NCBI GenBank assembly: GCA_903896045.1
Contig: CAITWD010000014.1
Location: 1 to 45,195, forward strand
DNA length: 45,195 nt
Reading direction: 5' to 3'
Source: an uncultured Actinomycetes bacterium
GTDB lineage: Bacteria; Actinomycetota; Thermoleophilia; Miltoncostaeales; Miltoncostaeaceae
Shown here: piece by piece, positions 1-45,195 of the stretch
Numbering within the stretch: position 1 is the first letter of the stretch
How the letters are laid out: each line of letters opens with the position of its first letter
Notes under the pieces: model-generated
The model's input: only the letters and a program-made list of their open reading frames with translations
What the model was told of the DNA's origin: nothing
Database searches by the model: none
Position numbers and translations under genes: made by a program

Positions 1-252
1 CCGAATGCGGGCGCGATTTCGTGAGTTTTGCGAGCCCACTACGCGCCGCCCGATCACCCCAGGGGGTCTTGTCTCCCCTCGGTCCACTCAAGCGGCACAG
101 ACGCAGCGAGCACACACTTACTCATGCGACGCTATTCTGCCCCACTCTCGAGCACACAACTCACAGGCAGGTATTGTCATCTCCGAGGGAGTACAACGTA
201 GTACGTACAGGCCCGACACGGGCCAAGGGCCGCACCTCGCAGACCCACCCCG
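1..252. other. Leading non-coding stretch, no gene seen
   Basis: No reading frame here looks like a protein and no tRNA fold is visible. Two small hairpins occur: ACCCC/GGGGT around 56-67 and GGCCCG-ACA-CGGGCC at 210-224, the second 28 nt before the start of the MprF-like gene. The first could be the end of a transcript coming from outside the window; the second could act in the leader of the next gene. Both are short and unsupported by a T-tract. Confidence 0.4.
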
Positions 253-2199
253 ATGGACGGTGAGCCACCTTTGATCCGCATTGAGCGACACAAGCAGGGG
301 CCCCGGGTCTATCTGATCGGTCGACGGATCCATGAATGTCACGCCGGACTCGTACTGCTTGCACTGGCACTGATTCTCCGGATTGCGCACGTACATGGTG
401 CCCACTCGCCAACCTGGATCGTGATCGGGATCGCAGCCATTGGCACCTGGATGACCGTAAAGGACGCCCGGGACTTCGTTCCGCGCTGGCGCGACACCGC
501 ATCATGGAGCATGGGACTTCACCGCCGCGCATTCGAGCTTCGGCCAACACGTCGGACCAGTTGGGCACCACGGGTGATTGGAAGCCTGGTGATGCTTGCG
601 GGATTGGCAAATATTGTCGTCGCGATTCGCCCGGAATTCAGTACCCGAGTACATGCGGTGAATACATTTCTGAGCGAAAGCACTCGCGCCTCGGCGCATG
701 CGACTGCCCTGCCACTGGGTCTCCTGCTGATTGTGACCGGCACATACCTTGCGCGTCGTCGCCGTGGCGCATGGATGATCGCCATGGTGCTCTTGATTGC
801 CTCTGGCCCGATCGCAGTGATCCATCATGATGTGGATGGTGCCGCGATCGCATGGCTTCTGGCATTCACCCTTGGCGTCACCGGAACTGCGTTTTCTGTG
901 CGCAGAGACCCTCGTGCACTTCGTGCCGCTCTCTCCCGCGTCCCCCTCATTGCAATCCTCGCGGTACTCACGACCGTGGGAACAATCCTGGCCGCATATC
1001 GTCACGTTGCGCCTCATCTGAGCTCATCCCTGCTGATCCGCGAGACCGTTGATCTGATGACTTTTCAGACCGGTCCACTGCATTTTGATGCTCGGGTTGC
1101 CTGGGTGCCGCTCGGTGTCGCGCTTGTCACTGCTGCCGCGCTCATTGCTGCTGCGGCACCAATCCTGCGCCCGCTAACGCACCCCCGTCACCCGGCAACA
1201 GGAATGTTGCGCAATCGAGCACACCGATTGGTGACGCGCTACGGAGCCGACTCATTGAGCGCGTTGACCTTAGGTGATGATGTGCATCATCTCTTCAGCG
1301 CGGATCGACGTGCTTTTCTGGGATACCGCATACAACGAGGGGTACTTGTGGTCATCGGCGATCCTGTCGGTCCACCGGATGCAATCCGCGATCTCGTGAT
1401 TGAACTCTTTCGCCACGCCGAGCGACACGGATTTCGTGTCGCCGTTATCGGAGCGAGTGCACCGCTCGCGGACACCTACCGAGAGGCGGGTATGCGGGCG
1501 ACATACATCGGCGATGAAGCGATCGTGCAGACCGCGGCATTCACCCTCACCGGGCAGGCGATGCGGACGATCCGAGAATCAGTCGAGTCGATCGTCGATG
1601 GCGGCTACCGCAGCGAATCCTCGAGAGTCGACACATTGACCACAGATGAAATCGCAGAACTTGATGGACTTCTTCACAAGGTTGCACACACAACCTCGCC
1701 GCGGAGTCACGTGATTGTGGCACGCGATCGCAGCAACATCGCTCGCGGCATCGCGGTCCTCGCCCCATGCGCTGACGAATCGACGCTCGCACTGACGCGG
1801 ATGCACGCCGATCCAGCGGCGCCGAGTGGGCTCAAGGACTTTCTGGTGAGTGAAGCGATCGTCGCAGCACGAGGTGCGGGGATTGCGCACCTTTCCCTCA
1901 ATTTTGTTCCGTTTGGCACGCCGCTTCAGGCACCACAAACACCCACCCACCATCTCTTGGGAATCATGCTCCGGCGGGTACATCGTGCGCCATCTGCCGC
2001 GCGCGCGCAGCGTTTTAACGCGCGTTTCCTTCCGGAGTGGACTCCGCGCTACATGATGAGTGAGAGCTGGCACTCCACACCTCGTGCAGCGCTCGCGATT
2101 TTAGAACTTGAAGGGCATCTTCCTCGTTGGGCGAGCCTCCGATCGTCTCGTCACAGCGTCGGGCAGACGCCAGCGCCGGCCAGCTCCGAACGCCCCTAA
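253..2199 (+). CDS. MprF-like phosphatidylglycerol lysyltransferase (DUF2156) membrane protein
   Basis: 648 residues. The N-terminal half (about 30-310) has several hydrophobic segments (near 30-48, 55-68, 112-126, 150-190, 198-215, 232-248, 283-305). The C-terminal half is a GNAT-like DUF2156 domain, recognisable from the block RRAFLGYRIQRGVLVVIGDPVG and the following FRVAVIGAS around residues 355-400. Proteins of this family transfer an aminoacyl group from tRNA to phosphatidylglycerol, lowering the negative charge of the membrane and protecting against cationic peptides. Unlike mycobacterial LysX it carries no lysyl-tRNA synthetase domain, so it would depend on cellular aminoacyl-tRNA; which amino acid is used cannot be read from sequence. 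No clear ribosome site precedes ATG 253; GTG 262 or TTG 271 are alternatives. It stands alone and converges on the phosphoesterase gene, their stop codons overlapping by 4 bases. Confidence 0.8.
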   Translation: MDGEPPLIRIERHKQGPRVYLIGRRIHECHAGLVLLALALILRIAHVHGAHSPTWIVIGIAAIGTWMTVKDARDFVPRWRDTASWSMGLHRRAFELRPTRRTSWAPRVIGSLVMLAGLANIVVAIRPEFSTRVHAVNTFLSESTRASAHATALPLGLLLIVTGTYLARRRRGAWMIAMVLLIASGPIAVIHHDVDGAAIAWLLAFTLGVTGTAFSVRRDPRALRAALSRVPLIAILAVLTTVGTILAAYRHVAPHLSSSLLIRETVDLMTFQTGPLHFDARVAWVPLGVALVTAAALIAAAAPILRPLTHPRHPATGMLRNRAHRLVTRYGADSLSALTLGDDVHHLFSADRRAFLGYRIQRGVLVVIGDPVGPPDAIRDLVIELFRHAERHGFRVAVIGASAPLADTYREAGMRATYIGDEAIVQTAAFTLTGQAMRTIRESVESIVDGGYRSESSRVDTLTTDEIAELDGLLHKVAHTTSPRSHVIVARDRSNIARGIAVLAPCADESTLALTRMHADPAAPSGLKDFLVSEAIVAARGAGIAHLSLNFVPFGTPLQAPQTPTHHLLGIMLRRVHRAPSAARAQRFNARFLPEWTPRYMMSESWHSTPRAALAILELEGHLPRWASLRSSRHSVGQTPAPASSERP

Positions 2200-2858
2200 T
2201 CTCGGCCGTTCGGCACCGATACTGAGCGCAGCGCTCCAAGGATTGGCACCACCGTCGGGGTCACTACCCCATCCCGAATTTCCAGTATCCCAATCGATGG
2301 AGTGCGACCACCCACCGGGACGCCCCGACGAAAGCGGCGCACGAGCCTGCGACGTATCCCGCGCACCTCAATCTCTGGATCGGCTTCAACGACATATACC
2401 GCCCCAGGCGAGAACACGAGCGTCTGGCCCCACCACGCCAGATACGGGCAGTGGAAATGGCCGAAGACGATGACGTCGACATTCCCCAGACGTCGCACCA
2501 ATGCCCGCGCTGCACCATGCATTGACGGACGTCCCCGAAGAAGCCCTCGCAGAATGGATGCATACTCGGTGATCCAATGGCGATCGCCATGTGCCATGCC
2601 AATCCGGATTCCACCGATCGTGACGACGTGCTGCGCAGGCAGCACGAGCCCCGCATCCCGATCATGATTTCCTTGCACGGCAATCACGGGTGCACACACG
2701 GCAAGCGCGTCAAGAACCAACGCGTCAGTGACATCCCCAGCATGCAGGATCAGATCAACCCCGCGAACTGCCGCAATCAACCCTTCAGGAATTGCAGCGA
2801 GCGTATCCCCGACGTGGGTGTCGCAGACGACCGCCACCCGGTAGACGTCTGACGACAT
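2196..2858 (-). CDS. Calcineurin-like metallophosphoesterase, YfcE/MJ0936 type
   Basis: 220 residues with the full set of metallophosphoesterase motifs in order: DTH near residue 13, HAGDVTD near 40, GNHD near 63, a later AHGDRHW and GHFHCPY near 133. These place two divalent metals (usually Mn, Fe or Ni) in a small single-domain fold. Relatives such as YfcE and MJ0936 hydrolyse phosphodiesters in vitro; the natural substrate is unknown. It lies 19 nt downstream of fabI on the same strand and is probably co-transcribed with it. The C-terminal 40 residues after the conserved core are Arg-rich and extend the family's usual length slightly. Confidence 0.85.
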   Translation of the reverse strand: MSSDVYRVAVVCDTHVGDTLAAIPEGLIAAVRGVDLILHAGDVTDALVLDALAVCAPVIAVQGNHDRDAGLVLPAQHVVTIGGIRIGMAHGDRHWITEYASILRGLLRGRPSMHGAARALVRRLGNVDVIVFGHFHCPYLAWWGQTLVFSPGAVYVVEADPEIEVRGIRRRLVRRFRRGVPVGGRTPSIGILEIRDGVVTPTVVPILGALRSVSVPNGRD

Positions 2859-2877
2859 ACCCTACGATCGATTCGCC

Positions 2878-3657
2878 CTACAACCCCATCGCGTGGAAGC
2901 CAGCATCCACAAAGAGGGTCTCGCCCGTCACGGCACGCGACAGTGGAGATGCCAGATACAGACCGGTATCTCCCACCTCATCCACCACAATCTCCCTGCG
3001 CAGCGGCGTACGACTCGCGATTTGATCGGCCATATCCGAGAATCCGGGTATGCCGCGCGCAGCCAGCGTGCGAATCGGGCCTGCGGAGATCGCATTGACA
3101 CGAATGCCTCCGTCACCGAGGTCCCACGCCAGATAGCGCACGATGCATTCAAGCGCGGATTTGGCAACCGCCATGACGTTGTATCCGGGAACTGCACGAT
3201 CGGCAGCAATGTAGGAGAGCGCCATAATCGAGCCCCCGCCGCCCGCACGCATGTGCGGCTCTGCCCGCTTGGCAAGTGCGATAAGTGAGTAGGCCGAGAT
3301 GTCGAGTGCGAGCCCAAACCCATCGCGAGAAATATCGGTGAAACGCCCGGTGAGATCTTCTGGGCGCGCAAACGCCACGGCATGGACCAACGTGTCAAGC
3401 CCACCAAGTGCCTCGACGGCGGTAGCAAACGCGGCATCCATCTGAGCGTCATCCTGTACATCGAGTGGCACGACCGCGACATCTCCCGAGAGCTCCTGTG
3501 CCAACCGACGCACGTCACGCTCGGTGCGTTCGTTTTGGTAGGTCAAGGCAACCCGCGCACCGTGCGCATCCAACGCCTGTGCAATCGACCACGCGATACT
3601 GCGCTTGTTGGCAACCCCCACAACCAGCGCTCGCTGCCCTTCAACCAGTCCGCTCAT
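2878..3657 (-). CDS. fabI: Enoyl-[acyl-carrier-protein] reductase (NADH)
   Basis: 259 residues, an SDR-fold enzyme for the last reduction of each fatty-acid elongation cycle. The glycine-rich nucleotide site GVANKRSIAW (residues 14-23) is typical of FabI, and the active site SY-x9-Y-x6-K gives Tyr149, Tyr159 and Lys166, matching E. coli FabI SYLGAERAIPNYNVMGLAK. The C-terminus GETLFVDAGFHAMGL is also canonical. FabI is the triclosan/diazaborine target; InhA-type mycobacterial enzymes differ in length and loops, so FabI is the better name. GGAGGA lies just before the ATG. No other fatty-acid genes are adjacent; a phosphoesterase gene follows after 19 nt. Confidence 0.95.
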   Translation of the reverse strand: MSGLVEGQRALVVGVANKRSIAWSIAQALDAHGARVALTYQNERTERDVRRLAQELSGDVAVVPLDVQDDAQMDAAFATAVEALGGLDTLVHAVAFARPEDLTGRFTDISRDGFGLALDISAYSLIALAKRAEPHMRAGGGGSIMALSYIAADRAVPGYNVMAVAKSALECIVRYLAWDLGDGGIRVNAISAGPIRTLAARGIPGFSDMADQIASRTPLRREIVVDEVGDTGLYLASPLSRAVTGETLFVDAGFHAMGL

Positions 3658-3739
3658 GCGTCCTCCAGGAGATTCATCGGCGGCGAGACGCTACCACCGG
3701 ACGCCGACAACGACGACTCTTCTCGGGCGCGTTTGGGCT

Positions 3740-3863
3740 ATTCGACCCAATATTCGACAATTTGTCGCAATTGTCCCGCAATTCAGGGCGCAAAAGCGCG
3801 CGAATGTATTGCGCACACGGGAGTCGCAAAATACACTGCACGGATTCCCGCAATATTCGCGGG
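3740..3863 (+). promoter_or_regulatory. Repeat-rich promoter/operator region of aceA
   Basis: A dense set of short repeats fills the gap between fabI and aceA. ATTCGAC occurs twice with a 12-bp period (3740 and 3752). CGACAA-T-TTGTCG (3755-3767) is a perfect 13-bp dyad. TTGTCGCAATT and TTGTCCCGCAATT follow directly (3762-3783), and further CGCAA cores occur near 3789, 3825 and 3849. CCCGC-N7-GCGGG (3847-3863) is a second dyad. A possible promoter is TTGCGC (3809-3814), 17 nt, TACACT (3832-3837). Glyoxylate genes of actinobacteria are controlled by regulators such as RamB that bind CAAA/TTTGCAAA-like sites; whether the same protein acts here is not known. Confidence 0.5.
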
Positions 3864-3882
3864 GTTCATCAATTAGTACCAG

Positions 3883-5199
3883 ATGTCACGTACTTTCTTC
3901 AAGGGGGCGATCATCAGTACCTCAAACGGAGCAGGATCTTCGGCGTCAGAACTCGCCGCAAGCTGGAAGAGCGATCCGCGTTGGGCCGGCGTCGAGCGCG
4001 CGTATGGGGCCGACGATGTCGTACGGCTCCGTGGAACGGTAACCATCGAATATTCGCTCGCGCGCCTTGGTGCCGAGAAGCTGTGGCGCTACATCAACAC
4101 CGAGCCATTCGTGAATGCGCTCGGTGCGTTGACCGGTAACCAAGCAGTTCAGCAGGTCAAGGCTGGCCTGAAGGCAATCTACCTGTCGGGTTGGCAGGTG
4201 GCCGCTGACGCCAACCTGAACGGCCAGATGTACCCTGACCAGAGCCTCTACGCCGCCAACTCGGTGCCAGGTGTGGTCAAGCGCATCAACAACGCGTTGC
4301 TTCGCGCCGACGAGATCTACCACGCCGAGGGCGATGACTCGATCGACTGGTTGCAGCCAATCGTGGCCGACGCCGAAGCAGGTTTCGGTGGACCACTAAA
4401 TGTGTTCGAGCTCGTAAAGTCCATGATCGAAGCGGGTGCCGCCGGTATCCACCTCGAGGACCAACTCTCGTCCGAGAAGAAGTGTGGTCACATGGGTGGC
4501 AAGGTACTTCTGCCGACTCAAACTGCAGTGCGCAACTTGGCAGCTGCACGTTTGGCCGCAGATGTCTGTGGCGTCCCGACGATCATCATCGCCCGGACCG
4601 ACGCTGAGGCCGCAACGCTGATCACCAGCGACGTCGACCCATCAGACGTAGAATTTTTGACCGGTGAGCGGAGCCCAGAGGGCTTCTTCTACACCCGCGA
4701 GGGACTCGACGCTGCAATCGCACGTGGCCTGTCGTACGCACCGTACGCAGACCTTGTGTGGTGTGAGACCGGTACGCCGGACCTCGATGACGCCGAGCGC
4801 TTCGCAGCCGAAATCCACGCGAAGTTCCCCGGCAAGCCGTTGGCATACAACTGCTCGCCATCCTTTAACTGGAAGGCCAAGCTGGACGACGCGACGATCG
4901 CGAAGTTCCAGAAGGAACTCGGCAAGATGGGCTACAAGTTCCAGTTCATCACGCTCGCAGGTTTTCACGCCCTCAACTACTCGATGTTCAAGTTGGCCGA
5001 GGGCTACCGCGACCGTCAAATGGCTGCATACGTCGAGCTGCAAACTGAGGAGTTTGAGGCTGAGGCACGTGGCTACACCGCAACTCGTCACCAGCGCGAG
5101 GTCGGTGCAGGCTACTTCGACGACGTCACGCAGACGGTGTCGGGCGGTAACTCATCAACAACCGCACTTACCGGCTCCACAGAAGAAGCGCAGTTCTAA
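3883..5199 (+). CDS. aceA: Isocitrate lyase
   Basis: 438 residues. It cleaves isocitrate to succinate and glyoxylate, the first step of the glyoxylate shunt. The catalytic KKCGH lies at residues 199-203 (nucleophile Cys201). The metal-binding [10 protein letters not shown] (161-170), the [15 protein letters not shown] block, YNCSPSFNW and the C-terminal [11 protein letters not shown] are as in mycobacterial Icl1, to which the whole chain aligns by eye. The N-terminus is about eight residues longer than in Icl1; a purine-rich AAGGGGG (3901-3907) lies inside the reading frame but no ATG, GTG or TTG follows at a useful distance, so ATG 3883 is kept. Malate synthase follows after a hairpin terminator, so both shunt enzymes are linked but perhaps unequally expressed. 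Confidence 0.97.
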
Positions 5200-5224
5200 T
5201 AAGATTTCGGCGTGTGCGCATTCA

Positions 5225-5236
5225 GGCGTGCACGCC
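5225..5236. repeat. 12-bp perfect palindrome GGCGTGCACGCC
   Basis: GGCGTGCACGCC between the aceA stop and the aceA terminator; a related GGCGTGTGCGC lies 15 nt upstream. It may be an operator or part of the 3' RNA structure; nothing decides between these. Confidence 0.3.
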
Positions 5237-5256
5237 AAAAGCCTTCGTACGTAGAG

Positions 5257-5282
5257 GGCGCCCCGCTTGCGGGGCGCCTTTT
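5257..5282 (+). terminator. Rho-independent terminator after aceA
   Basis: GGCGCCCC and GGGGCGCC form an 8-bp perfect GC stem around the loop GCTTGC, followed by TTTTG. It sits 57 nt after the aceA stop and 48 nt before the aceB start, so it should limit read-through into aceB. Confidence 0.85.
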
Positions 5283-5329
5283 GCGTTCATCGCACGAATC
5301 ACCGGACCAGCGAGGGGAACCCCACGACC

Positions 5330-6922
5330 ATGAGCACCAACTCCGCCCCGGAGGGCGTTGAGGTCCTCGGCGCAGCAAGTTCTGCGACCGCCGAAATTCT
5401 CACGACCGACGCTCTCTCTTTCGTCGCAGCACTTCACCGCACGCACAACGCGCGTCGCAAGGAATTGCTCGCAAAGCGGGTAGAACGCGCCACCGCACTC
5501 GACAAAGGCGTCCTACCTGACTTTCTCCCGGAAACCGCGCATATCCGTGAGGGCGATTGGACGGTATCCCCGGTACCGGCTGATTTGCAGGATCGTCGCA
5601 CGGAGATCACGGGTCCCGTTGACCGCAAGATGATCATCAACGCGCTGAACTCCGGCGCAAAGGTGTTCATGAGCGACTTCGAGGATTCGAACACCCCGAC
5701 GTGGGACAACACGATCGAGGGACAAATCAACCTGCGCGATGCAGTCAACCGCTCCATCAGCTTCCATCAAGGTGAGAAGAGCTACAAACTCAACGACCAG
5801 ATCGCCACTCTGCTTGTGCGGCCTCGCGGCTGGCACATGGTGGAAAAGCACGTCCTTGTCGACGGCGAGCCTATTTCGGCATCGCTCTTTGACTTTGGTC
5901 TGTACTTCTTCCACAACCATGCCGAACTCAAGGCGCAGGGGACGGGCCCGTACTTCTACTTGCCCAAGATGGAGAGCCACCTCGAGGCACGTCTCTGGAA
6001 TGACGTCTTTGTGCAGGCCCAGGACACACTCGGTGTGGCGCAGGGCACGATTAAGGGCACCGTCCTGATCGAGACCATCACGGCCGCGTTTGAAATGGAT
6101 GAGATTCTCTACGAGCTGCGCGAGCACTCATCGGGCCTCAACTGCGGTCGCTGGGACTACATCTTTAGCTGCATCAAGAAGTTTGGTTCGGACCCGAACT
6201 TTGTGTTGGCAGATCGCGCGCTGGTGACAATGACCACGCACTTCATGCGGTCATACTCATTGCTCGCAATCAAGACCTGCCACCGCCGCGAGATTCACGC
6301 AATGGGCGGAATGGCTGCACAGATTCCGATCAAGAATGACCCGGAAGCCAACGACGCCGCAATCGCAAAGGTCCGCGCGGACAAAGAGCGTGAGGCAACA
6401 GATGGGCATGACGGCACATGGGTGGCCCACCCTGGTCTTGTGGCAATCGCATTGGAAGCATTCGACAAACACATGCCGAACGCGAACCAGATTGATCGCA
6501 AGCGCGAGGATGTCAACATCACCGCACAGGATCTCCTCCAGTTTGAGCCCAAAGGCCCAATCAGCGAGGCAGGCTTGCGCACCAACATCAATGTCGCAAT
6601 TCAGTACCTCGGTTCCTGGATCGGCGGCGTCGGATGTGTGCCGATCTTCAACCTGATGGAAGATGCTGCCACCGCAGAGATCTCCCGCAGTCAGGTGTGG
6701 CAGTGGGTTCATAGCCCACTCGGCATCCTCGACGACGGTCGCAACATTGACATTGCGCTGGTCGAATCCGTCATTGCCGAGGAACTTGGCAAGATCATGC
6801 AGGAGCGTGACGGTGACCCCACCGGTAACTACACACGTGCAGCAGAGCTGTTTTTCAGCCTCGTTGAACCCAAGTCGTTCACCGAATTTCTCACCCTGCC
6901 TGCATACGACCTGATCGGATAG
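5330..6922 (+). CDS. aceB: Malate synthase A
   Basis: 530 residues, the usual size of malate synthase A (glcB-type isoforms are about 720). It condenses glyoxylate with acetyl-CoA to malate, completing the shunt begun by isocitrate lyase upstream. The family signature [16 protein letters not shown] is at residues 264-279, RPRGWH at 164-169 and the [13 protein letters not shown] block at about 115-127. I take ATG 5330, preceded by GAGGGG at 5312-5317; a TTG-initiated extension back to 5267 would run through the terminator hairpin and is unlikely. Downstream is a strong hairpin and then the sixA-like gene. Together with citrate synthase at 11.7 kb the window covers carbon entry and the bypass of the TCA cycle. 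Confidence 0.97.
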
Positions 6923-6931
6923 CACGCATAT

Positions 6932-6963
6932 GAATGGCCCACGGTGCAAACCGCGGGCCATTC
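6932..6963 (+). terminator. Hairpin after aceB, no T-tract
   Basis: GAATGGCCC pairs with GGGCCATTC (6932-6940 with 6955-6963), and the inner CGGT-GCAA-ACCG extends the stem after one mismatch. No run of T follows, as in many actinobacterial terminators. It lies 10 nt after the aceB stop and 13 nt before the preferred start of the next gene. Confidence 0.6.
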
Positions 6964-6976
6964 GCGTGTACCCATC

Positions 6977-7474
6977 ATGCTGCTCGCGGTGATACGCCAT
7001 GGGATCGCAGAAGATGTTGGTCCCGACTCGCAGTTCCCCGATGCGTCACGACGACTCACCGGCGACGGCATTGTCATGATCCGAGCAGCATGCCCGGGAA
7101 TTCGCCAGATGATCCGTCAACCAGATGCGGTCATCTCCAGCTCGTATCACCGCTGCGTACAGACGGCGCAACTGATCTGCGATGAGCTCGGCGTGACGCT
7201 GCGCGCGCATGACGGGCTTTGTCCCGGCGCAACGACGGACACCGTACTTGGAATTCTGTCTGAATACCCCGATGCCACGACGATCGCAGTCTGCGGGCAT
7301 CAGCCGGACTTATCGTTTCTTGTCGCAGATCTGACCGGTGGGAGTCAGGTCGCATTCCGTCGCGGAACGATGTGCCTGATTGACCTGGATGCCCTACGCC
7401 CCCGAGCGGGAACGATTATCGGCATCTACGCACCAGAGGCCCTCCGACGCATGGGCCTACCGACCGACGCTTAG
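6977..7474 (+). CDS. sixA: SixA-type histidine phosphatase
   Basis: 165 residues from ATG 6977. It belongs to the histidine phosphatase (phosphoglycerate-mutase-like) superfamily: catalytic RHG at residues 7-9, the SSSYHRCVQTAQL block that carries the second Arg, and AVCGHQPDLS carrying the second His. The short length without inserts matches SixA, which removes phosphate from phosphohistidine proteins in E. coli; the substrate here is not known. A longer GTG frame starting at 6944 would begin inside the aceB hairpin, so ATG 6977 is preferred, although no good ribosome site precedes it. It ends tail-to-tail with the minus-strand hypothetical gene, overlapping by 4 bases. Confidence 0.8.
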   Translation: MLLAVIRHGIAEDVGPDSQFPDASRRLTGDGIVMIRAACPGIRQMIRQPDAVISSSYHRCVQTAQLICDELGVTLRAHDGLCPGATTDTVLGILSEYPDATTIAVCGHQPDLSFLVADLTGGSQVAFRRGTMCLIDLDALRPRAGTIIGIYAPEALRRMGLPTDA

Positions 7475-7842
7475 GGCAGGAGTCGAGCCACCGGCTCGAC
7501 AGAGCGCTCGAAGTACGGCATCAGCTCACCAGGGAGTAGCTCTGGGGAAAGATCCACGATCTTCGCGACGATCGCCATACGCGCATCCTCAGTGTGACTC
7601 GCCAGCGCCTCCCACCCTGCACGCTCACCGGCCCGCTCGGGGTCTTGGGCGAGGTCAGCCATGGTGACTGCAATCTTTTCGGTGGGCTGCTGCTTACACA
7701 GCATCGCGTGGGCATCCACCATCAACACCAAGCGGATCCAGGGCTGATTTCCATGCTCACGGGCGTTGGTGATCCAACTCGGTACGACCCAGCGCTCGAG
7801 TTCATCGACAAGGGCGAGCCACTGATCGTCAGCAGTTGTCAT
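7471..7842 (-). CDS. Hypothetical protein, 123 residues
   Basis: Not recognised. The protein is acidic and mainly helical in appearance, with no membrane segment or signal peptide and a single Cys. It begins MTTADDQWLALVDELERW and ends in a Pro/Leu-rich tail. Its ATG overlaps the stop codon of the upstream SHOCT gene as TGATG, and an in-frame GTG sits one codon earlier, so the two are translationally coupled and probably act together. That linkage is the only functional clue. Confidence 0.65.
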   Translation of the reverse strand: MTTADDQWLALVDELERWVVPSWITNAREHGNQPWIRLVLMVDAHAMLCKQQPTEKIAVTMADLAQDPERAGERAGWEALASHTEDARMAIVAKIVDLSPELLPGELMPYFERSVEPVARLLP

Positions 7843-8105
7843 CACATGTTCTCCAGGAGTTGGGCTTTCTTTGCGCGGAATTCATCATCGGTTATCAGAC
7901 CCTCATCACGGAGGCGTCCTAATTCCCGAATCGCTGAGAATGCTGCAGGGTGGTCGGGGTCCGAAGCAGATACCGGTGATGTCGCTGCACGCGGTGCAAC
8001 CTCAAGCGCGACCTGACGGATGATCTTGCCCGCGTGGTCAACGACCCGGACGAGTTCATCGCAGAGCTCTTTCAGGGACGCGCGCATCTGCTCTTGAGGA
8101 TCCAT
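7842..8105 (-). CDS. SHOCT-domain small protein
   Basis: 87 residues. The last 30 residues, AIRELGRLRDEGLITDDEF and on to AKKAQLLENM, are a SHOCT domain, a short C-terminal helical hairpin widespread in actinobacteria whose role is thought to be oligomerisation or partner binding. The first 45 residues form an amphipathic helix-like stretch (LKELCDELVRVVDHAGKIIRQV) and are followed by a Ser/Pro/Ala linker. No membrane helix is present. The downstream hypothetical gene overlaps at TGATG. Divergent from the 8208 gene; their shared promoter region is about 100 bp. Confidence 0.75.
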   Translation of the reverse strand: MDPQEQMRASLKELCDELVRVVDHAGKIIRQVALEVAPRAATSPVSASDPDHPAAFSAIRELGRLRDEGLITDDEFRAKKAQLLENM

Positions 8106-8207
8106 GCCCTTGAGGTTACCGACTCAGACGCACTCCTGCGCCCGCTATCCAAGAAACCCGTTGCACGGTAAAGTGTGCCGAACGATACAAACTCAAGGAG
8201 TCGGTCG

Positions 8208-8471
8208 ATGATCGCTGGAGGCCAGCCCAACCTCTCTGCGGGTCGAACACGTGAAGCGCGTCACACCGAGGTACTCAGCCGCTGGCCCGTGCTCGGCGAA
8301 CAATGGGCCAAAGAGCTTGAGGGCCGCCGAATTGAGGCGATGACTCCTACTCGGACGCCGCTCCAGGGGATCTCCCCCCTCGCTGCAATCAATCGCAAAC
8401 TCGGTCTCCCCGATGATCACGGGACCGATGCTATTCCCCGCGCCGAGAATGACACCGCAAGCGTGCACTAG
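8208..8471 (+). CDS. Hypothetical protein, 87 residues
   Basis: Not recognised. ATG 8208 is preceded by a very good AAGGAG (8195-8200) at 7 nt, which makes this a real gene and rejects the longer GTG frame from 8175. The product is hydrophilic, with MIAGGQPNLSAGRTREARHTEVLSR-like start, a central WAKELEGRR segment and a low-complexity acidic end; no membrane helix or Cys. It lies upstream of the MarR gene with a 57-nt gap and could share its transcript. Confidence 0.6.
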   Translation: MIAGGQPNLSAGRTREARHTEVLSRWPVLGEQWAKELEGRRIEAMTPTRTPLQGISPLAAINRKLGLPDDHGTDAIPRAENDTASVH

Positions 8472-8528
8472 CCCGCCCCGCGCGGACACTGCGGGCGCCG
8501 AGCATCCACACACTGCTAGGTTCGCTTT

Positions 8529-9044
8529 ATGACGACCGATGTGACCCAAATTCAAGAGGAACATCGCACGACTCTTGCGCGCATGGCTGTGGACGCAGTG
8601 ATTGCCGTCGCAATCTCAGCGGAGCGGGATCTTGATCGCCACGCAGCCGACTATGGAATCTCCGACGCGAAGCTTGAGGTCCTCGAGGTGCTGTCATGTT
8701 GCTCTGGTCGCCGGGCGTGCCTGTATTCACTTGGAGACCGTCTTGGAGTCACCCGTCCCAATATCACCAAGCTCGTCGATGGGCTCGAGCGCTCCGGCCT
8801 TGTCACGCGAGTACCTCACCCTGATGACCGACGCATGGTGCAGGCCCAACTCACCCCAGAAGGCGCCGCGGTTGCGGCACGCGCCCTGCCGGGACGTGTC
8901 GCGCTGATGGAGCGCGCCTGGGCGTCACTTGATGACGAGGAACTCGAACGGCTTGTCTGGGTATTGCGTCGTGCTGCCTCGGATCCCGAGGATCCGTGTG
9001 CCCAACAGGAAGTTCTCGCGTCTGACACGCACACATCGGCGTAG
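8529..9044 (+). CDS. MarR-family transcriptional regulator
   Basis: 171 residues. The winged helix-turn-helix is clear: LGDRLGVTRPNITKLVDGL (about 74-92) is the recognition unit and VPHPDDRRMVQAQLTPEG (about 99-116) is the wing with the DRR motif typical of MarR proteins. Flanking helices at both ends form the dimerisation part. These proteins usually repress neighbouring transport or detoxification genes and release DNA on binding a small ligand. The next gene, in the same direction 97 nt away, starts an amino-acid ABC importer and has an inverted repeat between promoter and ribosome site, so the importer is a likely target. The ligand is unknown. Confidence 0.85.
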   Translation: MTTDVTQIQEEHRTTLARMAVDAVIAVAISAERDLDRHAADYGISDAKLEVLEVLSCCSGRRACLYSLGDRLGVTRPNITKLVDGLERSGLVTRVPHPDDRRMVQAQLTPEGAAVAARALPGRVALMERAWASLDDEELERLVWVLRRAASDPEDPCAQQEVLASDTHTSA

Positions 9045-9103
9045 GTGTCCCTCGGCAGTCGATGTCATGTTGCAGCCCTGTTCGGTGAAGTCGCGCTGAA
9101 AAC

Positions 9104-9133
9104 CTAAATACAAAATAACCTCAAAGTATCTAG
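9104..9133 (+). promoter_or_regulatory. Inverted repeat (candidate MarR operator) before the ABC importer
   Basis: CTAAATAC (9104-9111) and GTATCTAG (9126-9133) match as inverted repeats at 7 of 8 positions, with a 14-nt AT-rich spacer, giving 22 bp centre to centre (two turns). The right arm runs into the ribosome site AGGAG (9132-9136). A possible -35 TTGCAG lies at 9070-9075. Binding here would block transcription or initiation. Confidence 0.45.
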
Positions 9134-9141
9134 GAGTTTGA

Positions 9142-10005
9142 ATGTATACGCGCATTGCTGGCGCTGTTGTGGTGATCGGAGCCGCTCTTGCGGTTGCAGG
9201 ATGTGGTGCAAGCAATAGCTCGAGCGCGTCCGGCTCGACAACCTCCACCGATCTCTCGGCGTGCATTCCCACAAAACTGGCAACCCTGCACCAGGGCAAA
9301 CTGACCATTGGTACCGATTCGCCCGCCTACCCTCCGTACTTCGTCAACAACTCACCCAAGAACGGGCAGGGATTTGAAAGTGCGGTCGCCTATGCGGTCG
9401 CCCAAAAGCTGGGCTTCGCGCAGACCCAGGTCTCCTGGACGACAATTCCATTCGACTCCTCGTACGCGCCAGGCCCGAAACAGTTCGATTTCGACATCAA
9501 CGAGGTGTCGATCACTGCACCCCGTCAGAAGGCAGTCGACTTCTCCTCTGGGTACTACACCGCGCCACAGGCAGTCATCGTCAAAACCGGATCGAAGTAC
9601 GCGACGCTGACCTCGCTCGCCGAGCTCAAGAACGCCACACTTGGTGTTCAGATTGGAACGACCAGCCTTAACGCGGTACAAAAACTGATTAATCCCACCG
9701 CGCAGCCGAAGGTGTTCAATACCTCAAACGACGTGTTGAACGCACTCAAGGACGGCTTGGTTGACGGGATCGTTGTCGACCTTCCCACCGCCTTCTACAT
9801 CACCTCAGCGCAACTCCAGAACACAGTGATTGCAGGACAGTTTGCTGCGCCGGGTGGTGACTCCTGGGGTCTACTGCTCCAAAAGGCGTCCCCGCTCACC
9901 ACGTGCGTCAGCGCAGCCATCAACACATTGCGCACCAGTGGCGATCTCGCCAAGATCACCAACCAGTGGATGGGTGCAAGCGCAGGCGCACCGAAACTGA
10001 ACTAA
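9142..10005 (+). CDS. Amino-acid ABC importer, substrate-binding lipoprotein
   Basis: 287 residues. Signal peptide of about 19 residues ending in the lipobox AVAGC, so Cys20 would be lipidated and the protein anchored outside the membrane. A Ser/Thr-rich linker follows, then a family-3 solute-binding domain (SBP_bac_3): LTIGTDSPAYPPYFV, the GFESAVAYAVAQKLG helix, FDFDINEVSITAPRQKAVDFS and LGVQIGTTS are the standard blocks of polar amino-acid binders. The ligand cannot be fixed by eye. AGGAG at 9132-9136 precedes ATG 9142 by 5 nt. Permease and ATPase genes follow at once, forming a complete importer. Confidence 0.92.
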   Translation: MYTRIAGAVVVIGAALAVAGCGASNSSSASGSTTSTDLSACIPTKLATLHQGKLTIGTDSPAYPPYFVNNSPKNGQGFESAVAYAVAQKLGFAQTQVSWTTIPFDSSYAPGPKQFDFDINEVSITAPRQKAVDFSSGYYTAPQAVIVKTGSKYATLTSLAELKNATLGVQIGTTSLNAVQKLINPTAQPKVFNTSNDVLNALKDGLVDGIVVDLPTAFYITSAQLQNTVIAGQFAAPGGDSWGLLLQKASPLTTCVSAAINTLRTSGDLAKITNQWMGASAGAPKLN

Positions 10006-10008
10006 CGC

Positions 10009-10854
10009 GTGCACTCCCCCGTTGATCGACGTGCAGTACGGGCGGCGGCCGCCCGTACTGCAGCCCGACGCGGCGCCGTTATCGCGACCGTGTCCTCGAT
10101 CGTGGTCATCGGCGGACTGATTGCCGCACTCGTGTTGTCCCCAGGTTGGGACAACTTTCAAAGCCTCTTCTTGTCGTGGAGCAACTTCACCGCATCCTTC
10201 CCGAGCATTTTTCGCGCGTTTTGGATTGACATCAAGCTCTTTCTCATCGTGGAAGTTGCCGTGCTGATTGTGGGGTTGCTCGTTGCGGTGGTACGCACCA
10301 CAACATCCCCTGCGCTCTTTCCGCTCCGGCTCTTGGCGACCCTGTATGTCGACATCCTCCGCGGAATCCCCACCATCTTGATCGTCTACCTGCTGGGATT
10401 CGGAATGCCCGCGCTCTACATCAGCGGGCTCCCATCGGATTCGCTTTTTTGGGGTGGAGTGGGCCTGACGATGAGCTACAGCGCATACGTCGGGGAGGTC
10501 TATCGAGCGGGCATCTTGTCGGTGCACCCAAGCCAACGTGCTGCGGCGCGTTCCCTTGGCCTAAGCCCAGCTCAGTCGATGCGATTCGTCATCCTGCCGC
10601 AGGCGATCCGCCGTGTCTTGCCTGCGCTTTTGAACGACTTTATTTCCCTGCAAAAGGATGTGGCCCTGGTGTCGGTACTTGGGCCGCAAGAAGCGTTTCG
10701 CGTCGCGCAGATTTACAGCGCCCAAACCTTCAACTACACCCCCATTGTGGCCGCAGCCGTGCTCTACATCGCGGTGACTATTCCGATGGCACGCATGGTT
10801 GATCGGATCCAGCGACGCGAGCGTCTCTCGCAAGGCGCGGGAGGGATTGCATGA
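10009..10854 (+). CDS. Amino-acid ABC importer, permease (HisM/GlnP type)
   Basis: 281 residues from GTG 10009, three bases after the binding-protein stop. About five to six membrane segments are visible, the first at about 24-45. The EAA loop that docks the ATPase reads SLGLSPAQSMRFVILPQAIRRVLP (about 184-207), as in His/Gln/polar amino-acid transporters (HisM, GlnP). A Gly/Pro-rich DILRGIPTILIVYLLGFG block is also characteristic. Only one permease gene is present, so it is probably a homodimer. Its stop overlaps the ATPase start as ATGA. Confidence 0.92.
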   Translation: MHSPVDRRAVRAAAARTAARRGAVIATVSSIVVIGGLIAALVLSPGWDNFQSLFLSWSNFTASFPSIFRAFWIDIKLFLIVEVAVLIVGLLVAVVRTTTSPALFPLRLLATLYVDILRGIPTILIVYLLGFGMPALYISGLPSDSLFWGGVGLTMSYSAYVGEVYRAGILSVHPSQRAAARSLGLSPAQSMRFVILPQAIRRVLPALLNDFISLQKDVALVSVLGPQEAFRVAQIYSAQTFNYTPIVAAAVLYIAVTIPMARMVDRIQRRERLSQGAGGIA

Positions 10855-11597
10855 CACCACCCGTGATTGAGCTGCGCGGGGTCACCAAAAGCTTTGGCAC
10901 CCGTGAGGTGCTTCGGGGCATCGATCTCATCGTTCCCGAGCATCACGCCGTCGTGCTGATTGGATCCTCGGGGTCAGGCAAATCGACGCTGTTGCGCTGC
11001 ATCAATCTCCTCGAGGAGATTGATGATGGCGACATCTTTCTCGATGGAGAGGTCATCACCGATCCACGCGTGCACGCAGATTCCGCGCGCAAACGCATGG
11101 GCATGGTCTTTCAATCATTCAATCTTTTCCCGCATCGCAACGTCCTCCACAACATCACGCTCGCACCGACAAAGGCGCATCGCATGCCAAAATCAGATGC
11201 GGAAGCACACGCCAGAGAGCTGCTCGAGCGCTTTGGCCTCGCCGGACGGGAACATGATTATCCCGACCGATTGAGCGGTGGGCAGCAGCAGCGCGTCGCG
11301 ATCGTGCGGGCAATTGCAACACGCCCTCGGCTATTACTGCTCGATGAGATCACCAGCGCACTCGACCCAGAACTTGTGGGCGAAGTGCTTGACGTCGTCA
11401 CGGAGCTCAAGCACGACGGGATGACGATGGTGATCGCGACCCATGAGATGGAATTTGCCCGCAATGTCGCGGATCAAATCTGCTTTGTCCACGAAGGGCG
11501 CATCCACGAACACGGCACGTCGGAGCAGATTCTGAACCAGCCATCGACCCCCGAGGCGCAGCGTTTCCTGCGGCGCCTCACCGACAGAGCGACATAA
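10851..11597 (+). CDS. Amino-acid ABC importer, ATPase (GlnQ/HisP type)
   Basis: 248 residues with every ABC motif: Walker A GSSGSGKST (38-46), Q-loop in MVFQSFNLFPH, signature LSGGQQQRVAIVRAIA, Walker B LLLLDEITSALDPE and the switch His in IATHEME. The Ile in place of Pro in Walker B DEITSALD is a small deviation from DEPTSALD. It powers the importer formed with the two genes before it. The start codon overlaps the permease stop (ATGA). A bidirectional terminator follows immediately. Confidence 0.95.
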   Translation: MTPPVIELRGVTKSFGTREVLRGIDLIVPEHHAVVLIGSSGSGKSTLLRCINLLEEIDDGDIFLDGEVITDPRVHADSARKRMGMVFQSFNLFPHRNVLHNITLAPTKAHRMPKSDAEAHARELLERFGLAGREHDYPDRLSGGQQQRVAIVRAIATRPRLLLLDEITSALDPELVGEVLDVVTELKHDGMTMVIATHEMEFARNVADQICFVHEGRIHEHGTSEQILNQPSTPEAQRFLRRLTDRAT

Positions 11598-11621
11598 AAA
11601 AGGCGCCCAATGGGCGCCTTT
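11596..11621. terminator. Bidirectional terminator between ABC importer and gltA
   Basis: GGCGCCC-AAT-GGGCGCC (11602-11618) flanked by a run of six A on the left and TTT on the right, so it can work on both strands. It begins at the stop codon of the plus-strand ATPase gene and lies beyond the end of minus-strand gltA. Confidence 0.85.
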
Positions 11622-11630
11622 CATACGACC

Positions 11631-11663
11631 GGCCTCTCGGCGAGCCATGCTCGCCGAGAGGCC
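11631..11663 (-). terminator. 15-bp perfect hairpin at the gltA 3' end
   Basis: GGCCTCTCGGCGAGC and its exact complement surround a CAT triloop. It is 10 nt beyond the gltA stop, with no T-tract on the minus strand; the adjacent bidirectional terminator supplies one. It could also protect the 3' end from exonucleases. Confidence 0.65.
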
Positions 11664-11673
11664 GTGCACTGAC

Positions 11674-12972
11674 TTAGCGGCTTCCGATTGCGACGTAGTC
11701 GCGAGCGGCGGGACCGGTGTAGACCTGACGCGGACGGGAGATCTTTTGCTCCTTGTCCTGGATCATTTCGTTCCACTGGGCAACCCAACCCGGGGCGCGA
11801 CCGATGGCGAACATGACGGTGAACATCTCTGCCGGAATGCCGAGTGCCTCGTAAATCAGGCCAGAGTAGAAGTCCACGTTCGGGTAGAGCTTGCGCTTGA
11901 TGAAGTACTCATCGTTCAACGCGATCTTCTCAAGCTCAACCGCGATCGAGAGCAGCGGGTTCACGCCGGTCACGGCAAACACGTCATCGCAGGCCTTCTT
12001 GATGATCGTGGCGCGTGGGTCGTAGTTCTTATAGACCCGGTGACCAAAGCCCATCAGACGCTCGTTACCGGCCTTGACGCCCTCCATGAAGGCGGGAATG
12101 TTCTCGACCGTACCGATACGGCGAAGCATGCGAAGCACAGCCTCATTGGCGCCACCGTGGAGCGGGCCATAGAGGGCGGCGACACCGGCGGCAACGGATG
12201 AGTATGGGTCCACCTGTGAGGAACCGACGCTGCGCACCGCGCTGGTCGAACAGTTCTGTTCGTGGTCTGCGTGCAAAATGAAGAGGATGTCGAGTGCCTT
12301 GACCAGGCGAGGGTCGGCCTCGTACTTCTTGCCGATCTGGAACATCATCGCGAGGAAGTTCTCGGTGTAGGAAAGACCGTTGTCTGGGTAGACAAATGGC
12401 TGACCGAGGCTGTGACGGAATGCCCAGGCGCCGAGGGTTGGCATCTTTGCGATTAAACGGATGATCTGCATGTGACGAACTGCAGGATCCTCAATCTCGA
12501 CCGCGTTCGGGTAGTAGGTACCAAGCGCACCGATTGCCGAGAGGAGCATGCCCATTGGGTGAGCGTCGTACCGGAAGCCCTCCATGAACGTGCGTACGTT
12601 CTCGTGGACGAAGGTGTGATTCGTAATCTCATCCACCCAAGTACCGAGCTGCCCAGAATTTGGAAGCTCACCGTTCAGGAGGAGATACGCGACCTCAAGG
12701 AAGGTGCTCTTCTCTGCCAACTGCTCAATTGGGTACCCACGGTATTGCAGAACGCCAGCGTCACCGTCAAGGAACGTAATTGCGCTCCGACATGACGCGG
12801 TATTCATGTAGGCCGGATCGTAGGTCATCAAGCCAAAATCAGCATCATCGGTCTTGATCTGGCGCAGATCAGTCGCGCGGATCGTGCCGTCGCTGATCGG
12901 AACCTCATATGACTGACCGGTGCGGTTGTCAGTGATCGTCAGCGTTTCCGCGTTCGTCGGCTGCGTCGTCAT
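11674..12972 (-). CDS. gltA: Citrate synthase, type II
   Basis: 432 residues, the length of hexameric type II citrate synthases. It condenses oxaloacetate and acetyl-CoA. The signature GFGHRVYK is at 308-315 (catalytic His311), the oxaloacetate-binding His at 234/237 lies in FILHADHEQNCS, the substrate His at 272 in LHGGANE, and the catalytic Asp367 in PNVDFYSG. ATG 12972 is chosen because GAAGGGG lies 8 nt upstream; the frame stays open 41 codons further but that part is low-complexity and leader-like. It is monocistronic, transcribed away from the ABC-2 exporter, and its expression probably matters to the shunt genes nearby. Confidence 0.97.
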   Translation of the reverse strand: MTTQPTNAETLTITDNRTGQSYEVPISDGTIRATDLRQIKTDDADFGLMTYDPAYMNTASCRSAITFLDGDAGVLQYRGYPIEQLAEKSTFLEVAYLLLNGELPNSGQLGTWVDEITNHTFVHENVRTFMEGFRYDAHPMGMLLSAIGALGTYYPNAVEIEDPAVRHMQIIRLIAKMPTLGAWAFRHSLGQPFVYPDNGLSYTENFLAMMFQIGKKYEADPRLVKALDILFILHADHEQNCSTSAVRSVGSSQVDPYSSVAAGVAALYGPLHGGANEAVLRMLRRIGTVENIPAFMEGVKAGNERLMGFGHRVYKNYDPRATIIKKACDDVFAVTGVNPLLSIAVELEKIALNDEYFIKRKLYPNVDFYSGLIYEALGIPAEMFTVMFAIGRAPGWVAQWNEMIQDKEQKISRPRQVYTGPAARDYVAIGSR

Positions 12973-13240
12973 CCAGTTTTCCCCTTCAATGCGTTTGCGC
13001 AGGAGCGGTTCAGGCGTCCTAAAGAATCGGGCAGAAGTGTACCCGCGCGCGCACCCTTGCGGGGCACGAACGGGCAATTTTCCATGCGTCCACACCTGTC
13101 GCGAGGTGCACCATCAATGCAGATGCGGCAGATCTCGACGTCAAGCGCCCCTAGATTAGCGACTCAACCTCATTCGCAACACCCAAAACAGCGACCGATC
13201 CCCCGTGATGCGGGGCATCGCTTGAGTACGCTCCGGCGAC
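12973..13240. promoter_or_regulatory. Divergent promoter region of gltA and the ABC exporter
   Basis: A 268-bp gap between divergent genes. It contains a short hairpin CCCCG-TGATG-CGGGG (13201-13215) 25 nt before the exporter start. No clear -35/-10 pair stands out on either strand. It must hold both promoters but I cannot place them. Confidence 0.4.
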
Positions 13241-14149
13241 ATGAGCGATCTTGCAATCGACGCCCGCGGGCTGACAAAGAACTACAGGAGTGCCCGAGGC
13301 ATCACGGACGTCGATCTCGAGGTTCGCCGTGGCGAAAGCTATGGCTTTCTTGGTCCCAATGGCGCCGGGAAGACCACTTTCATCCGACTGTGTCTGGGAT
13401 TGCTTCACCCCCAAGCCGGCAGCGTTGCCATTTTCGGCCACAACGTTGCGACCGATCGGTCGCGAGCGCTCGCCGAAATCGGATATCTCCCAGGTGAACT
13501 GAGCCTCTATGGATCACTCTCGGGGACGGCGACCTTGGAGATGCTCAGCCGACTTCATCCGCGCTCACCCGTGCGTCGTGGTGAACTCCTTGACGTGCTT
13601 GGGCTCACGGCAGCAGACATACGGCGGCCGGTGCGACAGTACTCGCGCGGGATGAAACAAAAGCTCGGCCTTGTTGCAGCGCTCGAGCATGACCCGCCGC
13701 TCGCAATTTTGGATGAACCCACCGGTGGACTCGACCCCGTCGTACAACTGCAGCTCACCGACTGGCTGCGCGAGCGCGTCGACACGGGAATGACGATCTT
13801 TTTCTCAAGCCACATCCTCTCCGAGGTGGAATCCCTCTGTGACAGGGTGGCAATGATCCGGGACGGCGACTTACTCCTTGTCCGAGATGTCAACGACTTA
13901 AATCTCTCGTCGATGCGCATCGTGAAAATTCGCTTCAGCTCCCCAACCGACCCGTCCGCCTATACCTCAACGCAGATCAGTGACATCAGTGTGGATGGCA
14001 CGCTGCACGAATGCACCCTGCAGGGATCGCCTGCGCCACTGATTGCTGCACTCACGCACTGCGCAGTGGAAGAGCTCACGATGGTGCCATTAAGTCTTGA
14101 GGACGCATTCCGTGCGCTCTATGTCCCGAGCGGAGGCGAATCGGCATGA
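13241..14149 (+). CDS. ABC-2 exporter, ATP-binding subunit
   Basis: 302 residues. Walker A GPNGAGKTT (38-46), signature YSRGMKQKLG, Walker B LAILDEPTGGLDP and switch SSHILSEVE identify an ABC-2/DRA-type ATPase of the kind that powers drug, antibiotic or lipid exporters. The last 80 residues form a C-terminal regulatory extension ending LSLEDAFRALY, typical of this subfamily. The substrate is not evident. The downstream permease starts inside its stop codon (ATGA). No strong ribosome site is visible before ATG 13241. Confidence 0.9.
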   Translation: MSDLAIDARGLTKNYRSARGITDVDLEVRRGESYGFLGPNGAGKTTFIRLCLGLLHPQAGSVAIFGHNVATDRSRALAEIGYLPGELSLYGSLSGTATLEMLSRLHPRSPVRRGELLDVLGLTAADIRRPVRQYSRGMKQKLGLVAALEHDPPLAILDEPTGGLDPVVQLQLTDWLRERVDTGMTIFFSSHILSEVESLCDRVAMIRDGDLLLVRDVNDLNLSSMRIVKIRFSSPTDPSAYTSTQISDISVDGTLHECTLQGSPAPLIAALTHCAVEELTMVPLSLEDAFRALYVPSGGESA

Positions 14150-14943
14150 GCGTCATGCTCCAATTATCACTCGTTCGTTCGCGGGCGCGGATTCTCACGA
14201 TGGCGCTGGGCTTTGGCCTCTTTGAGTACATCGTGGGATTGTCGTATGCCTCGATCAACCACAATGCAATCCGAAGCCTTGTGGCATCTCTCCCCCCTGC
14301 CCTGCGCGTACTTGCCGGACAGGCAAATGTCGCAAGCCCGACCGGCTACCTCGGATCGGGGTACCTCCACCCTGTTGCCCTCACGATTCAAGGCGCACTT
14401 GTGATCTCAATGGCTTCCGCGGTTGCACGCGACCGCGAGTCTGGCGCCGCAGAATTGATCCTGAGTCGCCCGATCGCACCGTGGAGATGGCTTACCGGGC
14501 AAGCCGCTGCGGTGTGCATTGCGCTCTGCATTGTGACCGCAGGCGGATTGATTGGTGGATTGATCGCGGTTGCTCAGGTGCATGATCTTGGGTCTGTGCA
14601 CCCTGCGTCGCTGATGCTTGCGAGCCTTGCGGGCGGCTTGATGTTTCTGGCCGTTGCGGGGGTCACCCTGCTGATTTCGATCATCGCCACAAGCGGCGCG
14701 CGCGCAGTGGGATGGGCAGCTGGATTTGTGGTGATTTCCTATGCAGTGAATTACTTGGCAAGCATCTGGACGATCGCGAAACCTCTCGGTGCGATATCGA
14801 TTTTCCATCACTATGACCCAGGGGTGATTACGACACGTGGCCACCTCTCGGCCGTCGATGTTGCAGCGCTCGTCGGGCTGACCTGCGTCAGCGTTGCCGC
14901 ATCGATCGTGTGCGTGCAACGCCGAGAACTCGCCTCCACATAG
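14146..14943 (+). CDS. ABC-2 exporter, permease subunit
   Basis: 265 residues with about six hydrophobic segments (near 18-36, 83-100, 125-148, 158-182, 190-208 and 240-258). The loop ESGAAELILSRPIAPWRWL after the second segment is the typical ABC-2 permease feature (compare SGTLELLLSTPVSR in related exporters). It pairs with the ATPase gene it overlaps. The product is half-size for a transporter channel, so a homodimer is expected. Substrate unknown. Confidence 0.88.
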   Translation: MSVMLQLSLVRSRARILTMALGFGLFEYIVGLSYASINHNAIRSLVASLPPALRVLAGQANVASPTGYLGSGYLHPVALTIQGALVISMASAVARDRESGAAELILSRPIAPWRWLTGQAAAVCIALCIVTAGGLIGGLIAVAQVHDLGSVHPASLMLASLAGGLMFLAVAGVTLLISIIATSGARAVGWAAGFVVISYAVNYLASIWTIAKPLGAISIFHHYDPGVITTRGHLSAVDVAALVGLTCVSVAASIVCVQRRELAST

Positions 14944-15030
14944 GGGAAATCGGCTCTTCGGGGCGAACACTGGTACGATCCTTCGTGGATCTGCCTACGG
15001 GCGGACCACTTGGCACTCGCCGCATGACCT

Positions 15031-15064
15031 GTCCGATAACGATACGACTACGCGTCTATCGGAC
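15031..15064 (+). promoter_or_regulatory. Inverted repeat in the leader of the NYN gene
   Basis: GTCCGATA (15031-15038) and TATCGGAC (15057-15064) are perfect inverted repeats around an 18-nt spacer. A possible promoter TTGGCA (15010-15015), 18 nt, GATAAC (15034-15039) would place the left arm over the -10, fitting an operator; the arms could equally form an RNA hairpin just before the ribosome site GGAGGA (15082-15087). Confidence 0.45.
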
Positions 15065-15090
15065 CTCGACAATTCAATAACGGAGGACCC

Positions 15091-16839
15091 GTGGCCGAGC
15101 ACGAAAGCTCGTTGGCCGTGCTGGTCGATTTCGAAAACATGGCCCGCCCGGGGGTAAAGGGGCGGGGGGATTTCGATATCCACCTAGTACTCAACCGCTT
15201 GTCAGATAAGGGGCGCGTGCTCGTCAAACGCGCCTACGCCGACTGGAGTCGCTACCGCGATGCCCGTCATGAACTGCAAAACGCCGGTCTTGAGCTGATC
15301 GAAATGCCGTCAGCTCGCGAGGGCGCAAAGAACCGTGCCGACATTAAGATGGCAGTTGACGCGATGGAGCTCGCATTCTCCCGTGAGCACCTCGATACGT
15401 TTGTCATCGTCTCGGGCGACAGCGACTTCACTCCCCTTGTCGGGAAGCTGCGCGAGCTCAATAAGCGCGTCACTGGAATGGGCAATCGCGAGTCCGCGAG
15501 TGAGCTGTTGATTGCCAACTGCGATGAGTTCATATTCTATGACTCGCTTGCAGCAGCCGCGCGGTCAGGTGCCCGTGGCGGCACCGTCGACCCCACCGAC
15601 ATGTTGCGCCAAACGCTCACCGCGCTGCAGCGCGAAGGCACCGAATGGCCACTGGCAAGCGTCGTCAAGGACTCGATGCGCCGCAAGAACCCCGCATTCG
15701 ATGAGTCCGACATTGGTTACTCGACCTTCTCCAAGTTCCTGGAAGTCTCCGCTGAGAGCGGTTTGATTCGCCTGCAGTCGGACCCACGTTCGGGGACCTA
15801 CCGAGTTGAGTTGGCCAATTCATCGGCTGCGAGCCCTGCAAGCACCGCACGCATCGCAACCGACGCTCCGAGCGATCAAGACCAGCCACCTGCTCGCAGA
15901 CGCCGTCGGCGTCGTCGTGGCGAAGGAAACGATGCCCCAGCGGCAGACTCGAGCGACGACGTCTTTGAGTTCGTGATCGATACGACGACCGAGGTCAACC
16001 TCGCAGAGCTTCCGCCACTCGATCAGCCGATCTCCTACGAGGACATGATCCTGCTCGGACCCGAGTTGGGCGAGAGTGTTGTTGAGCTCGTCGAGGCAAC
16101 GAATGTCGATGAGATCGAGCAGGCAGCTGATGCCGACGCTGCCGCACCATCAACCCGTCGACGTCGTCGTCGTCGCGGCAGTGGCGCGGGTGCAGGCGAT
16201 GACGCCGACGCAACGACCCCAGTGGTTGAGGAGGCATCGAAGAACGCTTCGACACCGGCTCTGGAGACAATCGAGATCGCCCCGTCCGAGGGCGAGGGCG
16301 GAACGTCACGTCGACGTCGACGTCGTTCATCACCTGCCGAGCAGGCACCAATCGAAGTACCGGACGTAGCCATACCTGAACCAGAAGCGGTGATTGAAAT
16401 TGTCGTGACCGCAGATGGCGCAGTTGTGAACTCTGAGGATGATGCCCCATCGAGCGGATCGCGTCGGGTGCGTCGTGGCGCACGCAGCATCGACCGCACA
16501 GACGAGGCAACCACTGAAGCTGCACCTGCTGCACCCAAGCGTCGCACGCGTAAGGCTGCGCCAAAAGCCGAGGCGGCAACGGCTGAAGCTGAAATAGCTG
16601 AAACGGCGACCGAGGATGCACCTGTTGCGCCCAAGCGTCGTACGCGTAAAGCCGCACCAACGGCCGAGGATGCAACAACGCAAACGACGACCGAGGACGC
16701 TCCTGCTGCCCCGAAACGTCGTACTCGCAAGGCAGCGGCAACGGCCGAGGATGCAACAGCGCAAACGACGACCGAGGACGCACCTGCTGCGCCCAAGCGT
16801 CGTACGCGTAAAGCCGCACCAAAGGCCGAGGAGGCCTAA
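15091..16839 (+). CDS. NYN (PIN-like) nuclease-fold protein with LOTUS/OST-HTH and repetitive basic tail
   Basis: 582 residues from GTG 15091 with GGAGGA upstream. Residues 8-152 are a NYN/LabA-like PIN-fold domain: LVDFENM (Asp13), RADIKMAVD (Asp84, Asp90) and VSGDSDFTPLV (Asp110, Asp112) give the acidic metal site. Residues about 165-240 look like an OST-HTH/LOTUS winged helix, an RNA- or protein-binding module often fused to NYN. The remaining 340 residues are disordered: Arg tracts near 269-276 and at two later sites, long acidic stretches, and four copies of AP[AV]APKRRTRKAA near the end. By family it may be a ribonuclease or RNA-binding protein; the basic tail would add nucleic-acid affinity. 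It stands alone, ending at a strong convergent hairpin. Confidence 0.85.
   Translation: MAEHESSLAVLVDFENMARPGVKGRGDFDIHLVLNRLSDKGRVLVKRAYADWSRYRDARHELQNAGLELIEMPSAREGAKNRADIKMAVDAMELAFSREHLDTFVIVSGDSDFTPLVGKLRELNKRVTGMGNRESASELLIANCDEFIFYDSLAAAARSGARGGTVDPTDMLRQTLTALQREGTEWPLASVVKDSMRRKNPAFDESDIGYSTFSKFLEVSAESGLIRLQSDPRSGTYRVELANSSAASPASTARIATDAPSDQDQPPARRRRRRRRGEGNDAPAADSSDDVFEFVIDTTTEVNLAELPPLDQPISYEDMILLGPELGESVVELVEATNVDEIEQAADADAAAPSTRRRRRRRGSGAGAGDDADATTPVVEEASKNASTPALETIEIAPSEGEGGTSRRRRRRSSPAEQAPIEVPDVAIPEPEAVIEIVVTADGAVVNSEDDAPSSGSRRVRRGARSIDRTDEATTEAAPAAPKRRTRKAAPKAEAATAEAEIAETATEDAPVAPKRRTRKAAPTAEDATTQTTTEDAPAAPKRRTRKAAATAEDATAQTTTEDAPAAPKRRTRKAAPKAEEA
16534..16839 (+). repeat. 81-bp tandem repeats coding the basic tail
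   Basis: The codons for PKRRTRKAA start at 16534, 16630, 16711 and 16792. The last three are spaced exactly 81 bp (27 residues) and are nearly identical in DNA, including the linker that encodes AEDAT-QTTTEDAPAA. The first copy is 96 bp away and more diverged. This is a variable-number repeat candidate. Confidence 0.8.
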
Positions 16840-16851
16840 CACGAGTTATTG

Positions 16852-16890
16852 CCCCACATCGTGTGCAGCAACACTGCACACGATGTGGGG
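16852..16890. terminator. 17-bp perfect hairpin between convergent genes
   Basis: CCCCACATCGTGTGCAG and its exact complement surround the loop CAACA. It lies 12 nt after the NYN gene stop and 4 nt beyond the msrA stop, so it can serve both transcripts. There is no T-tract on either side. Confidence 0.75.
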
Positions 16891-16894
16891 TGTG

Positions 16895-17572
16895 TTACTC
16901 GCTGTCGGTATGCCCCTCTGAGGCGGTGATTCCCACCCCCACTGGACACGTCACCCCAGTCCCGCCCAGGCCGCAGTAGCCATTCGGGACCTTCGAGAGA
17001 TATTGCTGGTGATAGTGCTCGGCGTAGTAAAAGGGCCCTGCCGCAACAATCTCCGTGACGATCGTGCCCTTGCCAACCTCCGAGAGCGCGCCCTGATAGC
17101 GCGTCCGCGACGCTTCTGCGCGCTGCTGTTGATCCTCAGAGTACGTGTAAATCCCTGAGCGATATTGGGTACCGACGTCATTGCCTTGACGCATGAACTG
17201 TGTGGGATTGTGGTGCTCCCAGAAGGCAACAAGCAGTTGGTCATAGCTGACAACCGCCGGATTGAAGACCACCAGCACGACCTCGTTATGACCGGTGCGC
17301 CCTGAGCACACCTCTTCATAGGTCGGATTCGGGGTAAAGCCCCCGGCATACCCCACGGCAGTCGTAATGATGCCATCGAGTTGCCAGAACACCCGCTCTG
17401 CGCCCCAGAAGCAACCAAGGCCAAACATGGCCATTTCGCTGCCATCGGGAAACGGACCGATCAGCGGCGTCTCAAGAACATCATGGAAGGCCGGAACCGG
17501 CATGAGTTGGGTACGTCCAGGCAGCGCCTCATCGGGCTCTGGCAGTGCAGTCTTATCGCGAAATATTCCCAT
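16895..17572 (-). CDS. msrA: Peptide methionine sulfoxide reductase A
   Basis: 225 residues. It reduces the S-epimer of methionine sulfoxide in proteins. The catalytic GCFWGAE has its Cys at residue 54, preceded by about 45 residues of N-terminal extension. GYAGG, the HxxPTQ-like HNPTQ block and [12 protein letters not shown] are canonical. Cys200 and Cys209 in [15 protein letters not shown] are the resolving cysteines for thioredoxin recycling. MsrB is not fused. The gene lies 19 nt downstream of the JAMM-protease gene on the same strand. Confidence 0.95.
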
Positions 17573-17591
17573 GCTCCGACGTTAGCGGCCT

Positions 17592-18038
17592 TCAGCGACC
17601 AGGTCTAGTCGGATCTGAAGTGGATGAATCAATCACGACAGGCACTTCCGTGATTGCCTCGTCGTATGGCTTCTCTCTGCGCAGGTAAAACGCGCGAATC
17701 ACGGGAGCGTTTGCATCGGCCAGCGAGATGATCACGTACAGCGCTCGGCGAAAGAAGGCAAGTTGAACATCGGTACGCGAGGGCACTGCAGCTGAGCGTG
17801 TGTGCGAGTGATAGATCCCAAGCAGATCATCTCCGGCCGCTTCAATTGCCGCCAAAAGTCGCATCTGCTCCTGAGAGTCCATCGCGTACATCACCGGACT
17901 CGCTGCAGTGTTTGTCGCGCGATGCACCGCCGTCGCCCGCCCATCGCGGCCGCCAATCACCCCACAGCACTCATTTGGCGCCTCTGCCCGCGCATGCGCA
18001 ATCAATGATGCCGCGATGTCCGCCGAGAGAGAGATCAC
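17592..18038 (-). CDS. JAMM/MPN metalloprotease (Mov34 family)
   Basis: 148 residues from GTG 18038, which has GGAG 6 nt upstream; the frame is open further to GTG 18146 but that part is not family-like. The JAMM zinc site is complete: Glu23 in APNECCGVIGG and HSH-x7-S-x2-D at His77, His79, Ser87, Asp90. Bacterial relatives cut isopeptide or peptide bonds, for example at the C-terminus of ubiquitin-like sulfur carriers (Mec+/CysM pathway) or pupylated substrates. No ThiS/MoaD-like carrier or sulfurtransferase is adjacent, so the substrate is open. MsrA follows 19 nt later and a zinc-ribbon gene is divergent. Confidence 0.85.
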   Translation of the reverse strand: MISLSADIAASLIAHARAEAPNECCGVIGGRDGRATAVHRATNTAASPVMYAMDSQEQMRLLAAIEAAGDDLLGIYHSHTRSAAVPSRTDVQLAFFRRALYVIISLADANAPVIRAFYLRREKPYDEAITEVPVVIDSSTSDPTRPGR

Positions 18039-18169
18039 TGTGCGCTCCAAATCCGCCTGCGATACCGCACAACGGTGCACACCCGCATCCCACTTCCGCC
18101 ACCCGCGGACCACATTGAACGGATCTGCATCTGTTGCGCACCCCACATTGGCTCTACGCTACATCCACA

Positions 18170-18436
18170 ATGTCTGAGACATCGATCCCCAAAAGCGCAT
18201 TTGCCAACATTGACGCACGCCTGCGCTGCCTGACAGACGACTGCTGGGGCGACCTCCTGCTCTTTCCGACCGGAGCCCAGGACGAGGAAGGGGTGCCATC
18301 GTTCCATCCGTTGACGATGTGCCCGCTGTGCGGGACCCGGTATCCAATTGACGACGACATGACCGACCGGGATCTTTTTCTGCGCATCTCGTGGCTTCGG
18401 GCAAACCCATGGGATGCCGACGAGCCCACGCCGTAG
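18170..18436 (+). CDS. Small zinc-ribbon-like hypothetical protein
   Basis: 88 residues from ATG 18170. Four cysteines in two pairs, Cys20/Cys25 and CPLC at Cys51/Cys54, look like a zinc ribbon with a 25-residue knuckle-to-knuckle loop. No helix-turn-helix or membrane segment. I do not recognise the family. It diverges from the JAMM gene, their starts 131 bp apart, so the two may share a control region. The stop is followed by a short gap and the end of the minus-strand 67-residue gene. Confidence 0.6.
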   Translation: MSETSIPKSAFANIDARLRCLTDDCWGDLLLFPTGAQDEEGVPSFHPLTMCPLCGTRYPIDDDMTDRDLFLRISWLRANPWDADEPTP

Positions 18437-18464
18437 CCGTCCCACCCCACAACTCTGGGCTGAT

Positions 18465-18668
18465 TTATTCAAATTCACCGAAGAGCGGCGGGAAGATGGC
18501 ATTCCATCTCCCCGGTGAGATGCCAAGTTCATTCGCGCTCGCCCGCCGCGCGACGTCGTCAAGATCGATCACCACCTGATCCTCGGTGATGCGCGCGCGA
18601 AGTCGGGCGACAACCTCCGGCGCGACACCGGCATTGCGGACATGGGCAATGAGATCGCTACCTGTCAT
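18465..18668 (-). CDS. Hypothetical protein, 67 residues
   Basis: Not recognised. The frame MTGSDLIAHVRNAGVAPEVV and on to NAIFPPLFGEFE has protein-like composition and a plausible two- to three-helix pattern, whereas the frame upstream of it (to 19004) reads like antisense of rarA. ATG 18668 is preceded by CCCGGTA only; ATG 18689 is an alternative. If real it is divergent from rarA, with 163 bp between starts. Its existence argues that the rarA frame does not extend back to 18586. Confidence 0.45.
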   Translation of the reverse strand: MTGSDLIAHVRNAGVAPEVVARLRARITEDQVVIDLDDVARRASANELGISPGRWNAIFPPLFGEFE

Positions 18669-18831
18669 TACCGGGTGTGTCTCGTGCATCGCGCCAAGGC
18701 TATCGAGTCCCATGCCGCCCGCGGCGCCTGCGATTGTGTCGAGAGCAGAAGCTGGTAGTGATCCAGCATCAGTGGTTGACGCGCGTGCGCACAGGCACGC
18801 ACCTTTTTCCTTCGCGCCCGAAAGCAGCGCC

Positions 18832-20181
18832 GTGGCTAAATCATCTGCCCCACCCCCTGGAGATGACTTGTTCGCTGGGCTTATTGACCAGCAACTTGCA
18901 GCAACGGGACCATTGGCAGCGCGCATGCGTCCGCGCACACCAGTCGAGGTGGTTGGCCAGCATGCACTTTTTGGGGCCGATGGCTTTCTGCGGCGTGCAA
19001 TCACCGATGATCGTGTGCCGTCCCTGATTCTCTATGGCCCGCCGGGGTCGGGAAAGACCACCATCGCCCGGGTGGTGGCGACATCAACCCAAGCCCAATT
19101 CGTTGAATTATCGGCAACCCAAGCGAGCGTGGCAGATCTGCGTGCCGTGCTTGCACGCGCGCGCGATCACATCGCGGCAGGCGGCCGCACGGTGCTGTTT
19201 ATCGATGAGATTCATCGTTTCAACAAGGCACAACAAGACGCGCTCCTGCCAGCAGTTGAAGAAGGAGTCATCACCCTGATCGGCGCCACGACGGAGAACC
19301 CCTATTACGAGGTCAACTCCGCCCTGATTTCGCGCATGCGAGTCATGGTGCTTGAACGACTCTCTGATCCCGACCTTGCAACGCTTCTGGACCGCGCAGC
19401 CCATGATTCCAGAGGACTCGATGGACGTGTTGTTGTCGACGATGATGCACGAGCAGCAATCATCGCGCGTGCCGGCGGGGATGCCCGTACGGCCCTCAAT
19501 CTCTTAGAAGCTGCCGCTCTTGCGACCGATGATGGTGGCACTGTCCGCGTCGAGGACATCGAGGCCGCCGCGGGTGGACGCGCGATTCCCTACGACCGCG
19601 CCGGCGATGCCCACTACGACACGATTTCCGCCTTTATTAAATCGATGCGCGCAAGCGATCCTGATGCGGCGATCTATTACCTGGCAGTCATGATTGCCGG
19701 CGGCGAAGACCCGAAGTTCATCGCGCGCAGAATTGTGATTGCAGCAAGTGAGGATGTTGGCAACGCCGACCCGCAGGCGCTTGTGGTGGCAACCGCTGCA
19801 GCGCGGGCGGTCGAATTTGTGGGACTTCCGGAATGTCGAATTAACCTGGCCCAAGCAACCATCTATGTCGCACTCGCCCCGAAATCTGATGCCAGCTACC
19901 GCGCGATTAATGCAGCTCTTGCGCACATCGATCAGCACGGCCCCGCACGACCACCAATTGCACTCCGCGACGGGAGTCGCGCAAACGCCCAGCATTTCGG
20001 CCATGGAGAGGGATATCACAACCCTCATCGCACCCCGGATGCGGTCGTGAACGAATCGCTTCTTCCCGATGAGTTGCACGGCATTCACTTTTTTTCACCG
20101 AGCCCGCGCGGGGTTGAATCTGAGCGCGCAGCGCGCCTCGAGAGCCTGCGCACCCCACCGGAATCAACAACACCCTTCTAG
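18832..20181 (+). CDS. rarA: Replication-associated recombination protein A (AAA+ ATPase)
   Basis: 449 residues from GTG 18832. RarA/MgsA acts at stalled replication forks together with SSB and is related to clamp-loader ATPases. DDLFAGL near the start and PLAARMRPRTPVEVVGQ are the family opening; Walker A is GPPGSGKTT, Walker B is LFIDEIHRFNK, sensor 1 is GATTENPYYEVNSALISR, and the C-terminal half carries the MgsA_C block SMRASDPDAAIYYLAVMIAGGEDPKFIARR. The open frame continues 82 codons upstream but that part is low-complexity and antisense to another candidate gene. TTG 18869, with GGAG 5 nt before it, is a shorter alternative. YqeY follows after a small hairpin. Confidence 0.92.
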   Translation: MAKSSAPPPGDDLFAGLIDQQLAATGPLAARMRPRTPVEVVGQHALFGADGFLRRAITDDRVPSLILYGPPGSGKTTIARVVATSTQAQFVELSATQASVADLRAVLARARDHIAAGGRTVLFIDEIHRFNKAQQDALLPAVEEGVITLIGATTENPYYEVNSALISRMRVMVLERLSDPDLATLLDRAAHDSRGLDGRVVVDDDARAAIIARAGGDARTALNLLEAAALATDDGGTVRVEDIEAAAGGRAIPYDRAGDAHYDTISAFIKSMRASDPDAAIYYLAVMIAGGEDPKFIARRIVIAASEDVGNADPQALVVATAAARAVEFVGLPECRINLAQATIYVALAPKSDASYRAINAALAHIDQHGPARPPIALRDGSRANAQHFGHGEGYHNPHRTPDAVVNESLLPDELHGIHFFSPSPRGVESERAARLESLRTPPESTTPF

Positions 20182-20203
20182 CGCGACATACACACCGTCG
20201 CGC
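20181..20203 (+). terminator. Hairpin between rarA and yqeY
   Basis: GCGCGAC and GTCGCGC form a 7-bp perfect stem around a 9-nt loop, overlapping the last base of the rarA stop codon. No T-tract follows and the yqeY start is 20 nt away, so it may only weaken read-through. Confidence 0.4.
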
Positions 20204-20223
20204 TCGTCGGGTACCGTGAAGAC

Positions 20224-20682
20224 ATGACGACATCAGATGACCTCGCTCACCGCCTCGACCAAGATGCCACGCAGGCACTTCGGGACGGCGACAAGCTCAA
20301 ACTTTCCGTGATCCGCCGGGCACGGGCTGCAGTCAAGAACGCAGAGATTGACGCGCGGACAACGCAAAAGGCGCCCGACAATGTCCGCATCCTGCAGGGC
20401 CTTGCCAAGCGCCATCGCGAATCCATCGAGCAGTTCACCCTCGGCGGCCGCCAGGACTTGGTGGATCAAGAGGTCGCTGAATTGGCGATTCTTGAGACCT
20501 ACCTTCCGGCGCAACTCTCCGATGAAGAAATTACGGCTGTGGTGCGTGAGGTGATTACCGAGGCGGGTGTTACCGATCCCAAGCAGCTCGGAAAGATTAT
20601 GAAGCCCGCCCTCGATCGCCTTGGCGGTCAGGCCGATGGCGCACGAGTCCGCGAGATTGCACAGCAGGTGCTTGCCGGGTGA
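20224..20682 (+). CDS. GatB/YqeY domain protein
   Basis: 152 residues, the entire length of a YqeY protein: an N-terminal helical part beginning LAHRLDQDATQALRDGDKLKLSVIRRARAAVKNAEID and a C-terminal QLGKIMKPALDRLGGQADGARVREIAQQVL helical bundle. YqeY resembles the tail domain of GatB, the amidotransferase subunit that recognises tRNA, and is thought to bind tRNA; no enzyme activity is known. The stop overlaps the next start (GTGA), so the DUF427 gene is coupled to it. Confidence 0.88.
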   Translation: MTTSDDLAHRLDQDATQALRDGDKLKLSVIRRARAAVKNAEIDARTTQKAPDNVRILQGLAKRHRESIEQFTLGGRQDLVDQEVAELAILETYLPAQLSDEEITAVVREVITEAGVTDPKQLGKIMKPALDRLGGQADGARVREIAQQVLAG

Positions 20683-21194
20683 ATGTTGGTCGGCGCCCAC
20701 GCGGGGTCTCCCCGGTCACACCTGGCCCCGGACAGGAATCCGTCTGGGACTATCCGCGACCGGCACGCCTTGAGCCCACCTCACAGCATCTCGTGGTGGA
20801 GTTCGCTGGGCACGTCATCGCCGAGACGCGCAATGGGTTTCGTGTGCTGGAGACTAGCCACCCCCCTGGCTACTACATCCCCCTTGAGGATTGGTCCGAT
20901 GGGGTGCTCAGCCCGACCGATGGATCAAGTTTTTGTGAGTGGAAGGGCAATGCCATCTACTACGACGTGGTTGTCGGTGATCGCGCTGTCGCACGGGCCG
21001 CATGGGGCTACCCTGCTCCGACACAAGCATTTGCCGCCCTGGCGAACTGCGCGTCGGTGTATCCGGGCCAGATGGATCGCTGCAGTGTCGATGGAATGCT
21101 CGTGACCGCACAGGCAGGTGAGTTCTACGGCGGCTGGATCACCGATGCGGTGGTTGGCCCGTTTAAGGGTGAACCGGGAACCTGGGGTTGGTGA
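20679..21194 (+). CDS. DUF427 domain protein
   Basis: 171 residues from GTG 20679 overlapping the yqeY stop. The central region VWDYPRPARLEPTSQHLVVEF, the ETSHPPGYYIPLEDW block, FCEWKGNAIYYDVVV and the PGQMDRCSVDG block are typical of DUF427, a small beta-sandwich family of unknown function common in actinobacteria and often found next to transport or metabolic genes. The C-terminal FYGGWITDAVVGPFKGEPGTWGW is also family-like. No catalytic residues can be named. The ThyX-like gene starts 3 nt later. Confidence 0.85.
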   Translation: MNVGRRPRGVSPVTPGPGQESVWDYPRPARLEPTSQHLVVEFAGHVIAETRNGFRVLETSHPPGYYIPLEDWSDGVLSPTDGSSFCEWKGNAIYYDVVVGDRAVARAAWGYPAPTQAFAALANCASVYPGQMDRCSVDGMLVTAQAGEFYGGWITDAVVGPFKGEPGTWGW

Positions 21195-21196
21195 CG

Positions 21197-22822
21197 ATGT
21201 CCGCTCCCGACTCATCCCAGATGACAACACACGATCTCACTGACGACGACCGCGCCCGCCTGACCCCATATGTCAGCGATACAGAAGGTCCCGTCTTTGT
21301 ACTGACCAATCTGCCAGAAACCGTCAAAGGGGCCCTCTTTGCACGGTATTCCCGGAGCCCCAAGTCACTGCGTCGACTCCTGCTTGATGAATTTCTTACC
21401 GGAGAGGATCAGGCGCTCCAGGCGGCTGGCCCAGGGCAGTCCCAGGCAGATGCGTTGTACAACCGCATGCTTGCCGAGTACGGGGATGATTCGGTTGCTC
21501 AACTCGGTGGCGCCCACGTTGCCGTCGAGGGTGCCTCAAATGTGCTGACAAAGATTTTGCAGTGGGGTCGCTTGGCGAGTTATCTCGAGCAATCGACCCG
21601 GTACATCGCCTACACCGATCGCCCCGGCGGTCAATGGCGCTACTACACCCCGCCTGATGTTGCTGCGCATCCCGAGGTGGGCCCCCTCTACACCGCGACG
21701 CTCGATCGCGCGTTCGAGATCTATTCAGAGCTTCTCCCGGTAATGACCGCATACTGGGACGCTCAGGTTCCCGTCGACGACACGCCGCCTGCTGCACGCG
21801 CACGCGCAATCAGGGCGCGCGCACTCGACAGCCTTCGCGGCCTCCTTCCCGCCGCGACACGTTCCAATGTGGGAATTTTTGCCTCAGGCCAGGCCTATGA
21901 AGCACTCCTGATTCGGTTGTTTGCGCATCCACTTCCCGAAGCGCAGGAGGCGGGCCACCGGATTCTTACCCAACTGCGCACGGTCATCCCGGCATTTGTC
22001 AGTCGCGTTGATCGACCCGACAGGGGGCTCCTCCACGCCGCCTACCTGCGTGACACCGACACCGCGACCGCCGCACAGGGGGCAATGCTCCTCTCCCCCA
22101 TGTCACCGCAACCGCAACCACCCGAGGTGCGGTTATGCGAATGGGATCCGGATGGAGAGATCAAGGTGGTCGCCCATGCCCTCTGGAGCTCCGCGAACCG
22201 GAGCTATGAAGATGTTGCCGGTGAGGTGGCCGGGATGAGTACGGACCAACGACGCCGCGTGCTTGACGCGTACACCGGCACCCGTGCCGACCGACGCCAC
22301 ACGCCAGGGCGGGCACTCGAGGCAACCTCGTACACCTTCGAGGTGGTCTGTGACTACGGCGCGTATCGCGATCTCCAGCGACACCGCATGCTCACTCTGC
22401 AGGCCCAACCGCTTGGCGTGAAGTTGGGGTGGTCACTGCCCGATGAGATCACCGACGCACAACTCAACGATCAGTACGCAACGGTGATGCATGAGAGCGC
22501 AACCCTCTTTGAGGCGCTCCGATCAGTCGTACCAGACGCGGGTCCATACGCGGTCAGCTTGGCCCATAGGATTCGATTCATGATGGTGCTCAATGCCCGC
22601 GAGGCGATGCACCTCATTGAACTACGCAGCCAGCCGCAAGGGCATGTGAGCTACCGGGAAGTTGCACAGCAGATGCACACTGCAATCGCGCAGGCGGGCC
22701 ATACGGCAATTGCCGAGATGATGATTTTCACCGATCATTCGCATTCAGATGCAGGACGAATGAATGCCGAACGACGACTTGAAGCGCGGCGCGCGGCGCG
22801 CGATTCCGAACAGTCGAGATAA
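21197..22822 (+). CDS. Double-domain ThyX-like protein (FAD-dependent thymidylate synthase family)
   Basis: 541 residues, twice the size of classical ThyX (about 230-250), made of two ThyX-like halves. The family motif RHR-x7-S is divided: the first half has WGR-x7-S (Arg125 to Ser133) followed by TRY, and the second half has RHR (395-397) with Pro405 in the Ser position. NAREAMHLIELRSQPQGHVSY in the second half matches the conserved NAR and LR block of ThyX. Such long homologues are annotated as FAD-dependent thymidylate synthase; whether this one makes dTMP is unproven. TTG 21188 and GTG 21191 are alternative starts. It lies in an operon-like row with DUF427 upstream and nicotinate phosphoribosyltransferase downstream. 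Confidence 0.8.
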   Translation: MSAPDSSQMTTHDLTDDDRARLTPYVSDTEGPVFVLTNLPETVKGALFARYSRSPKSLRRLLLDEFLTGEDQALQAAGPGQSQADALYNRMLAEYGDDSVAQLGGAHVAVEGASNVLTKILQWGRLASYLEQSTRYIAYTDRPGGQWRYYTPPDVAAHPEVGPLYTATLDRAFEIYSELLPVMTAYWDAQVPVDDTPPAARARAIRARALDSLRGLLPAATRSNVGIFASGQAYEALLIRLFAHPLPEAQEAGHRILTQLRTVIPAFVSRVDRPDRGLLHAAYLRDTDTATAAQGAMLLSPMSPQPQPPEVRLCEWDPDGEIKVVAHALWSSANRSYEDVAGEVAGMSTDQRRRVLDAYTGTRADRRHTPGRALEATSYTFEVVCDYGAYRDLQRHRMLTLQAQPLGVKLGWSLPDEITDAQLNDQYATVMHESATLFEALRSVVPDAGPYAVSLAHRIRFMMVLNAREAMHLIELRSQPQGHVSYREVAQQMHTAIAQAGHTAIAEMMIFTDHSHSDAGRMNAERRLEARRAARDSEQSR

Positions 22823-22870
22823 TCCCATGAGCGGCGCACCATCACCTTTATCAATTCCAGACATGACCCC

Positions 22871-24010
22871 ATGCCACCCGAGACCTCAGTACCCCAAATG
22901 ACCACGGCACCCGAACCATCGCGGCGTCGCTTGGCTCCGGAAACATTTGTATTGCCCATTGAGAAAATGCGTGGCGGCTATTACTCAGATGCCTACTTCA
23001 CCTTCTCACGCGAGGTTCTTGAGACCGACAATCACCACCCACGTGTGGTGATGCAGGTCTTCCAGCGCGAGGAATCAGTCCTCGGTGGGATCGACGAGGC
23101 ACTGGCAATTTTGCGACTCTGCGCAGGCCGAGAGGTCGAGGGCACCTGGGTATCGGGCTGGGATGAGCTTGAGGTCCGGGCGCTCTTTGACGGTGATCTG
23201 ATCGAACCGTGGGAGCCGGTGCTTGAGATCGAGGGCGACTACGCCCTGTTTTGCCACCTCGAAACGCTCTATCTCGGTGTCCTCGCGCGCCGCACGCTGA
23301 TCAGTAGAAATGTGCGCGATGTGGTGACCGCCGCGAGGGGGAAAGCCATCATGTACTTTCCCGCCCGCTTCGATCATTGGCATGTCCAAACCGGAGATGG
23401 CTGGGCCGCACATATCGCAGGTGCGATCGGGGTGTCAACGGACGCACAAGCATCGTGGTGGGGCGGCAAAGGCATCGGCACTGTGCCGCATGGACTCATC
23501 GCCGCCTACGGCGGCGATACGGTGCGCGCCGCCATGAAATTCGCGGATCGTTTCGCCGAGGAGCTCCACGTGACCGTCCTCGTCGATTTTGAGAATGACT
23601 CGGTACGTACGGCACTCGAAGTTGCAGATGCACTCGGCGAACGCCTGTGGGCGGTGCGTGTCGACACCTCAGGCACCATGGTGGACCGCTCCTTGTGGCA
23701 TGAAATGGGGCGATTCAGCCCGACAGGGGTTGTCCCGGAGTTGATCGCAAAGGTCCGTCGCGCACTCGATAACGCAGGTCATGATCACGTGCGCATCGTT
23801 GCCTCTGGCGGATTTGATCCTGCCCGCATCCGCGCATTTGAGCGCGCTGGTGTCCCTGTCGATGCATATGGGGTGGGAAGCTCGTTGTTGCGAGGCGATA
23901 ACGACTTCACCGCCGATGTGGTGCGCGTTGATGGGCGCCCGTGTGCAAAAGTAGGTCGCGAAGAGCGGCCAACGCCGCGATTACAACCGGTCATATGGGA
24001 CCACGCATGA
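22871..24010 (+). CDS. Nicotinate phosphoribosyltransferase
   Basis: 379 residues. Joins nicotinate and PRPP to give nicotinate mononucleotide in NAD salvage. The substrate loop MRGGYYSDAYFTFSREVLE near residues 34-52, the RNVRDVVTAARGK and PARFDHWHVQTGDGWAAHI regions, the TVPHGLIAAYGGDTV block with the phosphorylatable-His neighbourhood and the terminal IVASGGFDPARIRAFERAGVPVDAYGVGSSL phosphate-binding strand all fit this family. The length fits the shorter actinobacterial/archaeal group rather than E. coli PncB (400). ATG 22898 is a shorter start option. It overlaps the epimerase gene downstream (ATGA). Confidence 0.92.
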   Translation: MPPETSVPQMTTAPEPSRRRLAPETFVLPIEKMRGGYYSDAYFTFSREVLETDNHHPRVVMQVFQREESVLGGIDEALAILRLCAGREVEGTWVSGWDELEVRALFDGDLIEPWEPVLEIEGDYALFCHLETLYLGVLARRTLISRNVRDVVTAARGKAIMYFPARFDHWHVQTGDGWAAHIAGAIGVSTDAQASWWGGKGIGTVPHGLIAAYGGDTVRAAMKFADRFAEELHVTVLVDFENDSVRTALEVADALGERLWAVRVDTSGTMVDRSLWHEMGRFSPTGVVPELIAKVRRALDNAGHDHVRIVASGGFDPARIRAFERAGVPVDAYGVGSSLLRGDNDFTADVVRVDGRPCAKVGREERPTPRLQPVIWDHA

Positions 24011-24426
24011 TCCATACCGCCCAACTTCATCACGTCGCATATGTCGTCACTGATCTCGATGCCGCACTTCCGCTGTTTACCGCCCGTTTTGGCTTGGAGA
24101 TCGAGATTCGGGAGCTCATGCCCGAGCAAGGCGTCGAGGCGGTCATGCTCAATGGTGGCGGCGCAGGGGTGGAGCTCATCTGCCCCACCGATCCTGAAAG
24201 CGGCGTTGCACGGTTTCTCGAAAAGCGTGGCGAAGGGCTCCATCACATCGCATTTGGCGTTCCCGATATTGCACGGGCGCTCGCACAACTTGCCATCGAG
24301 GAAGTCGAGTTGATCGACACGACCGCGCGCCGTGGCCTGGGAGGTCACCTCGTCGCATTCATTCACCCGCGCTCGGGTGCTGGCGTACTCACGGAACTTG
24401 TCGAGATCGAGAGCCACTCTCACTAA
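24007..24426 (+). CDS. Methylmalonyl-CoA epimerase (VOC family)
   Basis: 139 residues from ATG 24007, overlapping the upstream stop as ATGA. Two vicinal-oxygen-chelate half-domains: LHHVAYVVTDLDAALPLF gives the first metal His, GGAGVELICPTD the second ligand region, GLHHIAFGVPDI the third and TELVEIE the last Glu. This spacing and the length match methylmalonyl-CoA epimerase, which interconverts (2S)- and (2R)-methylmalonyl-CoA in propionyl-CoA breakdown. Glyoxalase I is a less likely alternative. Mutase and carboxylase genes are not in the window. Confidence 0.85.
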   Translation: MIHTAQLHHVAYVVTDLDAALPLFTARFGLEIEIRELMPEQGVEAVMLNGGGAGVELICPTDPESGVARFLEKRGEGLHHIAFGVPDIARALAQLAIEEVELIDTTARRGLGGHLVAFIHPRSGAGVLTELVEIESHSH

Positions 24427-24483
24427 TCCGGTGAGGCCTGCCACGGTAGACTCATCAGTAGATCGACTCGTGGAGGAAGCAAT

Positions 24484-24705
24484 ATGGCCGGACGTCGGCT
24501 TGAAGTGGGTTTTTTCGGGGGCAATATTCTGCGCACAACACTTGATGAGGCGCAGGTTGCAGCCATAACTGAAGCGCTTGGTACCGACGCGCACTGGCAC
24601 CAGGTGATTGCCGAGGAAGGCAGCTTCTGGATCAAACTCAGTGACGTGCAGTTCGTGCGCATCCCCGGTGACGGCCCCCATGGGGTCGGCTTCTCCCGCG
24701 ACTAG
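24484..24705 (+). CDS. Small hypothetical protein upstream of ychF
   Basis: 73 residues. ATG 24484 is preceded by GGAGGA (24472-24477) at 6 nt, which makes translation very likely. The sequence alternates strands and one helix (DEAQVAAITEALG) and has SFWIKLSDVQFVRIPGDGPHGVGF at the end, suggesting a compact alpha/beta fold; no Cys or membrane segment. I do not recognise the family. ychF starts 8 nt later, so the two are probably co-expressed. Confidence 0.7.
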   Translation: MAGRRLEVGFFGGNILRTTLDEAQVAAITEALGTDAHWHQVIAEEGSFWIKLSDVQFVRIPGDGPHGVGFSRD

Positions 24706-24713
24706 GTCGGCGC

Positions 24714-25790
24714 ATGGAGCTTGGACTGGTCGGCCGTACGAATGCAGGCAAGACCGCACTGTTTAACCTGATTACGGGGTCAACCGCCGAGGTTGCCCCG
24801 TATCCGTTCACGACCCGCGAGGCACTGCGCGGCCGCGCCGAGGTTCCGGATCCTCGGATTGACGCGATCGCCGATATCCAGGATATTCCTCGCAGGGTGC
24901 GGGCACAGGTCCAGGTGGTGGATATTCCCGGACTGGCCGCCGGTGCAGGCCAAGGCGAAGGGCTCGGCGGAAAAGCCCTTGGAGAGCTCCGTCAGATGGA
25001 TGCGCTTATCCACGTCGTGCGCAGCTTCGCCAACAACGAGGTCGCGCATCCCGAGGATGCAATCAATCCTCTCGGCGATGCAGAAGCGATCGACATCGAG
25101 CTGTTGCTCGCCGATCGTGAGCAGATTGAACGCCGCCTGGAGAAGGTGCGCAAAAGCGCCAAATCCGGCGATGCAACAGCAAAGGGCGAACAGGGCCTCC
25201 TGGAGCTCCTAGTCACAGAGATTGATCAAGGAAATCCCTTGCGAATAGTTGGCGACGCGGAGGCATTGGCGCTCGGCATCGGCATGGGGCTCTTGACGGC
25301 AAAACCGGTCTTGTACGTCATCAATTCCGATGATCCCGGGGAACCGCTCCCAGAACTCGTCGCCTACGCCACCAGTCGCGATGCGCATGTCAGCCAACTT
25401 GCCGTTGGCACAGAGCTTGAATTGGCGCAACTCTCGCCAGAGGATGCCGCAGAACTTGCCCAAGAGATGGAACTCGGCGATGTCCGAGGCGCCGATGCGA
25501 TGGTGCGCGCCGCCTATGAACTGCTCGATCTCGTGACCTTTTTTACCGGCTCTGGCCCGCCAGAAGCGCGGGCATGGCCGATTCAACGTGGACTGAGCGC
25601 CGACAAAGCCGCTGGCAAGATCCACTCCGATATGGAGCGTGGATTTATTCGCGCAGAGGTCGTCGCCTGGGATGCCCTCGTCGCAGCCGGTTCATTCTCC
25701 AAGGCGCGTGAATCCGCTCAGGTACGGATGGAAGGCAAGGACTACATCGTCCAAGAGGGCGATGTCATGCAAATCCGGTTCGCGGTGTAG
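24714..25790 (+). CDS. ychF: YchF/OLA1-type P-loop ATPase
   Basis: 358 residues, close to the usual 363. Order: G domain with P-loop GRTNAGKT (about 7-14), switch II as DIPGLAAGAGQGEGLG, a helical insertion around 115-170, and a C-terminal TGS domain ending VRMEGKDYIVQEGDVMQIRFAV, the YchF hallmark. YchF binds ribosomes and hydrolyses ATP rather than GTP. Two differences from the standard protein are visible: the P-loop reads GRTNAGKT instead of GLPNVGKS, and the G4 position reads NSDD instead of N-x-x-E. A hairpin terminator follows. Confidence 0.9.
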   Translation: MELGLVGRTNAGKTALFNLITGSTAEVAPYPFTTREALRGRAEVPDPRIDAIADIQDIPRRVRAQVQVVDIPGLAAGAGQGEGLGGKALGELRQMDALIHVVRSFANNEVAHPEDAINPLGDAEAIDIELLLADREQIERRLEKVRKSAKSGDATAKGEQGLLELLVTEIDQGNPLRIVGDAEALALGIGMGLLTAKPVLYVINSDDPGEPLPELVAYATSRDAHVSQLAVGTELELAQLSPEDAAELAQEMELGDVRGADAMVRAAYELLDLVTFFTGSGPPEARAWPIQRGLSADKAAGKIHSDMERGFIRAEVVAWDALVAAGSFSKARESAQVRMEGKDYIVQEGDVMQIRFAV

Positions 25791-25793
25791 CAC

Positions 25794-25827
25794 CGGTGGG
25801 GAGTCGCGCCGCGCGATCTCCCCACCG
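25794..25827. terminator. Hairpin between convergent ychF and secreted-protein gene
   Basis: CGGTGGGGAG and CTCCCCACCG form a 10-bp stem, extended by TCGCG/CGCGA with a one-base bulge and a CCG loop. It begins 4 nt after the ychF stop and ends 13 nt before the minus-strand stop. Confidence 0.7.
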
Positions 25828-25840
25828 TCACTGCATCACG

Positions 25841-26404
25841 TCAGGAGCCGGTGACCGCCCAGGCCCCGTCAATCCAAAAGGCATCTACCGTCGGAGCAGT
25901 TGCCTGCGATGACTGGGCGGCAAGGATGATGCCCTCAGCGGTTTGGTGAAAGAACTCAAGCCCTCCCGCGGGACCATTCGCAATTTCATGGCGCTCGATC
26001 TCATACAGACACAGGTTTCCGCGCCGCGCCTGTGGGTTCATCGAGGTCCCCGGGCAGTGTGTCCGTGAACCAACAACAGCACCTCCACCAATCCCGATGA
26101 CATTGAGGGTCGGCGTATGCGCGAGTCGGAATGGGTAGGAGATCGTCTCGCCCGCAATGCGGCCCTTTTTGTCCGCCCAGCCTTCAATGTTCCACATGCC
26201 GCGAAGCGTGCCGCCCGCGTGGAGTTGACCGGTCAGAGGGTCGGCAATCGGCTGCGCAGTTGGCGCCAGCTTGTTCACTGTCACCGAACCATTCTGCAAC
26301 GACGCTCCGGAGATCACAGCACCGGTGGCAAACGCACCTCCCGCAACGGCGACCACGAGGGCGACAATCGACACGGCCATTGCCGGATTACGAAACGAAC
26401 TCAT
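25841..26404 (-). CDS. Secreted or anchored protein with Solirubrobacterales-type N-terminus
   Basis: 187 residues from ATG 26404, which has GGAGGA 7 nt upstream. It starts with SSFRNPAMAVSIVALVVAVAGGAFATGAV: a short basic start, a hydrophobic segment (about 7-28) and then the ISGASLQNGSVTVNKLAP motif. Many proteins of Solirubrobacterales share this arrangement (a membrane helix followed by I-x-x-x-x-L-x-N/G-x-S-V-x-x-x-x-L). The rest is beta-rich with two Cys (in THCPG and NLCLYE), probably a disulfide outside the membrane. No catalytic motif is visible and no function is proposed. Convergent with ychF. Confidence 0.75.
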   Translation of the reverse strand: MSSFRNPAMAVSIVALVVAVAGGAFATGAVISGASLQNGSVTVNKLAPTAQPIADPLTGQLHAGGTLRGMWNIEGWADKKGRIAGETISYPFRLAHTPTLNVIGIGGGAVVGSRTHCPGTSMNPQARRGNLCLYEIERHEIANGPAGGLEFFHQTAEGIILAAQSSQATAPTVDAFWIDGAWAVTGS

Positions 26405-26697
26405 TCCCAATTCCTCCATTTACGAACGACGTCATCTCAGAACTCACGGGGATACCTCTTTGCCATTGTTGCGATCTTGCCCCAGAGGTGAATTCTCATG
26501 GATCTCAGATGTCAACAACACGTGCAACAGTCCCTTGTGCCACTCATCACTGCTCAATCGGGCGCGTACGGCTCGATTCTCCCCACCGTAGCTATTTGAC
26601 TGATGGCCGAATCAAGGAACGTGCCCCTGGCAACACCGATCGCTGCCGCGCGAAACAGCGCCCCACCCATCCAGCGTTTTCGCGCAGTACACATTTG
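26405..26697. other. Non-coding stretch upstream of the secreted-protein gene
   Basis: About 290 bp with no credible gene. On the minus strand a TTGACA occurs at 26515-26510, about 105 nt before the secreted-protein start, but no good -10 follows at 16-18 nt. Nothing else stands out. Confidence 0.4.
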
Positions 26698-26741
26698 CTT
26701 TTTCATGGGCGATAGCGCGCGATCATGATGACATGAAAAAG
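26698..26741 (+). promoter_or_regulatory. Inverted repeat over the start of the ribbon-helix-helix gene
   Basis: CTTTTTCATG (26698-26707) and CATGAAAAAG (26732-26741) are perfect inverted repeats separated by 24 nt, and the right arm includes the start codon ATG 26733. The palindrome ATCATGAT (26722-26729) lies between them. Antitoxin-like repressors often bind such repeats over their own promoter; an mRNA hairpin hiding the start codon is the alternative. Confidence 0.55.
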
Positions 26742-26945
26742 AAGACCACCACCGTGCGCCCGCCTGAAGACCTTGCCTCGACGGTTGAGGTTGTCGCTCG
26801 CGGGCGCGGCGTAAGCGTCAACGCGCTCGTCGTCGACGCGTTGATCGCCGAGGTTGAGCACGTTCGCCACGACGAGGATTTCATGGACAAACCTCGCGAG
26901 ATCACCAAGCGAGACAAAGAAATCCTGGACCGATTGGCACAGTGA
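26733..26945 (+). CDS. Ribbon-helix-helix (CopG/HicB-like) antitoxin-type protein
   Basis: 70 residues. KTTTVRPPEDLASTVEVVARGRGVSVNALVVDALIAEVEHV has the ribbon strand, helix, SVNALV turn and second helix of a CopG-like DNA-binding dimer; the C-terminal KPREITKRDKEILDRLAQ could be the toxin-binding tail. No toxin frame lies next to it on either strand: about 100 bp without a gene separates it from the convergent YhaM-like gene. It may be an orphan antitoxin or a stand-alone regulator. A perfect inverted repeat covers its start. Confidence 0.7.
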   Translation: MKKKTTTVRPPEDLASTVEVVARGRGVSVNALVVDALIAEVEHVRHDEDFMDKPREITKRDKEILDRLAQ

Positions 26946-27045
26946 GATATCTGTCGTCTGCGGTGCCTGGCTCCGAAAATATCGATGTAAAGCGCATCTG
27001 ACTACCTCCGTCACTCAGGAGATACACGCCTGATCACCAGTCGTG

Positions 27046-27924
27046 TTACGAGACCGAAAAATCTCCGACGGACCCCTCGAGCCGCGACTTCACCTGTACC
27101 TCGGCGGCATTGAGTCGCAATAAGGCAAGCGCCTCGGGACTCGCCTGTTGCGGAACCGCAGGGGCCGGTGGCCCGTGGTGCCATGCCACACAATGCAACA
27201 GCGCCAACCGACGCTCGGTACTGAGCTTCGCCCGCTGCGCAGCATCGCCCACAATTTCCATCCCGAGCGCGACATGACCCAGCATCCGACCCTCATCAGT
27301 CGTTTCAAAGGTCGCACCGACTCGCCATGCACGGATGTAGCCCAGATCGTGCACAAGGGCGGCAGTGACAAGTAGATCGGAGTCGATCCGGGGATGCCAC
27401 GTACACAGGGTTTGACAGAGCGCCGCCACCCCGACCGTATGCTCGATCAACCCCCCCACATACGCATGGTGCCCGGAGCGAGTGCATGGCACCTTTTGCC
27501 AGAGCGCGGCAATCTCCGCGTCGCCGGTCAGCACATCCAACGTTCTGCGCAAACCCGCATCGCCAATCTCGTCGGCCAAATGTAGGACAAAACCAAAGAG
27601 CTCATTGGGATCGCGATGGCTCCGCGGCACGAGCTGGGCCTCGGCAGCGCCGTCTTCAGCGGGTCGCACATGACTGATCAGCAGTTCGAGACGTCCATTT
27701 CGCGATTCTGCACGGCCGGCGACACGTGCCGGTTTTCCCAATTCCATGCGTTCGGCGAACCAGTCCGGTTGATCAAAAATGACCCCGCGCGCAGACCCCG
27801 TTGCATCGGAAAGCACCACCGATAAAAAGGGCTTGCCACCTCGCGTCAGGCGACGCTCCACCTCGCGTACGGCAAAGACGCCCTCAAAGGGAGCTCCGGG
27901 GGTGAGTTGCGCGAGGCCAGTCAT
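27046..27924 (-). CDS. YhaM-like 3'-5' exoribonuclease (OB fold plus HD domain)
   Basis: 292 residues from ATG 27924, which overlaps the helicase stop as ATGA. The N-terminal 95 residues are an OB-fold nucleic-acid-binding domain (FEGVFAVREVERRLTRGGKPFLSVVLSD). The rest is an HD phosphohydrolase-type domain with GGLIEHTVGVA, ALVHDLG (HD) and CVAWHHG. This is the layout of YhaM, an exonuclease that trims RNA and DNA 3' ends. Coupling to a helicase-nuclease gene suggests work on the same DNA or RNA substrates, which is inference. Confidence 0.82.
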   Translation of the reverse strand: MTGLAQLTPGAPFEGVFAVREVERRLTRGGKPFLSVVLSDATGSARGVIFDQPDWFAERMELGKPARVAGRAESRNGRLELLISHVRPAEDGAAEAQLVPRSHRDPNELFGFVLHLADEIGDAGLRRTLDVLTGDAEIAALWQKVPCTRSGHHAYVGGLIEHTVGVAALCQTLCTWHPRIDSDLLVTAALVHDLGYIRAWRVGATFETTDEGRMLGHVALGMEIVGDAAQRAKLSTERRLALLHCVAWHHGPPAPAVPQQASPEALALLRLNAAEVQVKSRLEGSVGDFSVS

Positions 27925-30893
27925 CGATCTTGCGTCGGACATAGGAGGCGATAGTCGCAGGTTCGACATGCCCATGACGGCCGCGGCGCGAAGTTTCCCG
28001 ATGAAATCTCATCGAGGGTGCCATGAGCCTGTTCAACGGCACGTGCGATTTGTGCCCCATCGGGATTTTCGCGCCGGTTCTCACCCTCCAAGATGTACTC
28101 GAGCGTCGCCACACTCGGCTCCACCTTCCACGCATCCCGAACTCCCGCCAGATAGAGACGCATCACCAGACGACCGTCATCGTCATCGCTTTTGATGGGT
28201 GGCGGCGCACCGGTTTTGTAGTCCACCAGCCCAAAGTCTCCAGCAGGCAGGCGATCGACACGGTCAATACGGCCATGCACCCGATGGGGGCCAATCATCA
28301 ATGTAAAAGGACGCTCGACGGCAACGGGTGTCACCCCACTCTTTCTCGTGCGCTCGACAAGCTCGGGAAAACGATCGCGTGCAAGGGCAAGGGCATGGCG
28401 TGCCTGTGGGGTCTCGGCGACACGCGCCGTGGCCAACTCCTTGGCAAACAGCTCGACCACCGTTGCCGGCGCCTTCGCCCGTTCGCCGGGCCGAAAGAAT
28501 TCTTCGAGCGCGGCATGTGCTGCTGTCCCGACCTGACGAGTGGGGTCTGGTCGCGGGGGAATGCGATCGACATGGGCAAACCGATATTGCAATGGGCAAC
28601 TGCGGTACCTGGCAATTGCGGTGATCGATGCGGTGACCCCCGTCGACGACACCCGTCGTGGCATCGGTGGCGCAGGTGCCTCGATCTCAGGGCGCAACGC
28701 ATCTGCACGGGCACGCACGAGATCGGCGACCGCGTCATAGAGCTCTGTCTCGAGATCGGGCTGGGGTCCCGCGCCTTCGCACAGATGACGTGCAGCCTGC
28801 GTGGTTGCCAGTTCAAGCCGCGCTCTGGCCGTACCAATACGTGCGAGTTGCCCCTGCTGCACCCCCGCCACGATCATCTCAACCTCAGCACCAGCGGTCG
28901 CGGCAATTGCCTCTTCCACGAAGCGGGACGCAGATTGCGGGACTCCCGTTACGGACCGTTGGACCCAGCTCACCGTCAGATGAGTGCGGGCGCGGGTCAT
29001 TGCGACATACGCAAGGCGTCGAGATTCTGCGATATGCGCATCTGCATCGCGCGGCAACGCCTCGGGAAGTAGCGCATCGGGAATATCTGGGCCGGGGCGA
29101 TTGCGACCGGGCCACGAATAATGGGTCATCCCAATTACATAGACCGCATCAAATTCGAGTCCTTTCGATTGATGGATCGTCATCACCTGCACACCCTCGC
29201 GATCGAGTGGATTGCCGGCGTCCCCCCGGTACCCCAAGTCGGCAAGCCGCGACAGGAGTGCCGACACCTCACGTGCCCCCAGGTTGGGTCGCGCTGCGGC
29301 CAATTCCTCGACCAACCGCTCGAGTGCCGACAGGGCGGCAAGTCGAGATGCCCCCTCTGCACCACCTGCCGCAAGCGCCGACCGCCGGAGTCCGGTGGCA
29401 TCAATCACGTAGCGCAATGCATCCGATGCAGTGGCATCAGATGCGCAACGCCCGACCTCATCCAGCATCTCGGCAAATGCAGGCGATCCATCGGCGGCGG
29501 CAATTGCCGCACACAACGGAGTCCCAATGGCCGCGCCACGATGGGTCGCGATGACATCTGCGGCCACCGTCCACGACACCCCCCAACGGGGATCACTCAT
29601 GATCCGTAAAAATGCTTGCGCATCGGTGGGATCGACTGCGGCACGCAGCCAGGCGAGCGCTGAGCGCACCTCAGAACGCTCCATCAGACCGACCCCACCG
29701 CGCACTTGATACGGAATTCCGGCCCGCTCAAATGCCGTAATTAATGGACCAGACTCAAGCCGGACCGCACGCATCAGCACGGCTTGTTCGTCGTATGGAA
29801 TCCCCGCGGCTGCCGCAGCAATGATTTCATCGGTCACGGCCTGCGCCTGCGCATCGGGATCGCGCGCCTCAAGAAATCGCGGCACCGATCCGTGGGCATC
29901 GGGTTGTGCCACCAGGTGCTTTTCGATTCGTCCGACAATCGGTGTGACGACCGCGACCGCAGCATCCAGAATCGCTTGTGTCGATCGATAATTCCTGGCG
30001 AGTACCACCTGAGTGGCATCGGGAAACCGCCGACGAAAGTCCTCAAGATTTTTCCCTGATGCCCCACGAAACCGGTAGATGCCTTGGTCGTCATCACCGA
30101 CGACGACGATGCTGCCCTCCGGGTCCGCAACGGCAAAAATCAGCTCTGCCTGCGCGTGATTGGTGTCTTGGAACTCATCAATCAGGAGATGTTGCACCTC
30201 AGCCCTGATTGCCGCTCGCCGATCAGCGTGGGTGCGCACGAGATCGAGCGCGCGCACAATGGACATTCCAAAGTCCTCGAACCCTTCGTCGTACAGCCAT
30301 TCATCATGAGCGCGAAATACCTGGGCGAATTCCCATTCGCGCCGTGCGCGGACCTCTTGATCTCGCCCAGATGCAGTCTTCATGGCCTCATCTGCCCACG
30401 AGACATAGTCGCGTGCATTCACGAGCTCATCGCGACAGCGATCAATGCGCGAAATCATCTGATCGACCAGTTGTGCAAGATCTCCGCGGATCCGATGACT
30501 TCGAAGATCAAGCTCGGCAATGCGATCGAGCACAATCATTTTGCGAAGCTCTTGGTCGGCGGGCATCAGTGAGGGCGCGAGGCCGTATTCCACCCCGTGA
30601 CGGCGCACAACATCCTGTGCCCAGGAATGCAGTGTTGAGACGCGCAAGGTCTCATGCGATCGCCCGAGCAGATCCTCAGCACGGATGCGAAGTTCTTCTG
30701 CAGCCTGTCGCGTAAATGTCACACCTAAGACCCGACTCGGGTCATTGCCTTCATTGACAAGCCACGCGAGACGCCGACACAACACCCGAGTTTTCCCTGC
30801 ACCAGCGCCCGCCAAGACCATCAGCGGCCCGTGCGAATGGGTGACTGCGGCGCGTTGCTCGGGTGTTAAATCATCCAGCACAGACCCTCTCAT
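27921..30893 (-). CDS. UvrD/Rep-type helicase with RecB-like nuclease domain
   Basis: 990 residues. Helicase motifs: Walker A AGAGAGKT (28-35), motif II LLIDEFQDTNHAQ, motif III GDDDQGIYRFRGA, motif IV-V LARNYRSTQ, MTIHQSKGLEFDAVYV and motif VI VAMTRART. The C-terminal 230 residues are a PD-(D/E)xK RecB-type nuclease: His793, Asp877 in GRIDRVD, Asp891 and Lys893 in DYKTG, and four Cys (766, 976, 979, 985) placed for a 4Fe-4S cluster as in AddB/AdnB/Cas4. This single-chain layout matches AdnA or AdnB subunits of the actinobacterial end-resection complex, but no second subunit gene is adjacent. It is coupled to the YhaM-like gene and divergent from DUF1015. Confidence 0.9.
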   Translation of the reverse strand: MRGSVLDDLTPEQRAAVTHSHGPLMVLAGAGAGKTRVLCRRLAWLVNEGNDPSRVLGVTFTRQAAEELRIRAEDLLGRSHETLRVSTLHSWAQDVVRRHGVEYGLAPSLMPADQELRKMIVLDRIAELDLRSHRIRGDLAQLVDQMISRIDRCRDELVNARDYVSWADEAMKTASGRDQEVRARREWEFAQVFRAHDEWLYDEGFEDFGMSIVRALDLVRTHADRRAAIRAEVQHLLIDEFQDTNHAQAELIFAVADPEGSIVVVGDDDQGIYRFRGASGKNLEDFRRRFPDATQVVLARNYRSTQAILDAAVAVVTPIVGRIEKHLVAQPDAHGSVPRFLEARDPDAQAQAVTDEIIAAAAAGIPYDEQAVLMRAVRLESGPLITAFERAGIPYQVRGGVGLMERSEVRSALAWLRAAVDPTDAQAFLRIMSDPRWGVSWTVAADVIATHRGAAIGTPLCAAIAAADGSPAFAEMLDEVGRCASDATASDALRYVIDATGLRRSALAAGGAEGASRLAALSALERLVEELAAARPNLGAREVSALLSRLADLGYRGDAGNPLDREGVQVMTIHQSKGLEFDAVYVIGMTHYSWPGRNRPGPDIPDALLPEALPRDADAHIAESRRLAYVAMTRARTHLTVSWVQRSVTGVPQSASRFVEEAIAATAGAEVEMIVAGVQQGQLARIGTARARLELATTQAARHLCEGAGPQPDLETELYDAVADLVRARADALRPEIEAPAPPMPRRVSSTGVTASITAIARYRSCPLQYRFAHVDRIPPRPDPTRQVGTAAHAALEEFFRPGERAKAPATVVELFAKELATARVAETPQARHALALARDRFPELVERTRKSGVTPVAVERPFTLMIGPHRVHGRIDRVDRLPAGDFGLVDYKTGAPPPIKSDDDDGRLVMRLYLAGVRDAWKVEPSVATLEYILEGENRRENPDGAQIARAVEQAHGTLDEISSGNFAPRPSWACRTCDYRLLCPTQDR

Positions 30894-30939
30894 GCTAGAC
30901 CGCGCGGCGGACGGGTCACCGGCTTGGTACCATCGCTGC

Positions 30940-32169
30940 GTGGCTGACGTTCGTCCTTTTTTTGCACTGCGCTACCGCGACTCTGCGGGTGCACTCGGCG
31001 ACCTGATCGCCCCACCCTACGATGTGATTTCTCCCGCTGAACGGGAGCAATTGCTCGCAAAGAGCCCCTACAACGCAGTGCGGCTCGAGCTTCCGGATCC
31101 GCCATACGAGGCCGTTGCCCAGGTGATCGCCGAATGGGAACGCGATGGCGCCCTCGGTCGGCCGATGCGTCCCGGTGTTGTGGGATGGACACAGACATTC
31201 ACGCTTGATGGCACCGAGCTCGAGCGCAAAACGATCCTTTCGACCGTCAAGCTGGAGCCCTATTCCGCCCGCGTGGTGCGCCCGCACGAGCGCACGCACA
31301 GCGGTCCAAAAGAAGACCGCCTTCGTCTCTATCGGGCGGTGCGCACACACATTTCTCCCGTGTTTGGGCTCTACCCGGACGCCGCAGGTGCGGGCTGGGC
31401 AGCGACTGGCATCGACGGCCGTCCTGCAGATGCAACCTTTTTCTCAGATGGTGGCGCCGTCGAGAATCGTGTCTGGTGGATTGATGATCCTGCTGCACTG
31501 TCGGCGATCGCAGATGCGTTGGCCGATAAGTGGATCCTGATTGCCGACGGTCACCACCGCTACGAAACCGCACTCGCGTATCAAACAGAGCAACGTGCCG
31601 ACGCCCCGGACGACCCTGCCGAGCACGCCTATGACTTTGTACTCATGGGAATCACCGCACTTGATGATCCCGGTCTCGTCGTGCTTCCGACCCACCGCAT
31701 CTTGGCCCGTTGGCCGGAGGGCGCCGGAGCCCGACTCACGCACACCCCGGTTGCCGATCTCCCCGAATTATTGTCGGCCTTGCAGAGCGCGCCTCTGGAT
31801 AGGCCGGCGCTCGGGCTCGTGACAGCGGATGGTTTCAGCCTGATGACCGGCACGTTGGCAGCCGACGCGACACCGGGGGAGCGACTTGATGTCGCAGTGC
31901 TCGAGCGCGACGTCCTCATCCCCGATCTCGGCGAGGATCAAGCGGCGCTCGCCCACCACGAGGCCCTGTGGTACACCAAGGACGCCCAAGAGGCCGTGGA
32001 CGAAGTGCACTCAGGCAAGGCCGCCGCAGCGGTGATCATTCGTCCGCTGCCCAAGGATGCAGTTGCGGCGGTGTCCGACGCCGGCCAAACCATGCCGCAG
32101 AAATCGACCTACTTTTATCCCAAGCTCCTGACCGGTGTCGCGTTCCATTCGCTGACTGATCACGCGTAG
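30940..32169 (+). CDS. DUF1015 family protein
   Basis: 409 residues from GTG 30940, only 46 nt from the start of the divergent helicase gene; the frame remains open upstream but there it is antisense to the helicase. The opening VRPFFALRYRDSAGALGDLIAPPYDVISP, the ADGHHRYETALAY block near residue 200 and the end KSTYFYPKLLTGVAFHSL are DUF1015 hallmarks. The family is widespread in bacteria, often near serine or carbon metabolism genes, and its biochemical role is not settled. ADGHHRYETA contains the likely catalytic His pair. The next gene is 8 nt downstream. Confidence 0.88.
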   Translation: MADVRPFFALRYRDSAGALGDLIAPPYDVISPAEREQLLAKSPYNAVRLELPDPPYEAVAQVIAEWERDGALGRPMRPGVVGWTQTFTLDGTELERKTILSTVKLEPYSARVVRPHERTHSGPKEDRLRLYRAVRTHISPVFGLYPDAAGAGWAATGIDGRPADATFFSDGGAVENRVWWIDDPAALSAIADALADKWILIADGHHRYETALAYQTEQRADAPDDPAEHAYDFVLMGITALDDPGLVVLPTHRILARWPEGAGARLTHTPVADLPELLSALQSAPLDRPALGLVTADGFSLMTGTLAADATPGERLDVAVLERDVLIPDLGEDQAALAHHEALWYTKDAQEAVDEVHSGKAAAAVIIRPLPKDAVAAVSDAGQTMPQKSTYFYPKLLTGVAFHSLTDHA

Positions 32170-32177
32170 GACAACCA

Positions 32178-32639
32178 ATGTCGAATCCTTGGCGTGGCTC
32201 CGACGCGACCCAAAAAATCGTCGACGCTGCACTCGATGAATCGACGCCATTGATTCTGATTGCCCTTTCGCATGCCGAGGGACCGCTCGTTGATCGCGGC
32301 TACGCGATTACCACCCATCCGCATGAACAACAGGTGACCGAGGATTCATGGACCTTGCGGGTCGCCTCACGCGACGGGAAGCCCTATCGGGTCGGGATCT
32401 GGCTCGATGAACGCCACGACATCGAGAATGAGATCGTGCACATCACTCCGACGCTGCGAATGATCTCGGGGCCGGATGCAACGGTGCATATCGAGGTCCG
32501 TTATACCGATGACGCTGATGCATCCCTGTGGGTTGATGCCAGCGACACCCATGAGCTGCATCATGCGCTCACCACATTTCGCCAGCACCTGGCAGAACGC
32601 GTCGGGCATGCGCTCGACCATTTCCACCGCCACCCCTAG
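32178..32639 (+). CDS. Hypothetical protein, 153 residues
   Basis: Not recognised. Starts 8 nt after the DUF1015 gene, so probably in one operon with it. Acidic, with several His (three in the final HALDHFHRHP) and an alpha/beta pattern; YRVGIWLDERHD and TVHIEVRYTDD look like paired strands. No membrane segment. Ends 10 nt from the convergent murD stop with no visible terminator. Confidence 0.7.
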   Translation: MSNPWRGSDATQKIVDAALDESTPLILIALSHAEGPLVDRGYAITTHPHEQQVTEDSWTLRVASRDGKPYRVGIWLDERHDIENEIVHITPTLRMISGPDATVHIEVRYTDDADASLWVDASDTHELHHALTTFRQHLAERVGHALDHFHRHP

Positions 32640-32649
32640 GTCGCTTACC

Positions 32650-33963
32650 CTAGCGCGAGGAACTCCCAAGGCGACGTGCAACGAGTGCGCGAAATTGATC
32701 GCCACGGTCCTCGAAATTCGCAAACTGATCAAAACTGGCGCATGCCGGTGCCAAAAGAATGACATCACCAGGCACTGCGTCTTGAGATGCCAGATCAATT
32801 GCTCGTTCCAGGGTCATCGCGACAACGACAGCGACCGATTCCGCCTCGAATGCCGCGGCAATTTCTTCTGCGGTCTGCCCAATCAGGTAGGCACGCACAA
32901 CGACCGTTCGTGCCGCCTGCGCCAGTGGCGCAAATGTTGCCCCTTTTGAGGAACCTCCCGCAATCAGACGGACACGATCAGGGTAGGCATCGAGTGCTGC
33001 GAGTGCAGCATCAACGTTGGTGGCTTTTGAATCATTGATGTAGGTCACACCATCGCGCTCGCCCACAACCTCCAGGCGATGCGGAACGCCGGCAAAACTC
33101 CTGAGGCCTTCTGCAATCTGCGCGGCCGTCGCCCCGATGAGCTCATGCACGATCGCCGCTGCCGCCATCACATTTTGGCGGTTATGCCGCCCCCGCAATG
33201 GAATGGCGTCCCACGAGACCACATTGCCGATGCCCTCGACATGGAGCCCGCCAGCAGACCATGCGACATCGATCTGTGAAACGCGCTCGCCCTCGCGAAT
33301 TGTGCGAGGGCGCGCGCTTCCCGGCACCTGAAACCCCTCCGGCGCGATCGCCAAATCCGATGCATCCAGATTGCGAAACAATGTCGCTTTGGCGGCCCCA
33401 TAGCGCTCCATCGACCCATGACGATCGAGATGATCCGGCGAAAGGTTCAGCACAACAGCTGCCCGCGGATGAAAACGCACAATGTCTTCAAGTTGAAAGC
33501 TCGAGCACTCGACCACTAACCACGTCTCTGGATCAACCTCACCGACAAGATCGGTCATGGGGAGTCCTTGATTGCCACAGGCAATCGCTGGATGGCCACA
33601 TGCACCAAGGAGATGGGCAACAAGTTCTGTCGTCGTCGTTTTTCCGTTGGTACCCGTAATGCCAATCATCGGATTCGGCAGATACCTGGCGGCAAGTTCA
33701 ATCTCACTGATGATCTCAACTCCCGCTGCGCGGGCATGCGCAATGAGTGCAATCTCACCCGGGACACCCGGGCTTTTGACAACGAGGTCCACCCCATCGA
33801 TGGGATCGGTCCACGGAGCCCGCACGTCTACTCCAACCGCGACGAGCTCATCGGCATCCGCAGCCTGCGCATCGGTCGCGATGACATCCCAGCCGCGACG
33901 TGCCAGCAACTGCGCGGCAGACCGGCCAGATCGACCCAGTCCGACAATAAGCGCAGTGTTCAC
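32650..33963 (-). CDS. murD: UDP-N-acetylmuramoylalanine-D-glutamate ligase
   Basis: 437 residues from GTG 33963, overlapping the mraY stop (GTGA). Adds D-Glu to UDP-MurNAc-L-Ala in the cytoplasm. Rossmann start IVGLGRSGRSAAQLL, ATP loop TGTNGKTTT (103-111), the ECSSFQLE block, LSPDHLDRHGSMERYGAAKATLF with the Mur-ligase His, and the C-terminal YINDSKATNVDAALAAL and LLAPACASFDQFANFEDRGDQF are all canonical. It is the last gene of the division/cell-wall row; downstream lies a convergent hypothetical gene instead of ftsW and murG. Confidence 0.96.
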   Translation of the reverse strand: MNTALIVGLGRSGRSAAQLLARRGWDVIATDAQAADADELVAVGVDVRAPWTDPIDGVDLVVKSPGVPGEIALIAHARAAGVEIISEIELAARYLPNPMIGITGTNGKTTTTELVAHLLGACGHPAIACGNQGLPMTDLVGEVDPETWLVVECSSFQLEDIVRFHPRAAVVLNLSPDHLDRHGSMERYGAAKATLFRNLDASDLAIAPEGFQVPGSARPRTIREGERVSQIDVAWSAGGLHVEGIGNVVSWDAIPLRGRHNRQNVMAAAAIVHELIGATAAQIAEGLRSFAGVPHRLEVVGERDGVTYINDSKATNVDAALAALDAYPDRVRLIAGGSSKGATFAPLAQAARTVVVRAYLIGQTAEEIAAAFEAESVAVVVAMTLERAIDLASQDAVPGDVILLAPACASFDQFANFEDRGDQFRALVARRLGSSSR

Positions 33964-34937
33964 CCGTGCAGCGACCGGAAGTACAACGTAAATCCAATTG
34001 ACCCAAAGATGAGTGCGATCAGCCAGAGCCGAACGATGATTTTGGTCTCACTCCATCCGGCCATCTCAAAATGGTGATGCAATGGGGCCATTAAGAAGAC
34101 CCGACGCCGGTAGCGCTTGAACACCACGACCTGCACCATCACCGACAGGGCTTCTGCGACAAACACCGCCCCGATGACAATGAGGAGCACCTCTGTTTTT
34201 GTCATCACCGCGAGCGCGGCAATGGCGCCCCCAAGCGCATACGAGCCGGTATCTCCCATGAAGACCTGCGCGGGGAATGAGTTAAACCACAAGAATCCGA
34301 CGCATGCACCCATGAGCGTCGCAGAGAGCATCGCAAGGTCCTTTTGGCCAGTGACAAAAGCAATTCCCGTGTACACCAGGAGTGCAATTGCGCACGTACC
34401 TGCCGCAAGACCATCCAAACCGTCGGTCAGATTCACCGCATTTGCCGCACCGGAGACCACGAACAAGACCACCACGAAGTACACCACTGAGCCGAGCGGC
34501 AGACTCATATGGATGAACTGAAAGCTCAATGTGGTCGGGATACCGACAACCTTGACCGCAACGGTTGCCAAGATGAGTGAAATCCCGGCCAATCCGAGCA
34601 TCCGCCAACGCGCGGCAAGTCCAAGCGATCGCTTACTCACGATCTTTCGATAATCGTCGGCGAACCCAATCGCACCGCACCCTATGGTCGCAAACAACAC
34701 GAGCATCGCTCCGGTACTGCGTCCCGACAAGATCAAAAACGGAAGCGTTGTGGCAAACAAAATGAGCAGACCACCCATCGTGGGTGTTCCGCGCTTTGCG
34801 TCATGACCGGAGGGAATCATCCCTTGAGGACGCACGAACTGACCGACCTCGTTGCGACGTAGCCAGGTAATGAACTGCGGCCCAAGAAAGAGCATGAGCG
34901 CTGCTGCACCAATTGCTGCAATCAAAATGCGCGCCAC
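33960..34937 (-). CDS. mraY: Phospho-N-acetylmuramoyl-pentapeptide transferase
   Basis: 325 residues from GTG 34937, whose G overlaps the murF TAG. An integral membrane enzyme with about ten helices that moves phospho-MurNAc-pentapeptide to undecaprenyl phosphate, giving lipid I. KRGTPTMGGLLIL, GFADDYRK (the DD pair), NAVNLTDGLDGLAAG (catalytic Asp region) and the terminal LMAPLHHHFEMAGWSETKIIVRLW with the HHH motif are diagnostic. Both flanking genes overlap it. Confidence 0.96.
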   Translation of the reverse strand: MARILIAAIGAAALMLFLGPQFITWLRRNEVGQFVRPQGMIPSGHDAKRGTPTMGGLLILFATTLPFLILSGRSTGAMLVLFATIGCGAIGFADDYRKIVSKRSLGLAARWRMLGLAGISLILATVAVKVVGIPTTLSFQFIHMSLPLGSVVYFVVVLFVVSGAANAVNLTDGLDGLAAGTCAIALLVYTGIAFVTGQKDLAMLSATLMGACVGFLWFNSFPAQVFMGDTGSYALGGAIAALAVMTKTEVLLIVIGAVFVAEALSVMVQVVVFKRYRRRVFLMAPLHHHFEMAGWSETKIIVRLWLIALIFGSIGFTLYFRSLHG

Positions 34938-36229
34938 TAGTTGAGCACCTCACAGACCCGTTCGAGAGCAACCGAGCGGGATGCTTTCACAAGAACCGTG
35001 TCCCCGGGGACAAGAAGTCCAGGAACCGCAGGTGCTGCTGCCGCCGCATCGGGGAAATGCACCGATTCCACACCGGCGGCCCCTTCCAAATATTGCATCG
35101 AACGCGGGCCGATTCCCACCAGCAAATCAATCCCGAGCTCCGCAACATATTCCCCGATTTGTCGGTGAAATTGGGCCTCATCTGGACCCAGTTCCATCAT
35201 GTCCCCAAGGACCGCAATCCGACGACCATCGCGCGTAGACAGATCACGCAGCGCGGCGCGCATCGCGACTGGGTTGGCGTTGTAGCAATCCTCAATCAGT
35301 ACCCCACCGCCGACGAGCGGCCGCTCCTGACCGCGCATCGCCGACAGTTCAACGACGATTGGATCGCCGAGACGCGGCGCACGACCAATTGCCAGACAGC
35401 ATTGCCAGGCAGCTGCGGCATTTGTCCGCTGCCAGGTTTTGGTGAGATTGATTGCGACCCCGTCTGGGAGATCGTCGAACCGTCGCACCTCGACACCGAC
35501 GCCAAGCGCACCAAGAAACGGGTCAAGAAGCGGCTCGTCACGTGGGACAACCGCGATATCTCCGGGCCCCAGATCACACAGGATTTCTGCCTTTGCCTGG
35601 GCGATCGCCTCAATCGTCCCCAAAATCTCAAGGTGGACGGGTGCGATTGATGTGATGCACACCACATGAGGCGCCACGAGGTGCACCAGTTCGGCGATTT
35701 GCCCCGCACCACGCATGCCCATTTCAACCACCGCGACTTCCGTCCCCGCATCGAGTTCTAGCATCGCAAGGGGTACGCCAATTTCCGTGTTCTGATTGCC
35801 AGGAGTCCCCGACACCCGTGTTCCCGAGGCTGCGAGCATCCCAACCAGAATGTCTTTGGTCGTCGTCTTGCCAACAGAACCCGTGATGGCAATGACCGTA
35901 GCGCCAGAACGACGTACCGCCGCTGTTCCCGCCGCCTGTAGCACCGTTAGTGGGTCATCCGCGGTGACGACTGTCCACCCCGTGCCCGCGACCGCAGCGG
36001 CAATTTGCCGCCACGCCGTCGCGCTCACAATTGCCGCAGCAGCACCGGACTCAAGGGCCTCAACTGCATAACGCCCGCCATCTTCGGACTCTCCCGAAAG
36101 CCCCACGAACAGGCGACCCGTCACATCTTTGCGCGAATCGACCGCTGCGCCGTTGATGCTCACGTCAAGGCTTCCAGAGACAACCTGCACAGAACTGCCC
36201 GCGAGCGCGTCGTGGAGTGTCCATCTCAT
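34937..36229 (-). CDS. murF: UDP-MurNAc-tripeptide-D-alanyl-D-alanine ligase
   Basis: 430 residues from ATG 36229, overlapping the murE stop (ATGA). Adds D-Ala-D-Ala to the muramyl tripeptide. The MurF-type P-loop TGSVGKTTTKD is at 116-126 (Ser-Val in place of Thr-Asn is usual for MurF); GNQNTEIGVPLAMLELD and EMGMRGAGQIAELVHLVAPHVVCITSIAPVHL-type blocks, and CYNANPVAMRAAL with LGDMMELG in the C-terminal domain, complete the family pattern. The N-terminal DSRKDVTGRLFVGLSGESEDGGRY holds the substrate-binding domain. Confidence 0.95.
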   Translation of the reverse strand: MRWTLHDALAGSSVQVVSGSLDVSINGAAVDSRKDVTGRLFVGLSGESEDGGRYAVEALESGAAAAIVSATAWRQIAAAVAGTGWTVVTADDPLTVLQAAGTAAVRRSGATVIAITGSVGKTTTKDILVGMLAASGTRVSGTPGNQNTEIGVPLAMLELDAGTEVAVVEMGMRGAGQIAELVHLVAPHVVCITSIAPVHLEILGTIEAIAQAKAEILCDLGPGDIAVVPRDEPLLDPFLGALGVGVEVRRFDDLPDGVAINLTKTWQRTNAAAAWQCCLAIGRAPRLGDPIVVELSAMRGQERPLVGGGVLIEDCYNANPVAMRAALRDLSTRDGRRIAVLGDMMELGPDEAQFHRQIGEYVAELGIDLLVGIGPRSMQYLEGAAGVESVHFPDAAAAAPAVPGLLVPGDTVLVKASRSVALERVCEVLN

Positions 36230-37707
36230 ACCGCGCGCTCCATCACCATCGTACGTGCGACATCCCGGTCATCGAAGGGGTAGATCTGGCCTGCAATTTC
36301 TTGGCCGGTTTCATGTCCCTTGCCTGCAATCAGTACAACGTCTCCCGGGCGCGCGCGCTGTATCGCCTCTGCGATCGCGCGCCGGCGATCAGGCTGCACG
36401 ATCACCGTTGCCGGAGCGTCATCAACGCCAGCAAGAATTTCACCAATGATGATATCGGCATCCTCAGACCGAGGATTATCCGAGGTCACAATCACGACGT
36501 CGGCCATGCGGGCCGCGATATTTCCCATCAATGGACGCTTGCCCATATCCCGATCGCCCCCGCACCCAAACACCACAATCACCCGATGCGTGGAGGCAAG
36601 TCCGCGTGCAGTCCGAATGACATTTGCAAGCGCATCAGGAGTGTGGGCATAGTCGACAAACACGGCAAATGACTGCCCTGCAGTGATCGGCTCCAACCGA
36701 CCAGGAACGCCCGCAACGCGGGCGATCGCCTGGGTTGTCTCCGAGTGCGCGAGCCCGAGAAGCTCGCCCACTGCGATCACCCCGGCAATATTGGAGACAT
36801 TAAAGTCGCCGCGAAGTTGGCTCTCGAGTTCCAGAACGCCGCGGGGTGTCCCGAGGCGCATCCAGGTACCGGCGCCGGTGTCGCGACTTTCGTGCACGCG
36901 GACATCCGCATCCACCGCGTATCCATATCCCAGTATCCCGAGCTCAGATACAAGACGGGCTCCCCATGGATCATCGATATTTGCAGCCGAAGGAGGCGGT
37001 AAATCGCCATCAACACTCGCCACAAATAAACGGCGTTTGGCCGCAAAGTACGCATCCATATCGTGATGATAATCGAGGTGGTCTTGGGTCAGATTGGTAA
37101 AGAGTGCAGCGGCAAATGAGATGCCTGCAACGCGCTCCTGCACCAATGCGTGTGATGACACCTCCATCGCGCACCACCGATTTCCCGCGCCTCGCATCCG
37201 GCCCAAAAGGTGTTGCAGTGAGACGGGATCAGGTGTCGTATGTGTCGCAGGTTCGCTTCGCCCACCGACGATGACCTCAACCGTGCTGATGAGCCCGGCC
37301 GATGCACCGCCAGCACCGAGCACGGCCTGGAGTAGATACGCACAGGTGGTCTTCCCATTGGTCCCGGTGACGCCAACGGTCCGCACAGACTGCGAAGGAT
37401 TGCCTTCCAGCAATGACGCGGCCAGCGCGACTGCCCTCCGCGCACTCGGAACAATGATTTGCGGAAGATCACATGCCAGCTGACGCTCAACAATCAGTGC
37501 GCTCACACCACGTGCGACCGCCTCTGGGGCGCGATCGTGCCCATCGATAACTTCGCCTTTGACACAGGCGAATATGGCCCCGGGTGTACTGACTTCTGCG
37601 GTGGACGCAATACGGGCAATCTCAATTTGGCGAGCGCCCTCGAGGTCAGGCGTCATCAATACCGCGCCGGGAATACCGCTGACGAGCTCTGCCAATGTTG
37701 TGTGCAC
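36226..37707 (-). CDS. murE: UDP-MurNAc-L-Ala-D-Glu:meso-diaminopimelate ligase
   Basis: 493 residues from GTG 37707 (GGGGTGA upstream); GTG 37716 is an alternative, and the longer frame to 37815 would overlap ftsI. P-loop TGTNGKTT at 114-121, the TTPDPVSLQ region, the carbamylated-Lys block (DAYFAAKRRLF) and DNPR at 410-413. DNPR is the meso-diaminopimelate selectivity motif, so the peptidoglycan is of the meso-DAP kind. The end of the protein, AGKGHETGQEI and FDDRDVAR, is canonical. 28 nt separate it from ftsI and it overlaps murF. Confidence 0.95.
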   Translation of the reverse strand: MHTTLAELVSGIPGAVLMTPDLEGARQIEIARIASTAEVSTPGAIFACVKGEVIDGHDRAPEAVARGVSALIVERQLACDLPQIIVPSARRAVALAASLLEGNPSQSVRTVGVTGTNGKTTCAYLLQAVLGAGGASAGLISTVEVIVGGRSEPATHTTPDPVSLQHLLGRMRGAGNRWCAMEVSSHALVQERVAGISFAAALFTNLTQDHLDYHHDMDAYFAAKRRLFVASVDGDLPPPSAANIDDPWGARLVSELGILGYGYAVDADVRVHESRDTGAGTWMRLGTPRGVLELESQLRGDFNVSNIAGVIAVGELLGLAHSETTQAIARVAGVPGRLEPITAGQSFAVFVDYAHTPDALANVIRTARGLASTHRVIVVFGCGGDRDMGKRPLMGNIAARMADVVIVTSDNPRSEDADIIIGEILAGVDDAPATVIVQPDRRRAIAEAIQRARPGDVVLIAGKGHETGQEIAGQIYPFDDRDVARTMVMERAV

Positions 37708-37735
37708 GCGACTCACCCCACCATCGCCCGGGAAC

Positions 37736-39496
37736 TCACCCGGGCGCAATCCCCAAGTGTACGAGTGCCATCGATGCGATTTGGCTAAACGCGGGTGCGG
37801 CCACAGTTCCACCAAAGGTACCTGTTGCGGGCTCGTCCACGGTCACGACGATCACCATCTGCGGATGATTGGCGGGCACGTACCCGGCGAAGGACGACAT
37901 GAAAAGTGAATTGCTGTATTTCCCGTTGGCTCCAATGACCTGAGCGGTACCCGTCTTTCCGGCGACCGTATAGCCCTTAACGGTTGCAGCATCGCCCGTA
38001 CCATTGACCGAGACAACCTTCTTGAGCATCGAATTCAGCGCATGTGCTGTCGCGGTCGAAATCACCCGTTGGCCTGGCGGATAGACAACTGGGTGGCCTC
38101 CAATACTTTCCACAAAGTGCGGGGTAATCATGACGCCCCCATTGGCAATCGCTGCATAGGCTCGAGCGATTTGAATCTGGGTCGCCGACACTCCCTGTCC
38201 GATTGGCAGGTTTGCAATCGACACACCAGACCACTGGGGCGAACCAAATTCGGGGAAGAATCCAGTTGATTCTCCAGGCAAATCCACCCCGGTCAATTGA
38301 CCAAACCCAAATGCCTTAATCCAATTTGTGAGGGATCGCGCGCCAAGACGCTGGGCGACTTCAACGGTTCCAATGTTGCTCGATCGTTCCAAAATCTGCG
38401 AGACGGGCCATACCGCTGTTCCATGCGATTCGGCGTCGTGCAATTTCAGGTCGTAGACATGGAGCACCGGGGGGACCACGAACTTGGTGTTCGGAGTCAC
38501 CAATCCCTCTTGAATTGCTCCCGCCATGGTCACGATCTTAAAAATGGATCCAGGCTCAAAGGTGTCGGTCACCGTGCGCACTCGCGCGCGCGCGGGGTCA
38601 AATGTGCGCCGGTTATTCGGGTCATATCCCGGGGAGGTCGCCATCCCCAAAATCGCCCCGGTTTGCGGCTGCATCACGACGCCACTGACCGCTTTGGCAC
38701 CGAATTGGGCCTTCGTTGATGCCAGAATTGCTTCGAGATTTGCCTGGATATTTTCATCCAGCGTCAGCTGGACATTGGCACCGGCAACAGGCATGACGTT
38801 CTTGGCAACACTCAGCGCTTGCCCTTGAGGATCTGCGTTCTGAACCACCTCACCAGGGATGCCGGTCAGCTCGGGGTTGTATTGGGCTTCAATCCCTGAA
38901 ATCCCACCGTTTGCCCCAACGAGTCCCAACGCCTGCGCACCCACATCACCCTGGGGTAACACGCGAGTGAAGCCGTCCTGAACGCTAATCCCATTGATTG
39001 CGAGGTGCCGCACAGCGGTACCCTCAGCCTGCGAAAGCCCTGTTGCAACGACGGAATACCCGCCAGATACGGTGAGTTTCGTCAATACATCCGGCTGGGC
39101 CATATGCAGCAGTGGCGCGAGCTGAGATGCCGCCTGCGCGGGATCTATGACCTGATAGGGAGTGGCGATCACAGTATCGCTCAAGCGATCAAACGCCATC
39201 TGACTGGCGTTGCGATCGGTAATCGAGCCACGCTGGGCCGGTAATGCCAGGGTTTGTTGTTGCTGAGCAGCGGCGGCGGCAGACAGGGTTCCTGAATCAA
39301 CAATTCCCAGCCATCCTGCGCGGACCACCATTGCTCCAACTCCGAGCAACGCGATTCCCATCAATACGCGAATTCTCCGAGCTCCACTGCGGCGCGATAC
39401 CACGGGAGGAGGCGTCTGGCGTCCACGTGCCCGGGGACGCTGCCGAGAGGCACCCGTCCCTCGCGGTCGAGAGTGCGACGAGGGGCGACGAGCCAC
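37736..39496 (-). CDS. ftsI: Division transpeptidase PBP (FtsI/PBP3 type)
   Basis: 586 residues from GTG 39496, four bases after the ftsL stop. A basic, Pro/Arg-rich cytoplasmic tail of 42 residues, one membrane helix (43-62), a PBP dimerisation domain (about 85-230) and the transpeptidase domain: SIFK (catalytic Ser317, Lys320), SSN (372-374) and KTG (514-516). It cross-links septal peptidoglycan. The long basic tail is typical of actinobacterial division PBPs. No PASTA domains at the C-terminus. Confidence 0.95.
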   Translation of the reverse strand: MARRPSSHSRPRGTGASRQRPRARGRQTPPPVVSRRSGARRIRVLMGIALLGVGAMVVRAGWLGIVDSGTLSAAAAAQQQQTLALPAQRGSITDRNASQMAFDRLSDTVIATPYQVIDPAQAASQLAPLLHMAQPDVLTKLTVSGGYSVVATGLSQAEGTAVRHLAINGISVQDGFTRVLPQGDVGAQALGLVGANGGISGIEAQYNPELTGIPGEVVQNADPQGQALSVAKNVMPVAGANVQLTLDENIQANLEAILASTKAQFGAKAVSGVVMQPQTGAILGMATSPGYDPNNRRTFDPARARVRTVTDTFEPGSIFKIVTMAGAIQEGLVTPNTKFVVPPVLHVYDLKLHDAESHGTAVWPVSQILERSSNIGTVEVAQRLGARSLTNWIKAFGFGQLTGVDLPGESTGFFPEFGSPQWSGVSIANLPIGQGVSATQIQIARAYAAIANGGVMITPHFVESIGGHPVVYPPGQRVISTATAHALNSMLKKVVSVNGTGDAATVKGYTVAGKTGTAQVIGANGKYSNSLFMSSFAGYVPANHPQMVIVVTVDEPATGTFGGTVAAPAFSQIASMALVHLGIAPG

Positions 39497-39500
39497 AGAC

Positions 39501-39899
39501 CTACCGAGTGGGCGTCGCTGCGCGCAGGAAGCGCACTTGAGTTGGATTCACTTGCTTCATACCCAGACCGTGTGATGCAGCCATGCGCACCTGCGATGTC
39601 TCTTGCTGAAGCGCGGAATTAATGTTGTTGATATCGACCTGCGCAGCATTTATGCGCTGAATCGTCATGCTCGAATGTGCAGAAAGCTGCAGCGTTGAGT
39701 TGTTCAACCACACAATTCCGCACAGCATGATCATGAGGGCGGGAATCCAGGCCCACCGAAGGAGACCACGAATATCCAGACGAGGCCGCGTCCGGGTCGC
39801 AGGTCGTTGGCGCGGTTGCGTCGGCGCAACTGGGCGTGTTCGAGCTGGTTGCGCGGATCGCTTCCGCGCGGGTTCAGCGGCGCGAGCGCGCACTGTCAT
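39501..39899 (-). CDS. ftsL: FtsL-like bitopic division protein
   Basis: 132 residues. A basic Pro/Arg-rich N-terminal tail (1-42), one membrane helix (about 46-66, LLRWAWIPALMIMLCGIVWL) and a periplasmic helix with coiled-coil-like heptads (70-105, RINAAQVDINNINSALQQE). Sequence is poorly conserved in this family, so the call rests on topology and on its place between rsmH and ftsI, where ftsL lies in nearly all dcw clusters. It would form part of the FtsQLB-like complex. Start overlaps the rsmH stop as ATGA. Confidence 0.75.
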   Translation of the reverse strand: MTVRARAAEPARKRSAQPARTRPVAPTQPRQRPATRTRPRLDIRGLLRWAWIPALMIMLCGIVWLNNSTLQLSAHSSMTIQRINAAQVDINNINSALQQETSQVRMAASHGLGMKQVNPTQVRFLRAATPTR

Positions 39900-40870
39900 G
39901 CCGCATCCAATTTGACGATCGCCCGCAACCGCGCCGACCGCGATCGAGGATTCCGATGCATTTCAGGGGCACTCGGCATGACTGCCCGGCCGTTCAATGA
40001 CCGCGCCTCGGGTGAACGACCGCATCCACACACGGGCATGTCCGGCGGGCAGATGCACCCTTGGGATCGTGCACGCATAAACCGCTTCACCGCGCGATCC
40101 TCAAGTGAGTGGAAGCTAATTACCGCAAGCGCACCATCAACGGCCAACACTCGAAATGCGGAGGCAAGCGCTGGTGGCAGCAGTTCAAGCTCCGCATTTA
40201 CCACAATCCGCAATGCCTGAAACACGCGCTTTGCAGGATGTCCACCGGCGAACAATGCACCTGCTGGGACCGCGGACCGCACGATCTCGACGAGGTCTCC
40301 CGTCGTGGTGATCGGATCAATGACACGGCGACGCACGATGGCTCGGGCGATCTGTCGGGCATACCGCTCCTCCCCATACTCGCGAAACCACCGCGCGAGG
40401 TCTGCTTCAGAGGACTCAGCAATGAGCGTCGTGGCGGAGACCTGCTGATCGGGATCCATGCGCATATCCAATGGCGCCTGACGTGCATATGAAAACCCGC
40501 GCTCGGGTCGATCGATTTGCATCGATGAAATGCCCAGATCCATCAAAATTGCGTCGGCGTGGACCCCTTCCTCGGCGAGCTCGTCAAGTGCGGTCGCAAA
40601 GTTTTGACGAATGAATCGGGTCTGACATGTGGCCTGCATGGAGAAGATGTCAAAAAATGGACGAGCATCGGGGTCTTGATCGATGGCGATATAGAGGCCG
40701 TCGGCACCAATCTCTTCTGCGATGCGCGCGGCATGGCCGCCAGCGCCAAAGGTGCAGTCCACGACGATCGCTCCTGGACGCAGGCACAGCAGTTCCATCA
40801 CCTCATCAACGAGGACGGGATCATGTGCCGTTGCCGGGTTACCCAACGCGATCGGCAAGACGCTTGGCAC
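39896..40870 (-). CDS. rsmH: 16S rRNA m4C1402 methyltransferase
   Basis: 324 residues from GTG 40870 (AGGGGG 9 nt upstream), overlapping the end of mraZ by 32 nt; the track-length frame starting at 40960 would overlap more. HDPVLVDEVMELL, VDCTFGAGGHAARIAEEI (SAM motif I), LMDLGISSMQIDRPERGFSYARQAPLDMRMD, the LARWFREYGEERYARQIARAIVRRR block and VISFHSLEDRAVKRFM are all canonical MraW/RsmH. Cys-rich CICPPDMPVCGCG precedes the basic end. It methylates the ribosomal P-site. Coupled to ftsL by ATGA. Confidence 0.95.
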   Translation of the reverse strand: MPSVLPIALGNPATAHDPVLVDEVMELLCLRPGAIVVDCTFGAGGHAARIAEEIGADGLYIAIDQDPDARPFFDIFSMQATCQTRFIRQNFATALDELAEEGVHADAILMDLGISSMQIDRPERGFSYARQAPLDMRMDPDQQVSATTLIAESSEADLARWFREYGEERYARQIARAIVRRRVIDPITTTGDLVEIVRSAVPAGALFAGGHPAKRVFQALRIVVNAELELLPPALASAFRVLAVDGALAVISFHSLEDRAVKRFMRARSQGCICPPDMPVCGCGRSPEARSLNGRAVMPSAPEMHRNPRSRSARLRAIVKLDAA

Positions 40871-41288
40871 GGGCCGATACCCCCTCGTTGCGTAGCGCTG
40901 CGAAACGATCGGCGAGACGGTCGCCATCCCAGACCTCCAAATATTCACCGGCACCGACAACTTTCACGCGGGCCTCAAGCCCTGCGTGGTCACGCAATTC
41001 AGCGGGCAGCAAGATCCGCCCTTGGCGATCGAGATCCTGCTCAAATGCCCCTGCCGACAAGAATCGACTGAGTTCACGGCCCTCGTCATCAAGCACACTC
41101 ATCGAACCAAAGGTCCGTTCAATCAGACCAGCCCAATCACCACGCGGCACAACGATCAGACACTCGTCGATCCACCAGCCCACGACCGCACCACCTATAA
41201 ATGGCTCACGAAGACGTGCCGGAATCGCCAACCGAAAACGGTTGTCGAGGCTGCACTCGTGCGTTCCTGTCAGTAGCCGACGTTGCAT
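40839..41288 (-). CDS. mraZ: MraZ division-cluster transcriptional regulator
   Basis: 149 residues from ATG 41288; the frame continues to 41324 but that part is the GTGGGG operator. Two SpoVT-AbrB-like swapped-hairpin domains: TGTHECSLDNRFRLAIPARLR and, after a hinge, DLDRQGRILLPAELRDHAGL. MraZ assembles as an octa- or dodecameric ring and binds tandem TGGGN repeats of its own promoter, repressing the dcw operon. Exactly such repeats precede this gene. The first box is also the only ribosome-site-like sequence, 3 nt from the ATG, so repressor binding and translation start share bases. Confidence 0.93.
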   Translation of the reverse strand: MQRRLLTGTHECSLDNRFRLAIPARLREPFIGGAVVGWWIDECLIVVPRGDWAGLIERTFGSMSVLDDEGRELSRFLSAGAFEQDLDRQGRILLPAELRDHAGLEARVKVVGAGEYLEVWDGDRLADRFAALRNEGVSARAKRLADRVG

Positions 41289-41291
41289 ATT

Positions 41292-41317
41292 CCCCACGGT
41301 ACCCCACATTTCCCCAC
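41292..41317 (-). promoter_or_regulatory. Triple GTGGGG MraZ operator, 10-bp period
   Basis: On the minus strand GTGGGG begins at 41317, 41307 and 41297, exactly one helical turn apart (forward CCCCAC at 41292, 41302, 41312). MraZ in E. coli and mycoplasmas binds direct TGGG-type repeats with this spacing. Further GGGG boxes occur upstream at 41334-41337, 41356-41359 and 41371-41374 without the regular period. Confidence 0.85.
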
Positions 41318-41394
41318 AAGGCAACGTTTTTTACCCCAAAAACACCAAAATGTTTCCCCAGAACACCCGACCCCATTTCGCAATTGCTGTATGA

Positions 41395-41408
41395 CGAACA
41401 CGTGTTCT
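41395..41408. promoter_or_regulatory. Near-perfect LexA (SOS) box, upstream copy
   Basis: CGAAC-ACGT-GTTCT, one mismatch from CGAAC-N4-GTTCG; its core GAACACGTGTTC is a perfect 12-bp palindrome. It lies 107 nt upstream of mraZ (minus strand) and 28 nt upstream of the small membrane-protein gene. It could therefore affect both divergent promoters. Confidence 0.75.
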
Positions 41409-41418
41409 GTCCGAGGCA

Positions 41419-41432
41419 CGAACTAATGTTCG
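41419..41432 (+). promoter_or_regulatory. Perfect LexA (SOS) box over the promoter of the small membrane-protein gene
   Basis: CGAAC-TAAT-GTTCG matches the Gram-positive/actinobacterial SOS box exactly. It ends 3 nt before ATG 41436. TAATGT (41424-41429) inside it is a good -10, which would start transcription at or next to the ATG and give a leaderless mRNA that LexA binding would shut off. Centre-to-centre distance to the other box is 24 bp. Confidence 0.85.
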
Positions 41433-41435
41433 GGT

Positions 41436-41783
41436 ATGACTGCAACCACATATGCGTTTCACACTCCCCGTCGGGCTTCTACCCCACACCTCGCTGTGGT
41501 CGAACCACGACGCGCCACCCGCCCACCGTTGGCGGCAACATGCGGGCTCTTTGCGGCAGGAATGAGCCCAGGATTCCTTCTTGCCGGACTTGCGTCCGCT
41601 CAAGGTGGGGCCACCATGGTGATGACTGATTTCGTGCTCTCCGGTATCTGCGCCGTCGTCGCATTTGCCGCAGCAGCGCGTGCACGCACAGTCCAACGCC
41701 AGCGAACCGCCCGCCTCCGAACGCGACCAGGAGCACAGCCAATCTCGCACGAGCACAGAGCATCGGTACGCCGCGCCGCCTGA
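41436..41783 (+). CDS. SOS-controlled small two-helix membrane protein, candidate division inhibitor
   Basis: 115 residues; not a family I can name. About 30 N-terminal residues with many Thr, Pro and Arg, a first membrane segment (about 31-55, PLAATCGLFAAGMSPGFLLA), a short loop, a second (about 61-81, MVMTDFVLSGICAVVAFAAAA) and a basic tail of 34 residues. No SD is visible and the perfect LexA box touches the ATG, so a leaderless, SOS-inducible message is likely. Small membrane proteins under LexA (YneA, Rv2719c/ChiZ, DivS, SidA) block division during DNA damage; this one has no LysM domain, which separates it from YneA and ChiZ. It is divergent from the mraZ division operon. Function is inference from context. 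Confidence 0.7.
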   Translation: MTATTYAFHTPRRASTPHLAVVEPRRATRPPLAATCGLFAAGMSPGFLLAGLASAQGGATMVMTDFVLSGICAVVAFAAAARARTVQRQRTARLRTRPGAQPISHEHRASVRRAA

Positions 41784-41789
41784 GCCCGC

Positions 41790-41817
41790 GCCCTCCGGCG
41801 CATCAACAGCGCAGGGC
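41790..41817 (+). terminator. Weak hairpin after the SOS gene
   Basis: GCCCT and AGGGC, with inner GCGC/GCGC and a 3-nt bulge, form a 9-bp stem around ATCAACA. It starts 7 nt after the stop codon and lacks a T-tract. Confidence 0.35.
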
Positions 41818-41880
41818 CCGCGTTGAAACAAATGATCGCCAGGTATCGCTGTTGGCCATCACCGGCACTAAAGTGGTGGG

Positions 41881-42780
41881 GTGGACGATCACTCAGCAGA
41901 TGGGCGTGCCTCAAAAATCGTTGCTGCAATCGATGTAGGAACGAATACCACTCGGCTGCTCGTGGCAAGTGTGACCCACGCCGACATCAGCCCGCTTGCC
42001 ACCGAGAGTGCGATGACGGCGCTCGGGGAGGGTCTCGACGCGACCGGAGTCATTTCATCCGATGGATTCACGCGAGTTGATGCAGCGATTCGTTCGATGG
42101 TGCATACCGCGCAATCTTTGAATGCATCGTCAATCAGCATTGTCTGTACCGCGGTGGGACGTGATGCACGCAACGCACACGAACTTCTTGAATGCATTCA
42201 TCAGGCGAGCGGGCTCGACGCACAGATCCTCACCGGCGAGCGCGAGGCAGAACTTTCCTTCCGGGGATTGATGTCGGTCACGACCACTGATCCGCTCGTC
42301 GCCGGCGATCTTGGCGGCGGGTCACTTGAGCTCATGGGAGGCGCCCATGGGGTGCTCGAGTGGTGCATTTCATTGCCGCTGGGCGTCCGTAAATTGACGG
42401 AACGTTGGGTGCACTCAGACCCGCCAGACATCGCAGTATTTGCCGATATTGCCGATATCGTTTCCAGTGAAGTGCAACCAATCGCCCGCACACACCCATC
42501 GAGCACGCTCCTGATGACGGGTGGCTCTGCGGCTGCCCTTGCGAAAATCGCGGGTACCGAGCAGTTGACGAGCACGGCGCTCATGGATGCAGCGAAGGTA
42601 CTCTCACGCGCAGATGCACCGACGATCGCTGCGCAGGTGGGATTGGACCAAGAACGCATACGGATGTCATTTGCGGGAGCCGCCGCATTCGAAGGAATCA
42701 GAACCACGTTTTCCCTCGCGGAAATCAGCGTGGCAACTGCCGGCATTCGTGAGGGAATCATTCTGGAGTCATTCGGATAA
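41881..42780 (+). CDS. Ppx/GppA family polyphosphatase
   Basis: 299 residues from GTG 41881. ASKHA-fold phosphatase: phosphate-1 loop AAIDVGTNTTRLLV, TAVGRDARNAHELL, TGEREAELSFRGL and phosphate-2 loop GDLGGGSLELM are in order, and the fold closes with LLMTGGSAAALAKIAG. The short form without the C-terminal HD domain is usual in actinobacteria. It would remove terminal phosphates from polyphosphate or pppGpp; sequence alone does not say which. It is the first gene of a coupled operon (TAATG overlap with the ATPase) that ends in CHAD proteins, favouring polyphosphate. Confidence 0.9.
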   Translation: MDDHSADGRASKIVAAIDVGTNTTRLLVASVTHADISPLATESAMTALGEGLDATGVISSDGFTRVDAAIRSMVHTAQSLNASSISIVCTAVGRDARNAHELLECIHQASGLDAQILTGEREAELSFRGLMSVTTTDPLVAGDLGGGSLELMGGAHGVLEWCISLPLGVRKLTERWVHSDPPDIAVFADIADIVSSEVQPIARTHPSSTLLMTGGSAAALAKIAGTEQLTSTALMDAAKVLSRADAPTIAAQVGLDQERIRMSFAGAAAFEGIRTTFSLAEISVATAGIREGIILESFG

Positions 42781-43616
42781 TGCGCCCAGCCCACGACTAC
42801 TTGCGTCATTGGGGTCTTGCTGAACCCCCCTTCTCGATCGAGCCAAATCCGCGATTTGCGTATGAACGCGCCGACCATCAGGAAGGACTTGCCCGCATCC
42901 TCTTCGGACTCACCCAGCTCGGTGGGCTTGTGCTGATTACTGGTGAGATTGGGTGCGGAAAAACAATGCTTGCCGAAACGCTCCAAGCCATGCTCTCTGG
43001 CGGCGGATATCGCGTCGTGAGTGTGGCAAACCCACCTCGGACGGGTGCGGCTCTGCTCGGTGCGCTCCTTGAGTCTGCTGGCGACCCATCCTCGGGTGGG
43101 TCGACTGCCCGCTTATCTGGTCGGCTGCGCGCACAACTGGCGGCGGCCGCAGAAAACGGCGAACGCATCGTCTTGGCAGTCGACGAAGCACAACGGCTTG
43201 ATGCAAAGGCACTCGATGAACTTCGGATGCTCACAAATACTGGCTCAGGGGGTTCCGCACCTGCGGTCCTCCTCGGCCAGCCAGAGCTGAGTACCAGGAT
43301 TGCGCGCTACCCCCAAGTCGCACAACGCATTGTCGTGCGCTATCACCTCCAGCCCATGGGAGCAGATGAAGTTGAGGGGTATATCGCCCATCGCACACGG
43401 ATCGCAGGCTCACCGCGTCGCCTGTTCACCCGCCGCGCATCCGCAGCGGTGCATGAGGAAACGAATGGGATTCCTCGATTGGTCAATTTGTTGTGTGCCA
43501 ACGCCCTCTTCGTCGGCGCAGCCCGCAGTGAAGAGCAGATCGGCGCCGATACCATTCGGGATCTCGCAGAGGATCGACGTCGATCAGAAGATCTCGCAGA
43601 CGGGGGAACATCATGA
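42780..43616 (+). CDS. ExeA-like AAA ATPase
   Basis: 278 residues. YLRHWGLAEPPFSIEPNPRFAY is the opening found in ExeA/TniB-type ATPases; Walker A is TGEIGCGKTM (about 55-64), Walker B is IVLAVDEAQRLD, and LLGQPELSTRIARYPQVAQRIVVRYHL with NGIPRLVNLLCANAL gives sensor 1, arginine and sensor 2. Without the peptidoglycan-binding tail of secretion ExeA, the job is unclear. It is coupled by overlap to Ppx upstream (TAATG) and to a ribbon-helix-helix-like gene downstream (ATGA), so it probably serves the same process. Transposition ATPases look similar, but no transposase or repeat ends are nearby. Confidence 0.85.
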   Translation: MRPAHDYLRHWGLAEPPFSIEPNPRFAYERADHQEGLARILFGLTQLGGLVLITGEIGCGKTMLAETLQAMLSGGGYRVVSVANPPRTGAALLGALLESAGDPSSGGSTARLSGRLRAQLAAAAENGERIVLAVDEAQRLDAKALDELRMLTNTGSGGSAPAVLLGQPELSTRIARYPQVAQRIVVRYHLQPMGADEVEGYIAHRTRIAGSPRRLFTRRASAAVHEETNGIPRLVNLLCANALFVGAARSEEQIGADTIRDLAEDRRRSEDLADGGTS

Positions 43617-43942
43617 GCAACGTCAGCTATCAAACATTTCTTGCCGATTCGGGCCTGTCGGGTGTACCGCAATTTGCACCCCTCCCAGAGGACGCCTTCA
43701 CGCACTCCAAAAAAGATGCCGACCGTACCCTCAAGATCCGGGTGACGAAGCGACAGGAAAAATGGCTGCAGAAGATCGATGACATCACAGGAAAAGGCGT
43801 GGACACCGATGCGGTTGTGCGCACCCTCATCGACCTTGCCCGTCAGCTCGACATCGACTGGGCAATGACGGCAAGCGTGGATGCCCTTCGCGATGAGATT
43901 CGTGACGCGGTGCGGATTCGTCACACCACCACGCCCGCGTAA
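43613..43942 (+). CDS. Small ribbon-helix-helix-like protein
   Basis: 109 residues. The central TLKIRVTKRQEKWLQKIDDITG followed by DTDAVVRTLIDLARQLDIDW reads as strand-helix-turn-helix, similar to CopG/RHH or parB-partner DNA-binding dimers; the N-terminal 35 residues are loosely structured. It is squeezed between an ATPase and the first half-CHAD gene, overlapping both (ATGA with the first, TAATG-like with the second). Partner of the ATPase or regulator of the operon are both possible. Not identified by family. Confidence 0.6.
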   Translation: MSNVSYQTFLADSGLSGVPQFAPLPEDAFTHSKKDADRTLKIRVTKRQEKWLQKIDDITGKGVDTDAVVRTLIDLARQLDIDWAMTASVDALRDEIRDAVRIRHTTTPA

Positions 43943-44460
43943 TGGCCCAACCGTGGACGGTCAACGGGCTCACTCCTGACGCCGTCTTTCGGTCCGCTGC
44001 AGGACGCATCATTCTGACGCGATGGCGCGAGATGATGAGCTATCAGGACGGAACCCTCGCAGGTGCAGACATCGAGGAGCTTCATGCGATGCGGGTATCA
44101 TCTCGTCGGCTTCGCGCGGCGATGGACGCCTTCGCCGATGCATTTCCCCCACGGGAATTTCGTCGTTATTTGCGCGAGGTAAAACGCATCACCGACACGC
44201 TCGGGGACGCGCGCGATCTTGATGTGACCATTGCCCATCTCGATGCACTCCTCGTCGATCTCACGCCGATCGATCGCCCTGGAGTCATTGGCTTAATGAG
44301 CAGATACCAAGCACGCAGAGAGATCGAGACAACTCATATCGCATCCCTGTTTGCCCAGCTCGAGAACGACGGATTCTCCACGCAGTTCGAGAAGTGGATT
44401 GCGAAACACACAGGTGTCAAGGTCACCAAGTTGCGGCCGGCGCCACCGGAGATGCCCTAA
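43942..44460 (+). CDS. CHAD domain, N-terminal half
   Basis: 172 residues holding only the first four-helix bundle of a CHAD domain: the histidine-led motif ELHAMRVSSRRLRAAMDAF (His48, RVSSRRLR at 51-58) and LGDARDLDV (87-95). In a normal CHAD protein this is followed in the same chain by a second bundle with a similar motif; here that part is a separate gene. Basic residues lining these motifs bind inorganic polyphosphate in studied CHAD domains. Its start overlaps the preceding gene by 1 base and its stop overlaps the next start as TAATG. Confidence 0.85.
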   Translation: MAQPWTVNGLTPDAVFRSAAGRIILTRWREMMSYQDGTLAGADIEELHAMRVSSRRLRAAMDAFADAFPPREFRRYLREVKRITDTLGDARDLDVTIAHLDALLVDLTPIDRPGVIGLMSRYQARREIETTHIASLFAQLENDGFSTQFEKWIAKHTGVKVTKLRPAPPEMP

Positions 44461-45050
44461 TGGCAAAACCTCGTCCCGTGAGGGGAATCCAGCCCTCTCG
44501 CCGCCTCCGGCCCAATGCGCGCAAGATTCTCGCGGTCAGGATCGATGAGATCTATCAATACGACGGCCTTGTCGGCGACCCACGAAACATCACCGAATTG
44601 CATGACATGCGCATCGCCTTCAAGCGACTTCGCTATCTGTTGGAAATCTTTGGAGAGGCATTCACTCAGGATCTGGGGCCGTTCCTCGACGAGGTGAAGC
44701 GACTACAAGATCTTCTGGGCGATATTCACGACTGCGATGTGCAGGTGCCTATGCTGGTAGCACATCTGGCATGGCTCGAAGAGCAAGAATCCCAAAGTGT
44801 GGCCGCAATGCTCATTCGGGGGCAGCGGGCATCCTCGCCCGACAACTCCGATGTGGCACTTGCCCAGTTCAGGAGTCGCCTCAATGCGGCACGCAGAGCC
44901 GATGAACGACCTGGGATTCACACGCTGATCGCGCAACGTCGATCTGCAAGGATTGCGCTCTACGAGCAATTCACCACACAGTGGCGTCGATTGAAATACG
45001 AACGCTTTCGTCACCGTCTTGAAACTGCCCTCGGTATCGTGACCTCCTGA
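44460..45050 (+). CDS. CHAD domain, C-terminal half
   Basis: 196 residues with only the second CHAD bundle: ELHDMRIAFKRLRYLLEIF (His48, RIAFKRLRY at 51-59) and RLQDLLGDIHDCDV (81-94). His48 and the Arg-rich motif fall at the same residue numbers as in the upstream half, so the two genes are like the repeats of one CHAD domain cut apart. ATG 44460 begins in the stop codon of the first half (TAATG), ensuring equal synthesis. The two chains probably form one polyphosphate-binding unit. The metallophosphatase gene starts 4 nt later. Confidence 0.85.
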   Translation: MAKPRPVRGIQPSRRLRPNARKILAVRIDEIYQYDGLVGDPRNITELHDMRIAFKRLRYLLEIFGEAFTQDLGPFLDEVKRLQDLLGDIHDCDVQVPMLVAHLAWLEEQESQSVAAMLIRGQRASSPDNSDVALAQFRSRLNAARRADERPGIHTLIAQRRSARIALYEQFTTQWRRLKYERFRHRLETALGIVTS

Positions 45051-45054
45051 TCTT

Positions 45055-45195
45055 ATGACAGATCCCACGCAACGAATCGCGCTCATCGGCGATGTGCACG
45101 GTCGCGCGGACGCGCTCCTGGCAGTCCTCGATGCCGTGTCTCATGCCGGTATCACCGACGGGTTGTGCGACGGAGATGTCGTGATGCGCGGCCCG
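45055..45195 (+). CDS. Calcineurin-like metallophosphatase, cut by window end
   Basis: The first 47 codons are visible. RIALIGDVHGRADALLAVLDAV carries the GDVHG metal site and GDVVMRGP resembles the GDxVDRGP of PPP-type and ApaH/PrpE-like phosphatases, with Met in place of Asp. It starts 4 nt after the second half-CHAD gene, so it probably belongs to the same operon; members of this group split symmetrical dinucleoside polyphosphates or protein phosphate. The rest lies beyond the window. Confidence 0.75.
   Translation, partial: MTDPTQRIALIGDVHGRADALLAVLDAVSHAGITDGLCDGDVVMRGP

Follow-up and report, generated by a model that had tools for sequence, protein, structure and literature searches.

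Blocking a late step of cell division by means of small integral membrane proteins is a widespread solution of the SOS response (PMC13396833, PMC4211646). Among those described, YneA docks on TM7 of FtsW, SidA acts on FtsW, and SosA has no LysM domain (PMC13396833, PMC4211646); YneA needs its own LysM domain (PMC13396833). The LysM domain of YneA and the extension of SosA are the exposed periplasmic parts of these inhibitors. YneA of Bacillus subtilis and ChiZ (Rv2719c) of Mycobacterium tuberculosis are small LexA-controlled membrane proteins with a LysM domain and one N-terminal helix, and their genes lie near lexA. SidA of Caulobacter, with 29 aa, and SosA of Staphylococcus, both small SOS-induced membrane proteins that lack LysM, target the late divisome (PMC4211646, PMC13396833). 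The preliminary description of the locus studied here had proposed that each lineage made its own, unrelated inhibitor. The published small SOS membrane inhibitors are in line with this in being unrelated in sequence (PMC13396833, PMC4211646), but the proposal does not extend to YneA and ChiZ, which share the combination of a transmembrane helix and a LysM domain (TM+LysM).

Here, we analyzed a 45,195-nucleotide stretch of DNA (from here on, the window) from an uncultured member of the actinobacterial class Thermoleophilia, in which a gene for a 115-residue protein with two membrane helices lies divergent from mraZ and behind two LexA boxes (Table 1). Like YneA and ChiZ, the product is small, membrane embedded and by sequence comparison LexA controlled, and a small integral membrane protein with such control is what characterizes SOS division inhibitors. 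It differs from YneA and ChiZ in that it has neither a C-terminal LysM domain nor a single N-terminal transmembrane helix, in that its gene stands opposite mraZ rather than near lexA, in that it probably lacks an extracellular domain, and in that it has no sequence similarity to either protein. From SidA and SosA, with which it shares the absence of LysM, it differs as a hairpin with basic tails and an unrelated sequence. To our knowledge, neither SidA nor SosA is a two-helix hairpin.

Table 1. Coordinates of the features of the mraZ/two-helix gene region in the window
Feature	Position	Strand	Remarks
mraZ, opening the dcw operon; divergent from the two-helix gene	40839..41288	-	Pfam PF02381, E 2e-24
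Putative MraZ operator, three TGGGG repeats with 10-bp spacing	41292..41316	-	Separate from the LexA boxes
LexA box 1 (CGAACACGTGTTCT), one mismatch	41395..41408	+	Right half at the -35 region of the promoter
LexA box 2 (CGAACTAATGTTCG), perfect	41419..41432	+	Covers the -10
-10 hexamer TAATGT inside box 2, 6 nt before the ATG	41424..41429	+	Implies a probably leaderless mRNA
Gene for the 115-residue two-helix membrane protein	41436..41783	+	SOS controlled by comparison; without known family
Helix 1, residues 32-57, transmembrane	41529..41606	+	AlphaFold2 and hydropathy
Invariant G42-x3-G46, GxxxG-type helix-packing motif in helix 1	41559..41573	+	17-sequence alignment
Helix 2, membrane part, residues ~61-83, then basic cytoplasmic tail	41616..41684	+	Positive-inside rule suggests N-in/C-in

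Box 2 ends 3 nt before the ATG at 41436, and box 1 starts 24 bp upstream of box 2. The preliminary description had reported a perfect box overlapping TAATGT just before this ATG and a second, near-perfect box upstream; both were found again. The core pattern GAAC-N4-GTTC occurs in the 45-kb window only at boxes 1 and 2. Matches to the box with one mismatch are not rare on their own, with 5 seen versus 2.6 expected; for a pair of boxes no more than 30 bp apart, the expectation is ~0.008 per genome of this size. In an alignment of 26 promoters of the two-helix gene, T(-13), A(-12) and T(-8), i.e., TAnnnT, are conserved in at least 21, and C is common at -1. Because TAnnnT stands 6-8 nt before the ATG and none of the 26 promoters has a Shine-Dalgarno-like motif, the mRNA is probably leaderless, and the spacing places the likely transcription start at or beside the A of the ATG. 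LexA bound to both boxes would cover the whole promoter. We note that an automatic promoter scan predicted no promoter for the two-helix gene, since its -35 is far from TTGACA. Farther along the window (43942-45050), and near a Ppx/GppA gene (41881-42780), adjacent genes encode positions 3-134 and 145-224 of the CHAD profile, as if one protein had been split.

The genome to which the window belongs (1.67 Mb, 99.85% complete) encodes a single LexA (G000 C17:50637-51254), and GGAACACACGTTCG lies just upstream of lexA. Genome-wide, perfect CGAACN4GTTCG was found at seven sites versus a single occurrence of the reversed pattern used as a control. The other sites are located in front of imuB, dnaE2, recA, a sigma-70 gene and a cluster of two unknown genes, except for one that falls inside a methyltransferase-like frame. 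The same motif was present at lexA in all 10 genomes tested from family f1, the family of Thermoleophilia in which the two-helix gene occurs. Because the motif is common to lexA, recA, imuB and dnaE2, we regard it as the SOS operator of this organism. A LexA box of the organism's own consensus thus overlaps the promoter of the two-helix gene, as is the case for members of the SOS regulon, and these comparisons support the proposed control of the membrane gene by an SOS box, making LexA/SOS control of this gene nearly certain. At imuB and dnaE2 (L016, L017, G000 C12), the LexA box ends directly at the start codon, so leaderless promoters may be a general feature of SOS genes in this lineage. 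The perfect box at the sigma-70 gene (L021, G000 C21:6165-6178) lies ~77 nt upstream of it; this gene encodes a primary-type sigma factor with regions 1.1 to 4, and the box suggests SOS control of a main sigma factor. Another perfect box (L022, G000 C22:52956-52969) stands 16 nt before a gene for 80 residues that is followed by one for 339 residues; both lack a Pfam match and form a candidate SOS operon.

The preliminary description of the product as a protein of 115 residues with two membrane helices, basic tails and no LysM or other known domain agrees with AlphaFold2, hydropathy and family searches. AlphaFold2 placed helices at residues 32-57 and 59-96 (mean pLDDT 72, pTM 0.38). All homologues have two hydrophobic segments, positive tails and a neutral loop between the helices. 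Based on these features, the hairpin form is almost certain, and the positive-inside rule suggests that both ends are cytoplasmic. Across homologues, the C-terminal basic tail has a net charge of +4 to +14, loop residues vary, and the sequence changes rapidly outside the helices; G42, G46 and M1 are the only invariant columns in 17 homologous sequences. GxxxG spacing is typical of helix packing. The homologues align from the same ATG as the 115-aa ORF, and dN/dS is ~0.2-0.45 among four congeners, which argues that the protein is under selection, though fast-changing. By these comparisons, the 115-aa ORF is a real gene. Searches of the protein against Pfam, NCBIfam, PHROGs and PADLOC returned chance-level matches only (DUF4491, E 0.06), on which grounds membership in a known family was ruled out, and no relative was found in the PDB by sequence or by fold. 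A mobile or phage origin was likewise rejected, since phage and plasmid records yielded no match and viral contigs no confirmed relative. The two-helix proteins form a new protein family, which probably does a known kind of job.

To follow the gene in related genomes, we used a profile (A1) built from 17 homologues and searched in a sample of the class, with related records being labelled Thermoleophilia. Matches were found in 37 of 42 sampled genomes of f1, a family of soil and sediment actinobacteria. Among the five genomes without a match, mraZ of G016 and G035 lies close to the end of a contig, where the promoter can still be seen, G023 also has no mraZ match, and the remaining two have a completeness of only 64 and 69%. 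In a sample of 296 genomes of the phylum, the profile matched only f1 members, apart from three weak matches outside f1 (E 1e-7 to 1e-4); two of these sit inside long open frames. A match in G141 of family f3 (E 1e-4) was rejected as a homologue, as it is a 334-aa frame with no box. In every genome for which the coordinates of both genes are known, the two-helix gene neighbors mraZ and is encoded on the opposite strand. One or more strict LexA boxes were present in 38 of the 39 f1 promoters read. Two boxes, with box 2 perfect or near-perfect, occur in genera g1, g3, g5, g6 and g12, and box 2 is degenerate in g2, g8, g9 and g10. The sole boxless promoter is that of G006 (g4; L050, L191, C123), in which the two-helix gene is still opposite mraZ and the lexA box is kept. 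None of the homologues checked was without both box and neighborhood, the outcome that the preliminary description had named as refuting its proposal. The arrangement directly opposite mraZ was kept in all of them, and the divergent position relative to mraZ is practically certain.

Next to this conserved locus, we considered how the close double LexA box is used elsewhere in the class. The pattern was searched in 299 genomes, with a reversed control that gave 0. In f1, the double operator belongs to the two-helix gene; in f3, f8 and f11, where there is usually one per genome, to a gene for a short LysM protein with a single helix; and in f2, f4 and one genome of f5, to lexA itself (L112-L119 for f4/f5), so that the operator is not specific to division genes. 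In f2, the LysM gene lies ~1 kb downstream of lexA. In sister families such as f3, f8 and f11, the LexA-boxed gene is thus of the TM+LysM type, as in YneA and ChiZ, whereas f1 has the two-helix gene instead. With a profile for the TM+LysM protein (A2; strong match, E<1e-8), 64 of 199 genomes were positive, all in f2, f3, f8 or f11 and none in f1; the two-helix gene was present in 37 of the 199, all in f1, and the two did not overlap in any genome. Fisher's test for this exclusion gave p 1e-7, a value that is overstated because there are few evolutionary events (one family versus four). The genome of the window, like five other f1 genomes, contains no LysM domain at all; in the remaining six of 12 f1 genomes, no LexA box was found near the LysM genes in the stretch examined, and the weak LysM matches in G005, G013 and G016 have no LexA box nearby. 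ORFs picked greedily around LysM loci, mostly antisense frames, were left out of these results. As judged from the genomes sampled, the SOS LysM protein was either lost from f1 or never present there, and f1 has the two-helix one instead. The mutual exclusion, with few independent events, suggests, but does not prove statistically, that the two-helix protein replaced the LysM type. Neither gene was found in f4, f5, f6, f7, f9, f10 and f12, which means that a dedicated inhibitor is either dispensable or of a third kind; f4 and f5 may use such a third kind.

The boxes occupy the intergenic region shared by mraZ and the small gene, and an earlier report describes LexA binding in vitro to a site located at a gut-metagenome homologue of mraZ (PMC3998124). 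That case resembles the present one in that a LexA box near mraZ was read as connecting the SOS response to division; the target was assumed there to be mraZ itself, whereas the boxes described here are those of the divergent small gene. We consider it very improbable that the boxes serve mraZ and the division operon, with the small gene being incidental. In the 26 aligned promoters, box 1 lies 40-43 nt from the ATG of the two-helix gene, while the distance from the N-terminal motif of mraZ to box 1 ranges from 126 to 478 nt (box-to-ATG distances for L013 and L032 were set by hand; G017 has extra sequence between mraZ and the box), which argues against mraZ as the target. The boxes overlap the promoter of the small gene, and mraZ has its own putative TGGGG operator beside its most likely start, read from sequence as the ATG at 41288 (MQRRLLTGTHECSLD). 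This triple repeat is the only one in the window and has the form known for MraZ operators. In sister families, mraZ is present but no LexA box was found at it.

Among roles for the protein itself, the main rival is that of an SOS membrane toxin or depolarizer that slows growth and ATP synthesis independently of the divisome, like the SOS-induced membrane peptides TisB and DinQ of Escherichia coli (PMC3567139, PMC11575346). The two-helix protein resembles these in being small, hydrophobic and, by sequence comparison, tightly LexA repressed; its rapid change outside the helices suits a membrane-active peptide, and GxxxG motifs can drive oligomers. However, TisB-type toxins have a single short amphipathic helix, a structured 5' leader and an antisense RNA as antitoxin, and they are not encoded at a division locus, whereas here we find a 115-residue hairpin with long basic tails, a leaderless-looking promoter that leaves almost no 5' UTR, and no Rfam match near the gene. 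A toxin also explains neither the location at mraZ nor the exclusion with the SOS LysM protein, and we regard this role as unlikely. Still lower in our estimate, and rather improbable, is a different function in the SOS response, such as envelope remodelling, anchoring of a cytoplasmic partner via the basic tails or tethering of DNA. The conservation of the basic C-terminal tail while the loop varies would fit such a function, and some SOS genes have no known role, but positive evidence for any specific alternative is absent, and the replacement of the LysM protein would be left unexplained.

The reading that we favor, and consider reasonably probable, is that the two-helix protein is a lineage-specific SOS division inhibitor that replaces the LysM type. 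The LexA motif, the location at mraZ, the conservation of the box and the exclusion with the SOS LysM protein support this reading; nearness to mraZ by itself does not imply a division role, and the near absence of a periplasmic part argues against one. For the candidate SOS checkpoint put forward in the preliminary description, the exclusion with the LexA-boxed TM+LysM protein adds support, with inhibition as such being what we infer. In an undamaged cell, LexA on the two boxes would cover the -35, the -10 and the start and keep the promoter shut. Upon damage, RecA on single-stranded DNA would trigger cleavage of LexA, the two-helix gene would be transcribed, and its message would be translated from the first base. 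The protein would then enter the membrane as a helical hairpin whose two basic tails stay in the cytoplasm. We hypothesize that helix 1, via its GxxxG face, would dock on a membrane helix of FtsW, FtsI or FtsL in the late divisome, and that the docked divisome would be held inactive, with septation stopped until repair is done.

Thermoleophilia is a deep-branching and hardly studied class of actinobacteria, and we found no literature joining LexA, SOS and Thermoleophilia. Whether this locus represents a new, family-restricted SOS division checkpoint, in which a hairpin without a periplasmic domain, encoded opposite mraZ and expressed from a leaderless message, took the place of the ancestral TM+LysM inhibitor in a single family of this class, is in our view evenly balanced. 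If so, a damage checkpoint would have been exchanged between unrelated proteins while the logic of the LexA operator stayed. The two-helix protein would then be a minimal LysM-free inhibitor, which would bear on whether docking on FtsW alone stops septal wall synthesis (PMC13396833).
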